From the IMG/VR virus record IMGVR_UViG_3300025666_000591, positions 1 through 53,615 of that record: a stretch of 53,615 nt of DNA; one strand, given 5' to 3'. Under the pieces are notes generated by a model. It worked only from the letters and a program-made list of their open reading frames with translations. It was not told where the DNA came from and ran no database searches. How positions within the stretch are numbered: position 1 is the stretch's first letter; the number at the start of each line of letters is the position of its first letter. Positions 1 through 53,615 of this stretch are shown here, piece by piece. This DNA is from a virus. Both the position numbers and the translations under genes were made by a program.

Positions 1-24
1 TGAAAAGCTTATAAAGCTAAAACC

Positions 25-84
25 ATGGAAGACCATTTAAAAATGAAGAAAATGGGATATACTCACGAGAAGCCTAAAGCTTAA
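25..84 (+). CDS. possible micro-ORF at window edge
   Basis: A 19-residue reading frame (starting MEDHLKMKKMG) ends 22 bp before a strong terminator, so it may be the end of the preceding transcription unit. An in-frame TGA at bases 1-3 prevents it from being the tail of a longer gene in this frame. A second open frame, bases 2-40, could instead be the tail of an upstream gene. I cannot decide between them. Confidence 0.2.
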   Translation: MEDHLKMKKMGYTHEKPKA

Positions 85-106
85 AAACCCCAACAACTTA
101 AAACCT

Positions 107-139
107 AAAGCCCCGCTATGAACTAGCGGGGCTTTTTTT
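107..139 (+). terminator. intrinsic terminator
   Basis: A GC-rich hairpin with arms at 107-118 and 124-135 (core CCCCGCTA / TAGCGGGG) and a 5-nt loop is followed by a T run to 139. It isolates the TnpB-like gene from upstream transcription. Confidence 0.93.
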
Positions 140-149
140 GATTTTGATC

Positions 150-178
150 TTGACTATTTTTTATATATAAACTATAAT
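150..178 (+). promoter_or_regulatory. sigma70-type promoter of the TnpB-like gene
   Basis: TTGACT at 150-155, a 17-bp spacer and TATAAT at 173-178. The ATG starts 8 nt after the -10, so transcription should begin at or next to the start codon and give a leaderless mRNA. No Shine-Dalgarno site is present. Confidence 0.85.
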
Positions 179-185
179 ATAGTCT

Positions 186-1637
186 ATGAAAAAAGTTAAA
201 ATATTTTCTCCTAGAGCTTGCAGATTAAATGGTGTCAAATTAACACCTGAATTTAAAATCGAACACGATACAATATCATCAATTCAAAAGGATCTATCTA
301 TATGGATATATGAAAAAATATGCAAAAAAGAGATAGCGGAAATCAATGACAAATACATAAAGTTTAAAAATAAAGCGTGGGACGACTGGGCAGGGCTAAG
401 TTTTCAAGGAAAACAGTGCAAGAGCTGGAGAGAAACCGAGCTAAGCTTAAGGCAGTTAAAGTGCCACCCAGAAGTTCAAGAGATATTCTTAAAACACACC
501 CCTCACATAGAGAAAAAAGAATTGAATTTATCTCGACTCGATGATGTATTATGGAAAGTGGTAGAAAATTACAAAGGCTTCCAAAACAGAAACAGCAAAA
601 AAACAAAACGCCCCATATTCCTAAAAACAAACAAAGCTTTAAATTTTAAAAACGGCGGAATATGGATAGAGGACAACAAAATAAAACTCTCCACCCTACA
701 GAAGCGTAAATTTATATATCTAACATTCAAAGAAGATGTTTATGACAATCAAGATTCAATTGATTACAAAACGGGCTCGGGAAAAGGCGGAAACATCTCA
801 TTTAATGGTTTATACAAACAAGATGATAATTTTTTAGTTATTCAATTAGTTGAAGAACAAGAGTCTTCTTTTTTTAAAAAGGTTATAGGTATTGACATAA
901 ACAAAAACGACCTACAATGGATTACCTTCAGCGAGCCCATATTCAATAAAACACAAAGGGCAATTACAAAAGGTGAAGAAATTAAGGGTCTTGAAATTCA
1001 GGCGAAAACCCTCAACCAAGATTTACTAAAGAACAAAAGTAAATACAACTCAAAGCAAAGAAGAAAACTACACCAAAGAAAAAAGAGAGCAGAAAGAAGG
1101 CTAAAGCTTTCAATCAAGGAAAAAATAGTAAAACCCGCATTTCTATATTATATAAAAAAATACGACAGCAAAGTCAGTTTCTCGATTGATGATATCGGAT
1201 TTGGCAATCAAAATAGTTTTGGACAAGAATATATTAGAGATGCTTTTGTAAGTTTATGCAAAAAAAACAATATAGCTTTCGCTATTTGCCCTCCCAGCTT
1301 CAGCTCTCAAATGTGCCCTAAATGCGGATCTCTGCACAAGCAAGATAGAAAATTAATAAATTCGTACACTTGCAAATCTTGCGGTCATTTTCATAAAAAT
1401 TGCGATGAATTAGGGGCGGAAAATATCGCAAAATTCGGATCCGTATTAATGAAAGAAGTATGCATATCCTCAACCTCTAAAAGTTTTCAAATACCAATTC
1501 CCCACAAAAGCAAATTTTGGAGCTTGTATGTCCCCGATGATGATGAAAGAAAAAAACCAATCAAAAGAAAATTAGATTCAATATACAATAAGGTTCTGAA
1601 AACGCAGTTTAATTTTCCCGATTCCTCTAGTCGATGA
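186..1637 (+). CDS. TnpB/Cas12-like RuvC RNA-guided protein
   Basis: A 483-residue protein with the C-terminal layout of TnpB and compact Cas12 effectors. RuvC-I is VIGIDINKND with Asp237. RuvC-II is SIDDIGFG, where Asp335 occupies the usual Glu position. A zinc finger CPKCG/CKSCG (Cys377, 380, 396, 399) is preceded by the family's PPSFSSQ segment. RuvC-III has Asp407 in CDELGAENI. A basic helix near 285-312 would bridge RuvC-I and II. The N-terminal half has no clear signature, as usual for the recognition and wedge region. The family binds an RNA whose 3' end is a guide and cuts or binds matching DNA. The last codons overlap the first unit of the downstream scaffold-guide array, as TnpB genes overlap their omegaRNA. 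No TnpA transposase is nearby. The Glu-to-Asp change leaves open an active nuclease, an altered nuclease or a binding-only protein. Confidence 0.88.
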   Translation: MKKVKIFSPRACRLNGVKLTPEFKIEHDTISSIQKDLSIWIYEKICKKEIAEINDKYIKFKNKAWDDWAGLSFQGKQCKSWRETELSLRQLKCHPEVQEIFLKHTPHIEKKELNLSRLDDVLWKVVENYKGFQNRNSKKTKRPIFLKTNKALNFKNGGIWIEDNKIKLSTLQKRKFIYLTFKEDVYDNQDSIDYKTGSGKGGNISFNGLYKQDDNFLVIQLVEEQESSFFKKVIGIDINKNDLQWITFSEPIFNKTQRAITKGEEIKGLEIQAKTLNQDLLKNKSKYNSKQRRKLHQRKKRAERRLKLSIKEKIVKPAFLYYIKKYDSKVSFSIDDIGFGNQNSFGQEYIRDAFVSLCKKNNIAFAICPPSFSSQMCPKCGSLHKQDRKLINSYTCKSCGHFHKNCDELGAENIAKFGSVLMKEVCISSTSKSFQIPIPHKSKFWSLYVPDDDERKKPIKRKLDSIYNKVLKTQFNFPDSSSR

Positions 1638-1677
1638 AAAGTGAGCATGAGTAAGCTACGCTTAGGGAAACTCTCTC
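1591..1677 (+). ncRNA. guide RNA-like unit 1 (overlaps the gene)
   Basis: From CGATTCC at 1619 onward it matches the array repeat closely. From about 1591 to 1618, still coding, it keeps recognisable pieces (AGGTT, AAAACG, CAG, TTTAAT) but lacks the full TGTTCG hairpin. The putative guide at 1668-1677 is AAACTCTCTC, one base longer than the others. This arrangement suggests the ancestral omegaRNA of a TnpB-type gene. Confidence 0.65.
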
Positions 1678-1780
1678 TATACTCCGAGGTTGTTCGCTCG
1701 TTAAAACGAACAGCAATTTAATCGATTCCTCTAGTCGATGAAAAGTGAGCATGAGCAGGCTACGCTTAGGGAAATAAAAA
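1678..1780 (+). ncRNA. guide RNA-like unit 2
   Basis: Full 94-nt scaffold starting TATACTCCGAGG and ending GCTTAGGG, then the putative guide AAATAAAAA at 1772-1780. The stem before GGG has CAGGC instead of TAAGC on its 5' side, so it is weaker here (one mismatch, one wobble). Confidence 0.65.
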
Positions 1781-1883
1781 TATACTCCGAGGTTGTTCGC
1801 TCGTTAAAACGAACAGCAATTTAATCGATTCCTCTAGTCGATGAAAAGTGAGCATGAGTAAGCTTCGCTTAGGGACATATGCA
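1781..1883 (+). ncRNA. guide RNA-like unit 3
   Basis: Full 94-nt scaffold plus the putative guide ACATATGCA at 1875-1883. The hairpin loop before GGG is TTC instead of TAC, which leaves the TAAGC/GCTTA stem intact. Confidence 0.65.
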
Positions 1884-1986
1884 TATACTCCGAGGTTGTT
1901 CGCTCGTTAAAACGAACAGCAATTTAATCGATTCCTCTAGTCGATGAAAAGTGAGCATGAGTAAGCTACGCTTAGGGAAATCGTCT
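1884..1986 (+). ncRNA. guide RNA-like unit 4
   Basis: Full 94-nt scaffold plus the putative guide AAATCGTCT at 1978-1986. The scaffold has the majority sequence. Confidence 0.65.
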
Positions 1987-2089
1987 TATACTCCGAGGTT
2001 GTTCGCTCGTTAAAACGAACAGCAATTTAATCGATTCCTCTAGTCGATAAAAAGTGAGCATGAGTAAGCTCCGCTTAGGGAAATACAGT
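1987..2089 (+). ncRNA. guide RNA-like unit 5
   Basis: Full 94-nt scaffold plus the putative guide AAATACAGT at 2081-2089. The scaffold differs from the majority at GATAAAAAG (GATGAAAAG elsewhere) and in the hairpin loop (TCC). It is followed by a partial repeat that ends in the terminator. Confidence 0.65.
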
Positions 2090-2102
2090 TATACTCCGAG
2101 GT

Positions 2103-2135
2103 TGTTCGCTCGTTAAAACGAACAGTCTTTTTTTT
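2103..2135 (+). terminator. terminator closing the guide array
   Basis: The repeat hairpin TGTTCG (2103-2108) / CGAACA (2119-2124), here followed by eight T (2128-2135). In the internal repeats the same hairpin is followed by GCAATTTAATC and should not terminate. Confidence 0.88.
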
Positions 2136-2238
2136 GGCACGATTATAGCAAATATAATATTGTAAATTCAATAATGCAGTCGTTATTGAGACAAATTTAC
2201 ACATTACACACAAACAACAATTAAAACAAGGAGACAAC

Positions 2239-2634
2239 ATGTCATACTATATCAAAAACAATAATTCTTTACATTCTTTCTTAGATACTATATTAGACGA
2301 GTTATACTATGAAGATTTAAAACCTCAAAGAAAATCTAACATTATAAAAGAAGAAGGCTTCACAACTATACAAATCGAAGCAATAGGATTAAACAAAAAA
2401 GATATCGATATACAAACAAAAGAAAATATACTACATGTATCATACGAGAATAAAATAAAAGATGATACCAAATACTCACAACAACAAATATCCTTCGATT
2501 CGTTCGAAAATAAATATAAACTACAAAACGATATGGATGCAAAAAATATATCCGCAACAATGAATAATGGATTATTGAATATAAAAATCCCTAATATTAA
2601 AAATAAAACAAGCTCAAGAATAAAAATAACTTGA
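2239..2634 (+). CDS. Hsp20 / alpha-crystallin small heat shock protein
   Basis: A 131-residue holdase-type chaperone expected in the cytoplasm. The alpha-crystallin domain runs from about residue 38 to 120: AIGLNKKDIDI, the NILHVSYE strand, FENKYKL, and the family's closing NNGLLNIKIPN. A C-terminal IxI motif (IKI), used for oligomer assembly, is present. AAGGAG lies about 6 nt before the ATG, so this gene has a conventional leader, unlike its neighbours. A TATAAT at 2154-2159 is a likely -10, but I see no convincing -35. Phages often carry such chaperones, presumably to support folding of abundant virion proteins; that role is inferred. Confidence 0.9.
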   Translation: MSYYIKNNNSLHSFLDTILDELYYEDLKPQRKSNIIKEEGFTTIQIEAIGLNKKDIDIQTKENILHVSYENKIKDDTKYSQQQISFDSFENKYKLQNDMDAKNISATMNNGLLNIKIPNIKNKTSSRIKIT

Positions 2635-2659
2635 CATTTATACAAAAATGTATTATTAT
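2631..2659 (+). promoter_or_regulatory. sigma70-type promoter of the outer-membrane protein gene
   Basis: TTGACA at 2631-2636 overlaps the stop codon of the Hsp20 gene. A 17-bp spacer and TATTAT at 2654-2659 follow. The expected start site is about 10 nt before the ATG at 2676. Confidence 0.75.
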
Positions 2660-2675
2660 AGGCCTCTTTAATATT

Positions 2676-3329
2676 ATGAAGAAAACAAAATTAATCATTA
2701 CCGCCCTTTTAGGGCTCTTTATTAACGCAGCATCAGCAGAAACTTACTCTCTGGGCACAAAATACGCTTCCGATTATTTCTTCCGAGGATCCCTAATGGC
2801 CCAAGAGTCTATTCAGGCAGATCTAGGAGTGAATGGAAAAGTTTTTGGCCTGGATTATTCTGCCAATGCATTCACAAATCAATCGGTAGACTCGGGGGTA
2901 GACACTTATATTCTCGACGCAGGCTTATCGAGAAACTTGTTTGGCGATCTGCTGAATGCCTATGTAGGCATTGGTCACGTAGAGAATGTTTCAGGAGAAG
3001 CCTTAATGGAGGCGAACGTTCGAGTGAGTATCGAAACTTTACTATCTCCAAGCGTTTCCTTCTTTAGGAACTTGGACAAATCTCTATACACCTCAGAGCT
3101 ATCCTTGTCTCACAACTTCGATCTGGACTTCGCTTCATTGGCTATTCTAGGTTCTATCGCAAGCTCTGAGATAACAACCTCGAACAGCGAGACCTATTAT
3201 TCGTTAGGCGCAAACACCTCAAGATCTATTGGAGAAAAATCTGAAATCTCCTTTGGGGCCAAAAGGGTTGACTCGGACCTAATTAAAGCTGAATATATTT
3301 TCGCCTTAGGAGTTTCAACACAATTCTAA
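2676..3329 (+). CDS. TorF-like outer-membrane beta-barrel protein
   Basis: A 217-residue exported protein. The start at 2676 is chosen because it follows a promoter and opens a clean signal peptide (MKKTKLIITALL...ASA, cleavage near residue 21); the longer frame from 2631 would place the promoter inside the gene. The mature part consists of alternating amphipathic strands. It begins YSLGTKYASDYFFRG, which resembles the DYxFRG opening of TorF / TIGR02001 putative porins, and ends in Phe (STQF) as outer-membrane barrels do. It may alter the host envelope during infection; this is inference. Confidence 0.7.
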   Translation: MKKTKLIITALLGLFINAASAETYSLGTKYASDYFFRGSLMAQESIQADLGVNGKVFGLDYSANAFTNQSVDSGVDTYILDAGLSRNLFGDLLNAYVGIGHVENVSGEALMEANVRVSIETLLSPSVSFFRNLDKSLYTSELSLSHNFDLDFASLAILGSIASSEITTSNSETYYSLGANTSRSIGEKSEISFGAKRVDSDLIKAEYIFALGVSTQF

Positions 3330-3338
3330 TATCAACTT

Positions 3339-3578
3339 ATGAAAAATACAATCGATACGATTAAATCATATGCAGGAGGCGTCACAAGCGTTCTTCTGTC
3401 AATAATCGGCCTCTTGGTCGTAGCTCAAGTCGTCTTTGGCGAAGGAGCTCCTATTAACGTAATCGGCAATCTTCAAGATGTCGTAACTGGATTTGTCGGG
3501 CAAGGTGCCTCCTTAGCGGGAATCATCACCTTGTTGCTATTGGTTGCTCTATTGAGGCCAAGCTCTGATAAAGGCTAG
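3339..3578 (+). CDS. small protein with two membrane segments
   Basis: A 79-residue protein of unknown function. There are hydrophobic segments at about residues 16-33 and 56-72 with a short Gly-rich stretch between them. It starts 9 bp after the barrel protein and ends about 27 bp before a terminator, so the two are one unit. The size and two-helix layout recall holin-like or pilin-like small membrane proteins, but no motif decides. Confidence 0.6.
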   Translation: MKNTIDTIKSYAGGVTSVLLSIIGLLVVAQVVFGEGAPINVIGNLQDVVTGFVGQGASLAGIITLLLLVALLRPSSDKG

Positions 3579-3604
3579 TAAATAATCTACCCCAAAACAA
3601 TCAA

Positions 3605-3626
3605 GCCGCCCTCGGGCGGCTTTTTT
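3605..3626 (+). terminator. intrinsic terminator
   Basis: GCCGCCC / GGGCGGC hairpin (3605-3611, 3614-3620) followed by six T. It ends the Hsp20 to small-membrane-protein region. Confidence 0.9.
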
Positions 3627-3710
3627 GTGTCCTGACAACTTACTCTGATTTTATTGTGTATTTAATGTTCCATCGTTGCTAAAAAGTTATTTACACAGGC
3701 TAGTTTTAAA

Positions 3711-3739
3711 TTGACATATGCCCATTTAAATGGTATTAT
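3711..3739 (+). promoter_or_regulatory. sigma70-type promoter of nrdA
   Basis: TTGACA at 3711-3716, 17-bp spacer, TATTAT at 3734-3739. The ATG is at 3753, leaving a leader of only about 7 nt and no Shine-Dalgarno site. Confidence 0.8.
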
Positions 3740-3752
3740 TATAAAATAAAAT

Positions 3753-6170
3753 ATGAACATAAACGTAAAAAAACGAAACGGTAGACTTCAGCCTTTTTTG
3801 GTAGAAAAAATTAACGCAAATGTAGAAAGAGCATGTAAAGAAATCGAGGACACTTCCGTCAGTGAAGTTCTTCTTGATGCTCAATTGCAATTGTTCGACA
3901 AAATAACAACGAGTCAAATAGATACAGCTCTAATTCTTTCTGCTAGAGAGAAAATAGAAAAAGAACCAAATTACAGCTTTGTTGCTGCGAGATTATTGCT
4001 AAACACTGTATATAAAGAAGTTTTCAAAGAGGGAGTTGATTCGGACACTTTTAAACTTCAATACAGAAAAAGCTTTATACAAAATATAAAAAAGCTAGTA
4101 AAACTAGAAAAGCTCAACCCAAAAATGCTTGAATTCGATCTCGCAAAATTATCCGAAGCTTTAAGAATAAGGAGGGACGAGTCTTTTAAATACTTAGGTA
4201 TTCAAATTCTAACCGATAGGTATTTCATTAGGCACGACGATAAAATCATGGAGGCTCCTCAATGTTTCTGGATGAGGGTTGCCATGGGGTTATCTCTAAA
4301 CGAAGAAAACAAAGAAGAAAGTGCGATCAAAATATATGACATGTTTAGTCAGTTTTTGTATACTTCTTCTACCCCGACTCTTTTTAATAGCGGGACTACT
4401 CATTCTCAATTAAGCTCTTGCTATCTCAACACTTTTGACGACAGTATCGACGGCATTTTTGATGGAGCGTGGCAAGAAGCTAGAAAATCTAAGTTTGCAG
4501 GCGGTTTGGGGTTTGATGTAACTCCGTTCAGGTCTTCAGGTTCTCACATTAAAGGTACAAACGGAATATCTGGAGGTCTAATACCTTGGCTTAAAATCTA
4601 CAACGACCTTCTCGTTGCGGTAAATCAAGGAGGAAAAAGGCCTGGAGCAGGGTGCGCCTATCTTGAACCTTGGCACTTAGATTACGAGGATTTCCTTAAC
4701 TTAAGAAGGAACACTGGAGACGATCGGCTGCGCTGCCACGACATGAACACTGCGTCTTGGATTCCTGATGAATTTATGAGAAGAGTAAAAAACGAAGATG
4801 TTTGGTACTTTTTTGATCCGTCCGAGGCCGATTTGCACGACTGCTTCGGAGCTGAATTTGACAAAAAGTACAACCAGCTATGTAATCAAGCAGAAGAAGG
4901 TTTAATAAAAAATTATAGAATAACTACTGCAAAAGAACTTTGGAAAAAAATGCTTAAAGTCTTATTTGAAACCTCTCACCCATGGAACACATTTAAAGAC
5001 CCCTGTAATATACGCTACACAAATCAACACGAAGGAGTCGTTCACAGTAGCAACCTCTGTACAGAAATAACGCTCCACACAAAGGCCTCGAAGTACGACA
5101 AAGGCGAAAAGACAGAAATAGGAGAAACAGCGGTCTGCAATCTTGGATCAATCAATATCCTTAATCATATGAAAGAAGATGATACGATTGACTATGACAA
5201 GCTAAAGAATACAATTCACACTGCGATTAGAGCTTTAGACAACGTGATAGACTTAAACTTCTACCCAACAAAAGAAGCGAGCAATTCCAACTTGAAAAAC
5301 AGGCCTATTGGGCTGGGAATGATGGCCTTGCACGATGTACTGCATAGAATGAATATAAACATTGATAGCGATGAAGCTGTTAAATTCAATGACGAATTGT
5401 TTGAATTCTATTCTTACCACTCTATTTTTGCCAGCTCCCAACTCGCTAAAGAAAAAGGTTCCTACAAAACTTACAAAGGGTCACTGTGGAGCCAGAATAA
5501 ACTGCCAATCGATTCTTATGCAGATTTAATGAAATACAAGGGCAAGAAACCAAACCTCGAATCCTCTCTGGATTGGAGCGAGGTCAGGAACCACATCAGC
5601 GAGCACGGCATGAGAAATTCAAATGTGATGGCTATTGCCCCTACGGCAACAATCGGCTATATAAACGGAGTTGAACAAAGCGTTGAGCCAAATTTCTCTG
5701 TATTATTTGTTTATGAAAATAAAAGCGGAAACTTTTACATCACTAATCAGCATTTTATAAATGATATGAAAAAAGAAGGGTTATGGAATTCTAATACCGC
5801 AAAACTAATTAAAGATGCCGACGGAGATCTTTCTGTATTAAATGGAGACATCCCTTCATGGATAAAGTTAAAATATAAAACGGCATTTGATAGAGATATG
5901 TTCAAGCTGATAGACTGCAATGCAGTCAGGCAAAAATGGATCGATCAGGCCATAAGCTTTAATTTGTACAATAAAGAAACATCCTTGAAATATTTAAATG
6001 ATGTATATATGTCTTGCTGGGAAGCTGGATTAAAAACAACATACTACCTAAGAAATAGGGCTGCATCTAAAGTTGAAAAATCAACATCAGAATCAGACAA
6101 AGGAGAAGAAGCCTCGGCTTGCAGCATTGAAGCTGTGAAAAACGGGGGGTCTTGCGAGAGTTGTCAATAA
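3753..6170 (+). CDS. nrdA: class I ribonucleotide reductase, alpha subunit
   Basis: An 805-residue catalytic subunit that reduces ribonucleoside diphosphates. An ATP-cone-like N-terminus (VKKRNGRLQPF, about residues 4-90) precedes the barrel. Active-site landmarks are SSCYLNTF (first redox Cys), NLCTEI (Asn, thiyl Cys, Glu), AVCNLGSINI (second redox Cys) and PTATIGYINGVEQS. The C-terminal tail ends CESCQ, the CxxC that relays electrons from thioredoxin or glutaredoxin. The length is normal for NrdA. The beta subunit follows from its own promoter 52 bp downstream. The pair supplies dNTPs for phage replication. No intein or intron is seen. Confidence 0.96.
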   Translation: MNINVKKRNGRLQPFLVEKINANVERACKEIEDTSVSEVLLDAQLQLFDKITTSQIDTALILSAREKIEKEPNYSFVAARLLLNTVYKEVFKEGVDSDTFKLQYRKSFIQNIKKLVKLEKLNPKMLEFDLAKLSEALRIRRDESFKYLGIQILTDRYFIRHDDKIMEAPQCFWMRVAMGLSLNEENKEESAIKIYDMFSQFLYTSSTPTLFNSGTTHSQLSSCYLNTFDDSIDGIFDGAWQEARKSKFAGGLGFDVTPFRSSGSHIKGTNGISGGLIPWLKIYNDLLVAVNQGGKRPGAGCAYLEPWHLDYEDFLNLRRNTGDDRLRCHDMNTASWIPDEFMRRVKNEDVWYFFDPSEADLHDCFGAEFDKKYNQLCNQAEEGLIKNYRITTAKELWKKMLKVLFETSHPWNTFKDPCNIRYTNQHEGVVHSSNLCTEITLHTKASKYDKGEKTEIGETAVCNLGSINILNHMKEDDTIDYDKLKNTIHTAIRALDNVIDLNFYPTKEASNSNLKNRPIGLGMMALHDVLHRMNINIDSDEAVKFNDELFEFYSYHSIFASSQLAKEKGSYKTYKGSLWSQNKLPIDSYADLMKYKGKKPNLESSLDWSEVRNHISEHGMRNSNVMAIAPTATIGYINGVEQSVEPNFSVLFVYENKSGNFYITNQHFINDMKKEGLWNSNTAKLIKDADGDLSVLNGDIPSWIKLKYKTAFDRDMFKLIDCNAVRQKWIDQAISFNLYNKETSLKYLNDVYMSCWEAGLKTTYYLRNRAASKVEKSTSESDKGEEASACSIEAVKNGGSCESCQ

Positions 6171-6186
6171 TTGATCCATTTTTGGG

Positions 6187-6215
6187 TTGACTTCGTTATC
6201 AATGTATGATATATT
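6187..6215 (+). promoter_or_regulatory. sigma70-type promoter of nrdB
   Basis: TTGACT at 6187-6192, 17-bp spacer, TATATT at 6210-6215. The ATG at 6222 falls at the predicted transcription start, so the mRNA should be leaderless. Confidence 0.75.
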
Positions 6216-6221
6216 ATAATT

Positions 6222-7235
6222 ATGGAAGATAAAACTGGAAAACTATTAACTGAAGATGTAGCAGGCGTAAACAGAATATTGCCCCACAAGCATAAATACG
6301 CATGGGACTTATTTCTAAAAAGCTGCGCAAACAATTGGATGCCAACAGAAATCTCAATGCAAAACGACATTAAACAATGGAAGAATAATGAAATTACAGA
6401 AGATGAAAAATTACTTGTTAAACGCTGCCTTGGGTTTTTTGCTGGATCTGAGTCTCTGGTCGGTAATAATCTTTTGTTATCTGCCTTTCGCTATGTTACG
6501 GACGCTGAGTGCCGTCAGTACATCCTTCGTCAAGCGTTCGAAGAAAGCCTTCACAACCTCACGGTAGTTTATATTTGTGATAGCCTTGACCTAGATATAG
6601 AGGAAGTGTTCAACGCTTACGAAACGATTCCCAGCATAAAAGCCAAGGATGATTTCTTGATGCAAATAACCAATGATATTAGTGCTCAAGATTTTGACGC
6701 AAACTCAACAAAGGGAAAGCAAGAAATATTAAGAAACTTCTTAACGTATTGGATAGTGTGCGAAGGAACATTCTTTTTTAGCGGCTTCGCAATGCTTCTT
6801 GCTCTAGGAAGGCAAAATAAACTTCAAGGCATCTCCGATCAAATTAAATACACCCTCAGGGACGAGAGCTCTCACATTGCATTTGGAACTTACTTAATTA
6901 ATACAATTATAGAGCAAGAGCCTGAAGTTTGGACCAAGGAAATGCAGGATGAATTTGTCGAACACATGAAAAAAGCTGTGGAGCTCGAGATAGCTTATGC
7001 TCACGACGTGCTTCCTACTGGAATTCTAGGTTTAAATGCGGATATGTTTGTGGATTATATGCACTATATTGGCAATCGCAGGCTAGAGGCTATAGGGCTA
7101 GACTATAGATTTCCAAGCGACAAAAACCCATTCCCCTGGTTGGGAGAAGTGGTCGATGTTCAGGCAATGGGAAACTTCTTTGAGAGAAGAGTAAGGGAAT
7201 ATCAACAAAGCGGATCCCTTGAGGACGACTTCTAA
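6222..7235 (+). CDS. nrdB: ribonucleotide reductase beta subunit, class Ic-like
   Basis: A 337-residue ferritin-like subunit that carries the dimetal cofactor initiating NrdA catalysis. The metal ligands are recognisable as Glu77 (GSESLVGNN), Glu108 and His111 (EESLH), Glu181 (CEGTFFFSGF), Glu215 and His218 (RDESSH). The residue four positions after His111, which is the radical Tyr in E. coli NrdB and Phe in the Chlamydia Mn/Fe enzyme, is Val115 here. Glu77 replaces the first-ligand Asp of E. coli. From memory of the family, GFFAGSESLVGNN, RQAFEESLH, YICDSL and KNPFPW resemble the chlamydial class Ic protein, so a Mn/Fe radical-free cofactor is likely. The gene is leaderless. Confidence 0.94.
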   Translation: MEDKTGKLLTEDVAGVNRILPHKHKYAWDLFLKSCANNWMPTEISMQNDIKQWKNNEITEDEKLLVKRCLGFFAGSESLVGNNLLLSAFRYVTDAECRQYILRQAFEESLHNLTVVYICDSLDLDIEEVFNAYETIPSIKAKDDFLMQITNDISAQDFDANSTKGKQEILRNFLTYWIVCEGTFFFSGFAMLLALGRQNKLQGISDQIKYTLRDESSHIAFGTYLINTIIEQEPEVWTKEMQDEFVEHMKKAVELEIAYAHDVLPTGILGLNADMFVDYMHYIGNRRLEAIGLDYRFPSDKNPFPWLGEVVDVQAMGNFFERRVREYQQSGSLEDDF

Positions 7236-7267
7236 TGTAAAAGTTTTAATTTGGTGTAAATAGTATT

Positions 7268-9412
7268 ATGAATAAGTTAATAATTATTACACTTTTATCA
7301 ATACTGTCATCAATATCATCCTTCTCTTCAATTAATAGAGATTTTTACTCAAAGAATAAGCAAAAAATAAATGGATCAATAGTAAAATACTTCGACAATG
7401 GAGATGTCTTATTAGAAAGATCAAATGACAAACAATTGTTCAGAATAAAACTAGATATATTCACAGAAGATGATCAAGCTTTCGTAAAAAACAATTTTCC
7501 ACCCAATCATGAATCTCTACCCACATTCAAAAAACCTCTTTCAGATAAAGATTTAAAAATTAATTCAGAATTTATAGATAAAATTATCGAATCGAAACTC
7601 AGGTCTTATGGAGAAAGGCCTAATAAAGAAATCTCTAACGAGACTTTTCTTCGAAGAGCCTACCTGAAGATTATTGGAAGGATACCCACCTTAAAAGAAG
7701 CTCAGGATTTTCTTGGAAACAGGGATAAAAAATCCAGAACTCAACTAATTGATAAACTTTTAAACTCGGAAGGGTACAATAAAAATTGGTATATCTATTG
7801 GGCCGATATACTCCGAGCGAAAACTCGAGTAGGAAATCAAGGTTCAGATGGGTATCCGTTTATAAAATACATAAAAGATTCCATTTCCTCGAATAAGCCT
7901 TACGATATTTGGGTTAAGGAAATGCTTTCTTCTACAGGCCCTATGTGGGAAATAAATAACGGGGCTGTTGGCTATTTTTACCGCGACCAAGGCATGGGGT
8001 TAGACAACATGTCGAATACGGTTCGTGTGTTTCTCGGCACAAGCTTGGAGTGCGCTCAATGCCACGATCACCCCTTCGACCGCTGGACACAAAAACAGTT
8101 CTACGAAATGGCTGCATTTACCAATGGAGCAGAAAGAATGAAAAGAAAAGATGAAGAGCTTAATAAACTTTCAAAACTCATAAGAGCCTTACAGAAAGAA
8201 AACCCAGAAGACAGAAATAAAATTCGAAGAGCTTTCCTTCCAGTGCAAAACTTACTGTCCCCAGGTCTAGACGACTTAGGTAAAGGGTCGATTTCCCTAC
8301 CCAAGGATTACCAATACGACAACGCAAAACCTGGGCAAAAATTAAAAGCTAAAACTATTTTTGGCTTAGCCGTAGAATTAGATGAAAACCTCAAACAAAA
8401 AGGTTCCCGCGCTTCTTATGCTAGTTGGTTAGCGTCTGCTACTAACCCTAGGTTTTCAACTGTAATAGCGAATCGGCTGTGGAAATCTGCTTTTGGATAT
8501 GGTTTAATAGAGCCTGTGGATAATATATATGATGACACGCTACCGGTTCATCCAGAAATGATGCTTCATTTAGAAAAGTTGATGGTCGCCTTAGACTTTG
8601 ACACAAAAGAATTTTTAAGAATTATTTATAATACAAAAGCTTTCCAAAGAGAGGTTCCAATAGGGGATATAACCCCTAGAGACTCAAAAGATGACTCGCT
8701 ACCTCCAGAGGTAAAGTGGGTAATATCTAAAACTCAAGGAAATAAACCTTACTTCTATCAAGGCCCCGTAATGCAAAGAATGAGCGCTGAGCAAATTTGG
8801 GATTCATTAGTGACTCTAAATTTTTACGATTTAGACAATAGAATTAATTCTCGAGCTCCTGAAGAAGGTTTTGAGGAATACCTTAGATACAAAGAGATGA
8901 CGGCTGAAGAAATATTTCAAGAAATCGCGCCCAAACTTAAACAGCAAGAAGCTATCTCTATGACACCAATGAAAAAACAAGAGTCAAACAGCGAGACGAG
9001 CCCTAAACGAAAAGGCTTTTTAACTCGCGATATAAACTCCCTAAGAGCTTCTGAGGTTGGGGATCCTGCGCCCAGAGGGCATATGATTTTACAGTTCGGA
9101 GGGTCTCCTCGTGACCAAATCCAAGTATCTCATAAGGAAGCGGCAGTCAATCAAGTACTGGCTTTAATCAATGGCTATGTCGAAAAGAATATTATTAATA
9201 ATAAAAAGTCCGCCACCCTCAGTGAAATCCTCGAAGCTTCAAGCATGGAGGAAAGGATTAATTTATCATTTCTTGCCATTTTACAAAGAAAACCTAATTC
9301 TAAAGAACTAAAAGATTTTAAAGAAACAATTAAAAAACTAAACACCAAGGATTACCATAAGGACATAGTTTGGGCTCTAATAAATAGTCACGAATTTATG
9401 TTTGTTAAATAA
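7268..9412 (+). CDS. DUF1549/DUF1553 (PSCyt2/PSD1-type) exported protein
   Basis: A 714-residue protein with an N-terminal signal sequence (about residues 1-20). A small SHD1-like region follows (GDVLLERSNDKQLFRIKL, about 43-75), then DUF1549 (LRRAYLKIIGRIPT; WADILRAKTR; the CAQCHDHPFDRW segment near 261-270) and DUF1553 (YASWLASATNPRFSTV; ANRLWKSAFGYGL; AFQREV). The CxxCH in the Cys-rich segment is standard for the family, although haem binding is unproven. These proteins abound in Planctomycetota and Verrucomicrobiota, normally paired with a DUF1501 gene as here, and are unexpected in a phage. GGTGTAAATA just before the ATG resembles the late motif seen in the virion region. The biochemical role of the family is not established. 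Confidence 0.88.
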   Translation: MNKLIIITLLSILSSISSFSSINRDFYSKNKQKINGSIVKYFDNGDVLLERSNDKQLFRIKLDIFTEDDQAFVKNNFPPNHESLPTFKKPLSDKDLKINSEFIDKIIESKLRSYGERPNKEISNETFLRRAYLKIIGRIPTLKEAQDFLGNRDKKSRTQLIDKLLNSEGYNKNWYIYWADILRAKTRVGNQGSDGYPFIKYIKDSISSNKPYDIWVKEMLSSTGPMWEINNGAVGYFYRDQGMGLDNMSNTVRVFLGTSLECAQCHDHPFDRWTQKQFYEMAAFTNGAERMKRKDEELNKLSKLIRALQKENPEDRNKIRRAFLPVQNLLSPGLDDLGKGSISLPKDYQYDNAKPGQKLKAKTIFGLAVELDENLKQKGSRASYASWLASATNPRFSTVIANRLWKSAFGYGLIEPVDNIYDDTLPVHPEMMLHLEKLMVALDFDTKEFLRIIYNTKAFQREVPIGDITPRDSKDDSLPPEVKWVISKTQGNKPYFYQGPVMQRMSAEQIWDSLVTLNFYDLDNRINSRAPEEGFEEYLRYKEMTAEEIFQEIAPKLKQQEAISMTPMKKQESNSETSPKRKGFLTRDINSLRASEVGDPAPRGHMILQFGGSPRDQIQVSHKEAAVNQVLALINGYVEKNIINNKKSATLSEILEASSMEERINLSFLAILQRKPNSKELKDFKETIKKLNTKDYHKDIVWALINSHEFMFVK

Positions 9413-9413
9413 A

Positions 9414-10712
9414 ATGAAAACAAATATCGAAAAATTAGACGAATTAAAAAGAAGAGAGTTTATTGCAAGCGCGGCAAAGGCGTGTCTCGGAGTTGGGCTC
9501 CTACCAATGGCTGGTTCTTATATCCATAACAGCGCTGAAGCTTTTACTACTGGCCCTAGGCCCGCTACCGCCCGTTATGTTATTTACTTAAATATGAGTG
9601 GAGCGATGTCTCATCTCGATACATTTGGAACAAACCCAGATGTGCCAGAGATACAAGGCCCAACAAAATCTATTCCGACTTCTGCTGATGGGGTTATTCT
9701 TTCTGAGAATCTTCCGTTAACCGCAAAACATATGCATAATGCTGCAATTATTCGAACAATGTCAACAAGTCAAGGAGCCCACGAACAAGCGAGTTACTTG
9801 ATGCATACAAGCTATTTAAAGCGAGGTACCATTGCCCACCCTACATTCGGAAGCTGGGTATCAAAACTTTCGGGAGCAATCAATAGCACTATCCCATCCA
9901 ATGTGCAAATCGGATCTAATCCAGCAGGAGCTGGATTTCTTGAGTCTAAATTTGGACCCCTCCCAATAGGCAACCCAAGCAGTGGCCTAGCAAACAGTAA
10001 GCTTGCAGACTATATTGATCAAAATCGATTTGGGGGTCGTTTATCTATGGCTCAAAAAATGAATTCCTCTTACCTTAATCAATATGACCAGAAGCAGGTT
10101 CGAGCTTACTCTGATCTTTATAAAGACGCGGTCAAACTCATGCGAAGCGAGGACTTAAAAGCTTTTGATATAACTCTTGAGCCAGAGTCAATGCACGAAC
10201 TTTATGGAAAAACTAACTTCGGGCAGGGATGCTTGCTTGCTCGTCGTTTAATAGAAAATCAAGTTCGTTATGTAGAAGTTAGTCGAGGAGGGTGGGACAC
10301 CCACGATAACAACTTTGAATCTGTTGCGGACAATTGCGCAGATATTGATAAAGCTCTAAGCGCTCTTTTAATTGATCTTGAAATGCGTGGACTGCTTAAA
10401 GAAACCATGGTTGTTTTAACCTCAGAATTTGGCAGGACGCCTAAGATAAATGAGCGCGACGGAAGAGATCATTGGCCCTATGGATTTACAGCTTTTCTTG
10501 CTGGTGGGGGAATTAAAGGGGGGACAGTCTACGGAAAAATGGATGAGCTAGGCAGAAACCCAGCCGAGGGTAAATTTATTGACCCGGCATCGTTAAATGC
10601 AACTATAGCATATGCCATGGGGCTACCCTTAAATAAAATACAAACATCTCCCTCCGGCAGGCCATTTAAAGTGGCCCACGACGGAAAGCCCTTGTTTGAT
10701 ATACTTAATTAA
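9414..10712 (+). CDS. DUF1501 (alkaline-phosphatase-fold) exported protein
   Basis: A 432-residue protein beginning one base after the DUF1549/1553 stop codon; an alternative start at 9402 would overlap that gene. The N-terminus has a Tat-like signal (RREFIASAAKACLGVG). DUF1501 landmarks are YVIYLNMSGAMSHLDTF near the start, HEQASYLMHTSY, SRGGWDTHDNNF, LTSEFGRTPKIN and GRDHWPYGF. The metal-site-like residues (Asp of HLDTF, Asp-His of WDTHD, Asp-His of GRDHW) are kept, so a functional protein is plausible. It is paired with its usual partner, as in PVC genomes, and followed by a terminator. The function of the family is not settled; the fold suggests a hydrolase of the sulfatase/phosphatase kind. 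Confidence 0.9.
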   Translation: MKTNIEKLDELKRREFIASAAKACLGVGLLPMAGSYIHNSAEAFTTGPRPATARYVIYLNMSGAMSHLDTFGTNPDVPEIQGPTKSIPTSADGVILSENLPLTAKHMHNAAIIRTMSTSQGAHEQASYLMHTSYLKRGTIAHPTFGSWVSKLSGAINSTIPSNVQIGSNPAGAGFLESKFGPLPIGNPSSGLANSKLADYIDQNRFGGRLSMAQKMNSSYLNQYDQKQVRAYSDLYKDAVKLMRSEDLKAFDITLEPESMHELYGKTNFGQGCLLARRLIENQVRYVEVSRGGWDTHDNNFESVADNCADIDKALSALLIDLEMRGLLKETMVVLTSEFGRTPKINERDGRDHWPYGFTAFLAGGGIKGGTVYGKMDELGRNPAEGKFIDPASLNATIAYAMGLPLNKIQTSPSGRPFKVAHDGKPLFDILN

Positions 10713-10732
10713 TAATTAAAACAACCCACTAA

Positions 10733-10754
10733 AACCGCTAATAGCGGTTTTTTT
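10733..10754 (+). terminator. intrinsic terminator
   Basis: AACCGCT / AGCGGTT hairpin with a 3-nt loop, followed by a T run. It ends the DUF1549-DUF1501 unit. Confidence 0.88.
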
Positions 10755-10770
10755 GTTTATAAGTTTAGTG

Positions 10771-10799
10771 TTGACAACTTAATGAAATTCTGGTAAAAT
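10771..10799 (+). promoter_or_regulatory. sigma70-type promoter of the polymerase operon
   Basis: TTGACA at 10771-10776, 17-bp spacer, TAAAAT at 10794-10799. The ATG at 10807 is 8 nt after the -10, so the first gene is leaderless. Confidence 0.83.
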
Positions 10800-10806
10800 A
10801 CTTCAC

Positions 10807-11574
10807 ATGATACCATTATTCAAAAGCCATTTTTCAATAGGGAAAAGCATACTAACTCTAAACAATCCATCGTCACTAGATGACAGCAAAACAGATAGTA
10901 TTTTTTCTATAGCTCAAGACAACAACCTAAAAGAGGTTGTATTAGTAGAAGACTCTCTAACAGGATTTCTTCAAGCGAAAAAAGTATCCGAATCAATGGA
11001 TATAAAATTGGTTTTCGGGCTGCGAATAGATATGTGCGAGGATTCAAAATTAAACCCAAAAGAAGAGTCTGTAAAATCCAGACATAAAATAGTTATTTTT
11101 GCAAAGAACTCTGAAGGATGCGGGTTGCTAAACTCGATATATAGCGAAGCTTTCTCGGAGGCGTTTAATTCGGTGGACGAAAAGATATTGAAAAAACACT
11201 GGGATAATAAAAAATTAATACTGGCAATCCCCTTCTACGATTCGTTTATATTTAATAATAATATAAAATTTGCAAATTGCACACCCAACTTTTCTTTCAC
11301 AAAGCCGGTATATTTTATAGAAAATAACAGCCTACCCTTTGACCTACTATTAAGATCTAGAGTTATTAAATTCGCAGAAGAAAGTAAATGCAAAACAGAA
11401 ATGGTTAAAAGCATTTACTACAGAAAGAAGAAGGATGTATCTGCGCTTCAAACATACAAATGCATTACAGGAAGAACCTTTGGAAATAAAACCCTATCGA
11501 AGCCGAACTTAGATCATTTCGGAAGTGATGAGTTTTGCTTTGAAAGCTGGAAGGAGCAAAAAAATGCAGTATAA
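10807..11574 (+). CDS. PHP-like N-terminal part of DNA polymerase III alpha (split gene)
   Basis: A 255-residue protein resembling the N-terminal PHP region of bacterial DnaE. It has an opening KSHFSIGKS where DnaE has HSxxS, then VVLVEDSLTGFLQAKKV and KLVFGLRID, matching the ALTDHDNLxGAxEF...IKPIxGxE pattern, and it ends in the ALQTYKCITGRTF segment that precedes the polymerase domain in full-length proteins. Key metal-binding His residues of the TDHD motif are replaced (VEDS), so nuclease activity looks lost. The catalytic part is a separate gene at 12707, with a SET and an exonuclease gene between. It probably assembles with that polypeptide. Confidence 0.72.
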   Translation: MIPLFKSHFSIGKSILTLNNPSSLDDSKTDSIFSIAQDNNLKEVVLVEDSLTGFLQAKKVSESMDIKLVFGLRIDMCEDSKLNPKEESVKSRHKIVIFAKNSEGCGLLNSIYSEAFSEAFNSVDEKILKKHWDNKKLILAIPFYDSFIFNNNIKFANCTPNFSFTKPVYFIENNSLPFDLLLRSRVIKFAEESKCKTEMVKSIYYRKKKDVSALQTYKCITGRTFGNKTLSKPNLDHFGSDEFCFESWKEQKNAV

Positions 11575-12088
11575 ACTAATACAACCCAATAAGATATATG
11601 TTGACAAATCAAAAATCAAAGGCAGAGGCGTTTTTGCCGCAGAAAACATCAACAAAGGAGAGTTAGTAGAGCAGTGTCATTTTATAGTATCTGGATGCAT
11701 GAAAGAAATGCAAGATAAAGAGTTGGCGAGGTTCGCGTTTAATATATTTTTTGATAAAAATTTATCCAAAGAAGAAAACGAAAAGATTTCCTTTAAAGTT
11801 CAACTTCTTTCAATGTTTGAAGACGAAGAAATCACAGAGCATTTAAAAAACTTCCTAAAAGACTTGGGCTACGAAGATATTAATAAGCTTTTTAATTCAG
11901 CAACGGTACTAGGAAATGGAATGATATACAACCACGCAAAAAACAACAACATAGACTATGAAGTTGACATAGAAAATATGATATTTGAATATACAGCAAA
12001 TAAAGAAATAAAAAAAGGAGAAGAATTATTAATAAACTACGGAGACCAATACTGGAAAGATAATGAAGGAACAGCTACTGAGATTTAA
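11564..12088 (+). CDS. SET-domain protein (putative lysine methyltransferase)
   Basis: A 174-residue SET domain. GRGVFAAENINKGELVE (about residues 20-36) is the SAM-binding start, YNHAKNNN (about 124-131) corresponds to the NHxxxxN core, and INYGDQYW (about 160-168) is the ELxxxYG-type catalytic end. The start at 11564 is chosen because AAGGAG lies 8 nt upstream; it overlaps the PHP gene by 11 bp. The overlap and the placement inside a split polymerase operon suggest coupled expression. The substrate is unknown; replication proteins or host nucleoid proteins are possibilities. Confidence 0.82.
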   Translation: MQYKLIQPNKIYVDKSKIKGRGVFAAENINKGELVEQCHFIVSGCMKEMQDKELARFAFNIFFDKNLSKEENEKISFKVQLLSMFEDEEITEHLKNFLKDLGYEDINKLFNSATVLGNGMIYNHAKNNNIDYEVDIENMIFEYTANKEIKKGEELLINYGDQYWKDNEGTATEI

Positions 12089-12710
12089 AAACAAACAAAA
12101 ATATTTACTTTTTGATTACGAAACCTGTAATTTAAACTTAATTTCTGGACACAACAAGCCATGGCAGCTAGCCTTTCTTGTGATAGAAAACAATAAAGTT
12201 ATAGAGGAAAAAGACTACTGGCTCAAGTGGGACGACCTTAGGGTATCTCCGGAGGCTGCAAAAATTACAGGCTTTACCCAGGCAAAATATAAAAAGAACG
12301 CCGTGGACCCACAATTAGCTCTTGACAATTTTGAAAAATACCTATATGATGATTCTTACATTAAAGTGGGGCATAACTTATTAGGCTTTGACGTATACAT
12401 GCACAACCTTCACAGAAAACTAATCAACCCGAAAGCAAAATCAGACTTTTCATACATGAACAACTTAGTAGATACTCTATCTTTAGCAAAAGCCTTGAAA
12501 AAACAAATTAAATTAAATAATGAAGACGACTTCCTATCCTGGCAGTACAGATTGAACCATTTAATAGAAAGAGGGCTTTCCTGCAACCTTAAACAGTGCT
12601 GCAAGGACTTTGATGTCCCTTTCGACGCAACCAAATTACATGACGCATTATATGATATTAGAGTTAATTATGAAGTTTTTAAGAAAATGATATGGGAGAT
12701 AGAAGTATGA
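12063..12710 (+). CDS. DEDDh 3'-5' exonuclease (proofreading-like)
   Basis: A 215-residue DnaQ-superfamily exonuclease. Exo I is LLFDYETCN (Asp, Glu), Exo II is VGHNLLGFDVYMH (Asp), and Exo III is LHDALYDIRVN (His and Asp), giving a complete DEDDh set. SPEAAKITGFT is the usual segment between Exo I and II. It overlaps the SET gene by 26 bp and the polymerase gene by 4 bp (ATGA). In full-size replicases this activity is the epsilon subunit or is built into PolC; here it is a free protein encoded directly before the polymerase, so a proofreading role is likely. Confidence 0.9.
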   Translation: MKEQLLRFKNKQKYLLFDYETCNLNLISGHNKPWQLAFLVIENNKVIEEKDYWLKWDDLRVSPEAAKITGFTQAKYKKNAVDPQLALDNFEKYLYDDSYIKVGHNLLGFDVYMHNLHRKLINPKAKSDFSYMNNLVDTLSLAKALKKQIKLNNEDDFLSWQYRLNHLIERGLSCNLKQCCKDFDVPFDATKLHDALYDIRVNYEVFKKMIWEIEV

Positions 12711-15265
12711 GCTTTACAGATCAATTTACAGATTACAAAGAGTGCTGCCCTCCAGGCGTAAGACTGCCTGAGATTGAAATTGAACAAAAATATTATGATA
12801 TGCTGGAAGCGGATAGCGCTATATCTAATTACGACTTCCTTCGTAAGCTATGTCACAAAGGAGTATACGATAAGGGAATAGATAAATACAAAAATAAAAA
12901 AGATTATTTTGATCGCGCAAAATCAGAATTAAAAATATTAGAAGAACTGGGTTTTATTGATTATATTTTATTAAATTGGGATATAATTAACTTTTGTCAC
13001 GAAAAAGATATACCTACTGGCCCAGGCAGAGGGTCTGCAGCAGGCTCACTTGTTCTTTATTTAATTGGCGTTACAGACGTAGACCCCGTTAAGTACAATT
13101 TGTTTTTTGAAAGATTTGTCTCTAAAAGCCGAGCAAAGAAAACGATTCAAGAAGGAATAACATTTCTAGACGGAAGCCTTCTTGCAGACGTTGACAACGA
13201 CATAGCTTATGAAAGAAGAGTTGAAGTCATAGAATATATCGAAAGAAAACATCCCTCTCGAACAGCTAAAATATTAACCCTTAATACTTTAAGCGGTAAG
13301 TTGTGCGTTAAGGAATGCGGCAAAATAGTAGGAGAACTTAGCGAACAAGATGTTAATCTTATTAGCACAACAATACCTAAAAAGTTTGGCGTAGTATTGC
13401 CGCTACTTTCAGCGATACAAGAAAGCGAAAAATTTGCAGATTGGGCTTCTGAAAACTCCGAAACTTTTGAAATCGCCTTGAAGCTTGAAGGTTTAAACAA
13501 AAACACAGGAGTTCATCCTAGTGGAATAGCTATTTCGCATAGCACTATAACTGACATTTGCCCTGTTCAAAAAACAAACGACGGAAACCTAGTAACCGGC
13601 TATGATATGAACTGGGTCTCAGAACTAATGGTTAAATTTGATATTTTGGGCCTAAGAACCTTGAGCGTTATTTATGATGTATGTAAAACTATTGGCGAAG
13701 ACATATCAAAAATGGACCTCAATGATCCTAAAATTTTTAAACCCCTGCAGTCTTTAAAAAGCCCTCATGGGTTGTTTCAGCTCGAATCGGATACAAATTT
13801 TAAGGTCTGTAAAAAAATCAAGCCAAAGAGCCTTGAGCAGTTAAGTGCCGTGGTTGCGATTGGAAGACCGGGAGCTTTAGACTTTCTGGGTGATTATGTT
13901 AAATATTCCGAAACAGAGGAGCCTCAGGTAATTCACGAATTCTTTAGGGATGTTTTGGATTATACAGGGGGAATACCTCTTTATCAGGAACAATTAATGC
14001 AGATGGCCGTTAAAGTTGGGTTTACCTTGGATGAGTCTGAGCAGTTGAGAAGGATAGTTGGCAAAAAGAAAATCGATCAAATGCCAGCGTGGAAAGCGAA
14101 AATTCAGCAAAAAATAATAGAAAACGAACTGCCAACAGAAGTTGGAGAAGTTTTATGGAGAGTAGCGGAAGATAGCGCAAACTATTCTTTTAATAAATCT
14201 CACTCGCTGGCATACGCAACATTAGCCGCGTGGACCGCTTATCTTAAATTTAATTACCCACAAGAGTTTTTTATGTCGCTACTAAAGATGACCAAGTATG
14301 AACCGGCCCCACAAGAAGAAATAGCCTCTATATCAAGAGAGCTGTCTAATTTTGGAATCAAACTTCTTTCCCCTGATTTAGCAAAATCCAAAATGGACTT
14401 CTCGACAGAAGGTAAAGATATAAGATTTGGGCTCAATAGCATAAAAGGCGTTAGCGAAAAATCCCTACAGTCTCTCAGGGATTTTAGATCCAGCAATACC
14501 CCAACAAAATACGATATTTTCTTAGCGGCAAAACAAGCAGGGCTAAATATAGGGATATTGTCAGCCTTGTGTCAGGCCGGAGCGCTTCAAAGCAAGGGCT
14601 CAAATAGATCTTTAATGGCTCTGGAAGCTCAAGCATTTAACCTTTTAACAGATAGAGAAAAGAGGAACTTTATACTTATTGGAGAAAAATATGACTATAA
14701 GTTATTAAACTGTATAGCTGACGCCAAAAACCAGGAAATGGTTGGGGACGACGGAAAACCCTTAATGAAAGAGTCTAGATTTAAGACATTTAAAAAGAAA
14801 TATGATCTTTACAAATCTATTTATGATAAAAATAAATCTTACGAAAGGTTTGCGAATTGGTATTTCGAAAATGAATTATTGGGGTACAGTCATAGCTCAA
14901 AATTAAAAAGCTGCTTTAACGATCTCTATAAAGATTTAAAAGACTCAAGAGATCTTGAGCTTATGGATAAAGATGAAGGGGGTAAATTTATAGGTGTTGT
15001 TATTGATTGCTTAAAAGCTACCTCAAGGAATGGAAACAAATATATAAAGCTATCAATGTCTGACGAAAATGGAAAATGGGATGCAATGCTATTAAATTCA
15101 AGAAGAGGTAATTTCTACGACAGGTATTTCGAGAAAAACCAAAAAGCGCCGACAAAAAAGAACATTGTAATAGCTTACGGAAGGAAGGCTGAAGATATAA
15201 TATTTCTTGACTCAATCAAAATTATGGACGAAAAGATATATATGAAAATGTCTGAAGTTAAGTAA
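12707..15265 (+). CDS. dnaE: DNA polymerase III alpha, catalytic part
   Basis: An 852-residue C-family polymerase without the PHP domain. The start at 12707 is supported by GGGAG 8 nt upstream and an ATGA overlap with the exonuclease gene. Landmarks are GPGRGSAAGSLVLYLIG (about residue 104), DVDPVKYNLFFERF, the palm carboxylates in LADVDNDIAYERR, and VKFDILGLRTLSV with the third catalytic Asp. Also present are SYSFNKSHSLAYATLAAW-type finger residues and a C-terminal OB fold (GKFIGVVIDCLKA onward, about 760-850). A short insertion lies between FERF and the DVD motif. The PHP part is encoded separately upstream. It is likely the phage replicase. Confidence 0.93.
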   Translation: MSFTDQFTDYKECCPPGVRLPEIEIEQKYYDMLEADSAISNYDFLRKLCHKGVYDKGIDKYKNKKDYFDRAKSELKILEELGFIDYILLNWDIINFCHEKDIPTGPGRGSAAGSLVLYLIGVTDVDPVKYNLFFERFVSKSRAKKTIQEGITFLDGSLLADVDNDIAYERRVEVIEYIERKHPSRTAKILTLNTLSGKLCVKECGKIVGELSEQDVNLISTTIPKKFGVVLPLLSAIQESEKFADWASENSETFEIALKLEGLNKNTGVHPSGIAISHSTITDICPVQKTNDGNLVTGYDMNWVSELMVKFDILGLRTLSVIYDVCKTIGEDISKMDLNDPKIFKPLQSLKSPHGLFQLESDTNFKVCKKIKPKSLEQLSAVVAIGRPGALDFLGDYVKYSETEEPQVIHEFFRDVLDYTGGIPLYQEQLMQMAVKVGFTLDESEQLRRIVGKKKIDQMPAWKAKIQQKIIENELPTEVGEVLWRVAEDSANYSFNKSHSLAYATLAAWTAYLKFNYPQEFFMSLLKMTKYEPAPQEEIASISRELSNFGIKLLSPDLAKSKMDFSTEGKDIRFGLNSIKGVSEKSLQSLRDFRSSNTPTKYDIFLAAKQAGLNIGILSALCQAGALQSKGSNRSLMALEAQAFNLLTDREKRNFILIGEKYDYKLLNCIADAKNQEMVGDDGKPLMKESRFKTFKKKYDLYKSIYDKNKSYERFANWYFENELLGYSHSSKLKSCFNDLYKDLKDSRDLELMDKDEGGKFIGVVIDCLKATSRNGNKYIKLSMSDENGKWDAMLLNSRRGNFYDRYFEKNQKAPTKKNIVIAYGRKAEDIIFLDSIKIMDEKIYMKMSEVK

Positions 15266-15279
15266 ATAGAGTGTAAAAC

Positions 15280-17745
15280 ATGAAGATGACGCCAAAACCC
15301 AACTTTACGCCACGTGCGCAGCAAGCGATAAATGAAGCCAAAAAGGTTGCAAAAAAATATAACAGTGAATTTGTATGTATAGACCATTTGTTTTACGGAA
15401 TGGTAAGATTAAACGCAGGGATACTGAGTGAGATATTGTATTTATTAAACATTGATCAGCTTGCGCTAAAAGACGAAATAGAACATACGCTCTCCCAAGA
15501 CTTAAATGGCCTAGAGTTTTACCCTGAATCAGAAACGAGTCCATCTTTTGATGAAGAATTCCATTTAATATTAAAGGTTTCAGCATCAATAAGCGAAAAA
15601 CTAGATCACGAATATGTAGGTCTAGAGCATATGTTGTTAGCGTTGTTAAAATTTGAAGGCTCGTCCATACCAAGCTTTTTTAAATCTTTCAACGCGTCAG
15701 AGGAGGATATTATATCAGAAGTAAGGGAATACCTGCACCTCTCCAAAGAAAACCCGGCGCATAAAAAAGAAAGCCACTATTACCCTCCAAAACCAAAGGT
15801 AAAAGATACTAGTTTGCAAAACCTAGAAAAACACGCCTTAAACCTTAACGCCCTAGCCGCCAAAGGAAAATTTGACAACATCATAGGTAAAGAAGAGGAA
15901 ATTGCTAACGTATGTGAAATTTTATGTCGAAGAACAAAGAACAACCCCGTCTTGCTTGGCGAGCCTGGCGTCGGGAAGACCGCTATAGTTGAAGGCCTAG
16001 CGCAAAGAATAGTTAAAGCTGAAGCTCCTGATTTTCTGCTAGCAAAAATTATATATTCCTTAGATCTAGGATCCTTAATAGCTGGCACTAAATATAGGGG
16101 TCAATTCGAAGAGAGATTAAAAAACATAATAGATGAAGCTAAAAAAAACAAAAACATAATTCTGTTTATCGACGAAATACATACTCTTGTTGGGGCTGGA
16201 GCCGCAGAAGGCTCAATGGACGCTGCAAATATGCTTAAACCCTTATTAGCAAGGGGAGAGCTAAAGTGTATCGGCGCCACAACTCAAGATGAGTACAAGA
16301 AGACTATACTCAAGGATGGAGCGCTCGACAGAAGGTTTCAATCTGTAAAGGTTAGAGAGCCAAGCCCAGAAGAAACTAAACAAATTATTTTAGGAATAAA
16401 AAACAAGTATGAACAATTTCACAGCATAAATTATCCCGAAGAAACTCTTGACTTAATTATTGAACTGACCTCCAGGTACATGATTGATAAACAATTTCCA
16501 GACAAAGCTATAGATGTCATGGATCAGGCTGGATCGAAAGTTAAAATAAAGAACATTCAAAGGCCTGACGCGGCAAAAGAGATAGAGAAACAACTAGAAG
16601 ATCTTAGCATGAAAGAGGCTAATATGGAAATGATTGGAGCATCAAGAAACACGGTTGAAGATGAGCAGTTATTTTTACTAGAAGAGTATGATAGAGTGAT
16701 AGAGAAATGGGCCAAAAAAACCATAAAAGCTAAAATACAAGTATCTAAAAGTGATATATTTGAAGTGATTTCAGCCAGAACGGGTGTGCCTGTAAGCCAA
16801 ATGTCAACAAAAGAATCCACAAAGCTTCTTTCTTTGGCTAGAGATTTAAATAAAAAAATCATTGGCCAAAAAGAGTCTATAAAAGAAATTTCGGAATCAA
16901 TTCTAAGGTCAAAATCCGGACTTCAAGATTCTAAAAAGCCAGTAGGCAGCTTCTTGCTGGTTGGGGCAAGCGGAACAGGAAAAACTCATACTGCAAAATG
17001 TATTGCGAAATTCGTATACGGAGGAGAGGATAAGCTTATTCAATTAGATATGAGCGAATTCTCAGAGAAAATTTCCGCGAGCAGGTTAATTGGCGCTTCT
17101 CCCGGCTACGTAGGGTATGAGGAAGGCGGAGAGTTGACAGAAAAGGTCAGAAGGAACCCCTATAGCGTTGTACTGTTCGATGAAATTGAGAAAGCTCATC
17201 CAGACGTTCTAAACATATTATTGCAAATTCTTGAAGAGGGGTTCGTAACAGACAACTCGGGTCGCAGGGTTAATTTTAATAATTGTATAATAATCCTAAC
17301 AGGCAATGTGGGTAGCGAAAAAATCACAAAACCATCAATAGGCTTTGGACACTCTCCATCACACGCAAAAGACAAGCTCAAGGAAGAGCTAAAAGTATTC
17401 TTCAAGCCGGAGTTCTTAAATCGACTAAATGAGATAATTATGTTTGATAATTTTAGTATAGAAGACTTAATAAAGATAACAAAACTAGAAGTGAATAAGA
17501 TACAAGAAAAGCTTAAAAATAAAAATATAAAAATATCTACAACTCCTTCTTTAAATAAATACATATCCGAGCAAGCAGAAAAAGAGAAAATGGGCGCAAG
17601 GCCCATACAAAGATTGATTCAAAAAAACATAGAGAACCAACTCTCAAACCTCCTCCTGAACAAAGATCTCACCGAGAACCACTCAATAAAGTTCTCCCTT
17701 ATCAAGGGCGAGGTTGTTTATAAAATCAAGGAAGAAGAGGCTTAG
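15280..17745 (+). CDS. ClpC/ClpA-like AAA+ unfoldase
   Basis: An 821-residue Hsp100 ATPase. It has a double Clp-N domain (about residues 1-145), D1 with Walker A GEPGVGKTA (about 227) and Walker B ILFIDEIH, and a short middle region. D2 has Walker A GASGTGKTH (about 562) and Walker B VVLFDEIEKAHPD, followed by the D2-small domain. SIGFGHS near 686 fits the IGF/IGL loop that docks ClpP, so it may feed substrates to the host protease. Most phages lack such a gene. AGTGTAAAAC just before the ATG resembles the candidate late motif. The 3' end overlaps the convergent gene at 17726 by 20 bp. Confidence 0.93.
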   Translation: MKMTPKPNFTPRAQQAINEAKKVAKKYNSEFVCIDHLFYGMVRLNAGILSEILYLLNIDQLALKDEIEHTLSQDLNGLEFYPESETSPSFDEEFHLILKVSASISEKLDHEYVGLEHMLLALLKFEGSSIPSFFKSFNASEEDIISEVREYLHLSKENPAHKKESHYYPPKPKVKDTSLQNLEKHALNLNALAAKGKFDNIIGKEEEIANVCEILCRRTKNNPVLLGEPGVGKTAIVEGLAQRIVKAEAPDFLLAKIIYSLDLGSLIAGTKYRGQFEERLKNIIDEAKKNKNIILFIDEIHTLVGAGAAEGSMDAANMLKPLLARGELKCIGATTQDEYKKTILKDGALDRRFQSVKVREPSPEETKQIILGIKNKYEQFHSINYPEETLDLIIELTSRYMIDKQFPDKAIDVMDQAGSKVKIKNIQRPDAAKEIEKQLEDLSMKEANMEMIGASRNTVEDEQLFLLEEYDRVIEKWAKKTIKAKIQVSKSDIFEVISARTGVPVSQMSTKESTKLLSLARDLNKKIIGQKESIKEISESILRSKSGLQDSKKPVGSFLLVGASGTGKTHTAKCIAKFVYGGEDKLIQLDMSEFSEKISASRLIGASPGYVGYEEGGELTEKVRRNPYSVVLFDEIEKAHPDVLNILLQILEEGFVTDNSGRRVNFNNCIIILTGNVGSEKITKPSIGFGHSPSHAKDKLKEELKVFFKPEFLNRLNEIIMFDNFSIEDLIKITKLEVNKIQEKLKNKNIKISTTPSLNKYISEQAEKEKMGARPIQRLIQKNIENQLSNLLLNKDLTENHSIKFSLIKGEVVYKIKEEEA

Positions 17746-18235
17746 CTGGATCGTTAACTTCAGGAGGTTTTGGCCCCATCGGATCTTCGAATTTCTCCCC
17801 AGGATTTTGGCTTGAATCAGGCTGTTGCCTAGATGAATTAAAAACTCGCATGCATGCCTGAAATCTATCGGACTGAACTGGGTACCTTTTTTTCATATTG
17901 GCGTCAAGAATGCATCTCGTGACAAACTGGTCGCCGCTTTCTGAGTTGACTGGCACAGGGTATCTTTTGTCTTGGTTTGTTAAGAAATTATTTTCATTAT
18001 CTTCCTGAACTTGCTCTTGCTTGCTTGGGAAGATATCTTCATACTCAATATATCTTATAGATTCGTCAATAGCTTCGTATGCAGAAGTGATGTTTTTCTT
18101 TACTGAATCGTGAATTTCTCTTTCTTCAGTAATCATGTCATAAAGTAATCTTGCTTTTTTCCAAATATGAAAAAGTTCTGATTTTACTTTTTTATAGCTT
18201 GAGTCTGCTCTGGTTTCGTTCATATTTTCTTTCAT
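17726..18235 (-). CDS. virion-region protein of unknown function
   Basis: A 169-residue protein that I do not recognise. The N-terminal half is helical and charged (SSYKKVKSELFHIWKKARLL). The C-terminal half has two YPV segments (KRYPVPVN, KRYPVQSD), two Cys, and a Pro-rich tail. It is the last gene of the minus-strand block downstream of the capsid gene, where head-completion or neck proteins would be expected, but nothing proves that. Its end overlaps the convergent Clp gene. An internal ATG at 18223 is an alternative start. Confidence 0.65.
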   Translation of the reverse strand: MKENMNETRADSSYKKVKSELFHIWKKARLLYDMITEEREIHDSVKKNITSAYEAIDESIRYIEYEDIFPSKQEQVQEDNENNFLTNQDKRYPVPVNSESGDQFVTRCILDANMKKRYPVQSDRFQACMRVFNSSRQQPDSSQNPGEKFEDPMGPKPPEVNDPAKPLLP

Positions 18236-18249
18236 AATATTTTATAAAT

Positions 18250-18741
18250 TTATTCCTGTTCTATTGGCGAATCTTTTCCTGCAACTTGTTTTGGCTTAGC
18301 TCCGTATAGATTGTAAGCGTATATTAAGTTCTTTAACCTCTCTTCAGAAGCTAAATACGCATCATGGTAATATTTAGGTGTTGGAGTGTTAGGTTTTTTA
18401 ATTACAGAATCCCCTTCTTGTATCATTATCCATCCCGCAGTTTTCCCATCTCCATCTATTTTCCTAAGAGCGTTTCTTTCTGCTTTTCGATTATAGTCAG
18501 ACAAGTACATCTCTCTTAGTATGGTTTGCTCTTCTAGCATTAGTCCGTCTGGATTGTCTCCGCTGAACGAAGTAAATATTACGGTGTTAAGTTCTCCTAG
18601 GTGACCTTCTAGCCAACCAGATATTAACCCTATATCCGCATCTCTTTGTTCCCCGTGATCATGGAAGCCTAAATCTTGATCGTAAAGATTTAAAGCAAGC
18701 TTTCCGATGTTTGTTTGCGGATTAATAGGTGGGTGAGCCAT
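18250..18741 (-). CDS. virion-region protein of unknown function
   Basis: A 163-residue protein that I do not recognise. A strong AGGAGG Shine-Dalgarno overlaps the last codons of the upstream gene and sits 6 nt before the ATG. Visible segments are FHDHGEQRDADIGLISGWLE near residue 30 and a C-terminal helix (SEERLKNLIYAYNLY). The HDHGxxRDxxIGxISxWLE stretch resembles the opening of small head-closure or neck proteins of large marine phages, a comparison I hold with low certainty. Confidence 0.7.
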   Translation of the reverse strand: MAHPPINPQTNIGKLALNLYDQDLGFHDHGEQRDADIGLISGWLEGHLGELNTVIFTSFSGDNPDGLMLEEQTILREMYLSDYNRKAERNALRKIDGDGKTAGWIMIQEGDSVIKKPNTPTPKYYHDAYLASEERLKNLIYAYNLYGAKPKQVAGKDSPIEQE

Positions 18742-18742
18742 G

Positions 18743-19150
18743 TTAACCTCCTAAATAATCAAGAACTTCTTTGTGCTTTGGGTTGTTGGGGTCCAGATTA
18801 ATAGGTTGCCCCATTACTTGAATACTTCCTTGTCCAACCAGGCTTGATTCAAAAGCTCTTTTGATTTTATTTTTGAGAACAGTTTTGTTTCCAGACGGAA
18901 ACACCCCAGCCTTTACGGCGAAAGCTTGCAGATCGGTTAGATTCATATCTTCAAGCATTTCCTTGAATATCCTTTTGTCGTTTGTCTTAAAAGGGCTTAT
19001 TTTCTTTACCCCCAATATATCTTCCAATTCCTTAGCCCTAGAAACCTGTTCTTCGTAGCTCTTGCCTGTTGTTTGATTTAGCTCTTCAAGCTTCACGCGC
19101 TTTCCTGCACTAGCTTTACTCGATTTTTTTGTTGTTTTTTTGTTTGCCAT
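18743..19150 (-). CDS. Lys-rich protein with SAP-like motif
   Basis: A 135-residue protein. The first 20 residues are almost all Lys, Ser, Thr and Ala. Residues about 73-100 (MNLTDLQAFAVKAGVFPSG, then KTVLKNKIKRAF) have the helix-turn-helix pattern of SAP DNA-binding motifs. A candidate late-promoter motif lies at 19171-19190, so this gene and the two after it form a unit separate from the capsid gene, which has its own terminator. A DNA-binding or head-associated role is possible. Confidence 0.7.
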   Translation of the reverse strand: MANKKTTKKSSKASAGKRVKLEELNQTTGKSYEEQVSRAKELEDILGVKKISPFKTNDKRIFKEMLEDMNLTDLQAFAVKAGVFPSGNKTVLKNKIKRAFESSLVGQGSIQVMGQPINLDPNNPKHKEVLDYLGG

Positions 19151-19170
19151 AATTTGTACCTTTTTCCTTT

Positions 19171-19187
19171 GTATTTTAATACACTAT
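19171..19187 (-). promoter_or_regulatory. candidate late promoter motif
   Basis: Reads TAGTGTATTAAAATAC on the minus strand, 21-29 bp before the start of the Lys-rich protein gene. It is one of the AGTGTAT motifs found before virion-region genes. Confidence 0.5.
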
Positions 19188-19204
19188 ATAATAATGATTT
19201 TAAA

Positions 19205-19236
19205 TAAAAAATCCACCCCAGTTGCCTGAGGTGGAC
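19205..19236 (-). terminator. terminator after the major capsid gene
   Basis: TCCACCTCAG / CTGGGGTGGA stem (one wobble) with a GCAA loop, followed by TTTTTT on the minus strand. It lies between the capsid gene stop codon and the next gene. Confidence 0.93.
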
Positions 19237-19263
19237 TTTTGTAAAACGTTAATTTTATTGAAA

Positions 19264-20409
19264 TTAAACGATAAGACCAAGTAATACTCGATCGTCGATG
19301 ATCATGCGACCCTCTTCAAGAGAGCCGTAATAACCAATCTTAGATTGACGTGTTACGAATTGGTCATCAGCGATAAGAGAAAACTCTTCTCCTGACTCGG
19401 AATCGGTAGCTACTGCACGGATCATTGATTCGCGTGACAAGTCAACACCAACAATAGCTTGCTCAGTACCTTGAATTGCTCGAGCAGCACCGCCGTTTGC
19501 TTGAACCGAATAGTTGTCAGCAAATGTTGTTGCTCCAGCAGCTGTACCAAAAACAGTATTCCATTTTTGGCCTACGCCCATTTCATTATACTCTTGAATG
19601 GATACTCCGTAAAACTCGGGGATTCCAGCGCTATTAAAAACAGCGTCGCGCATAGTGTCTGTACCAGCGATACCGTCTCCAGCAGTTGGGGCTCCACCGG
19701 CTCCACCAATTGTATTAATTGGGTTATAAGCTAAACCGCGAATTTCTTCTACGATTTCAGGGGATACGAGTAAATCTGTAATTCCGCGACCACGGCGCTC
19801 AGCAGGCGTTCCACCGTTCCAAGAAGTGTTAATTCTCTTGGCTTTAGTAAAAAGCTTGTTTAAGTCCGAAAGAAGGAATCTTCCAGCTTGAGCGGAACGA
19901 ATTACGTGCTGCTCGCTGTTAGTTGAAGCGTTTGCAAGTGCAGTCATGATCATGGTTGCAGAAGTCTTCTCTTGTTTAAGGAGGATTTCTTGAGCCATGC
20001 GTGTGAATGTTTTGCTTACAACATCAAGTCTTGAACGAGAAGCGTATCGCTTATCGAAACTCAAAGCGCTATCGAGAGTATAAGTTGTGAACTTAAGCTC
20101 GCTTTGCGAAGGAGCGACTTGGTTTGTAGGAAGTCCGCCAGGAACTGATTGACTCCAAACTTGAATATAATCTTCGTCAGTGATATCGTGATAAAGGTCC
20201 AATGGAATACTTGGGCTTTCGTCAGAATTAAACTGAAGAGAAGAGAACATGTTGCTTACGGTAGGAGCGCTGTTTACGACCTCTGCCAAAACTGGACCGA
20301 TAAATTCGGCTAATGCAGTTTGAGCCTCGTAAGAAACGTCTCTATTTTTCGAAGCCATAGCTTTTACAAGCTCGACTTGCTCGGGGGTTCTTTCTAAAGT
20401 AATTTTCAT
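19264..20409 (-). CDS. major capsid protein (HK97 fold)
   Basis: A 381-residue protein with the overall pattern of HK97-type capsid subunits: an acidic helical start, a P-domain helix near 118-150 (SRLDVVSKTFTRMAQEILLK), a Gly-rich loop (GGAGGAPTAGDGIAG, about 236-250) and a C-terminal strand series ending RVLLGLIV. AAGGAA lies before the ATG. It follows the decoration-like protein, protease-scaffold and terminase genes in transcription order, the normal order of a head module, and has a dedicated terminator. No long N-terminal delta domain is needed because the scaffold is on the protease protein. Confidence 0.88.
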   Translation of the reverse strand: MKITLERTPEQVELVKAMASKNRDVSYEAQTALAEFIGPVLAEVVNSAPTVSNMFSSLQFNSDESPSIPLDLYHDITDEDYIQVWSQSVPGGLPTNQVAPSQSELKFTTYTLDSALSFDKRYASRSRLDVVSKTFTRMAQEILLKQEKTSATMIMTALANASTNSEQHVIRSAQAGRFLLSDLNKLFTKAKRINTSWNGGTPAERRGRGITDLLVSPEIVEEIRGLAYNPINTIGGAGGAPTAGDGIAGTDTMRDAVFNSAGIPEFYGVSIQEYNEMGVGQKWNTVFGTAAGATTFADNYSVQANGGAARAIQGTEQAIVGVDLSRESMIRAVATDSESGEEFSLIADDQFVTRQSKIGYYGSLEEGRMIIDDRVLLGLIV

Positions 20410-20426
20410 TTTTAAATTTCCTTGTG

Positions 20427-21050
20427 TTAGAAGCTTATCTTGCAGAGATATTTTTTGCTGCTTGAGTCATCGCTTTCTTCTCCGATAGCGAGGACACTTC
20501 CAACAACAGTACCAGTAGTTGCTGTTTGAAGCTTTCCTGCTGTGGAAGAAACCTCAAGGTCGTCTCCTAAAGCTGGGGCACTTGCAAAAGCAGAGCCGCT
20601 CAAAAGAATTAACCCTTTAGTCAAAACAGGAACTGTTTGACCTGGAAGAACGCCTTGAGCTTCGTCTAGTTTTTGTTTGTATGATATCATCTTTTCTCCG
20701 TTTTCGTCGAACGCCAAGGTTTCACGTAAAGTGATTCCAAGCGCACGTCCGGAGCCATCAGCTGGAGCTACGGTCATACCTGTATTAGCGGGGTATCCGT
20801 TGAATCCAATATGAGCGCCACTAAAACTTGCACCTAAATAATCACGAAGATTATCTGGGGTAGTTGCGCGCAATTCGGAAACCTCACCAGGTAGAGCTCC
20901 CGCACTTACAGAAACAACAACGCCTGCATCAAAATCGCCTGTGCCGTTGGAAACGAAACTCGAAAGAGTTTTTCCAGTTACGTCAAGAGCGAATAAGTTA
21001 ACAACATCGTGTTCACTGTAGTCTCGGTATGGTAGTATTCTTTTTGCCAT
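20427..21050 (-). CDS. head protein, probably decoration or stabilisation
   Basis: A 207-residue, Gly- and Ser-rich beta-type protein ending in a conserved-looking KKYLCKISF. It sits between the protease-scaffold and capsid genes, where decoration proteins are usual. A segment GTVVGSVLAIG followed by the terminal strands resembles the fold of lambda gpD-type trimers, but I rely mainly on position. The spacing to both neighbours is under 20 bp. Confidence 0.65.
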   Translation of the reverse strand: MAKRILPYRDYSEHDVVNLFALDVTGKTLSSFVSNGTGDFDAGVVVSVSAGALPGEVSELRATTPDNLRDYLGASFSGAHIGFNGYPANTGMTVAPADGSGRALGITLRETLAFDENGEKMISYKQKLDEAQGVLPGQTVPVLTKGLILLSGSAFASAPALGDDLEVSSTAGKLQTATTGTVVGSVLAIGEESDDSSSKKYLCKISF

Positions 21051-21069
21051 AATTTTTTTCTTCTATATA

Positions 21070-22686
21070 TTAGTATGAAATTTTAACCGACTCCTTAAAA
21101 GTCTTGGCGAAACGATCGCGAAGGGAGGAGGGGGCTTCGGAAGAAGATTCGTTGTTATTAACAACAGCTGCATCTTCGACCTGTACGTTTTCTAAAGCAT
21201 CTTCGACTTCGTCAGAAGAGTCTTGTTCTTCTGTTTCAGAAGCTTCTGCAACTTGTGCGGTTTCTTCTGAAGAGCCTTCAGTTTGGGAAGCTTCAAGAGT
21301 TTCGAGTCTCTTAGAGACTTCTTGAGCCACTCTTTCCTCGAAAGCTTTTTGCTCTGCAGCGATAAAATCTTTATTTTTATGCTTCCAAACCTTGGAAAGT
21401 TTTTCTTGATAAGAAGCAAATCCTTCTTCTGATTCATCAACTTGAGCGAGTTCTGAAGCTAAAATCTTAAGATCTTCATCATCAAGATCGTACACTTCGC
21501 TAAGAGCTTCCATTCTAGAATTAAATCTAACCTCAGCTTCTCGCGAGGAATTTTCTTGCTCTAAAGCAATAAGTTTATCTTTCGTTGATTTTAATTGCTC
21601 TTCCACTTCAAGCATTTTTTCTTGAAGAGAAGCTTGAGCTTGAGAAGCTTCTTCTTTTTCAGCCTTGGCTTTTTCTAGATCCGCAATATACTGTTCGCTT
21701 TTTTCTTTTATTGCGTCACTAAAAACCTTAGAAATGCTAGCGACAGTTTCTTCTGAGAAATCTTGCTTGCCAAGCTTTTCGTCTAAAGCTGCTCGGAATT
21801 CGTTGATAATTTGTTTTGTATCCATAATTAAATTTTTATGTTGTTCTTTGTTTAGTACATCTTGTTTTTTCGATTGGGAAGTTTTTTTGCTTTTAATAAT
21901 TATTTTGTCGATCGGTTGGTTGCGGCTAGGCTTATCAGCTTGAACCTGCCCGCTCTCGGCGACAAGCCCTTTTACGTCTGCAGCTGGATTCGATGTAAAA
22001 CCTATTCCAAGCGGATATATATCTCCAACAATTAATCGGTTAACTTTCCGCCCGTCTTGTAATTGCCCTTTTCCTCCCGAAGACTTTAGATACGGAGCGT
22101 AAGCTTTTATTTCTTCCGGGTCGGATATAATACTAGAGTCCAGTAAGTCATCTCCACCGACACTAACAACATACTCATTAAAGCCAACCTCCCAGCTTGC
22201 GGATACAGTCTGAAAGAAATCGCTTTCTTGATCCGTGGAATTAACGACCAACTCAGCAAACTCTTTGCTTGCGGTTTTGTATACAACTGCAGCGAGCGCT
22301 ATATTAAAAGGCTCATCCTTAATTAAAGCCGCCTCTTCGCTGATTAATTCGGAGTATTGACTATACTCAGAAAACCCAGCAGAAACTATATGCCCAACAA
22401 TTCTATCCCTGTCGTGTTCAATGTTTGTCGGTTTATGTACAAAATAATCTTTAACAGCTACAGCTGTTTCACTATCTATACCGTCCCCGTTTTTATTGAA
22501 TTTATTTACTACCGCAGCATTAAACGCCACAGCAAGCAAATCTATATTCTTATCTAAATTTATATCAGAAGGAATCAATGGGCGAAGAGACTCTATAGAA
22601 GCTTTGCTAATTTGCGATTCTTGCATTTGACTGGATGCGCAAATAACATTATCGAACTTTGTTGTATACTTATAAGGTAAAGACAT
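21070..22686 (-). CDS. prohead maturation protease fused to scaffold
   Basis: A 538-residue protein with two parts. Residues 1-235 resemble a Ser-type prohead protease: TNIEHDRDRIVGHIVSAGF contains the catalytic His (NxxHxxxxxVG), TVSASWEVGF the likely catalytic Ser, and LIVGDIYPLGIGFTSNPAA closes the domain. Residues about 275-500 are Glu/Lys/Ala-rich coiled coil, as in scaffolding proteins, and the C-terminus SLRDRFAKTFKESVKI is a probable capsid-binding helix. The fusion explains the absence of a separate scaffold gene. A candidate late-promoter motif lies at 22691-22704. Confidence 0.83.
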   Translation of the reverse strand: MSLPYKYTTKFDNVICASSQMQESQISKASIESLRPLIPSDINLDKNIDLLAVAFNAAVVNKFNKNGDGIDSETAVAVKDYFVHKPTNIEHDRDRIVGHIVSAGFSEYSQYSELISEEAALIKDEPFNIALAAVVYKTASKEFAELVVNSTDQESDFFQTVSASWEVGFNEYVVSVGGDDLLDSSIISDPEEIKAYAPYLKSSGGKGQLQDGRKVNRLIVGDIYPLGIGFTSNPAADVKGLVAESGQVQADKPSRNQPIDKIIIKSKKTSQSKKQDVLNKEQHKNLIMDTKQIINEFRAALDEKLGKQDFSEETVASISKVFSDAIKEKSEQYIADLEKAKAEKEEASQAQASLQEKMLEVEEQLKSTKDKLIALEQENSSREAEVRFNSRMEALSEVYDLDDEDLKILASELAQVDESEEGFASYQEKLSKVWKHKNKDFIAAEQKAFEERVAQEVSKRLETLEASQTEGSSEETAQVAEASETEEQDSSDEVEDALENVQVEDAAVVNNNESSSEAPSSLRDRFAKTFKESVKISY

Positions 22687-22690
22687 TTCA

Positions 22691-22704
22691 GTTTAATACA
22701 CTCA
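22691..22704 (-). promoter_or_regulatory. candidate late promoter motif
   Basis: GAGTGTATTAAAC on the minus strand, ending 5 bp before the protease-scaffold ATG. It overlaps the stop codon of the terminase gene. Confidence 0.5.
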
Positions 22705-24573
22705 CTTTATAAACATGGGAGTAAAGGTCGCAGAGACTGTCTCTATTTTTGAATCCATCATATCATAATAAAGTTTAACCATCCAATTTCCAAGAACCAA
22801 TGCGGAATAACTATCTTTCCTCGCTTTCTCTGGCCCAGTTTGGCGCCTCAAGCTCGAAGGCAAGTCAAAACTTTGAGTGCCTGCGGAGGATGTTGTTATC
22901 TGAACCAAAGAGCATTGCGTTTTCACCAAATTCATCATGTCAAATTGGTGCTCAACAAAGTCTATCATTTTCGCGGAATTAGTTTGCCTCTCTTGTGATT
23001 GAGAGGTTTTTAAAAATTCGATTTTATCTATCGGTATTTTTTTTCTTCTTTGCTCGTTGTACGAATCATCAATAGCTCGAGAACCAAACAGTATTCTTCT
23101 GTGATCAAAGTTCGACTGCAGAAGTTCATTTGCTCGACGGATCCACTGGCTAGTAGGCTTTCTTAAGTAACAAATAGTTTTATTTTCTAAATTATATTCG
23201 CGCTTACCTTCTATTAATTTTTGTTGATAATTTTCTATGTCATCAAAGTTTGTATTTAAGCATTGTATATTTAGTTTATTCTTCTTAAACAAGCTGCTTT
23301 CATTTGCAGCATTAATAAACTGAACTCCTCCATTATAATCTCCTACAATAGATACAATATTAAAGTGATTTAATAAATAATAAAAATAATTTATATGTTG
23401 TCTTAAATTTGCACCAGCCAAAGCGTAGCTATGAACTACGACTCCAATCTTTTTTTCTTCGTTTAGTTTTATAACCATCATGGCAAAATCATCGCTGCTT
23501 TCACTTTCCGCCCAGCTAGGATCAAAAGCGAGAATATATTTATCTCCAGGACTGCCAACTATTTCCGTGCATGGGTTTTCTCCGTCCTTTAATGTGCATG
23601 CTGCCATTTTAGAGGTCTTAAAATATCCAGAACTATCATCAGTAAATATCGCTCCAAACTCCCTATCGAACTGACTCTGACTCATGGTTGACTTTGCTTG
23701 ACTAATTAAATTTTGATCGTATAGCTGCCGGGGAGCACAGTCATAGCTGAACTGCATGATGGTTCTGTGAGCGTCCGACTGCTTGTTTCCCCCAATCTGA
23801 ATTAAATTTTCAAACTGCTCATAGGCTTTATACATATATTCAAATTTATAACTAGCAGAAGAAAGAGCTATAAGTTTATTATTTGGCCAAATATGCCGAT
23901 CGCTCTCCTGAAGCTTTCCTTGTCTGATTAATTCAGTTTCTACATTATAAATATCTTCTCTTTGAGTTGGGTTTTCTACAACACTCAAAAACGGTATTAT
24001 AACTTCATTATAAATTCGCTCGGGCATTAATGCAAATTCGTCAATAATTATCCTGTGAAAACGAAAGCCCCGAAGCTTTTCTCCGTCCCCCAAGGGCAGG
24101 GCTCGAATTCTTGAGCTGCCAATCTCAAGAAGCCACTCGTCATTACTTTTTGATTTATGAGTTATACATTGAGAAAGATACATTGCCTCAGGCTTTGAAG
24201 CGATATCTTCTATTTTTTTAAATATCATTTTGGCCTGACGAAAAGACTTTGAAAGTATGCCGATTTCTACGCCCTGGTTCATTATTGCTTCTAGATATGC
24301 GTATATAGCAGTAGTAAAAGACTTACTCATTCCCCGACTCCACACTCCCATGAAATAATCGGTTTCAAACATGGCTTTTATGGCCATATGTTGAAAAGGA
24401 AACAGCTTCACTCCTGAAATTAAATCCGTAGTAAAGGTTATATTTTCTCTTAAGAATTTATAGAGTAGTATTTTAGCTTCTCTTTCTTCAAGATACCCCT
24501 TCATCTCTAAAAGCTTTTCGTTAAAGTCTCTGTCGGGACTTCTTGATTCTTGGTTGCCTACCTCCCAGCTCAT
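22702..24573 (-). CDS. terL: terminase large subunit
   Basis: A 623-residue DNA-packaging motor. The ATPase part has a deviant Walker A (WSRGMSKSFTT, Lys84) and Walker B plus catalytic Glu in FHRIIIDEFALMPERI (about 170-185). The nuclease part has an Asp in LAFDPSWAESESSDDFAM and another in VSIVGDYNGG, the RNase H-like metal site. AGANLRQHINYF follows the first nuclease strand. The start codon overlaps the stop of the ERCC4-type nuclease gene (TAATG), so the two are translationally coupled. SD motifs are weak. Length and order fit tailed phages of the T4-like/large-genome type. Confidence 0.93.
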   Translation of the reverse strand: MSWEVGNQESRSPDRDFNEKLLEMKGYLEEREAKILLYKFLRENITFTTDLISGVKLFPFQHMAIKAMFETDYFMGVWSRGMSKSFTTAIYAYLEAIMNQGVEIGILSKSFRQAKMIFKKIEDIASKPEAMYLSQCITHKSKSNDEWLLEIGSSRIRALPLGDGEKLRGFRFHRIIIDEFALMPERIYNEVIIPFLSVVENPTQREDIYNVETELIRQGKLQESDRHIWPNNKLIALSSASYKFEYMYKAYEQFENLIQIGGNKQSDAHRTIMQFSYDCAPRQLYDQNLISQAKSTMSQSQFDREFGAIFTDDSSGYFKTSKMAACTLKDGENPCTEIVGSPGDKYILAFDPSWAESESSDDFAMMVIKLNEEKKIGVVVHSYALAGANLRQHINYFYYLLNHFNIVSIVGDYNGGVQFINAANESSLFKKNKLNIQCLNTNFDDIENYQQKLIEGKREYNLENKTICYLRKPTSQWIRRANELLQSNFDHRRILFGSRAIDDSYNEQRRKKIPIDKIEFLKTSQSQERQTNSAKMIDFVEHQFDMMNLVKTQCSLVQITTSSAGTQSFDLPSSLRRQTGPEKARKDSYSALVLGNWMVKLYYDMMDSKIETVSATFTPMFIK

Positions 24574-25508
24574 TATATTAACCCTTTGTCTATATAATAT
24601 TGAAGGTCAACGTTCCACAGTTTCTTTCCAAGCTTCAATAATTTAGGTATAAACTCTTCTGATTTTTCTCTACTGCCGGTAAATATAAACTGACAGTTTC
24701 CCGAGAATTGATGATTTAGCACTCTCATGTTATGATAAATGTATTTTAAATTAGATTTGTGTGCCCCGCGCCTATTGTTGGATTCTATTTGCGCTAAGTC
24801 GCTTTCTACAGCTACGAATAAATAACTATCAAAATCTTTTGTTCTCTGAAGTTCATACTCAAAGCGGTCTAAGTTGTTTTTGCTGAGTGTGGATTTAAAA
24901 TCCTGCTCTCCCTTTCGGTCCACATAGGTATAATCATAATCCGCCCCGCCCACAGCGTAATCTCCAAATTCTAGCTTCATAGGTTCCGAGTTGGGGAAAG
25001 TTAGAGGCTGCTGCTCTCTAGTGTCTACAAATATTTTCATTTTCGGGTCTATTTTCTGCTTGAATGATTCCGGCAATCTTTCGCCAAACATAGGCTTTAT
25101 TCCTATAGCGTCGCAAGCAGCAGTATAAGACCCATAGTGTTTTTGAAAAACATCTATAGTGGGCATGTGATTAATCATTAATTCAACATGTGAAGGGGCA
25201 AACTTTAAACCTTTAGCGGCGACTCTTTTTTTTAATAAATTAATTATATATTCTTTTACCTCTGATGGTTCTGTTTTCTCGCACCAACTTATCAATTGTT
25301 CATATGTAGAAAAGTCTCTGTTAAAATAATCATCCTTATTCTTAAATGGCAAGGGTTCTTTAGTAAATAAATTATAACGAGGATAATATTTTGTATAATA
25401 TTCTGCAAGTATTATTTTATGAGATTTTAAATGAGCATGCATACTCTTCTCCGAGGAGAAGGGTTGCGAGCAAACCTTACAAATAAATTCGCCTTTTGGT
25501 GCGCTCAT
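24573..25508 (-). CDS. C2H2 finger plus ERCC4-type nuclease
   Basis: A 311-residue protein. Residues 9-29 form a C2H2 zinc finger (CKVCSQPF, then HAHLKSH). The C-terminal half is an ERCC4/XPF-like nuclease: FVDTREQQPLTF, KLEFGDYAVGG and the catalytic YVDRKGEQDFKSTLS, giving the DxRE/ExD/xERK-type set with Asp in VDRK. It lies between a probable small terminase and the large terminase with overlapping ends, which suggests a role in packaging or in resolving branched DNA before packaging. That role is inferred from position. Confidence 0.82.
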   Translation of the reverse strand: MSAPKGEFICKVCSQPFSSEKSMHAHLKSHKIILAEYYTKYYPRYNLFTKEPLPFKNKDDYFNRDFSTYEQLISWCEKTEPSEVKEYIINLLKKRVAAKGLKFAPSHVELMINHMPTIDVFQKHYGSYTAACDAIGIKPMFGERLPESFKQKIDPKMKIFVDTREQQPLTFPNSEPMKLEFGDYAVGGADYDYTYVDRKGEQDFKSTLSKNNLDRFEYELQRTKDFDSYLFVAVESDLAQIESNNRRGAHKSNLKYIYHNMRVLNHQFSGNCQFIFTGSREKSEEFIPKLLKLGKKLWNVDLQYYIDKGLI

Positions 25509-26557
25509 ACGACATCGTCTTTAGATACCCCAAGAACCCTAGCCTTCCAGTCGGGCATAGATTCAAGATTGTCAGCCTCTTCCTTGGCGGCTTTTCTTTG
25601 CATGTTTGCTATTTTTATCATCACCTTACGTTCTTCCTCTTCTTGGAATAGTTGAACCAAAGCTAGTATGCTAGAATTTTGCTTTTGCTGGGATGACACT
25701 CTTTTTGACCTATCCCCTTGTAATTTTTGAATTAAAGACTCCATCCTTTTTTCGCACTGGTTATACTCTTCGCTCTTTGTCTTCAAAAGCTCTGCCAGCC
25801 TGACGGTTAGATCTTGCTGGTCTTCTGCGTCATTGAACATTCTATTCAACTTGCTCATAGCTCCTTGGATGTTTTTTAAATGAATATAATCCATGCAAAC
25901 ATTAATATATAAATTAATTTCATCATTACTCAAATCAGGTTTATCCCAGGTAGCTCTTACGAATTCTGCCTCGAATAAATCTCGATCCTCCATGCTGTCA
26001 TAATTATTTATAACTTGAGTAAATCGAGGAGAAGATAAAAAAGCCCCTAATGATTCGATAGCTTTTTTTTGCCCTATATTTAACTTTGCCTCTTCAATAT
26101 TTTTCTGACAGTAGTCGTTGATTTTTTTGATTATTTTGCTTACGGCTTTTGGGGCAGAATATTTTCTATTTACAGCGTTTTCGGAAGGGTGTAAATCTAG
26201 CGAATCCTGACTTTCAATATACTCCAAAACAGAAGAGTACTCTTTTGAGTTTCGGGTAATCCGTATTTCTGGAAATAATACAGTAGCGATTTGTAATGCG
26301 TTCATACCGTCCCGAGAAGAGTTAGAAATAAACTCTCGCTGAGAATCTGATAATTGTATATTGTCTTTCGGGTATATATGTTTTGTGTCGTAATTAATTC
26401 CCTGCTGGACCATAAATGCCCTAACGGCTCTCCCCTGCTTACTTCTTCCGTCTATATTTTCTTCTCCAGGAAAAGCTAATTTAGTTAACTCAGTTAAGTC
26501 GCTTATTGTTGAACCGTTCTCTGAGACAATTCTTTCTTGTTCTTCTGTTAAATCCAT
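25505..26557 (-). CDS. candidate terminase small subunit
   Basis: A 350-residue protein that I do not recognise from sequence alone. The N-terminal 130 residues look like two winged/HTH-type units (LTEEQERIV...LTELTKLAFPG, then LSDSQREFI...NALQIATVLFPE). The C-terminal part is a long helical coiled coil (AELLKTKSEEYNQCEKRMES; LFQEEEERKVMIKIANMQ). A DNA-binding head and an oligomerising helix next to the terminase large subunit are what a small subunit needs. It overlaps both neighbours by a few bases. Confidence 0.55.
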   Translation of the reverse strand: MDLTEEQERIVSENGSTISDLTELTKLAFPGEENIDGRSKQGRAVRAFMVQQGINYDTKHIYPKDNIQLSDSQREFISNSSRDGMNALQIATVLFPEIRITRNSKEYSSVLEYIESQDSLDLHPSENAVNRKYSAPKAVSKIIKKINDYCQKNIEEAKLNIGQKKAIESLGAFLSSPRFTQVINNYDSMEDRDLFEAEFVRATWDKPDLSNDEINLYINVCMDYIHLKNIQGAMSKLNRMFNDAEDQQDLTVRLAELLKTKSEEYNQCEKRMESLIQKLQGDRSKRVSSQQKQNSSILALVQLFQEEEERKVMIKIANMQRKAAKEEADNLESMPDWKARVLGVSKDDVV

Positions 26558-27291
26558 GCTATAACTTTTGTATCGGGAATTACATCTTCTTTTTCTAAAA
26601 TTTCTTGAGCTTTTTGCTTGAATATCTTCTTTAAATTTTTAATTTGTTTGTAGCCAGCCTTACGCCCCTTCTCGGAAGTCTTGTAGCCCATTTTTCCAGC
26701 TACCTCTTCTTCATCCATATTATCTATAAATAATAATTCGTAAACTAAATACTGCTTCTCAGACAGCTCTTTCTTCATGAAATAGTTGAGTTTTTTCTGA
26801 GCATCGATAATGCTATAATTATTATCCTCCATAGCTTGAACTTCATTAGAATGGTTTTCGAGGGTTAGTGCCATTTTGATTCCGTAGGCAGACTTCTTTG
26901 TTCTCTCCCATTTGGCATATAATGGGCAGGAAGAGTCTTGCGAACCGCTTTTGGTGAACCCGCACAACGAAGACTCGCCTCCATCTTTGGTTGCGCAAGA
27001 CTGGTTAAACGGGCAATTCAAACAGGGCCGAACAAAATTACTGTAATTATTGCGCAAAATATTCTTCATTTGGTTAGTTATTATTTTATTCATCCAGGGC
27101 TTTAGAGACCTTCTTTGGTCCCATTGGTGCCATTTTTTATGAATATGCGCCCTAATGATTTGCTCAACATCCTCAAAATCAAACCAGGCCAATGAATCAA
27201 GAAACCACTTGCCTCTTCTCTTTTTTATTTCCAAATCAATTTCCAAAGATTTGTCCTCGTAAGTAAAGTTAGTTTTTTCTTGGTCGGCCAC
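26548..27291 (-). CDS. phage sigma-like factor with zinc insert
   Basis: A 247-residue protein with a sigma70-family layout. A region 2-like segment (FEDVEQIIRAHIHKKW, then LKPWMNKIITNQMKNILR, about 38-82) is followed by a Cys-rich insert with seven Cys (about 89-122: CLNC, C, C, C), probably a zinc site. A region 4-like HTH follows (LSEKQYLVYELLFIDNMDEE, then GMGYKTSEKG-type turn; about 175-225). It probably redirects host RNA polymerase to late genes; the recurring AGTGTAT motif before virion genes is a candidate target. The link between factor and motif is inference. Confidence 0.72.
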   Translation of the reverse strand: MADQEKTNFTYEDKSLEIDLEIKKRRGKWFLDSLAWFDFEDVEQIIRAHIHKKWHQWDQRRSLKPWMNKIITNQMKNILRNNYSNFVRPCLNCPFNQSCATKDGGESSLCGFTKSGSQDSSCPLYAKWERTKKSAYGIKMALTLENHSNEVQAMEDNNYSIIDAQKKLNYFMKKELSEKQYLVYELLFIDNMDEEEVAGKMGYKTSEKGRKAGYKQIKNLKKIFKQKAQEILEKEDVIPDTKVIAWI

Positions 27292-27649
27292 GAGTTTTTT
27301 TGTTCTTGGCTTTGGGTTTTTCTTCCTTGAAGTCTTGAAATTGCTCCACAGGAATAATGTCCTTTAAGTTAAATTTATTACTATCTCTTTCTATTGAATA
27401 AGACAGTTTCGATATATTCGGAACCTCATATATATCCAGTCCATCAGGATCATCATCCTGAGAGGGAGCGGGCCTGCTTCGTTTAGGCAACAACTTTTTT
27501 ACGCCCTGCTTAGCGCTGGTTGTTGTAGGCGACGTTTGTTTTGCTGCAGACAATATATTTAAACCTTCACCGCAGCCACCGCAAAAATTCGGAGCCTTGA
27601 GGGAGTACATATTTTTAAAACCACAATGGGGACAATAAGAAAAAGCCAT
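27269..27649 (-). CDS. zinc-ribbon protein
   Basis: A 126-residue protein with an N-terminal CPHCGFKN...CGGCG zinc ribbon (residues about 6-29), a disordered Pro/Ser/Lys middle and a basic KKTRGRPRKN tail of AT-hook type (GRP core). It overlaps the sigma-like gene by 23 bp and is transcribed first, so it may act with it in transcription. The function is not known. Confidence 0.65.
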   Translation of the reverse strand: MAFSYCPHCGFKNMYSLKAPNFCGGCGEGLNILSAAKQTSPTTTSAKQGVKKLLPKRSRPAPSQDDDPDGLDIYEVPNISKLSYSIERDSNKFNLKDIIPVEQFQDFKEEKPKAKNKKTRGRPRKN

Positions 27650-27676
27650 AATAATATATTATAGCTTTAAAAAAAA

Positions 27677-28267
27677 TTATATCAAATAGCCGCTAATAAC
27701 CCTTGATTGCTTCCTTATGAAATCTTCGGAGTCTTCGCTCCATTTTCTATTCTCTTTTACATATTCAACACAAATCACGCCAATAATCTTACCATTCAGT
27801 GTTTTGATTGGTCGAGCAAACATGCTTTTAACCCCTTTGCTTATAAGGAAAGATCTAAAAGAAAAATCGCCCTTGTAGCTTTCGACATCAGCGCACTCGA
27901 ATGTTTTTTCTTGAGCTATTTGCTCTACTAATCCATGTAAATTGGAAATTCTTAAGTTCTGCAGGTTTTGGCATTCAATGCTTATTCCATCTCCCACGAT
28001 CTCATATGTGCAGCTAAGTTTTTGCTGACCCCTGCCAGAGAAATATTGCTCTCCATTATGGAACTCTAGTATATAAGCCCGATCAGCAGAAGTCTCGTCA
28101 GCAACATATTGCAGGGCGGTAATTATATTACTGTGAGAGGCGGGGTCATAATTTAATTGTTTATGTTTTTTTTCGTCAAGTTTAAACTTTATCCAGACTC
28201 CCAATACCGCAGTTGCAGCAGAGACGAGTCCAGTAAGCACGCTAATTACATCTAGTCCAGTATTCAT
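27677..28267 (-). CDS. membrane-anchored GAF-like protein
   Basis: A 196-residue protein. Residues 6-27 form one membrane helix (VISVLTGLVSAATAVLGVWI). The rest has a GAF-domain pattern (ADRAYILEFHNGEQYFSGRG; GVKSMFARPIKTLNGKIIGVICVEY). GAF domains bind small ligands or mediate dimerisation. It overlaps the lipoprotein gene, and the holin-like gene is next, so it may take part in sensing or timing lysis. That role is inferred only from context. Confidence 0.65.
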   Translation of the reverse strand: MNTGLDVISVLTGLVSAATAVLGVWIKFKLDEKKHKQLNYDPASHSNIITALQYVADETSADRAYILEFHNGEQYFSGRGQQKLSCTYEIVGDGISIECQNLQNLRISNLHGLVEQIAQEKTFECADVESYKGDFSFRSFLISKGVKSMFARPIKTLNGKIIGVICVEYVKENRKWSEDSEDFIRKQSRVISGYLI

Positions 28268-28530
28268 TTCTTATTAATAATATACGCTAAAACTGAAGAA
28301 AACAGAAATACAAAAAACAAAATAACAGAAAACCACATAGCTGGCCCTTCATAATCGTAAGGTGCAGATTTTAGATCCAGGTATTCGACTACAGAAATCA
28401 TCGAATCGTTATTCTTGTCTATATTGTTAAATTCAGAAGAAATGACGGGTTTAGGCGTAGGGTTTGGCTTATAAACCTTATTAACGCTACAAGAGCACAG
28501 CAAAAACACGAGAAAAAACAGCCACCTCAT
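28264..28530 (-). CDS. small lipoprotein with EF-hand-like loop and membrane helix
   Basis: An 88-residue protein. The signal sequence ends in a lipobox (LLCSC, Cys14), a Pro-rich stretch follows, then DKNNDSMISVVEY (about 38-50), a good EF-hand calcium loop, then a C-terminal membrane helix (about 64-84). It overlaps the holin-like gene by 4 bp. The position and lipobox suggest an outer-membrane spanin-like lysis component, though the extra helix is not typical. Confidence 0.6.
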   Translation of the reverse strand: MRWLFFLVFLLCSCSVNKVYKPNPTPKPVISSEFNNIDKNNDSMISVVEYLDLKSAPYDYEGPAMWFSVILFFVFLFSSVLAYIINKK

Positions 28531-28961
28531 CTTCTTTTACTTGGTATAGCGTAAAAACCGACAACCATAAAGCATAGATCCATAAACGAGGCGAGCATTA
28601 ACCCTCCTGTCATTTGAACCATCTCCCAATCTTTTCCCCCAAGCACCCAACCAAAAAAGCCCCACTTCGCCCCATCACCCTTCGGAACAATAACATTATA
28701 TACTATGTGAGGATTCATTGCGTAATATATCATCAAAAAACACATTGTAAAAGTGATACTCATAAACAAAATTCTCCTTGTTACCTTCACAAAAGGATCG
28801 CTCGAGTTTTTATCCTGACCGTCAATCAATGCTTGTAGCATTTTATCGTCCCTTGCTGCCAGTGCCAACTGATCTTGTCTTTTCTGCTCCAACCAAGAAT
28901 TTATTAGGTTGCACGCAAGCTTTATTCCAGCCCCAATTATTGTATTCAATATCGGTCCCAT
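28527..28961 (-). CDS. holin-like membrane protein (GTA 3TM type)
   Basis: A 144-residue protein. It has a hydrophobic N-terminus (GPILNTIIGAGIKLACNLIN), a charged helix, then two strong membrane helices (about 66-84 and 117-136) bracketing a Trp/Gly-rich loop. This matches the GTA_holin_3TM pattern (VTRRILFMSITF...). It is followed by the lipoprotein and GAF genes in one overlapping set, a lysis-like cassette. The endolysin is not in this window. GTGTATATATAG lies just before the ATG. Confidence 0.62.
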   Translation of the reverse strand: MGPILNTIIGAGIKLACNLINSWLEQKRQDQLALAARDDKMLQALIDGQDKNSSDPFVKVTRRILFMSITFTMCFLMIYYAMNPHIVYNVIVPKGDGAKWGFFGWVLGGKDWEMVQMTGGLMLASFMDLCFMVVGFYAIPSKRR

Positions 28962-28965
28962 GCCT

Positions 28966-28978
28966 ATATATACACCCG
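28966..28978 (-). promoter_or_regulatory. candidate late promoter motif
   Basis: GGGTGTATATATA on the minus strand, about 5 bp before the holin-like ATG. Confidence 0.45.
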
Positions 28979-29002
28979 TTAAATTTTAAAAATGCTTATT
29001 TC

Positions 29003-29015
29003 AGTGTAATATAAG
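29003..29015 (+). promoter_or_regulatory. candidate late promoter motif (plus strand)
   Basis: AGTGTAATATAAG, ending 3 bp before the ATG at 29019. It is a plus-strand instance of the AGTGTA motif. Confidence 0.4.
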
Positions 29016-29018
29016 TTA

Positions 29019-29216
29019 ATGTCACAGAAATCAATACTACAGCTTCTTAGTAAAAGCTTAAATTCCTATCAATCAACATGCTGGCTTAAATCAGAAAATG
29101 CAAAGCTAAATGGATCAACTCCAGCCGAATTAATGATGGATAATAAAACAGACAAGGTAATTAAAATATTACCAGATGAAATTAAAAGAATAAAAAGTAA
29201 AAAAAATATTAATTAA
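29019..29216 (+). CDS. small protein resembling MbcA/ParS-type C-termini
   Basis: A 65-residue protein. WLKSENAKLNGSTPAELMMD followed by a short helix resembles the WL...LNGxTPxELL pattern of the toxin-binding domain in MbcA/ParS/Xre antitoxins and related phage proteins. No partner toxin is adjacent. It is an isolated plus-strand gene inside a minus-strand block, and its end overlaps the peptidase gene by 8 bp. Confidence 0.5.
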   Translation: MSQKSILQLLSKSLNSYQSTCWLKSENAKLNGSTPAELMMDNKTDKVIKILPDEIKRIKSKKNIN

Positions 29217-30711
29217 TATATATCCACTCTTTAGTGCTGTTTGCGTAAAAATAAGGATATATTCTAGGGTTTGACCACATCCATCCATAGTTTATGATAT
29301 AACCCCACACGCCATCTTGACTATCTGGCTGGATATACATCCAGTAGATTTTTGCGTGGTAAATCCACCCATTTGAGAATGGTAAATAATCTCCAAGCCA
29401 AGTACTCTGCCATCCAAGCGAGGTAACTTCCTGAGAAACTTCTTCTGTGGCCACCTCGATAGCTGATTGGGTATTTTCAGAATTTGTTTCGTCGCTGACG
29501 TCAGGGCCAGTAGATTTAGACAATAATTCTTGATCAAAATACTGGACTGCGGTTGTTGCTTCAAGAACCAAGGAAAGATAATCTTTATTGCTTGACTGAG
29601 AATGAATTTCTTTGATCGAGTTATCGGTTTTAAATTGCCAAGATAATATCCTGAAAGTTCGATTATGTTCATCGTTTCTGATCCATCCTCCACGATCATC
29701 TTTTTGGTAATCTATATTCAAGGAGTTATCCCATGCATACCCATAAATTAATGTGTCCTGAGATAAATTTAATTGGCTAATTTGTAGGGTTGATTCGCTT
29801 GACACGATCTTGCTATCAATAATCCACGCAATATCAACCACACTAGGATCTACAACATTAATTTCTAAAGTATGAGTATTGTTTACGCTAGAGTTTGTTT
29901 CTGTATAGCTGTCTATTGGAGAAACATATTTATAAAGCTGTAGAATAATTTGCTCTCTGTTTACCGCGTGAAAATCTCCAGTATTTGAGTTGTTCATTAA
30001 TCCGTCATAAGATGTTGGTTTAAAATAATTTGCTCCTTCTTTTTGATATGGCTCATTAATTTCATATCCACGAAAGGAATCTTTGTACCCAATCCAATGA
30101 CCCCATCTCTGCTTTGCCTCTTCTGATGATCTTGCCATGTTGAACGCATAGTCATACATATATTCTTGTATAGTAGTTTGGTATTCATCTCCCGCCATGC
30201 CCAGGACATGCCCTATTTCATGCGACACTATACTCGTCCATGGTGCAGCATAGATTAAGCTTGTAGAGCTTCTGTCGAGCGCTGTACCGAGCCCAAAAAC
30301 CCTATTTGTTAAAATGGTAGTGCATTCATTTCCTATGTTGAGCTCATCTGTGATCGATAAGCATTTCAACCAATCATTCCAGCCATCCCAATATCCAAGA
30401 TTAAAATCAAGCCCAAATGCAGAATTGTTAACGTCTTTTATATCGTCTGGATTATTTAAAGTGCTAACAAGGTCTATTCTATGAACATTAACAAAATTTT
30501 TATACCTATTCCAGAAGGCGTAGTTGCTTTGCATCCCCGACCATATGGTTTCAACATCTTTTTCATAATCAACCATCTCATCAGCGAAATATCTATCACC
30601 AATAAATACTAAATCTAGTCTATTATCAGATGATCCACTATTATGAATCGTTTCGTAAGAAGTTGCAAATAAATTAAAATAAAAAAATGTAAGTAGTAAA
30701 TAATATCTCAT
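29209..30711 (-). CDS. secreted M64-type metallopeptidase
   Basis: A 500-residue protein with an N-terminal signal sequence (about 1-17). NRLDLVFIGDRYFADEM opens an M64 (IgA peptidase-type) domain. The zinc site is HEIGHVLGMAGDEY with His164, Glu165, His168 and Asp175, followed by a region with GYKDSFRGYEINEPY. Residues about 430-500 form a Trp/Tyr-rich module (WIYHAKIYWMYI, then YGWMWSNPRIYPYFY) of a kind I associate with exported Verrucomicrobia proteins. It has its own leaderless promoter, unlike its virion neighbours. It could cleave host or competitor surface proteins or be a virion enzyme; the sequence does not decide. Confidence 0.85.
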   Translation of the reverse strand: MRYYLLLTFFYFNLFATSYETIHNSGSSDNRLDLVFIGDRYFADEMVDYEKDVETIWSGMQSNYAFWNRYKNFVNVHRIDLVSTLNNPDDIKDVNNSAFGLDFNLGYWDGWNDWLKCLSITDELNIGNECTTILTNRVFGLGTALDRSSTSLIYAAPWTSIVSHEIGHVLGMAGDEYQTTIQEYMYDYAFNMARSSEEAKQRWGHWIGYKDSFRGYEINEPYQKEGANYFKPTSYDGLMNNSNTGDFHAVNREQIILQLYKYVSPIDSYTETNSSVNNTHTLEINVVDPSVVDIAWIIDSKIVSSESTLQISQLNLSQDTLIYGYAWDNSLNIDYQKDDRGGWIRNDEHNRTFRILSWQFKTDNSIKEIHSQSSNKDYLSLVLEATTAVQYFDQELLSKSTGPDVSDETNSENTQSAIEVATEEVSQEVTSLGWQSTWLGDYLPFSNGWIYHAKIYWMYIQPDSQDGVWGYIINYGWMWSNPRIYPYFYANSTKEWIYIN

Positions 30712-30717
30712 CTATGA

Positions 30718-30746
30718 ATTATCTCATATATTATGAGACAAGTCAA
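30718..30746 (-). promoter_or_regulatory. sigma70-type promoter of the M64 peptidase gene
   Basis: On the minus strand, TTGACT (30741-30746), 17-bp spacer, GATAAT (30718-30723), then 6 nt to the ATG. Leaderless arrangement. Confidence 0.72.
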
Positions 30747-30758
30747 GATTATATTTTT

Positions 30759-31301
30759 CTAACTTGGTACGATTGAGACTTGCCCAGTCAGCCCGCATTT
30801 TTGGATGCCAAGCTGAGTTCTGATGATTAAAGAGTTTTTCGTGCAAGATACATACATAAGTAAATTTCTTCTCATCTTGTATGCCGAGACCGTCATTCCT
30901 GACTGTATTTGTATCTCTGACCCCCCTACGGTTATTGATTGCCCACCAAAGGAAATCACATTCAATCCAGCGATTTTGGTTATGACAAAGTCGCGGGATT
31001 GGTCGGTGTTAAATGTCTCACGCCGTGATACTTCCAGATTTAATACTCCCGCAGAAGTAGTGTCGAACATATTGGTTACAGTGATTGTTTTGCTGAAGGT
31101 AGAGGAGGGGGTCCATCTTTCTGAGATAACAGTTGGTGCGCCGGTTGAAGATCCATAAGAAACGGTTGTGCTGGAGTTTATAAGTTGATCGACGGTTACT
31201 TTATATGTTGAGCCATCCGCCTTTTGTATGATCAAGAAATCTGAAGCTGCGTCAATATTGCTTCCGATTAAATCTAAGTCTTTAATTTGCTTGTTTGCCA
31301 T
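30759..31301 (-). CDS. tail- or fibre-associated protein
   Basis: A 180-residue protein. The start MANKQIKDLDLIGSNIDAAS followed by DFLIIQKADGSTYKVTVDQL is a pattern common at the N-terminus of phage tail and fibre proteins; the rest is beta-rich and Ser/Thr-rich. A candidate late-promoter motif precedes it. It is probably a virion component, exact role unknown. Confidence 0.6.
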   Translation of the reverse strand: MANKQIKDLDLIGSNIDAASDFLIIQKADGSTYKVTVDQLINSSTTVSYGSSTGAPTVISERWTPSSTFSKTITVTNMFDTTSAGVLNLEVSRRETFNTDQSRDFVITKIAGLNVISFGGQSITVGGSEIQIQSGMTVSAYKMRRNLLMYVSCTKNSLIIRTQLGIQKCGLTGQVSIVPS

Positions 31302-31307
31302 ATCAGT

Positions 31308-31320
31308 ATATATACACTAT
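31308..31320 (-). promoter_or_regulatory. candidate late promoter motif
   Basis: ATAGTGTATATAT on the minus strand, 7-19 bp before the tail-associated protein gene. Confidence 0.5.
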
Positions 31321-31452
31321 TTCTAATAAATAAAAGGTTCCTGCAGAAACTCTCTGCATTTTATTATTGTATAATACATATTAATTTAATTACATTCTAT
31401 TAAAAAATAATTTCAAACATAGAATATATCATATATTACATTACTATATTAC

Positions 31453-31680
31453 ATGAACAATCAATTGGGAATAACAAGTGTATTGCTTTTACTGTTTTAC
31501 GTGGGATGGTTCGCATGGGATCAAAGAACAATAATAGAAAAACAAAATCAAGAAATAATAAAATTACAACAACAATTAATATTTAAAAACATAGTATTGG
31601 ACGCTGCGCTTCAAGATATAAGTGAACCAGTTAATAAACAAATATATAATTCGCCGCAAAAGTTCTTTAATCTTCAATAA
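31453..31680 (+). CDS. small membrane-anchored coiled-coil protein
   Basis: A 75-residue protein. An N-terminal membrane helix (GITSVLLLLFYVGWFAW) is followed by a Gln/Ile/Glu-rich helix (IIEKQNQEIIKLQQQL). This is the shape of an inner-membrane spanin or a small membrane-tethered factor. It is co-directional with the gene at 31719, opposite to the virion genes. Not recognised. Confidence 0.55.
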   Translation: MNNQLGITSVLLLLFYVGWFAWDQRTIIEKQNQEIIKLQQQLIFKNIVLDAALQDISEPVNKQIYNSPQKFFNLQ

Positions 31681-31718
31681 TAAACTTTAATTTTTAACAA
31701 TAACTTATAATATAATAT

Positions 31719-32033
31719 ATGACAACAGCAACACAAGAACCCGAACAAGAAAAAATAGATAACGCCGCCGAAGAAGGGCAATATACTTCAGAGCAAAATA
31801 TTGCAATAACTCATTTGGCAAACAAAATGCTTGGCAATGTAAATTTATCAGAAGCATTCTCACTCGTTCCACTTGGTCAAATAATTAATTTAGTTCAACA
31901 ACAAGTTATTCAACAAGCAAAAAAGCAAGTCGAAGATATGAGTGACGAAGAAATTAAAAAAACAATTGAAGAAGGAGATGCCTCTCTAGCAGAAGCTCAA
32001 GCTCAAGCTCAAGCTGATCAGCTTCAGAATTAA
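31719..32033 (+). CDS. acidic helical protein of unknown function
   Basis: A 104-residue, Glu/Gln/Ala-rich protein with predicted helices (LGQIINLVQQQVIQQAKKQV) and an imperfect Ala-Gln repeat near the end (AEAQAQAQADQ, encoded by repeated AAGCTC). TATAAT-like sequences directly precede the ATG. The last 4 bp overlap the convergent gene at 32030. Possibly a chaperone or scaffold-like factor, unproven. Confidence 0.6.
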   Translation: MTTATQEPEQEKIDNAAEEGQYTSEQNIAITHLANKMLGNVNLSEAFSLVPLGQIINLVQQQVIQQAKKQVEDMSDEEIKKTIEEGDASLAEAQAQAQADQLQN

Positions 32034-32344
32034 GCTTTTAGACTTCTAAGGGTATAAATAATATCCTTAAAGTTATCATAATTTATACGATCCGTTTTGT
32101 AATTTGCACCACGGGTCGTTTTTATTGTATAGCCGCTTTGCTTTTCGCTATCAAGAACAAGTTGAGATATAAAATCATGTGCGCCATGGGATTTTAACCA
32201 ATTCCAATATATTGCACGAGTTCCTGGTTTACATTCAAGTAATACATCTTCAAAAATAAATAATTTACTAAATAATGTAATATCGCGAAAACATGTTATT
32301 TCGCTAGGGGGTTCGCTTAAGCAAGATTCGATAATCAAAATCAT
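32030..32344 (-). CDS. protein of unknown function
   Basis: A 104-residue protein with mixed alpha/beta composition and no recognised motif. CGTGTAATTTATTAC before the ATG is a weak match to the late motif. It lies between the convergent helical protein gene and the Cys-rich protein gene. Confidence 0.55.
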   Translation of the reverse strand: MILIIESCLSEPPSEITCFRDITLFSKLFIFEDVLLECKPGTRAIYWNWLKSHGAHDFISQLVLDSEKQSGYTIKTTRGANYKTDRINYDNFKDIIYTLRSLKA

Positions 32345-32371
32345 GTAATAAATTACACGAGAATATCAGAC

Positions 32372-32686
32372 TTAGCTGTCTTCTTGATTTTTAAGAAAAT
32401 CTTCGTATCCCGGAGGAAGAGGAGGAATGAAAACGGCCGCTTCGTCCTGTTCTTGCACTAAAGATTCTTCTTTATTCGAATGATCCAGCGTTGGGTCCTG
32501 CGTTGGGTCCTGCGTTGGGTCCTGCGGCAGATAGCACGCTGGGTCCTGCGGATTAAAACCTTCGCATATTTCATGGCAGTGAAGTTCTTTGTTTGAACTG
32601 TATTCCTCGCAGGTTAAATTTCCAAGCCCTGTACAAAAGTAGCCCTCATGGTTTCCCATGCAGTTATATGTTTTATATAATTTCAT
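32372..32686 (-). CDS. Cys-rich protein with QDPT repeats
   Basis: A 104-residue protein. The first half has seven Cys and several His (CMGNHEGYFC...CHEIC...), suggesting metal binding or disulphides. A PQDPTQDPTQDPT repeat follows (about 54-67), encoded by a 12-bp tandem repeat, then an acidic, Pro-rich tail. Not recognised; it lies between virion genes. Confidence 0.6.
   Translation of the reverse strand: MKLYKTYNCMGNHEGYFCTGLGNLTCEEYSSNKELHCHEICEGFNPQDPACYLPQDPTQDPTQDPTLDHSNKEESLVQEQDEAAVFIPPLPPGYEDFLKNQEDS
32490..32549. repeat. 12-bp tandem repeat inside the Cys-rich gene
   Basis: GTTGGGTCCTGC occurs three times head to tail (32490-32525), with a fourth diverged copy (GCTGGGTCCTGC, 32538-32549). 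The period is a multiple of three, so copy-number change would keep the frame. Confidence 0.9.
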
Positions 32687-32711
32687 TTTTTAAATTTTTG
32701 TGTTTAGAATA

Positions 32712-34220
32712 TTAGGCGGCGGCGTATCTCTGGGTAACAGCGTAGGGGGCATAATGAACCCCCTCGAATACCTGAGCGTTACCCTGCATCAGAATACCAG
32801 AAGCGCGAGTGCCGTTTGAGCTTAACGCGTTGTACCGCATACTTAAGCCTCGGTCCCATATTCCCCCTTGTCCTCCAGCATGCCAAAAACTATAATAGTT
32901 ATAACCATGCGGAGATAATGTTATCATTCCTTTATCAATAACTCCAAGAAAATATGGATTCCCTCCTGCAACACCATAAGCAATCATAAGCGCACTGCCG
33001 ACATTGTAAAGTTTTGCTCCGCCTTCACCAACCAATATTGGAGTATAAGGACCCGAAAAATTTCCCCAACTTGATCCGGCGGATTGCTGAGTCCAATTGT
33101 ACATTGCAACATTATTTAATGTTGTTACTTTTGCTCCGGTTCTAATCATTGAACCGACATAACCGGTTTCTCGTACTTGAAAGTCAAGCCATATGTTATT
33201 TATGTAAACTTTTTTTGGATATCTAAACCAAAAAGGAATTCCTGAGTCAGAAGGATAAACATTTGTGATCATACGGCATCGATCGTGTGGACAAAAAACA
33301 TAATTTCTCCAATTTCCATATCCCGGATTTGCAACTTCCTCGGTTTGGTCATGAGTCAGGCCGACTCCGCTTCCAAGATAAGTTTTTCCATTAGCGGTAA
33401 AATTGCTTACCCCGATCTTTTTTCCAGAGCCAGTAAATCCCCAACCAGTATTTCCTCTTAAATTTCCATAAAAATACACATCATCAAAAGGTTCCCATTC
33501 GGCACCTCCTGCTATTGCCGGGGTTGGTCTATCACCTTTTGAGGTTCGATTCCAATAAAAAAAAGAAGTCTGCGTTGAACTTGCAAAATTCCCACCGCAA
33601 CAAAAAGCGACGTTTTTAGCTGTGCTATATCGAGCGAGCCATTTGTATGCGTCTGTTCCGTACTTAAAAGGAAAATTTACCATTGTAACCATCACCGCAC
33701 CGCTACTCGTAGTAACCCAATCTGATACGTTGTATGCAACCAAAAGATCTCGAGTAACTAAAAAATTTCCAGAACCTACAGAAGTAAGATTAAGAGGAGC
33801 TCCTCCGCTTGTGGTTTTTAGTTTAATAGTGTTGCCGTTAACAACCTGGGCGTAATAATCTACACCAAGTTCAATTCCTCCAGGAAGAGAGCCTCCTCCG
33901 GAAATTGGTGATTTGATACGCACTACTCCATTTTCTTCAAATCCGTGACTCGCAACTACGATTGTGTTGTTGGCTACAGATACGGTTGAGGCAGAAGCAG
34001 CGACGGTTCTATCGTTTGGACCCAGAGACCCATCCGATACCCCTGTTTCGAAATTGCGTACAAAAACTATACCCGAGTAACCGGAACTTAATGTTTGACT
34101 AATCCCGAAGCCATCAGCTAGCTGAAGTTGATTTTCAACAGAAACTGTAACGTTTCGCTGCGGGTTATTTTCCATATCATCTACTTTTGTAGCGACCGCT
34201 TCTAAACTATAATTTGACAT
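32712..34220 (-). CDS. tail-fibre or receptor-binding-type protein
   Basis: A 502-residue, beta-rich protein rich in Gly, Ser, Asn and Tyr. Residues about 60-165 contain a segment (VANNTIVVASHGFEENGVVR; GVDYYAQVVNGNTIKLKTT) typical of phage tail-fibre adhesin modules. The remainder has many aromatic residues and ends TQRYAAA. It is preceded by the clearest late-motif copy. Likely on the virion surface; the exact position is unknown. Confidence 0.68.
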   Translation of the reverse strand: MSNYSLEAVATKVDDMENNPQRNVTVSVENQLQLADGFGISQTLSSGYSGIVFVRNFETGVSDGSLGPNDRTVAASASTVSVANNTIVVASHGFEENGVVRIKSPISGGGSLPGGIELGVDYYAQVVNGNTIKLKTTSGGAPLNLTSVGSGNFLVTRDLLVAYNVSDWVTTSSGAVMVTMVNFPFKYGTDAYKWLARYSTAKNVAFCCGGNFASSTQTSFFYWNRTSKGDRPTPAIAGGAEWEPFDDVYFYGNLRGNTGWGFTGSGKKIGVSNFTANGKTYLGSGVGLTHDQTEEVANPGYGNWRNYVFCPHDRCRMITNVYPSDSGIPFWFRYPKKVYINNIWLDFQVRETGYVGSMIRTGAKVTTLNNVAMYNWTQQSAGSSWGNFSGPYTPILVGEGGAKLYNVGSALMIAYGVAGGNPYFLGVIDKGMITLSPHGYNYYSFWHAGGQGGIWDRGLSMRYNALSSNGTRASGILMQGNAQVFEGVHYAPYAVTQRYAAA

Positions 34221-34221
34221 A

Positions 34222-34236
34222 ATTATTTATACACTT
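34222..34236 (-). promoter_or_regulatory. candidate late promoter motif
   Basis: AAGTGTATAAATAAT on the minus strand, right before the fibre-type protein ATG. TATAAATA equals the T4 late promoter core, which may be coincidence. Confidence 0.55.
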
Positions 34237-34274
34237 TGTTTTGAGTTTGTGAGATTAGATTAATTATTCAATTA

Positions 34275-34358
34275 TTATTTACTTATTTCTTGTTGGAATT
34301 TTTCGTCAAAATCTATATCAATGTTTTCTTGTTTTTCTTCTGACGATGAAATTGCCAT
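34275..34358 (-). CDS. 27-residue acidic peptide
   Basis: A small ORF starting MAISSSEEKQ and ending QQEISK, acidic and helical. It starts 2 bp after the stop of the next small ORF, so it could be a translated member of the PhoH unit. Support is only its position and spacing. Confidence 0.35.
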   Translation of the reverse strand: MAISSSEEKQENIDIDFDEKFQQEISK

Positions 34359-34360
34359 GG

Positions 34361-34459
34361 CTATTGTAACAATAATCGTTGCGCCCAGTCTACGACTTGA
34401 CTTAAAGAATTTAATTGTTCATTAACTTCTATTTTTGGCAAATATGTTTCTTCGTTCAT
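34361..34459 (-). CDS. 32-residue peptide
   Basis: A small ORF starting MNEETYLPKIEV and ending WAQRLLLQ. It overlaps the end of the PhoH gene by 4 bp (ATG read-through overlap) and is followed at once by the 27-residue ORF. The tight chain suggests real translation. Confidence 0.4.
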   Translation of the reverse strand: MNEETYLPKIEVNEQLNSLSQVVDWAQRLLLQ

Positions 34460-35187
34460 TTTTTATTTTGGATTTTTGTTATTACATATTTTAATATTTC
34501 ACTTCTCATTATGTCTTCTGCTCCAAAATGAAATGTATGAATTCCTCGTTCTTTACTCTCTTCATCATCGAAAATACGATACATATCTGCAAATCCACTT
34601 TTTCCATTGATATCGCTTTGCATTGGATCTCCACAAATAATTAATTTACTGCCGCGACCAAGTCGGGTCATTAAAGTAGTAAGCTCTTTGAATGTGAAAT
34701 TCTGAGATTCATCCGCGATTACGATTTCGTCCATCCAACTGGCGCCGCGAAGGTAATTTACAGGCATTCCTTTGATAATATCCTTTTCTCTTAAAATACT
34801 GGCTTGGCCAGGAACCAAAAGCTCGTCGAGTTTTTCGTTCATTGGCATCATATATGGATTAATCTTCTCGGCCATTTCTCCAGGAAGTGCGCCAAGGCTT
34901 TTTTCGCCACTTTCTGCGATTGTGCGTACATATGTAATGCCATTATCATTATTCATATTGTATAATTGTAATGCTCCATATATTGCTATATAAGTTTTAC
35001 TTGTGCCCGCAGGGCCACTGATGAATACGATACTTGTTTCTTTATCAAATATTATTTTCAATAAAGCTAGTTGTTTGTCAGTTAGGCTTAGTTTTTTCAG
35101 CTTGACGTTTCTTTTATGCAGAGAGGATGCGATCTTCTTGATCTCGTCCTCGTCTGTTATCTCGGGTTTTTTACGTTTTCGAGCCAT
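34456..35187 (-). CDS. phoH: PhoH-like ATPase
   Basis: A 243-residue P-loop NTPase. The start at 35187 (MARKRKKPEI) is preferred over a frame open to 35334, because a promoter-like motif lies at 35195-35210. Walker A is GPAGTSKT, followed by TYVRTIAESGEKSLGALPG and the PhoH core VIADESQNFT (Walker B); sensor-like IICGDPMQSD closes it. PhoH proteins are common in marine phages; RNA-helicase or nuclease-associated roles are proposed and the true function is unclear. Confidence 0.92.
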   Translation of the reverse strand: MARKRKKPEITDEDEIKKIASSLHKRNVKLKKLSLTDKQLALLKIIFDKETSIVFISGPAGTSKTYIAIYGALQLYNMNNDNGITYVRTIAESGEKSLGALPGEMAEKINPYMMPMNEKLDELLVPGQASILREKDIIKGMPVNYLRGASWMDEIVIADESQNFTFKELTTLMTRLGRGSKLIICGDPMQSDINGKSGFADMYRIFDDEESKERGIHTFHFGAEDIMRSEILKYVITKIQNKK

Positions 35188-35194
35188 TTGATTA

Positions 35195-35210
35195 TATAAA
35201 AATACACTAT
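35195..35210 (-). promoter_or_regulatory. candidate late promoter motif before phoH
   Basis: ATAGTGTATTTTTATA on the minus strand, 8-23 bp before the PhoH ATG, with TATAAT just after it. Confidence 0.5.
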
Positions 35211-35468
35211 TTTTTAATAGTGGCCGGATTTTTTTTGGATCGACGAATATGTTATAATTTATTAGACTCATTTTCATATTGAAAAAAGGCACCCCCCGCA
35301 CTTTGTGCACAATACAATTAAAAAATGAATTCATTTAATGGGTAGGGTCACAGGGGGGGAGGGGTACAGAATACCTAATAAATAAAACTTTTTTCACTTT
35401 TTTTTTCTATGTTTTCGTAAGTATATAATAATCAATAGTTTACAACACAAAGTTTTTTTGCTTCAGGC
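35211..35468. other. divergent intergenic region with G-runs
   Basis: A non-coding stretch between the minus-strand phoH unit and the plus-strand small-gene block, where transcription diverges. It contains a C-run (CCCCCC at about 35292) and a G-rich tract at 35340-35364, both striking in AT-rich DNA. GCAC...GTGC half-sites lie between them. It could hold a replication origin or promoter control; no iterons or DnaA boxes are evident to me. Confidence 0.6.
35340..35364 (+). other. G-quadruplex motif
   Basis: Four G-runs: GGG, TA, GGG, TCACA, GGGGGGG, A, GGGG. This fits the canonical G3+N1-7 rule with short loops. Confidence 0.75.
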
Positions 35469-35496
35469 TTGACTTTTGGTCAGAATATGTTAGATT
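35469..35496 (+). promoter_or_regulatory. sigma70-type promoter of the small-gene block
   Basis: TTGACT (35469-35474), 16-bp spacer, TAGATT (35491-35496), followed by GTATATATAAG. Here the ATG is about 46 nt downstream, so this transcript has an A/T-rich leader without a Shine-Dalgarno site. Confidence 0.65.
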
Positions 35497-35542
35497 GTAT
35501 ATATAAGATTAATTAAATAAAGAATACAATAAAATAAATAAT

Positions 35543-35758
35543 ATGAAATCATCACAACCTAAATTCGCCTCCAATCCAAACGCCGACATGGTGCTTCATG
35601 CTCTAACACTTGAAGAGTTGAACGAGGAATTTACCCTCGCCCGTCTCTCGTTAATGGATCTTGAAGAAGGATCCGAAGAACACGCAGAACGCGAAGCGTA
35701 TCTTGAAACCGTTAACGATTTCAGAATCGAAGCAATCGGTATCTCCGAATTCGCTTAA
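35543..35758 (+). CDS. small acidic protein
   Basis: A 71-residue, Glu-rich helical protein (LTLEELNEEFTLARLSLMDL), not recognised. It is the first gene of the plus-strand early-type block. The higher-GC, phage-like codon use and clean start and stop next to promoter elements support it. Confidence 0.65.
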   Translation: MKSSQPKFASNPNADMVLHALTLEELNEEFTLARLSLMDLEEGSEEHAEREAYLETVNDFRIEAIGISEFA

Positions 35759-35788
35759 ACTTTAACACTAACATAATAAAATAATAAT

Positions 35789-35914
35789 ATGAATTACGAC
35801 ATACTTCTTTTAATCCTTCCTTGGCTGTTTCCTTTCTTCCTTATGTTTCGGTCTATGACTGACAAACAAACAGATCTTTTTAAAAATAATAATAACGAAA
35901 ATAAAGTAAAATAA
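35789..35914 (+). CDS. small membrane peptide
   Basis: A 41-residue peptide. Residues 4-20 are hydrophobic (DILLLILPWLFPFFLMF), then a polar Asn/Lys tail. It has the same AATAATATG context as its neighbours. The next promoter starts at 35918. Confidence 0.45.
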   Translation: MNYDILLLILPWLFPFFLMFRSMTDKQTDLFKNNNNENKVK

Positions 35915-35917
35915 AGT

Positions 35918-35946
35918 TTGCGTTTCCTTAGTTTATGTGTTACATT
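35918..35946 (+). promoter_or_regulatory. early-type promoter (TTGCGT class)
   Basis: TTGCGT, 17-bp spacer, TACATT, then GTATGTATAAG. The same -10 context (TACATTGTATATATG) recurs at 36813, 37562 and 38443. A five-codon ORF starts at the expected +1, before the real gene at 35994. Confidence 0.65.
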
Positions 35947-35993
35947 GTATGTATAAGATAAATTAAATAATAACAATAAAATAATAAAATAAT

Positions 35994-36164
35994 ATGTATA
36001 AGAAAAATGATATCGTACTCGCAAAAGATAATAACACTTACCAAGTGATCGAAGAATTCACTAATGACCGATTAGGCAAGCAAGTTCTTTGCCGTCTTTA
36101 TCGATCACAAAAGCGTGTTGCGTTCATGCCTTGGCAAATTAAAATTCATCCTTTATTCGCTTAA
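35994..36164 (+). CDS. small basic protein
   Basis: A 56-residue protein. VLAKDNNTYQVIEEF, then LGKQVLCRLYRSQKRVAFMP, suggests a small beta barrel of SH3/Tudor type, as in many small phage early proteins. Not recognised further. Confidence 0.55.
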   Translation: MYKKNDIVLAKDNNTYQVIEEFTNDRLGKQVLCRLYRSQKRVAFMPWQIKIHPLFA

Positions 36165-36167
36165 TGC

Positions 36168-36195
36168 TTGACATAATCATTTTATCTGCCATAAT
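36168..36195 (+). promoter_or_regulatory. extended -10 promoter
   Basis: TTGACA (36168-36173), 16-bp spacer ending CTGC, CATAAT (36190-36195). This is the same extended arrangement (TGnCATAAT) as the minus-strand promoters beyond 42 kb. Confidence 0.6.
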
Positions 36196-36222
36196 AGGAT
36201 TAATAATAACAATAATAGAATC

Positions 36223-36531
36223 ATGCGAAAAGTAACAGAACAAATCAAACAAGCCTTTAATAACGGCACATCTTTAAAAGTCGGCAATACACGCACAGAC
36301 GGGCAAACCGTTTGGCTACATGGCAACGCCATTATCAAGCGTGACCCTGACGGGTTGGTGCGTTGGTCGCTTGCAGGATGGAACACGCCCACCACACGCG
36401 AACGCGTCAATGGTATAGCGAATGCAGATGTTTGCCAATTCAAATTCGAGCCTGTACTAAATGGTCAAGTGATTGACTCATCCGATTGGTTCGCATCGCC
36501 TAATAAGTTGCCCGATCCTCTAGTATTCTAA
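36223..36531 (+). CDS. conserved-type phage protein of unknown function
   Basis: A 102-residue protein. SLKVGNTRTDGQTVWLHGNA, then RWSLAGWNTPTTRERVNG, is a pattern I recall from hypothetical proteins of marine phages, function unknown. A terminator follows 27 bp after the stop. Confidence 0.72.
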   Translation: MRKVTEQIKQAFNNGTSLKVGNTRTDGQTVWLHGNAIIKRDPDGLVRWSLAGWNTPTTRERVNGIANADVCQFKFEPVLNGQVIDSSDWFASPNKLPDPLVF

Positions 36532-36557
36532 GCTCTCACATAGTTGACCTATACAAC

Positions 36558-36579
36558 AGCCCACTATGTGGGCTTTTTT
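36558..36579 (+). terminator. intrinsic terminator
   Basis: AGCCCAC-TAT-GTGGGCT hairpin followed by a T run. It is duplicated at 39424. Confidence 0.9.
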
Positions 36580-36620
36580 GTGTCCTATCCTGCCATAGCA
36601 TTGTGCAGTCGGTCTTGTCG

Positions 36621-36697
36621 TAAGTTCTTGAATGCCAACAACTTAGGGAAAAAATCCCTGGGCGGTTTTCCGTAACTCGTTGAACGGCAACGACTTA
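36621..36697. repeat. dispersed palindromic element 1
   Basis: Half-site CAACAACTTAGGG, A-rich arm, CCCTGGG core, TTTTCC arm, TAACTCGTTGAA half-site, then a further CAACGACTTA. The whole can fold into a long imperfect hairpin. Confidence 0.8.
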
Positions 36698-36789
36698 CAA
36701 CAGAATCGATACAGATTCCGTGCCAACTTCGCAACAAAATCGCAACAGGATTGTGCAAAAACATAGTTGAAAGGTAAGTGAGAAAAAGC

Positions 36790-36818
36790 TTGTGTTTTGC
36801 CGTTTTCTCTGATACATT
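36790..36818 (+). promoter_or_regulatory. early-type promoter (TTGTGT class)
   Basis: TTGTGT, 17-bp spacer, TACATT, then GTATAT and the ATG at 36825: leaderless. Confidence 0.72.
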
Positions 36819-36824
36819 GTATAT

Positions 36825-37055
36825 ATGATTAAGAATAATAAAGTTGAAGAAATAAAACAAGAATTGAATTTGGATCTCGACCTTGGCTTGGCATTGGCTG
36901 AAGCTGAAGGCAACCTGAACCACTTGGCTCGTGAGTCAAATTCATCCGATTGGAAAGGTACAATCACGCAAGGCATAACAATTCTTGACGCATTAAACGC
37001 AGTACAAAAAGCGAGAAAAGCTTTTCAGAAAATAAAGCAAAATAAATCAAAATAA
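36825..37055 (+). CDS. small helical protein, family A
   Basis: A 76-residue protein, acidic at the start and Lys-rich at the end (RKAFQKIKQNKSK). LDLGLALAEAEGNLNHLARE pairs with DFGTALAQLEGSIDFLNYM of the protein at 40218, so the two are paralogues. The promoter gives a leaderless start. Function unknown. Confidence 0.68.
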   Translation: MIKNNKVEEIKQELNLDLDLGLALAEAEGNLNHLARESNSSDWKGTITQGITILDALNAVQKARKAFQKIKQNKSK

Positions 37056-37118
37056 AGTTTGCAATTACGCCCGAACTATGTTACCTTTAGGTATAGAATA
37101 AATTAAATAATAAATAAT

Positions 37119-37304
37119 ATGAATTCATCATCAATAAAATTCCGTATCAGAGAAACTGAAACAGACATCCGTAACGCTACCGATTCCTTAGAAATCGCCC
37201 GACTTGAGAAAGATCTCAAAGAGTGGAAACTCCATTTGCACAACGCTCAAATGATCGAACTCGAAGAGCGAGTTGGTTTTAGATCAATGGAGCGAAACGC
37301 TTAA
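37119..37304 (+). CDS. small helical protein
   Basis: A 61-residue, Glu/Arg-rich protein predicted to be two helices (RIRETETDIRNATDSLEIAR; LKEWKLHLHNAQMIELEERV). The upstream AAGTTTGC...TATAGAATAAATT stretch resembles the block's promoters. Not recognised. Confidence 0.6.
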   Translation: MNSSSIKFRIRETETDIRNATDSLEIARLEKDLKEWKLHLHNAQMIELEERVGFRSMERNA

Positions 37305-37324
37305 TCTTTTAAAAATTAAATAAT

Positions 37325-37513
37325 ATGAATAAAATACAAGTAAGAATAAAAGAATGGTCAACCCATACTTCAGTAAAAATCTTCGATCAAGGCATCGACT
37401 CAAACGGCAATGATCGCCCAAGGGTTCGGACTGCATCAAGTCAATCGCATCTTGATAAGATCATGCGAGACGAAGGTCTCAATCAATTCCGTTTTAATGT
37501 CGTCTTTCAATAA
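37325..37513 (+). CDS. small protein of unknown function
   Basis: A 62-residue, beta-type protein (QVRIKEWSTHTSVKIFDQG). It follows the previous gene by 20 bp in the same A/T-rich AATATG start context. Not recognised. Confidence 0.6.
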   Translation: MNKIQVRIKEWSTHTSVKIFDQGIDSNGNDRPRVRTASSQSHLDKIMRDEGLNQFRFNVVFQ

Positions 37514-37538
37514 TAAGAAAAAAAAAGCAAAATAAAGT

Positions 37539-37567
37539 TTGACTTTCAACCAAAACTAGATTAAATT
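37539..37567 (+). promoter_or_regulatory. early-type promoter
   Basis: TTGACT, 17-bp spacer, TAAATT, GTATAT, ATG at 37574: leaderless. Confidence 0.72.
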
Positions 37568-37573
37568 GTATAT

Positions 37574-37846
37574 ATGATAAAGAATAAAACATTCGTAGCA
37601 AGCGTTCATGTCTCTTCCCTCGATGGCGAAGCAATTTCCTTATGGAATAGCAATACCAAGTCATACATCGACATAGACAAGACACATCACGCAATCACTA
37701 TAGAAGCTGAAGACAAGCACGAAGTAAGGCGAAAAGTTGCTCGCATGATTCGCACGCTTCAACCAAAGTTGCAATTTCAAACAAGCATCCAACGCAAAGA
37801 TGGCGATAATGCTCAATACTACATCCAACAAATTTGGGAAAAATAA
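37574..37846 (+). CDS. small protein, family B
   Basis: A 90-residue protein. TFVASVHVSSLDGEAISLWN...ITIEAEDKHEVRRKVARM...YYIQQIWEK parallels the protein at 38455 (TFTGNVHIYSNDDSKLPLFN...IEVQAENKNEARTKINKI...KYINQIFVK), so this is a paralogue pair. Function unknown. Confidence 0.7.
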   Translation: MIKNKTFVASVHVSSLDGEAISLWNSNTKSYIDIDKTHHAITIEAEDKHEVRRKVARMIRTLQPKLQFQTSIQRKDGDNAQYYIQQIWEK

Positions 37847-37894
37847 ATTATCTTTTTTCTTGCGTAAAACTTAAAAAACTGCTTTAATAATAAA

Positions 37895-38050
37895 ATGATA
37901 AATGTACATCCAAACCCTAACTTTGCTAATTGGTTCAATGTCGTCTTTAATGGCAAATTAATTGATGGAGCAAAATCTCACGCTAAAGCCTTGCGAATCG
38001 CAAAAAGATTAAGTGCTAAAACAAAAGCCCCGATTCTCTCAAGCAAATAA
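37895..38050 (+). CDS. small basic protein
   Basis: A 51-residue protein, MINVHPNPNFANWFNVVFNG then a Lys-rich helix (SHAKALRIAKRLSAKTK). Not recognised. It ends 4 bp before the next start. Confidence 0.5.
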   Translation: MINVHPNPNFANWFNVVFNGKLIDGAKSHAKALRIAKRLSAKTKAPILSSK

Positions 38051-38054
38051 AATT

Positions 38055-38240
38055 ATGAACGAAAAACAAAAATTGCAAAAAATAATTGACGATCACGCCG
38101 AGCCTGCAGAAAATGGCTCTATTCTATCAAGAATGTATGTTATCGCAGCACAAATGGAACTTGATAAGATAGCTCAAAATGAGCTTGCCGACTATGTAGC
38201 TCATACCCCACTGCCCGATCCCCTCATCTTAGTTGACTAA
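38055..38240 (+). CDS. small acidic protein, family C
   Basis: A 61-residue protein. The start at 38055 (MNEKQKLQKII) is chosen over an upstream in-frame ATG that would overlap the preceding gene. IIDDHAEPAENGSILSRMYV...AAQMELDKI parallels LIANHQPQADAGHTGSKQIV...NAQMQLDEI of the protein at 40460: paralogues. Confidence 0.6.
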   Translation: MNEKQKLQKIIDDHAEPAENGSILSRMYVIAAQMELDKIAQNELADYVAHTPLPDPLILVD

Positions 38241-38244
38241 TAAG

Positions 38245-38425
38245 TTTTCGTAAGTAACTGAATACCAACGACTTAGGGAAAAAATCCCTAGGCGTTTTTC
38301 CGCAACTCGTTGAACGGCAACGACTTACAACAGAATCGATACAGATTCCGTGCCAACTTCGTAACAAAATCGCAGTCGAATCGTGCAAAAAGATAGTTGA
38401 AAGGTAAGTGAGAAAAAGCTTGCGT
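38245..38425. repeat. duplicated palindrome-promoter cassette, copy B
   Basis: Shares the palindrome (38251-38327), the conserved 90-bp stretch and the promoter with copies A and C but lacks the terminator. Confidence 0.87.
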
Positions 38426-38448
38426 TTAGCCACTTTATGCACTACATT
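38420..38448 (+). promoter_or_regulatory. early-type promoter (TTGCGT class)
   Basis: TTGCGT, 17-bp spacer, TACATT, GTATAT, ATG at 38455: leaderless. Confidence 0.72.
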
Positions 38449-38454
38449 GTATAT

Positions 38455-38715
38455 ATGATAAATAATAAAACTAAAACTTTCACAGGTAATGTTCACATCT
38501 ACTCAAATGATGATTCGAAACTTCCTTTGTTTAATACTAATACGAATACATTCATTAACTCGGTAAGGACTAACAATGTAATCGAAGTTCAAGCTGAAAA
38601 CAAAAACGAAGCAAGAACGAAAATTAATAAGATTGCCGAAAATCTTCAATCTAAGGTAACTCTCGGACATAACAAGCAAGCCACAAAATACATCAATCAG
38701 ATCTTTGTAAAATAA
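38455..38715 (+). CDS. small protein, family B
   Basis: An 86-residue paralogue of the protein at 37574. The start at 38455 follows the promoter directly; an in-frame ATG at 38437 lies inside the promoter and is rejected. Confidence 0.7.
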   Translation: MINNKTKTFTGNVHIYSNDDSKLPLFNTNTNTFINSVRTNNVIEVQAENKNEARTKINKIAENLQSKVTLGHNKQATKYINQIFVK

Positions 38716-38786
38716 AGCTTGACCTTTATAAAAAATACTATACTCTCTTACTTATAACATTAATAATAAATAACAAAATAAATAAA

Positions 38787-39392
38787 ATGAAAATTGCTAA
38801 AACTCAAATGAATCGAATCTCTCAATTTATAAAATCAAGCTCCATTAGCAAAGGAGGACATGGAAAAAGTTTGGAGATGTTCCTTGCTGACTACTTCGGC
38901 TTTCCCGAATACGATCAATACAAGTCTAAGGTTGACTTTCCAAAAGAAATCGTTGCACAAGGAAATGTTTCATCTGATTGGGTTGCAGATTGGGAAGTAA
39001 AATATTATAACATCAATTCGTCTGTTGTAATACTTGGCGATCTTGAAAGAAAAATGCAATGCCTTAAAGATGGCTTGGTTATAGTGATTGGGCTTTACGA
39101 TGGAACGCCCGACAATCTTGTAGATATTAAATTTATCAAAATCAAAGCTGATAATTCTTTACTAAAACATTTTAACACTTGGAAGAAAGCCTCTGAATTC
39201 GTTAAAGATAGAGGTAATACAATAGAAGAAACTCGCCAATTCGTCAAAAATGTAAACGCAAAAATCAAAAGCGAATTCTTTGTTAGTAACATTTCAAGAA
39301 AAAATAGATGGAGCACTTCAAAAGGAACAATGCAAGGCGAAGCTCGTCAAGTCTCTTTGTCTATCAAAGCCAATGACTTAATGAAAATATAA
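38787..39392 (+). CDS. putative restriction-endonuclease-fold protein
   Basis: A 201-residue protein. GKSLEMFLADYFGFPEYDQY is a helix with a Glu; SSDWVADWEVKYYNINSSVV gives D-x(n)-E-x-K spacing on two strands; LGDLERKMQCLKDGLVIVIG follows. This is the shape of a PD-(D/E)xK nuclease core, but the match is by eye and weak. Upstream TTGACC at 38719 and an A/T-rich leader precede the ATG. Confidence 0.6.
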   Translation: MKIAKTQMNRISQFIKSSSISKGGHGKSLEMFLADYFGFPEYDQYKSKVDFPKEIVAQGNVSSDWVADWEVKYYNINSSVVILGDLERKMQCLKDGLVIVIGLYDGTPDNLVDIKFIKIKADNSLLKHFNTWKKASEFVKDRGNTIEETRQFVKNVNAKIKSEFFVSNISRKNRWSTSKGTMQGEARQVSLSIKANDLMKI

Positions 39393-39397
39393 CTTAA

Positions 39398-39668
39398 ACC
39401 CTCACATAGTTAACCTATGCAATAGCCCACTATGTGGGCTTTTTTGTGCCATATCCTGCTATAGGATTGTGCAGTCGGTTTTGTCGTAAGTTCTTGAATA
39501 TCAACGACTTAGGGCAAACTGCCCTCCGGAGTTTTCCGTAACTCGTTGAATAGCAACGACTTACAACAGAATTGATACAGATTCCGTGCCAACTTCGCAA
39601 CAAAATCGCAACAGGATTGTGCAAAAACATAGTTGAAAGGTAAGTGAGAAAAAGTTTGCGTTTTGCTT
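39398..39668. repeat. duplicated terminator-palindrome-promoter cassette, copy C
   Basis: Nearly identical to 36534-36800, including the terminator, the palindrome (39487-39563) and the promoter. Confidence 0.88.
39424..39445 (+). terminator. intrinsic terminator
   Basis: AGCCCAC-TAT-GTGGGCT hairpin plus T run, a copy of the one at 36558. Confidence 0.9.
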
Positions 39669-39684
39669 GGTTATGCCTTATGTT
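39656..39684 (+). promoter_or_regulatory. early-type promoter (TTGCGT class)
   Basis: TTGCGT, 17-bp spacer, TATGTT, TAAGT, ATG at 39690: leaderless. Confidence 0.68.
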
Positions 39685-39689
39685 TAAGT

Positions 39690-40187
39690 ATGATTAAAAA
39701 TAAAACAAAAGCTTTTGTCTTCGACTTTGATGATACTTTAGCATTCACAGATGCAAAGGTTCATGTCATGAGTGAACAAAATGAATGCGTTGCAAGCTTA
39801 ACTCCTCAAGGGTTTAATGACGCAAAGCTAAAAGATGGTCAATGGTTCGACTTCTCAGACTTTGACAAATCAAGTTTTATTCTTAACGGAACACCAACAA
39901 AACTAATAGACTTAGCGAAAGATGTTTTTAATGAAGGTCATTCTGTTTTTATCTTAACTGCAAGAACAGATTCTGCATCTTCTGCGATAGCCGAGTTTTT
40001 GGGATGCTTCGAGATAACTGCAAAAGAAATTCATTGCGTTGGATCTAAAGGTTCAGACATTGCAAAGTCAAAAAGAAAAGTTTTACTATCAATAATTGAA
40101 AACTTCGATAAAATTTGGTTCTTCGATGATGACGAAAGAAACATTCAATTAGCAAAAGATTTACCACTTACTGCAAAAAAAGTTTGA
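39690..40187 (+). CDS. HAD-superfamily phosphatase
   Basis: A 165-residue protein. Motif I is FDFDDTLAFTD (nucleophile and acid/base Asp), motif II is FILTARTDS, Lys in the KSKRKVLL region is motif III-like, and motif IV is IWFFDDDERNI. The size and the TART segment resemble the 3'-phosphatase domain of T4 polynucleotide kinase, so a nucleic-acid or nucleotide phosphatase is plausible. The start follows the promoter directly. Confidence 0.85.
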   Translation: MIKNKTKAFVFDFDDTLAFTDAKVHVMSEQNECVASLTPQGFNDAKLKDGQWFDFSDFDKSSFILNGTPTKLIDLAKDVFNEGHSVFILTARTDSASSAIAEFLGCFEITAKEIHCVGSKGSDIAKSKRKVLLSIIENFDKIWFFDDDERNIQLAKDLPLTAKKV

Positions 40188-40212
40188 CACAACCCATTAA
40201 ATACATTAGATT
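40184..40212 (+). promoter_or_regulatory. sigma70-type promoter
   Basis: TTGACA overlapping the HAD stop codon, 17-bp spacer, TAGATT, AAGAT, ATG at 40218: leaderless. Confidence 0.75.
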
Positions 40213-40217
40213 AAGAT

Positions 40218-40421
40218 ATGATTAAAACAAAAGAACAACTCTGTAACGAAATCGATTTCGGTACTGCTCTAGCACAACTTGAAGGATCGATTGATTTTCT
40301 CAACTACATGGCACAAGAAAAATCAGATGCTCCTCGGACTCTAACTGAAAAAATGACTATCGAGGGAATGCTCGAACGCATCAAAGAAATCCGTAAACTT
40401 TTTAAAGAAATTAAAAAATAA
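40218..40421 (+). CDS. small helical protein, family A
   Basis: A 67-residue paralogue of the protein at 36825 (IDFGTALAQLEGSIDFLNYM; KEIRKLFKEIKK end). Function unknown. Confidence 0.65.
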   Translation: MIKTKEQLCNEIDFGTALAQLEGSIDFLNYMAQEKSDAPRTLTEKMTIEGMLERIKEIRKLFKEIKK

Positions 40422-40423
40422 GT

Positions 40424-40450
40424 TTGACACAACAACCCAAAACCTATAAT
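40424..40450 (+). promoter_or_regulatory. sigma70-type promoter
   Basis: TTGACA (40424-40429), 15-bp spacer, TATAAT (40445-40450), ATG at 40460. Confidence 0.65.
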
Positions 40451-40459
40451 ATCAATACT

Positions 40460-40627
40460 ATGAATAAAATAAAAGAACTCACCGATTTAATCGCAAACCA
40501 CCAACCACAAGCAGACGCAGGACATACAGGCTCTAAGCAAATAGTCGTGAATGCTCAAATGCAACTTGACGAAATTGAATCGAATGCAAAAGCCCAAATG
40601 CTTTTAATCTCACTTTTTGCTTGTTAA
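40460..40627 (+). CDS. small protein, family C
   Basis: A 55-residue paralogue of the protein at 38055. The start at 40460 is chosen because the promoter lies between it and the upstream in-frame ATG. Confidence 0.55.
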   Translation: MNKIKELTDLIANHQPQADAGHTGSKQIVVNAQMQLDEIESNAKAQMLLISLFAC

Positions 40628-40630
40628 GGC

Positions 40631-40659
40631 TTGACTCAATCAATTAAATTAACTAAAAT
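40631..40659 (+). promoter_or_regulatory. sigma70-type promoter
   Basis: TTGACT, 17-bp spacer, TAAAAT, ACAATT, ATG at 40666: leaderless. Confidence 0.75.
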
Positions 40660-40665
40660 ACAATT

Positions 40666-40974
40666 ATGACAGAACTCGAAAGAATCGAACTAATACGCAA
40701 CGCAGTTGCAAATAATAACGCACAAGTCTCAGCTTCTCTTTCTCTTCAGATCGAAGACTTGAAAGCTGAAAAGTTGGCTGAAGACTTAATCCTTGAGCAT
40801 GGTTTGCTTGATGTATCAAAGCGAGAAATCACAGACGAGGTTTCAGAATTGGCATCTAGTCACGACAGGGCAGACGATGAAGAAGACTTCGATAATGATG
40901 AAAACTTGCGAGATATGCAAGCAGTTAGCCCATTAATGAGGGAAATCTTTGAAGACAATAATTCAATTGCATAA
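40666..40974 (+). CDS. acidic helical protein
   Basis: A 102-residue protein with a strongly acidic second half (DDEEDFDNDENLRDM). This composition is often found in DNA-mimic or inhibitor proteins of phages; that is a suggestion only. Not recognised. Confidence 0.65.
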   Translation: MTELERIELIRNAVANNNAQVSASLSLQIEDLKAEKLAEDLILEHGLLDVSKREITDEVSELASSHDRADDEEDFDNDENLRDMQAVSPLMREIFEDNNSIA

Positions 40975-40992
40975 GTGGATATACTAACAATT

Positions 40993-41114
40993 ATGGTCGT
41001 AAGTGGATTAATAGGATTAGTCAAAGCTTTAACGGAAAAAGAAGATTAATGATAATACTAGAAATAAGTTGCATAATAATATCACCGATTTTGTTTGTTG
41101 CATTAATTCTTTAG
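40993..41114 (+). CDS. two overlapping micro-ORFs
   Basis: An 18-residue ORF (MVVSGLIGLVKALTEKED, 40993-41049) whose stop overlaps the ATG of a 21-residue hydrophobic ORF (41049-41114). The overlap and the terminator right after them make translation possible, but they may be noise. Confidence 0.25.
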
Positions 41115-41121
41115 GGCGATA

Positions 41122-41160
41122 GGTCAACCCGTGAGAGTTCGCGGGTTGACCATTCTTTTT
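41122..41160 (+). terminator. terminator between convergent blocks
   Basis: Perfect 10-bp stem GGTCAACCCG / CGGGTTGACC (41122-41131, 41142-41151), followed by ATTCTTTTTC. It separates the plus-strand from the minus-strand small-gene block. Confidence 0.82.
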
Positions 41161-41165
41161 CTCAT

Positions 41166-41290
41166 AAAGTATTGATACTCAACGACTTAGGGCAAAAAGC
41201 CCAGGGAGTTTTTTCATAACTCGTTGATACTCAATCACTTAGGGAAAACTGCCTAGGGCTTTTTATAAAATGTTAATAATCAACGACTTA
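41166..41290. repeat. dispersed palindromic elements 4 and 5, in tandem
   Basis: Two copies share a middle half-site: TCAACGACTTAGGGCAAAAAG...TAACTCGTTGATACTCAATCACTTAGGG...AATCAACGACTTA. Only AT-rich sequence follows to 41398. Confidence 0.8.
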
Positions 41291-41398
41291 TGTAATTATT
41301 GTACTATTCTATTATTTACTGTATTTATATTTGGCTTTTTTGTATTTGGGGTCCGGAAAACTGTATTTGTATTTAACCTATTTAACTTTTAAGTTTGG

Positions 41399-41554
41399 CT
41401 ATTCCATTATCAAGCCAATAGTAAAAGGCGAGTGAGTTATTGCTCTGTCAAGGTTTGATTCTAGATTTCGGATTACATTGATGATGTAATCGAGGTTGCC
41501 AATGATTCCCATTGCTTTTCCGCTCTTTAATACTTGGTAAGTTCTTTTTTTCAT
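41399..41554 (-). CDS. small protein of unknown function
   Basis: A 51-residue protein (starts MKKRTYQVLKSGKAMG). Its ATG overlaps the stop of the gene at 41551 (ATGA), indicating coupled translation. Last gene of a five-gene minus-strand operon. Confidence 0.58.
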   Translation of the reverse strand: MKKRTYQVLKSGKAMGIIGNLDYIINVIRNLESNLDRAITHSPFTIGLIME

Positions 41555-41781
41555 AGTTCGTTGATTACTTCGGTGTTTATCTCTTCAATATTTACAAGTG
41601 CATCGTCCCATCTGACTCCGTCAAGAGTTTCCTCATCTGACACGACCCTCTTAAAGGTTTCATAGTCTCCGCACTTCTTTGCGGTTGCATAATAATATTC
41701 ATTGTTTTGGATCCATAATGCTATGTTCCAAGTTTCTCGGTTACTCCATCCGTTATAGCTCATATCTTTATTGTCTTGCAT
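41551..41781 (-). CDS. DUF7249-like phage protein
   Basis: A 76-residue protein. SYNGWSNRETWNIALWIQNN is a well-known signature of a small family in marine and other phages; the function is unknown. The start could instead be MSYNGW, 18 bp inside. The operon neighbour ends 3 bp upstream. Confidence 0.8.
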   Translation of the reverse strand: MQDNKDMSYNGWSNRETWNIALWIQNNEYYYATAKKCGDYETFKRVVSDEETLDGVRWDDALVNIEEINTEVINEL

Positions 41782-41784
41782 AGT

Positions 41785-41985
41785 TTAAAGGTCTTCGTGG
41801 TAAATGTAGATTGGATTGTCGTTATAGGTTAAATGTGCGTGCTTAACAAATGTATTGCTTTCAATGTTCTTTTTAAATGTTGAGTTGGAAATGAACACAT
41901 CTGTTTGCTCGGTCTTCTTCTTGGCTTTAATAATTATTACGCAACCATCGTTGCTTTTGGTAATTAGATGTTTTTTTTCGTTCAT
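41785..41985 (-). CDS. small protein of unknown function
   Basis: A 66-residue, beta-type protein (GCVIIIKAKKKTEQTDVFIS). It begins directly after the stop of the gene at 41986. Not recognised. Confidence 0.6.
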   Translation of the reverse strand: MNEKKHLITKSNDGCVIIIKAKKKTEQTDVFISNSTFKKNIESNTFVKHAHLTYNDNPIYIYHEDL

Positions 41986-42228
41986 TTAGTTGCGATAATG
42001 AGATGAGTCTTGTGATTCGGTTAGAGTTTCATAAGCGTGTGCTTTTTGTGCAATAGCCTTTAATGCTCCACCAATAACATTCAACATTGAAAGCTGATCG
42101 TTGTCAAGCATATTCTTGTCGGTCATTGGTTCGATCATGTTGTCGTGAATGAATGCCATAACTAATTCGTTTGCTTCTAGCGAGTCAACATCCTGAACTT
42201 GCAAGTGGTTTGGGTCATTAAGATACAT
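41986..42228 (-). CDS. small acidic helical protein
   Basis: An 80-residue protein (NELVMAFIHDNMIEPMTDKN, then a helix with AIAQKAHAYE). Not recognised. It overlaps the previous small gene by 11 bp. Confidence 0.62.
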   Translation of the reverse strand: MYLNDPNHLQVQDVDSLEANELVMAFIHDNMIEPMTDKNMLDNDQLSMLNVIGGALKAIAQKAHAYETLTESQDSSHYRN

Positions 42229-42343
42229 AGTTTAATTTTGTTTTGTGTTTTAGTTTCCTATCAAGAATTTTGTTTTTCATCTTGAAGGGTCGAGCCTTAG
42301 TGAAAAGGATTTGATGTCTGAGCTTTATCTTTTTCGCTTTCAT
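42218..42343 (-). CDS. small Lys/Arg-rich protein
   Basis: A 41-residue, very basic peptide (KAKKIKLRHQILFTKARPFK). It begins exactly where the promoter at 42351 predicts a leaderless start, which is the main support. Confidence 0.5.
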   Translation of the reverse strand: MKAKKIKLRHQILFTKARPFKMKNKILDRKLKHKTKLNYVS

Positions 42344-42350
42344 AAGTATT

Positions 42351-42378
42351 AGTATGACAGAATTTTTTGTGAAGTCAA
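42351..42378 (-). promoter_or_regulatory. extended -10 promoter
   Basis: Minus strand: TTGACT, 16-bp spacer ending TCTGT, CATACT, AATACTT, ATG at 42343. Confidence 0.78.
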
Positions 42379-42408
42379 GTGTTTTTTTCTAGTGAATAAT
42401 AAAATGAT

Positions 42409-42510
42409 ACCAAACACGGAGGGAGTCGAACCCACAAGAGGATAGTTAGGACTGCAATCCGCACCTCTCCTAATCACCACTAATTTGCAGATTAGTTTGA
42501 TCGTGTTGGT
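42409..42510 (-). ncRNA. tRNA-like RNA, possibly degenerate tRNA-Cys
   Basis: The 3' part has a classical T-arm (GGGTTCGACTCCC) and the ends pair as an acceptor-like helix (ACCAACACG with CGTGTTTGGT, one bulge). A GCGGATTGCA segment matches the usual anticodon arm of tRNA-Cys (GCA), but the 3' side of that stem is wrong (TCCTAAC), and an extra perfect hairpin (ACTAAT-CTGCAA-ATTAGT) sits where the D arm should be. About 102 nt, too long for a class I tRNA. A promoter places the RNA start at the acceptor 5' end. It may be a decayed tRNA or a tRNA mimic. Confidence 0.5.
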
Positions 42511-42517
42511 AAGTATC

Positions 42518-42545
42518 AGTATGTCAGAATCTCAACCAAAGTCAA
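42518..42545 (-). promoter_or_regulatory. extended -10 promoter of the tRNA-like RNA
   Basis: Minus strand: TTGACT, 16-bp spacer ending TCTGA, CATACT, with predicted start near 42510. Confidence 0.75.
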
Positions 42546-42575
42546 CCCCTAAATGAAAAAAAAATAAAAATAGTT

Positions 42576-42655
42576 GTAAGCTCTTGATGTTCAATGACTT
42601 GCGCGAAATCGCCCAGGGCTTTTTGCCCTAACTAGTTCATAACCAAGCGTTTATA
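42576..42655. repeat. dispersed palindromic element 6
   Basis: AAGCTCTTGATGTTCAATGACTT, GCGCGAAATCGCCCAGGGC core, CCCTAACTAGTTCATAACCAAG: a more diverged copy of the palindrome family. Confidence 0.68.
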
Positions 42656-42733
42656 ACATCTGCATAAATGCATAATAAAATATATGCACTAAAGGTTAAT
42701 AAAATTGATGTAAATAATAATACTTTAATCATA

Positions 42734-42901
42734 TCAGTACCCTAACCATTCTAACACTTTTTGTGCATTATACTCTTCTTTGTCACCCATGTCTAAAATG
42801 AATTGGTGAATATCTTGGCAACCATGCTTTGAGAGTTCTTCAAACGCTCTTGCTTGGCTAATCATTAAATCTTCGGCTGATTCGTAATATGCTTCACTCA
42901 T
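42734..42901 (-). CDS. small acidic protein
   Basis: A 55-residue protein (MSEAYYESAEDLMISQARAF, ending VLEWLGY). Its ATG overlaps the stop of the GP88-like gene (ATGA), so it is probably co-translated. Not recognised. Confidence 0.6.
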   Translation of the reverse strand: MSEAYYESAEDLMISQARAFEELSKHGCQDIHQFILDMGDKEEYNAQKVLEWLGY

Positions 42902-43641
42902 GAGTCTATCCCTTCTACTACAAATCCTGTTGCGTCTTTCTTTGCCATACCTTTCTCGATCAAGCCAACGACCACACCTTTCTTGTCAAGAAAACGCAAG
43001 TCAGTTTCATCACCATTGACGACCTCAAAACCTTTCCATGTTTTGGGTAATTGATTGCGAAATACAACGGCAACATTGCCACCCATTAAAAGAACCATCT
43101 CACACTTTTTGTCATTATTCTCTGATCGAGAAAAAGTTAAATGATAATTAGAGGGAAACTTTGCCTCGCCCTTAATGAAAGGCTTGTCGAGAAAAGAACA
43201 CATTCTTTTAAATGATTTAGTATAATCATAAAACTTAGTTTGGGGAAACTTATCAAAAATTGTTTGAGGCTTTTCTTCATCAAAAAATACTGACTCCCAC
43301 ATGATGTCGCTTGTAAGATTAGGACGAAAGACAGCTTCCATACTTTTCTTTTGTGCCGACTTAATTGAGGAAGTAATTTCTTTCGATAGTTTTGCGAGAA
43401 AGTCAAATTGCTTTTCAAAGAACAACTTTGTTTTGTTGATGCGTGAATCTTGAACAGATCCCATTTGACCACGACCTGCCGTATTCAAGCAAGACATTGT
43501 GCAACCTTTGGAACGCCATTGGCAAGTTTCGTAGCCCGAAAGATTTGCTGGAGCTAAGTGGATTCCTTTTGTGATGTAACCGAGTTTTTCTCCTTTGAGA
43601 ATTTTTTGATTACCTGATGTGAGAAGTGTTGTTTTAATCAT
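42898..43641 (-). CDS. GP88-like phage protein
   Basis: A 247-residue protein. LTSGNQKILKGEKLGYITKG, then CQWRSKGCTMSCLNTAGRGQ with R/N residues after it, matches the pattern of the phage/plasmid GP88 family (LxxGNxKI...C...CxxxCLxxxGR) as I remember it. The Cys set may bind metal. Function unknown. A leaderless promoter precedes it. Confidence 0.72.
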   Translation of the reverse strand: MIKTTLLTSGNQKILKGEKLGYITKGIHLAPANLSGYETCQWRSKGCTMSCLNTAGRGQMGSVQDSRINKTKLFFEKQFDFLAKLSKEITSSIKSAQKKSMEAVFRPNLTSDIMWESVFFDEEKPQTIFDKFPQTKFYDYTKSFKRMCSFLDKPFIKGEAKFPSNYHLTFSRSENNDKKCEMVLLMGGNVAVVFRNQLPKTWKGFEVVNGDETDLRFLDKKGVVVGLIEKGMAKKDATGFVVEGIDS

Positions 43642-43647
43642 GTCTTA

Positions 43648-43676
43648 ATTATGGTTGAATTAGTTGCTTCTGTCAA
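43648..43676 (-). promoter_or_regulatory. sigma70-type promoter
   Basis: Minus strand: TTGACA, 17-bp spacer, CATAAT, TAAGAC, ATG at 43641. The -35 lies inside the end of the next gene upstream. Confidence 0.75.
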
Positions 43677-43821
43677 GCTTTTTAATAATGTTTTTTGCTT
43701 TTTCGATTCCTTTTTCTGTACCGAATTGTCCGAGCAATCTCTTGAAAGTTTCCCATGAAATAGTATTAGAGGGAAGTTCTTGAAATTGTTTCATTCTTTG
43801 CTTTGCTTGTTCGTCTTTCAT
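43660..43821 (-). CDS. small basic helical protein
   Basis: A 53-residue protein (MKDEQAKQRMKQFQELPSNT; EKAKNIIKKLDRSN). A leaderless promoter points to this start. Not recognised. Confidence 0.55.
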   Translation of the reverse strand: MKDEQAKQRMKQFQELPSNTISWETFKRLLGQFGTEKGIEKAKNIIKKLDRSN

Positions 43822-43828
43822 AAGTATA

Positions 43829-43856
43829 ATTATGACATCATATAGAGGTAAGTCAA
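43829..43856 (-). promoter_or_regulatory. extended -10 promoter
   Basis: Minus strand: TTGACT, 16-bp spacer ending GATGT, CATAAT, TATACTT, ATG at 43821. Confidence 0.75.
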
Positions 43857-43890
43857 CCCTAAAATTAATAAAATTAAAAAAACTTTATGA

Positions 43891-43969
43891 CGTTACTCGT
43901 TAACTATCAACGACTTACGCAAAAAAGCCTAGGCCGGTTTTCCCTAACCTCTTGAACCTCAACGACTTA
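43891..43969. repeat. dispersed palindromic element 7
   Basis: TATCAACGACTTACGCAAAA, AAGCCTAGGCCGG core, TTTTCCCTAACCTCTTGAA, then TCAACGACTTA. The CCTAGG centre is a perfect palindrome. Confidence 0.8.
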
Positions 43970-43990
43970 TGCAATAATAAATGTGGGCAC

Positions 43991-44014
43991 AAAAAAGCCC
44001 CCCAATCGGGGGGC
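43991..44014 (-). terminator. intrinsic terminator
   Basis: GCCCCCC-GATT-GGGGGGC hairpin followed on the minus strand by TTTTTT. It ends the DUF932 unit. Confidence 0.93.
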
Positions 44015-44048
44015 AATCATTAATCTTTCCGCTACGCAGATTGACTAA

Positions 44049-44285
44049 TTAACCTAGACTCACTGACCTTTTAAAGGATTTATCTGCACAAGTCGCTCGA
44101 AGAACATGGCGACGATTGACTCGACGATTCGCTCCATTCATGTCCGAAAACATTACATGGCGAGCAGTAACACTCTTGACTTTTGCCGAGAAGACCTTGC
44201 GTTGCTCCCCTTGTTTAACTAGAAGAGAAACGAATCGTCCTTTGAGACTATCAACTACATTTTTGAGTTTTGCTTGATTTTTCAT
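44049..44285 (-). CDS. small basic protein
   Basis: A 78-residue, Lys/Arg-rich protein with a beta-type middle (RFVSLLVKQGEQRKVFSAKV; HVMFSDMNGANRRVNRRHVL), perhaps a small nucleic-acid-binding barrel. It lies between the DUF932 gene and a strong terminator. Confidence 0.62.
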   Translation of the reverse strand: MKNQAKLKNVVDSLKGRFVSLLVKQGEQRKVFSAKVKSVTARHVMFSDMNGANRRVNRRHVLRATCADKSFKRSVSLG

Positions 44286-44332
44286 AATTTTAATTTTTGT
44301 TAGGTTTATGTTTGGTTTGTGATTAAGAATGA

Positions 44333-45070
44333 TTACTTTACAAGTGCGACTTCAGAGTCAAGAACACCATGCAATGCGAGAGAACGATTTGGTAAGGCAT
44401 GAACTCCACCTTTAAGAACATGAGTGAAGCCGTTATACAATGAGTGCATATTCCGAGGAGAAAAGTCATCATGTTCGGGTTTGTGCCATTGCTCAACTAC
44501 ATCAGCGATTTTGCCTTTGCTGATCGCACCATTTTGAAAAGCACGGATAACAAGGTCATGGGCTTGCTCGTTGCCGAGTTCGTACTCTTTGTACGCTTCG
44601 ATGCGTTTCTCATCGCTTGCCCATGTCTCAGTCATCTTGCCGAGAGTGCGAGCGATAACTTGAGACAAGTCAGTCAAAATGTTTTTTGTGTGCCTTCTTG
44701 CAAGAGTCACTTCGTTGGTGAAGATAAGGTTCGAGCAAACAAATGGAGCGTTGCCCATGCACAAACCTGCTGGAAAGCATTTGTCGTGCGAGTTGCGAAG
44801 ACCGAGAACTGTGCCACGATCATCAACATCGGAACCTGTGTTCTTGACATGGAAGAGACCGAAGTAACGCTGACCGAATCGGTGAAGAGAATGGTAAGTG
44901 TCTACAATTTCCCAACCATTTTCTTGGATTTGGTTTTGCACACGATCAACAAGGAACGCATGACCGATTGGTTGCCAAGACTCAGTCTTTTCGGGAGTCT
45001 TTACGGACTTTACTTCGCTAAAGTCAATTCTTTTTGTGCCACATACGGAGAGATCAATTTTTTTATTCAT
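44333..45070 (-). CDS. DUF932 family protein
   Basis: A 245-residue protein. The DUF932 signature is clear: FHVKNTGSDVDDRGTVLGLR, NSHDKCFPAGLCMGNAPFVC, SNLIFTNEVTLARRHT. The family is widespread in phages and plasmids and has no settled function. It has the strongest promoter in the window plus a second one upstream. It is somewhat shorter than typical members. Confidence 0.88.
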   Translation of the reverse strand: MNKKIDLSVCGTKRIDFSEVKSVKTPEKTESWQPIGHAFLVDRVQNQIQENGWEIVDTYHSLHRFGQRYFGLFHVKNTGSDVDDRGTVLGLRNSHDKCFPAGLCMGNAPFVCSNLIFTNEVTLARRHTKNILTDLSQVIARTLGKMTETWASDEKRIEAYKEYELGNEQAHDLVIRAFQNGAISKGKIADVVEQWHKPEHDDFSPRNMHSLYNGFTHVLKGGVHALPNRSLALHGVLDSEVALVK

Positions 45071-45108
45071 AGTTTTTTTAGTTTTGGTTTATCGCTTTGT
45101 AAGATTTA

Positions 45109-45137
45109 ATTATACGAAAGTTTTTGGTTTTTGTCAA
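45109..45137 (-). promoter_or_regulatory. consensus sigma70 promoter of the DUF932 gene
   Basis: Minus strand: TTGACA, 17-bp spacer, TATAAT, a perfect consensus. The leader is about 33 nt, so this gene is not leaderless. Confidence 0.88.
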
Positions 45138-45213
45138 GCTTTTTTTTCTTCGATTAAGTTTTTTTTGTTTCGACTAATTTTTTTTAAGTTCAGTTATCGT
45201 CTTGATGTATACT

Positions 45214-45241
45214 AGTATGACAGAAAATGATGTCATGTCAA
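45214..45241 (-). promoter_or_regulatory. second, upstream promoter of the DUF932 unit
   Basis: Minus strand: TTGACA, 16-bp spacer ending TCTGT, CATACT, AGTATAC. No ATG follows at the start site. Confidence 0.65.
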
Positions 45242-45270
45242 CCCTTTTTTTTCATAAAATTAAAATAGTT

Positions 45271-45350
45271 GTAAGTATATGAATATCAATGACTTAGGAA
45301 AAACCGCCCAGGACTTTTTTGCGTAAGTCCTTGGTGGTAAGTGATTTAGG
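45271..45350. repeat. dispersed palindromic element 8
   Basis: TATCAATGACTTAGGAAAAA, CCGCCCAGGAC core, TTTTTTGCGTAAGTCCTTGG, then a GTGATTTAGG half-site. It sits directly downstream of the tRNA gene. Confidence 0.7.
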
Positions 45351-45356
45351 TAAGCT

Positions 45357-45433
45357 TGGTGGACCCGCTCGGGCTTGAACCGAGGACCCTCCGATTATGA
45401 GTCGGACGCTCTAACCAACTGAGCTACGGGTCC
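45357..45433 (-). tRNA. tRNA with CAT anticodon (Met or Ile2)
   Basis: A complete 77-nt cloverleaf: acceptor GGACCCG / CGGGTCC, D-arm GCTCAGTTGGTTAGAGC, anticodon arm CCGACTCATAATCGG, T-arm CTCGGTTCAAGCCCGAG and an encoded CCA end. CAT can be elongator Met or, if modified, Ile2; TTCAAGC in the T-loop is more like Ile2 but is not proof. Confidence 0.95.
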
Positions 45434-45441
45434 CAAGTTAA

Positions 45442-45606
45442 CTAAACTCTTTTTTCGAGCAAATAAAGCTCACTAAGGAGCAAATTATGTGCAAGTTTTT
45501 GAGAGAATAAACCTTTGCCTCCAAGCCCACGCATTTCTGCTTGAGCAAGAGCGTAACCCATGTTACGAATTTTAGTGCGAAGAGTTGCGATTCTTGTTGT
45601 ATTCAT
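45442..45606 (-). CDS. small basic protein
   Basis: A 54-residue protein. The start at 45606 (MNTTRIATLRTKIRN) is chosen because AAGGA lies 8 nt upstream and the neighbour ends there; a longer frame would overlap it. AEMRGLGGKGLFSQK resembles LEMRGLKMSRGKSCYS of the protein at 45814, so they may be related. Confidence 0.55.
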   Translation of the reverse strand: MNTTRIATLRTKIRNMGYALAQAEMRGLGGKGLFSQKLAHNLLLSELYLLEKRV

Positions 45607-45610
45607 TTTC

Positions 45611-45811
45611 TTATCCTTGGTTGTAGTGGTTGTATGCGTTGCACGCTTGATCTGCTGAGTCAAAACTAACTGCTATTAAATCTCTTTGACTATATGGATG
45701 CCACGATGTTGGCGACTCCTCGAAATACAATTCCCATTGCTCGGAGTCTTCGTTAAAACTTGGAAGGTCAAGAGGTTTGCCTTCGCATACTGCTTCGATG
45801 TAGTTATTCAT
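45611..45811 (-). CDS. small acidic protein
   Basis: A 66-residue protein (SEQWELYFEESPTSWHPYSQ; DSADQACNAYNHYNQG), aromatic-rich, not recognised. It lies between two small genes of the same operon. Confidence 0.6.
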   Translation of the reverse strand: MNNYIEAVCEGKPLDLPSFNEDSEQWELYFEESPTSWHPYSQRDLIAVSFDSADQACNAYNHYNQG

Positions 45812-45813
45812 AA

Positions 45814-46017
45814 TTATTTTAATCCCTCCATTTTGTTGAGAAGTTGATCGAGAACGGACTGCCGATTGCCTTTAAAACCAAATTCTGATTTCGCAATCGA
45901 ATAGCAAGATTTGCCTCTCGACATCTTTAGTCCTCTCATTTCTAGCTTTATTCCTCTTGCGATAGTTCTTAATCGGAATGCGTTAATTTGTTGTGGTGTG
46001 TCTAGTGTCATGCTCAT
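45814..46017 (-). CDS. small basic protein
   Basis: A 67-residue protein (INAFRLRTIARGIKLEMRGL). It begins at the leaderless position set by the promoter at 46025. First gene of the unit that ends with the tRNA. Confidence 0.62.
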   Translation of the reverse strand: MSMTLDTPQQINAFRLRTIARGIKLEMRGLKMSRGKSCYSIAKSEFGFKGNRQSVLDQLLNKMEGLK

Positions 46018-46024
46018 AATGTAT

Positions 46025-46052
46025 AGTTTGTCAGATTTTCAGTAAAAGTCAA
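46025..46052 (-). promoter_or_regulatory. extended -10 promoter
   Basis: Minus strand: TTGACT, 16-bp spacer ending TCTGA, CAAACT, ATACATT, ATG at 46017. Confidence 0.68.
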
Positions 46053-46055
46053 GCA

Positions 46056-46484
46056 TTAATACCAACAAGAGTAAAAAATTCTGTGTTTCTTTTTTAGTGC
46101 CTTGCGAGCATCCTTGACAAATTGCAAATCGCTTTCTTTGTACCAATAATCGTTATCGGAATGAGGTTCATCGTTTTCGTCAGTCCAAAAATAAGAATCA
46201 GAACCCCAAAAGAATCCATTTGATTCGGGAAGCTCGAAATTAAGAATCGCATCTTCAAGAGAATTAATATCTTCTTCCGTTAATTGCAAGGGAACGCAAT
46301 TAAAAAGAACTTCGGCATCGTCATCGTCACCATGTTTGTCTTCGTTTGGGCAACCCTTGCTTTCCCAAAGGTCTTGCATCCATCCTTGCAAGCGATTGTG
46401 CTTTCGCCATTCTGCAATTTGAATATCATTATCTGAGTTGCGTTTGCGTGGTGGTCGTGAGTATGCGTATTGATCTAATCCCAT
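46056..46484 (-). CDS. conserved phage protein (MGLDQYAY family)
   Basis: A 142-residue protein. MGLDQYAYSRPPRK, then AEWRKHNRLQGWMQDLW, FNCVPLQLTEEDINSLEDAI, SNGFFWGSDSYFW and a closing YSCWY are hallmarks of a family frequent in marine phages. It is sometimes annotated as an enzyme, without support that I know of. AAGGAA precedes the ATG. Strongly acidic and Trp-rich. Confidence 0.8.
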   Translation of the reverse strand: MGLDQYAYSRPPRKRNSDNDIQIAEWRKHNRLQGWMQDLWESKGCPNEDKHGDDDDAEVLFNCVPLQLTEEDINSLEDAILNFELPESNGFFWGSDSYFWTDENDEPHSDNDYWYKESDLQFVKDARKALKKKHRIFYSCWY

Positions 46485-46500
46485 AATTTTTTCCTTGTTG

Positions 46501-46734
46501 TTAGAGTTGTGCTGATTGAAAAGAAGACTCTATTCTAAGCTCATTCTGCAATGAGGTCAAGCTTAAAACGATATCCTCCAAAACTTCTTCGGCTGATTGA
46601 AATGTACTTCCAAGTGGAAACTTTTCGGGATGACGCTCGTTCTGCTCCAAGCATACCTTGGACATTGGATCTGCGTATGCCATTTCTCCCCGGACGATGT
46701 CCATGATGGTTTGTCTTATCTTTGCTTGTGTCAT
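46501..46734 (-). CDS. small protein of unknown function
   Basis: A 77-residue, helical protein (SAEEVLEDIVLSLTSLQNEL), not recognised. It lies between the MGLDQYAY gene and a small overlapping gene in the same operon. Confidence 0.6.
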   Translation of the reverse strand: MTQAKIRQTIMDIVRGEMAYADPMSKVCLEQNERHPEKFPLGSTFQSAEEVLEDIVLSLTSLQNELRIESSFQSAQL

Positions 46735-46736
46735 AA

Positions 46737-46886
46737 TTACTTACTCCAATCTACTGAATAGATATCTTCTTCGCCTTGTCCAAAAATCATCTCAAAGATT
46801 TTAATAAGCTCAGGTGATGATAAAATAGGAAGGTTCTCTTGGATTTCCTTTAGGAGTTGTGTTTTGGTTGTTTGTGTTTCATTCAT
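46737..46886 (-). CDS. small acidic protein
   Basis: A 49-residue protein (MNETQTTKTQLLKEIQENLP, ending IYSVDWSK). Its ATG overlaps the stop of the gene at 46883 (ATGA). Confidence 0.55.
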   Translation of the reverse strand: MNETQTTKTQLLKEIQENLPILSSPELIKIFEMIFGQGEEDIYSVDWSK

Positions 46887-47281
46887 AATACTGCTAATAC
46901 TTGTTTGGGTTCTAATCTTACGGCAATAGCATAGTCTACCATTTGTTCCGTGTCCTTGTCAACAAAATTCTCATACTTATATGGATTATAGGAAACAGGT
47001 CTTGCAGTGGGATGAGAATCTCTCCAATCGCCCATTTGCCAATTCTCTACATAGCCCTCGATTCCTGCGTGAACATTTTTACGCTGTTCTTTTAAAACTC
47101 TTTCTCGCCCACTTTTGCTAACCTTGAAAGTGCAACTATGCATTGCTAGTAATTTGGCATGAGCTTTAACTAATCCGTCTTGCTTGATGCTCCAACATTT
47201 CTTGTGAAGATTCTTGTAAACAAAAACAGGACTACCAAAGTCAATCTTATATCTTTTTTCGTTAGGCTTTGTCTTGATCAT
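46883..47281 (-). CDS. conserved-type phage protein
   Basis: A 132-residue protein. KKCWSIKQDGLVKAHAKLLA, then SGRERVLKEQRKNVHAGIEG and ARPVSYNPYKYENFVD, is a pattern known from hypothetical proteins of many phages. RKNVHA is the most conserved part by memory. A leaderless promoter sets the start. Confidence 0.75.
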   Translation of the reverse strand: MIKTKPNEKRYKIDFGSPVFVYKNLHKKCWSIKQDGLVKAHAKLLAMHSCTFKVSKSGRERVLKEQRKNVHAGIEGYVENWQMGDWRDSHPTARPVSYNPYKYENFVDKDTEQMVDYAIAVRLEPKQVLAVL

Positions 47282-47288
47282 AAATACA

Positions 47289-47316
47289 AGTATGACAGGT
47301 TTTTACCTCAAGTCAA
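47289..47316 (-). promoter_or_regulatory. extended -10 promoter
   Basis: Minus strand: TTGACT, 16-bp spacer ending CCTGT, CATACT, TGTATTT, ATG at 47281. Confidence 0.78.
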
Positions 47317-47345
47317 CCCTTTTCTTCATTTTTTTCTCCGATTTA

Positions 47346-47403
47346 TGTCGACGGCATCGACAGGTCAATCCGTATATGTCGATAGAATTAGATTTTATCG
47401 ACA
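47346..47403. promoter_or_regulatory. paired TGTCGA inverted repeats, possible operator
   Basis: TGTCGA-CGGCA-TCGACA (47346-47362) and TGTCGATA-11 bp-TATCGACA (47377-47403): four copies of one half-site within 58 bp, 30-90 bp upstream of the -35 at 47311. The layout fits a dimeric DNA-binding protein. The rest of the gap to 47623 holds palindromic element 9 and AT-rich DNA. Confidence 0.55.
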
Positions 47404-47438
47404 CATCGAAGTTGGGGCATTTTTTTCTAAAACATTGC

Positions 47439-47516
47439 AAGTCGTTAGTAGCCAATTAGTTATGAAAAAACGCCTAGGCGGATTTTACGCAACTCGTTGT
47501 TATTCAATAACTTATG
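47439..47516. repeat. dispersed palindromic element 9
   Basis: AAGTCGTTAGTAGCCAATTAGTTATG, AAAAAACGCCTAGGCGGATTTT core (cross-paired), then CAACTCGTTGTTATTCAATAAC. Contains the clearest GCCTAGGC centre. Confidence 0.75.
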
Positions 47517-47623
47517 TAATTTATGTCATTTTAATTTGATTATGTTTATTATTTTTCTTCTTATATTTGGCTCTTATATTTGTGTTATTTACTATTGATA
47601 TTTGAACAAGATAAGTTTGTTAT

Positions 47624-47698
47624 TTAGAAGTCGTCCCTTTCTTCTCTAATGAATTGTATAAGGCCTGCGATTGCGCTCAAGATAATTATTGTTAACAC
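47624..47698 (-). CDS. possible 24-residue membrane peptide
   Basis: A GTG-started ORF of 24 codons, hydrophobic then acidic (LTIIILSAIAGLIQFIREER). It starts right after the glycosylase stop codon. Support is weak. Confidence 0.3.
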   Translation of the reverse strand: MLTIIILSAIAGLIQFIREERDDF

Positions 47699-47699
47699 T

Positions 47700-48275
47700 C
47701 TATACCGTCTTGGAGTACTTCTTCCAAATCTCTAGATCAAGGTCAGTCACTGACTTTCCTAAGGTTCGAGCATGCATCTTGAATGCATTAGCGTAATAGT
47801 TGTAGATGCCGACGTTCGAAGGCGTGCTTTTTGGGGCGTCCTTATGCCCTTGGTCACGAAGGAACCTTAAGATATGTGTGTCGAGCATCGGCTCGTCAAA
47901 GTCTTCGCGACTATGAGAAAGAAAGAACCTTGCCGTTTTAAACCCGATACCAGCAACCTCTAAAAGTTTGTTCAGGGTGACGGTTTGAAGGTCTTGTATC
48001 TTGGACACAGCAACATAAGAATTGTATCTTTGCTTGTATGGACTAAGCTTTGCCCAATGCATGATCTCTTGCAGCCGGCCCAATTCAATCAATTTTCTTA
48101 TACAATTAAATGGTAATGTTTCTTTTGTTATGTTTTTTGCTCTCTCGATAAACACTTCTAATTTAGGTGCTTCGATTGAACTTTTCTTTCCCGCTACATT
48201 GATACCAAATAAAATAAATTCTTCTAATTGATATTGTGTTCTATTATAGTTTGTTACTTCTGCTGGATTAATCAT
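47700..48275 (-). CDS. HhH-GPD DNA glycosylase-like protein
   Basis: A 191-residue protein of the endonuclease III/Ogg superfamily. The helix-hairpin-helix is LLEVAGIGFKTARFFLSHS and the catalytic Asp lies in MLDTHILRFLRDQG. No 4Fe-4S Cys cluster follows, and the usual catalytic Lys of the hairpin appears as the Lys in GFKTA. It probably excises damaged bases from phage DNA. It shares a unit with the small gene at 48294. Confidence 0.83.
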   Translation of the reverse strand: MINPAEVTNYNRTQYQLEEFILFGINVAGKKSSIEAPKLEVFIERAKNITKETLPFNCIRKLIELGRLQEIMHWAKLSPYKQRYNSYVAVSKIQDLQTVTLNKLLEVAGIGFKTARFFLSHSREDFDEPMLDTHILRFLRDQGHKDAPKSTPSNVGIYNYYANAFKMHARTLGKSVTDLDLEIWKKYSKTV

Positions 48276-48293
48276 ATGTTTTTTTATGTTAGG

Positions 48294-48548
48294 TTATTGT
48301 GCAATGTGAAATACTTCTCTAAGCTTACTCATTTCATCTGATGCAAAGAATACTTCTCTGCAATAGTCAATGTCTTTTGATTCAATATGTTTAATGAGTT
48401 TTACTGCTTGATGAACAGGAACTCGATCACGGGGCATTCCACCCCATTTGATTACGACCTTCATATTAGGAAAGTTGTCGTTGATTTCAGCAAGTTGAGC
48501 TGAGTTGATGTAACCGTAGTTTGTGAGAATTTGTTTAATCGTTTCCAT
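48294..48548 (-). CDS. small protein of unknown function
   Basis: An 84-residue protein (METIKQILTNYGYINSAQLA, KVVIKWGGMPRDRVPVHQAV). The start at 48548 is set by a promoter; the frame is open upstream to 48695, but that part runs through a terminator and a structured RNA. Confidence 0.65.
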   Translation of the reverse strand: METIKQILTNYGYINSAQLAEINDNFPNMKVVIKWGGMPRDRVPVHQAVKLIKHIESKDIDYCREVFFASDEMSKLREVFHIAQ

Positions 48549-48555
48549 AATATCT

Positions 48556-48583
48556 AGTATGACAGATCTGTAGGTATTGTCAA
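48556..48583 (-). promoter_or_regulatory. extended -10 promoter
   Basis: Minus strand: TTGACA, 16-bp spacer ending TCTGT, CATACT, AGATATT, ATG at 48548. Confidence 0.8.
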
Positions 48584-48585
48584 AC

Positions 48586-48620
48586 AAAAAACCCGACCAA
48601 AGTAATTTACCTTGATCGGG
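48586..48620 (-). terminator. terminator of the structured RNA
   Basis: CCCGATCAAGG / CTTTGGTCGGG stem of 11 pairs (two wobbles) with a 7-nt loop, then TTTTTT on the minus strand. Confidence 0.92.
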
Positions 48621-48915
48621 CTTAACATGAATAATAATAAATAAAATGGTGTGGGGAAGGATTACTGTATACCTTCGACTTTTCGGCGTGAACATCAGTT
48701 CATAGAGTACCTACTTCGCACCACAAACGAGACTTGGAATTGTCTCTAGCTCATCCGATTGGACTCTGCTAATCTACCACAGAAAGTTTGCGTACCTTAG
48801 CTCGCTCACGACAAGCTTGCTCAGTCACCCACAGGAGAAGTATATCTACCTCTCCAAAGTTTTTAAAATGTTAAAGATCGATTATTTATTTTGATTAAGT
48901 TTGTTTCTTAATTAT
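48586..48915 (-). ncRNA. structured non-coding RNA of unknown class
   Basis: Bounded by a consensus promoter (48922-48950) and a strong terminator, with no credible ORF. Perfect local hairpins on the minus strand are GGAGA...TCTCC (48836-48857), GAGAC...GTCTC (near 48740) and TGAAC-TGAT-GTTCA (near 48695). TGTGGG near the 5' part can pair with CCCACA near the 3' part, closing the structure. It is noticeably richer in GC than its surroundings. About 330 nt is close to tmRNA or RNase P RNA size, but the hallmark sequences of both are absent. Confidence 0.75.
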
Positions 48916-48921
48916 GTATCT

Positions 48922-48950
48922 ATTATACTCTATTATTTGTTGAAAGTCAA
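48922..48950 (-). promoter_or_regulatory. consensus promoter of the structured RNA
   Basis: Minus strand: TTGACT, 17-bp spacer, TATAAT. It lies over the last codons and stop of the small lipoprotein gene. Predicted start near 48915. Confidence 0.87.
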
Positions 48951-49103
48951 GAACTTTTTTGAATTATTTTCTGAGTCACATAAATAACAGGGGCCGTGAC
49001 CACTCTTGGGGCAAGAATGAGTAAATTGTATTTGTTTGTTTGGAGTGAATATTTTATCAGAACAACTATTAAATAAAAAAGATAATAATATTAAATATTT
49101 CAT
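48933..49103 (-). CDS. small Cys-rich lipoprotein
   Basis: A 56-residue protein. Signal sequence MKYLILLSFLFNSC with a lipobox-like NSC, then HSCPKSGHGPCYLCDS with three Cys and two His. Its ATG overlaps the stop of the preceding gene (TAATG). Not recognised. Confidence 0.55.
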   Translation of the reverse strand: MKYLILLSFLFNSCSDKIFTPNKQIQFTHSCPKSGHGPCYLCDSENNSKKFLTFNK

Positions 49104-49255
49104 TAGTTTGGCATCAATAATTCTTTTAATTCTTCTATTGTTTTATTTGTAAGAAGTGATATTTGTTCTAATGTAATGTTCCAATTAGTATCGAAGATAT
49201 GTTCTATCTCCTTGTTCGTCCATTGTTGAGGTTGTTGAAATATATTTATGTTCAT
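49103..49255 (-). CDS. small helical protein
   Basis: A 50-residue protein (QWTNKEIEHIFDTNWNITLE), with a Trp-spaced pattern vaguely like Myb/SANT or HTH modules. Overlapping ends with both neighbours support translation. Confidence 0.5.
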   Translation of the reverse strand: MNINIFQQPQQWTNKEIEHIFDTNWNITLEQISLLTNKTIEELKELLMPN

Positions 49256-49256
49256 G

Positions 49257-49496
49257 TTATTTAATTGTATTTTTATTTATTCTCATCAAGTCTTCTCGTA
49301 TTTGATTGATGTATTGGTATGAGGCTTTAGCATCAATGATTGTGTTGTTTGGATATTGTGTGCAATGATAAAGATCATCAACAAATTCATTTAGCTTGGC
49401 GAGTTTAAGATAAACATATTCTTTTTCGGTCAACTCGTTTCTCAACTCAGACTCGCTTGCGAACAAACCAACCTTTGGGGATAGCGACTTAATCAT
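49257..49496 (-). CDS. small protein of unknown function
   Basis: A 79-residue, helical protein (LTEKEYVYLKLAKLNEFVDD; ASYQYINQIREDLMRINK). Its ATG overlaps the end of the gene at 49496. Not recognised. Confidence 0.6.
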   Translation of the reverse strand: MIKSLSPKVGLFASESELRNELTEKEYVYLKLAKLNEFVDDLYHCTQYPNNTIIDAKASYQYINQIREDLMRINKNTIK

Positions 49497-49717
49497 TAAA
49501 TAAAAATTCCTTTCAATCTTAATCTTGCTCGACTTGCTTCGACTCGTGCAATGCGAACTGCATCTGCTTTTTGAGATAGTTTTGTTGAATAGTATATACT
49601 ATCCTCGTCAACTGATCCATAATTCGCAAACTTACCTTGCTTATTCGCAGGTGTGTGTTTACCACTTTTAATATCTGCCATTACTTGGCTCGCTCTCGCA
49701 TTTTTCGCAATACTCAT
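49496..49717 (-). CDS. small basic protein
   Basis: A 73-residue, Ala/Arg/Lys-rich protein (ASQVMADIKSGKHTPANKQG; ARVEASRARLRLKGIFI). Not recognised. Confidence 0.6.
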   Translation of the reverse strand: MSIAKNARASQVMADIKSGKHTPANKQGKFANYGSVDEDSIYYSTKLSQKADAVRIARVEASRARLRLKGIFI

Positions 49718-49731
49718 AATTTTATCTTTTT

Positions 49732-49911
49732 TTAGTTGTGGTTAAGTTGGACACGAACAACTTCAGTTCCATCTTCTTCTTTGTCAATGTCAGCAATATC
49801 GCATCCATCAAACTTGCCGAATGCGTTTATCGTATTCTCTTCGTCAAATGGATTGACAAGAAAGGAGCATACATCATTACCATAGTAGTCTTCGATTTTT
49901 ATTTTAATCAT
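49732..49911 (-). CDS. small acidic protein
   Basis: A 59-residue protein (MIKIKIEDYYGNDVCSFLVN). The start at 49911 is the first ATG after the promoter; a longer frame would need TTG. Acidic with a beta-type pattern. First gene of a five-gene unit. Confidence 0.6.
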   Translation of the reverse strand: MIKIKIEDYYGNDVCSFLVNPFDEENTINAFGKFDGCDIADIDKEEDGTEVVRVQLNHN

Positions 49912-49948
49912 ATTTTTTTTGTTTCGCAATTATTGGTTTATGTATTCT

Positions 49949-49976
49949 AGTATATCAGAATGTAATATATTGTCAA
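49949..49976 (-). promoter_or_regulatory. extended -10 promoter
   Basis: Minus strand: TTGACA, 16-bp spacer ending TCTGA, TATACT, AGAATAC, with an A-rich leader of about 30 nt before the ATG at 49911. Confidence 0.75.
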
Positions 49977-49985
49977 GTCTTTTTT

Positions 49986-50174
49986 TTAAGAAACGAATCC
50001 GTATGTTGGTAAATCAAATTCATGATCGAACATTCCTACTTCGTCCCATCCATAAAGAATGAGTGCTTGATCGAGATCATCTTTCATTAAATCTTTTCTG
50101 TCAATAACTGCGAGTTCGCTACCATTGGGAATCATGTAGTCAACATTTTTTATGTCAATCTCTTGAAATGTCAT
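49986..50174 (-). CDS. small acidic protein
   Basis: A 62-residue protein (NVDYMIPNGSELAVIDRKDL; GWDEVGMFDHEFDLPTYGFV). It overlaps the previous gene by 4 bp (ATGA). Not recognised. Confidence 0.6.
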   Translation of the reverse strand: MTFQEIDIKNVDYMIPNGSELAVIDRKDLMKDDLDQALILYGWDEVGMFDHEFDLPTYGFVS

Positions 50175-50422
50175 AGTACTTTTCCTCCGACTCTATATAC
50201 TGACCATTGCTCTTCTCCTTGATAAGAAATGTATTGATCGTCATTCTCTGCCCAATCAACTGCTCCTTTAAGTGAACGAAAATAAACAGGCGATTCGCTC
50301 GGACTCGCATCATCTACTAACATATATACTCCTTCTGCGACATCGCATGGGTTGGCATTCTTTTCTTTTTCTGCTTGAGCTTGCCACTCAAGATATTCAA
50401 TTTGTTCTTCGCAATAATTCAT
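50171..50422 (-). CDS. small acidic protein
   Basis: An 83-residue protein (QIEYLEWQAQAEKEKNANPC; YMLVDDASPSESPVYFRSLK; EEQWSVYRVGGKVL), not recognised. A leaderless promoter sets the start. Confidence 0.62.
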   Translation of the reverse strand: MNYCEEQIEYLEWQAQAEKEKNANPCDVAEGVYMLVDDASPSESPVYFRSLKGAVDWAENDDQYISYQGEEQWSVYRVGGKVL

Positions 50423-50429
50423 AACCCTA

Positions 50430-50457
50430 AGTATATCAGATTAGGATTTCTTGTCAA
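50430..50457 (-). promoter_or_regulatory. extended -10 promoter
   Basis: Minus strand: TTGACA, 16-bp spacer ending TCTGA, TATACT, TAGGGTT, ATG at 50422. It overlaps the end of the gene at 50441. Confidence 0.78.
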
Positions 50458-50581
50458 GCCTCTTTTTATTAAACTTGCTTTTTCCTCCGAATGCTCCTGT
50501 TGGAGTGGCGAGTCCTCCTTTGTGACCAACCATTCCTTTTCCGCTTTTCTTTTTTCCAACTAAGTATTTATTTTGATTCAT
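50441..50581 (-). CDS. small Gly/Lys-rich protein
   Basis: A 46-residue, strongly basic protein (YLVGKKKSGKGMVGHKGGLA; TPTGAFGGKSKFNKKRLDKK). The composition suggests nucleic-acid binding. Its coding end contains the -35 of the next promoter. Confidence 0.5.
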   Translation of the reverse strand: MNQNKYLVGKKKSGKGMVGHKGGLATPTGAFGGKSKFNKKRLDKKS

Positions 50582-50730
50582 ATTGTATAATTTATTTTGT
50601 ATAATTAAGTGTTTATTTGAGTTGTATTGTTTTGCCTTTTATATCATGCAATTTTATTGTTTATTTAGTATATTGTATTGTATAAGAGTATATACTATAT
50701 TTGTGCATCTTATATCATGCAAAAATTTGT

Positions 50731-50871
50731 TTATTTATTTCTTAATATTTGGGCAATCAACATTAGTGTTTTATTTAAATCAGATAATTCTTTTCTTATA
50801 TCATCTGAATAACCATTTGATATTGATATTTGTTCTTTAACTCTTTCTAATTCTTTAGCAATTTCGTTCAT
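50731..50871 (-). CDS. small helical protein
   Basis: A 46-residue, coiled-coil-like protein (MNEIAKELERVKEQISISNG). Starts at the leaderless position. Not recognised. Confidence 0.5.
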   Translation of the reverse strand: MNEIAKELERVKEQISISNGYSDDIRKELSDLNKTLMLIAQILRNK

Positions 50872-50878
50872 CTTTAAT

Positions 50879-50907
50879 AGTATGGCAGATTATTTGGCGA
50901 TTGTCAA
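50879..50907 (-). promoter_or_regulatory. extended -10 promoter
   Basis: Minus strand: TTGACA, 17-bp spacer ending TCTGC, CATACT, ATTAAAG, ATG at 50871. Confidence 0.75.
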
Positions 50908-50961
50908 GAACTAATTTTGCTCACCGCGACTTTATTTAAAAATTTATACTATTAACTATTA

Positions 50962-51174
50962 TTATTTGATGTAAATATTTGTACGATTAAATTCGGGCGA
51001 GTCAGTCCACATTCCTTTGGCATATTTGCCGTTATTTGTCTTGAGATTGATTGTCTCGTATAAATGTTTCAACATTGCCTTGTCATCTTTGCTTTGTTTA
51101 TTTGATGTTTTATTTTTTGCAATTACTTTATTAATATCATCTAATATATAATCAATTTCTCTTCTTATGTGCAT
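50962..51174 (-). CDS. small basic helical protein
   Basis: A 70-residue protein (REIDYILDDINKVIAKNKTS; MLKHLYETINLKTNNGKYAK). It follows two related small genes. Not recognised. Confidence 0.6.
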   Translation of the reverse strand: MHIRREIDYILDDINKVIAKNKTSNKQSKDDKAMLKHLYETINLKTNNGKYAKGMWTDSPEFNRTNIYIK

Positions 51175-51177
51175 GGT

Positions 51178-51402
51178 TTATATGTTTTTGTTTTTTAATT
51201 TTATTAAATATTCTTTTAAATTGCGAGCTTCTATAAATGCTCTATCTATATTATCATTCTCTATGTGAAAAGATAAACTCTCATTGCTTGTGATTACTGC
51301 TTCTGTTTCTTCATCACTAAACGACATAATATTTTGTTCAATTAATTGTATTATTTCATATGATAAATGCAATACATCATCATCATTATATTTATTTGTC
51401 AT
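51178..51402 (-). CDS. small helical protein, family D
   Basis: A 74-residue protein. YEIIQLIEQNIMSFSDEETE, then AFIEARNLKEYLIKL, parallels AEIIEIFNTKVGKLTTDDAE and ALWEAKYTLQLLNDI of the next gene upstream: tandem paralogues. The two genes overlap by 11 bp. Confidence 0.62.
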   Translation of the reverse strand: MTNKYNDDDVLHLSYEIIQLIEQNIMSFSDEETEAVITSNESLSFHIENDNIDRAFIEARNLKEYLIKLKNKNI

Positions 51403-51610
51403 TGTTTATTATATCATTCAATAATTGTAATGTATATTTAGCTTCCCACAATGCTTTTTGTCTTTCGCCCAATTCCATGTAAAAATTCATGCTACTATTG
51501 CAGAGATTTATCGTTTCGGCATCATCGGTCGTTAGCTTTCCAACCTTTGTATTGAATATTTCTATTATTTCGGCACTTATCTTTTGTAATTCATCCATTT
51601 TTTTATGCAA
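51392..51610 (-). CDS. small helical protein, family D
   Basis: A 72-residue paralogue of the protein at 51178. Function unknown. Confidence 0.62.
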   Translation of the reverse strand: MHKKMDELQKISAEIIEIFNTKVGKLTTDDAETINLCNSSMNFYMELGERQKALWEAKYTLQLLNDIINNDK

Positions 51611-51625
51611 TTAAGTTTCGGCTTA

Positions 51626-51796
51626 TTATTTATTTTTTATTTTGTTGATCTGAATTTGAATAGCTTTCTTGATTGAATCGTTTGGAGCGGTTTTCATCAT
51701 ATTTTCTAGTAATTCCTTCATTTCTTGCTCGTTCATTGTTGAAATATCAGTCTTCTTGTCGCTCGATTGTTCGTTGTCTATGTTTTCTTCTGTCAT
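51626..51796 (-). CDS. small acidic helical protein
   Basis: A 56-residue protein (MTEENIDNEQSSDKKTDIST; LLENMMKTAPNDSIKKAIQI). First gene after the promoter at 51809. Not recognised. Confidence 0.52.
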   Translation of the reverse strand: MTEENIDNEQSSDKKTDISTMNEQEMKELLENMMKTAPNDSIKKAIQIQINKIKNK

Positions 51797-51808
51797 AATA
51801 TACTATAT

Positions 51809-51837
51809 ACTATACAATACAATACAAGCGATGTCAA
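51809..51837 (-). promoter_or_regulatory. sigma70-type promoter
   Basis: Minus strand: TTGACA, 17-bp spacer, TATAGT, then 12 nt to the ATG at 51796. Confidence 0.7.
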
Positions 51838-51930
51838 GAATAAATGAGAATAATTAGTAATAAATCAAAAATATTATTAACTATTGTAAATTATTATTAA
51901 TCTCTAGTAATGATTGGAAAGCCGTGAGAA

Positions 51931-52347
51931 TTACGAACAATTGATTGCTTCTTCGGCAATTCGCTCGACATCAACCTCTTGATCCGCAGAACTTGATAAA
52001 ATATTTTGTTCAATAAACCTCTCGTTATCAGCACTAATTGTATTAATTTTTTCATGTAATTGAGTTATTTTGCTTTGTATTTCTTGTATTGTATTAATAT
52101 CTTCTATATTTGTAAGGCAATGATCTACTAATTTTCTTAAACAATAATCTAATGTAGATGAATAACAAACTAAATGCCACTTATATTCTACTTTATTTGA
52201 TGTAATATTTTGTGCGATTCCGCCATCAACAGGCTTTCCGTTTCTTCCGAATGGATTTTTTGCTTGTTGTTTTATTTTTCTTTCTTCAACACAAAGATTT
52301 AATGAATCATATTTTCTTATTCTGTAATTGTCTATTTGAATTTGCAT
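51931..52347 (-). CDS. phage protein of unknown function
   Basis: A 138-residue protein. The N-terminal part (MQIQIDNYRIRKYDSLNLCV, then EYKWHLVCYSSTLDYCLRKL) is beta-rich and resembles small phage proteins that open with IxIDxYRI; a coiled coil follows (IQEIQSKITQLHEKINTISA). Not recognised. Confidence 0.65.
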   Translation of the reverse strand: MQIQIDNYRIRKYDSLNLCVEERKIKQQAKNPFGRNGKPVDGGIAQNITSNKVEYKWHLVCYSSTLDYCLRKLVDHCLTNIEDINTIQEIQSKITQLHEKINTISADNERFIEQNILSSSADQEVDVERIAEEAINCS

Positions 52348-52666
52348 AATTTTTTTATTTGTTGTTAAGTTATAATCGAATGTTTTATTTTATACATTTA
52401 AGTCGGGCAACCCACTATCAACTTTTTTTAATTTATTTTCAGTTATTTAATGTATTTAAAATTGTTATTATTAATTGTATATTATGTATAGTAATATTTG
52501 TATTGTATTGTATTATATTCCTTATATAGAATGGTATATTGTTGTATATAGTATCTAATGATATAAGAGAATAAGAAACAGGGGTTCTACAAGGCATTCC
52601 TTGGTATGCTTGTTTTAAGTTGTTTGATATGTTGTATTATATGTAGCAATATATGTTTTAATATGT
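52348..52666. other. AT-rich intergenic region
   Basis: No ORF seen. Contains several TATTGTATTGTAT runs and a small perfect hairpin CAAGG-CATT-CCTTG (52590-52603) near the end of the ligase gene, without a clear T run. Promoter elements for the gene at 51931 are expected here, but no good match is visible. Confidence 0.5.
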
Positions 52667-53615
52667 TTATTCGTAGTTTCTGAATGCTATTGCATACGGA
52701 AAGCGTGGAATTCCATCGGGAGTAAGTTGGAAATACTTAATGGTTGCTAACTGACCAATATAATCTTTGCGATTATCGTATATCTCTTTAAGGTAGTCGA
52801 ATGAACCTTTGATATTACTATTGAATGTGGTTTTCGTTGTCGGACAATAACACACTAAATGTTTTGCAGTTCCACTACGATTGCCATTACCAACATCAAT
52901 ATCTACAATCTTATATTCCGAATCAATAAATTCTTTTCTTTTTAATAATGATGTACTTCTCTTGTTATCATATTTACTTGAGTTCTTGCGAACCATTTGT
53001 CCTTCGTAACCTTGTTCAAGATATTGACCATACAAGCTATTTAGATTGCCGAGAGAATAAACTTCTGATGTTTCGACTAATACAATATGTTTGTTTGTCA
53101 TTAAATTTTCTTTCAACTCTTCCATTCTAAAGTCAAACGATTGTGATTCATTCACTACATCATTTAGTTTCGGGCAATCATATACATGATATTGAATTGT
53201 ATCTTCTGCCTCAATAACTCTAGATTGATATTCAATTTGTTTTTTCGCAAATGCTTTATCAGTCATTTTGTCTGACTTGATTGGTCTTTGCTTGCGAACA
53301 AGAGAAGTAATCTTATTAAAGTTGTCTCGAAGGTCGTGGTTGTATAGTTCTCCATCAAGAATAGCTTTAGGATGGGCTAGAAAGAACCCATTTAGGCTTT
53401 TCAAGATGTGAGGAATACATTCTATCTCTTTGCCATTGCGAGTTCTTCCAATGAGCTTATCGTCTTCTTTGCGTACAATGCAACGAATTCCATCTAATTT
53501 TGGTTGCGAGTAAACAGGATACTTTCCAACTAATTCATCTTGACGATCCTTGAAGTTGTGTGCGAGCATCGGCTCATAGAACTTTTTTTTCTGTGCATCT
53601 ATCTCGTTAAGAGCA
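52667..53615 (-). CDS. ATP-dependent DNA ligase (5' end beyond window)
   Basis: Nucleotidyltransferase domain of an ATP-dependent ligase that seals nicks in phage DNA. Motif I is QPKLDGIRC with the adenylated Lys (residue 24 counted from the ATG at 53569). Also visible are motif Ia-like RTRNGKEIECI, motif III LDGELYNHDL, motif IV EGQMVRK and motif V LLKRKEFIDSEYKI, then a C-terminal OB-like part. The frame is open through 53615 (reading KKKFYEPMLAH), so the true start lies outside and the visible ATG is probably internal. Confidence 0.9.
   Translation of the reverse strand, partial: ALNEIDAQKKKFYEPMLAHNFKDRQDELVGKYPVYSQPKLDGIRCIVRKEDDKLIGRTRNGKEIECIPHILKSLNGFFLAHPKAILDGELYNHDLRDNFNKITSLVRKQRPIKSDKMTDKAFAKKQIEYQSRVIEAEDTIQYHVYDCPKLNDVVNESQSFDFRMEELKENLMTNKHIVLVETSEVYSLGNLNSLYGQYLEQGYEGQMVRKNSSKYDNKRSTSLLKRKEFIDSEYKIVDIDVGNGNRSGTAKHLVCYCPTTKTTFNSNIKGSFDYLKEIYDNRKDYIGQLATIKYFQLTPDGIPRFPYAIAFRNYE

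Follow-up and report, generated by a model that had tools for sequence, protein, structure and literature searches.

A tRNA-like RNA behind a phage promoter

The sequence analyzed here (the window) is a virus record of 53,615 bases. On its minus strand a promoter is followed by a tRNA-like structured RNA, designated class A, and then by a second copy of the promoter (Table 1). The first-pass annotation had placed a promoter-driven tRNA-like RNA at this position, and its strand and location are confirmed. The −10 element ends 7 bases before position 42511, so that transcription starting at about the 5′ end of the acceptor is a reasonable interpretation. The strict promoter motif occurs seven times in the window and was absent from every one of 20 shuffles. 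Copies of the recurrent promoter, TTGAC...CTGNCATAMT, are situated at 36168 on the plus strand and at 50907, 48583, 47316, 45241, 42545, and 42378 on the minus strand, and this promoter seems to mark the transcription units of the phage.

The neighbor of the RNA is a gene for a 247-aa protein (42898–43641, minus strand) that resembles proteins of Pelagibacter phages, mycobacterial phages, and others. The phage is provisionally labeled marine on the basis of this likeness and of its neighbors. A series of genes in the same direction lies downstream of the RNA. Prediction of tRNA genes, which had been named as a check on the locus, gave a single ARAGORN call in the window, a tRNA-Met at 45357–45433, and none at 42510–42409. 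A manA RNA (RF01745, 71.4 bits) is located elsewhere in the window at 48646–48855 on the minus strand, and the relatives L005 and L023 have manA also. Stops and single-base indels among the class A relatives are evidence against a shared protein frame.

Table 1. Coordinates of the class A RNA, its promoters and predicted parts in the window, and of RNA modules in related loci.
Feature	Position	Strand	Sequence, conservation or basis
Promoter of the tRNA-like RNA	42545-42518	minus	-35 TTGACT (42545-42540), 16-nt spacer, -10 CATACT (42523-42518)
Class A, 102-nt tRNA-like structured RNA	42510-42409	minus	covariation (11 + 13 sequences), covariance model
P1 5′ strand (acceptor-like helix)	42510-42502	minus	ACC-AA-CACG; hand alignment
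P2 arm: 4-bp D-stem-like helix and hairpin at the D-loop position	42501-42473	minus	alignments
Loop 1, CUGCAA	42490-42485	minus	CTGCAA in 12/13, CTGCGA in L279
GG following the D-stem-like helix	42478-42477	minus	GG in 12/13
P3 arm: 5-bp anticodon-type stem and two further 3-bp helices	42471-42436	minus	AGGAG/CTCTT; alignments
Loop 2, UUGCAG, exact complement of loop 1	42457-42452	minus	TTGCAG in 11/13, TCGCAG in L279, ATGCAG in L278
T-arm, loop TTCGACT, one stem mismatch in the window copy	42435-42419	minus	TTCGACT/TTCGATT (UUCGAYU) in 12/13
P1 3′ strand, bulged	42418-42409	minus	CGTG-T-T-T-GGT; hand alignment
Second promoter copy, serving the next genes; other cassette edge	42378-42351	minus	motif scan, empty-site breakpoints
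Module R2, core UGAACAACGAGGCG...CGCCUACAACC	L209-L277 and L005, L023, L024, L029, L032, L039		adjoins, in almost all cases, the 3′ end of a tRNA-like RNA with expanded anticodon arm
Candidate modules R3, R4	L024:9301-9430, L032, L033, L212, L262, L279; L032:9268, L035:3079		after tRNA-like RNAs

Relatives of the class A RNA

Fifty IMG/VR loci were gathered via the 247-aa neighbor protein. Class A was detected in 11 of these by BLAST followed by a covariance model, with L010 (58.9 bits) and L035 (57.6 bits) seen by the model alone; the window RNA scores 114.2 bits with this model, of which its sequence is a part. Pattern scans added L184 and, when loop 2 was left unconstrained, L278 and L279 also, giving 13 distinct class A sequences with identities of 45–99%. 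When whole records were searched, 15 of 50 had a class A match, the window's own included, with a single copy in each. A broad loop pattern, CTGCAAAT...ATTGCAGT, was left out of the counts. Judged by eye, those among the 22 stretches that matched a stricter loop pattern and the 26 that matched a T-arm pattern which do not have tRNA-like flanks were set aside as chance matches, as were all three matches in a scan of bacterial and archaeal genomes, each of which is devoid of tRNA-like arms. BLAST of the window RNA against named phages matched nothing beyond short segments from the T-arms of ordinary tRNAs. A gene partner shared across the 13 loci was sought and none was identified; as 12 of the 13 lie in the same neighborhood, gene linkage says little.

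Covariation supports a maintained fold

Eleven sequences were aligned with MAFFT without reference to structure, and a fold named by the analyst was counted on them: 94.7% of 450 pair cells were standard, and changes on both sides were evident at 16 of 41 pairs. Four of five measures were reached by none of 500 shuffles, and the fifth, the number of further pair types, by 259 of 500. When partners were slid by one to three columns in the same alignment, pairing fell to only 38–48%. For L050, L184, and L279 the MAFFT alignment puts the 3′ tail out of place, an error repaired by hand alignment. In a model alignment of 13 sequences, to which L010 and L035 were added from outside the model, 94.5% of 531 cells were paired and 26 of 41 pairs displayed both-side changes, values to be read with the lean of this alignment toward the model. 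Reading of the minus strand yielded 28 G-U cells vs. 6 A-C cells, which favors that strand as the RNA.

Comparison of the relatives shows the predicted four-arm fold and the strand of class A, which looks like a working RNA gene rather than a broken tRNA. Folded singly, the window RNA is cloverleaf-like with a z-score of −1.19 that was equaled by 22 of 200 shuffles. Judged from this one sequence the fold is unremarkable, and the case rests on comparison with the relatives.

Architecture of the RNA

The predicted plan of the window RNA is that of a tRNA, comprising an acceptor-like helix, D-stem, anticodon-type stem, and T-arm, with hairpins in the positions of the D-loop and the anticodon loop. 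The acceptor-like end helix (P1) reported at first holds up well: in the hand alignment 9/9 pairs are standard in 11/11 sequences and both-side changes occur at 7/9, whereas the size of the bulge is 0, 1, or 3 nt among relatives. The hairpin described as foreign to tRNA in place of the D-arm is present, but is seated on a 4-bp D-stem-like helix that is followed by GG, by analogy the probable counterpart of G18-G19 in tRNA. An anticodon stem that had been regarded as broken is instead an intact 5-bp helix (AGGAG/CTCTT) with a longer hairpin. The T-arm was termed perfect; its loop is canonical, but the window stem GTGGG/CCCTC includes a T-T mismatch that leaves 4/5 pairs, in contrast to perfect T-stems in, for example, L033, L184, L278, and L279. 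Overall, 93.8% of T-stem cells are paired in the 13-sequence model alignment.

The P2 and P3 arms are near-equal in length among relatives. The linkers between arms in class A are 0–1 nt, unlike positions 8–9 and the variable loop of tRNA, and an L-shape is therefore not assured. No CCA end is encoded in the class A copies, which together with an acceptor-like helix that has a bulge and exceeds 7 bp makes normal maturation or charging doubtful.

Complementary loops

The tips of the two replacement hairpins, CUGCAA and UUGCAG, are exactly complementary, and all six pairs are present in 12 of the 13 sequences. In L279 both loops are altered together, to CUGCGA and UCGCAG, a compensatory double change. 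L278 retains five of the six pairs (CUGCAA with AUGCAG). As four of the six are invariant across the 13 sequences, these positions are uninformative for or against pairing, and the compensatory change that is expected, with complementary loops, of a kissing RNA is seen in one event only, that in L279. From the exact complementarity and this change we infer a kissing contact, and pairing of loop 1 with loop 2, whether within or between molecules, is supported on this comparative basis. The GCA stretch that had been interpreted as a tRNA-Cys-like anticodon is part of loop 2, the complement of loop 1, and the joint change in L279 fits contact between the loops better than decoding. On geometric grounds, in a four-way junction without linkers, stacking of P1 on P2 would bring the loops together. 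By the same reasoning, stacking of P1 on the T-arm, with P2 on P3, would point the loops apart and would favor intermolecular pairing.

The promoter and RNA as an exchangeable cassette

Comparison of loci shows that the promoter and RNA are gained, lost, or replaced as a cassette. In the window type the class A RNA lies directly behind the phage promoter, but in L033 and L279 a leader of ~30 nt intervenes, and in these two loci class A precedes a further candidate RNA module rather than a gene start. The neighbor protein of L005 is 95% identical to that of the window, and a different tRNA-like RNA is located between the same two promoters. In L026 the slot is empty, and the breakpoints relative to L016 fall inside both promoters, as recombination between the promoter repeats would lead one to expect. 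The other tRNA-like RNA, class B, is carried by five of the 50 loci (L005, L023, L024, L032, and L039). It retains the acceptor, D-arm, and T-arm, but its anticodon arm is longer by ~40 bases, and module R2 lies directly 3′ of it. The occurrence of a different tRNA-like RNA in the slot of five loci points to selection for the tRNA-like part. Among the relatives examined the slot contained class A, another tRNA-like RNA, or nothing, and in no case a normal tRNA.

Module R2 and other RNAs of the slot

A scan of IMG/VR for R2 recovered 69 stretches. Among the loci examined, 47 of 52 distinct copies were preceded by a T-arm with acceptor, compared to 2.02 of 52 on average, and never more than 4, for random anchors. 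The tRNA-like parts before R2 measured 97–223 nt in 46 cases and 73 nt, the length of an ordinary tRNA, in L247, although single lengths are rough, the acceptor picked by the script being false for L023 at least. At least one compensatory change was noted at 9 of 16 predicted R2 pairs in 25 aligned copies chosen by the analyst from the 52. R2 produced no match to Rfam in the loci scanned, and does not follow the RNA in the window. Matches to the class A model of 17–21 bits in R2 loci were discarded, most being of ordinary tRNA length.

In 43 distinct tRNA-like parts joined to R2, the pattern AT(6)TA had 38 matches, 24 of which hold a 6-nt palindrome, a count that is inflated by kinship. The palindromes are of four kinds: ACTAGT (12), TCTAGA (8), ACATGT (3), and CCTAGG (1). 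Changes from palindrome to palindrome are taken as evidence of pairing between molecules in one study (PMC12286853), and the palindromic sequences in the R2-joined RNAs suggest pairing of this kind. In L217, L220, and L254 the expanded anticodon arms include two copies of ACTAGT, of which one occupies a hairpin loop and the other lies farther downstream, an arrangement that would suit an H-type pseudoknot.

Further RNAs were observed in these loci. At L247:5356 and L276:3706, R2 lies directly after an ordinary tRNA with the anticodon-loop letters CTGAAAA (Phe-like by eye). A 73-nt tmRNA-like RNA with tRNA-like ends and no tag domain is located at L038:10640-10712 on the minus strand (Rfam tmRNA, 56.5 bits), and the same sequence is present on the minus strand of L048. 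Candidate modules R3 and R4 also occur after tRNA-like RNAs, and the slots thus look like small RNA operons. When one class B RNA with its R2 was used in BLAST, only an R2-like piece was returned, in Tetrasphaera phage TJE1; this sequence (L283:1501-1542) is in an unannotated intergenic region without a recognized tRNA-like part.

A proposed non-decoding tRNA mimic and its alternatives

The best explanation, to which we accord about an even chance, is that class A is the product of an intact gene, a small non-coding RNA on the tRNA plan that would serve as a non-decoding mimic and occupy a host tRNA-handling factor during infection. The acceptor/T-arm half would lead the RNA to be bound and protected as a tRNA, and the rebuilt D and anticodon arms, joined by the loop-loop contact, would block decoding and furnish a new binding surface. 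The factor occupied might be RNase P, tRNase Z, EF-Tu, a modifying enzyme, or a tRNA-directed defence. A decoy for tRNA processing or anticodon nucleases had been suggested previously: since the 7-nt anticodon loop is gone, a decoy relying on it is unlikely, whereas one that acts through the acceptor/T-arm half is possible.

The main rival is oligomerization by loop-loop contacts. Loop 1 would pair with loop 2 of the next molecule to generate dimers, rings, or chains, for which phi29 pRNA and the GOLLD/ROOL cages are parallels. Exact complementarity of the loops is consistent with this arrangement, as are the geometric argument that stacking of P1 on the T-arm would point the loops apart and the palindromes of the R2-joined RNAs. 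However, the near-equal lengths of P2 and P3 suit intramolecular pairing too, and the palindromes belong to a related class and are absent from the window RNA. On balance an oligomer is the less likely reading. Conservation of loop letters beyond the needs of pairing, with four of six pairs invariant in the 13 sequences, might also reflect a trans-acting regulator whose loops base-pair with a transcript of the host or the phage, or with the anticodon loop of a tRNA, but the concerted change in L279 agrees with pairing of loop 1 and loop 2, and we consider such a regulator improbable.

The position of the RNA upstream of genes in the same direction would accommodate a cis-acting leader or riboswitch of those genes. 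This proposal is decidedly improbable given the second promoter between the RNA and the next gene, and the candidate RNA module, in place of a gene start, after the RNA in L033 and L279. A cloverleaf that operates at the DNA level as a recombination or replication site would accord with recombination at the cassette edges, but is most improbable as the breakpoints are in the promoters outside the cloverleaf, G-U cells exceed A-C cells by 28 to 6 on one strand, and the promoter is directed into the element. Finally, a decaying tRNA, as the first-pass annotation proposed, or an intron-bearing tRNA is scarcely credible: the T-arm, acceptor-like helix, and single T-stem mismatch of the window are in keeping with decay, but decay would not give the compensatory changes that maintain the odd arms, both arms and not the anticodon loop alone are rebuilt, and no relative examined has a normal tRNA at the site from which the window copy might differ by point mutations.

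If the mimic is viewed alongside the other RNAs of the slot, the window RNA may be the stand-alone form of an unnamed phage system in which tRNA-scaffold RNAs, many joined directly to R2, retain the elbow and acceptor of tRNA, bear in place of the decoding arm exchangeable domains whose loops pair intra- or intermolecularly, and act as an RNA particle or as a tRNA-like inhibitor of host translation or tRNA machinery. This proposal is tentative and falls short of an even chance. What resembled a broken tRNA thereby becomes a defined RNA family, with a fold open to testing, in a group of uncultured phages. It also points the way to further tRNA-like RNAs of phages, which were missed by ARAGORN and mostly by Rfam in the cases tried. 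If it is true that such RNAs bind tRNA-handling factors, they would represent a new phage route to host translation or to tRNA-directed defences.

Comparison with known RNAs

At the gathering score, no Rfam family was located at the window RNA; with E-values up to 10 only chance matches were obtained, which did not cover the RNA and did not include tRNA. With E-values up to 1, the sole match in L035 was tRNA-Sec, with 18 bits against a family score of 47, and that in L279 was unrelated and outside the class A RNA. By contrast, class B in L024 is matched by the Rfam tRNA model (41.4 bits, with a large insertion), as is the tRNA-like RNA of L029 (43.7 bits). A literature search, mainly of open-access papers, found no description of the class A RNA.

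Like canonical tRNA (RF00005), the window RNA has an acceptor-like helix, a 4-bp D-stem-like helix with GG, a 5-bp anticodon-type stem, and a T-arm with a 5-bp stem and UUCRANY loop, the loop being present in 12/13 sequences and the window copy of the arm having one mismatch. In contrast to tRNA, hairpins with complementary tips substitute for the D-loop and anticodon loop, and there is no variable loop. In place of a 7-bp acceptor with discriminator and CCA there is a 9-bp helix, bulged in most copies and without CCA; in place of a 7-nt anticodon loop, the 5-bp stem bears further helices and a 6-nt loop; and the standard programs (ARAGORN and Rfam with E-values up to 10) do not score the RNA as a tRNA.

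tmRNA and the tRNA-like structures of plant viruses mimic the tRNA half without a normal anticodon arm. The window RNA shares this mimicry, but does not have a tag frame, pseudoknotted acceptor, CCA, or Rfam match to these RNAs; no match to RF00023 was detected in the window RNA and no tag domain is evident. The pRNA of phi29 is a phage RNA with two complementary hairpin loops and no tRNA-like arms. A complementary loop pair is common to both, but in the window RNA six loop pairs are combined with tRNA-like arms.

No Rfam match to GOLLD or ROOL was obtained in the window or in 25 related loci scanned whole. ROOL is several times larger than the window RNA, and neither GOLLD nor ROOL is known to be built on the tRNA plan. 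By the length given in one paper (PMC12286853), GOLLD too is several times larger than the window RNA. The same paper describes GOLLD and ROOL as phage RNAs, which class A is also, of unknown function that are often near tRNA genes and that have kissing loops (PMC12286853). GOLLD and ROOL are the nearest to class A in spirit.
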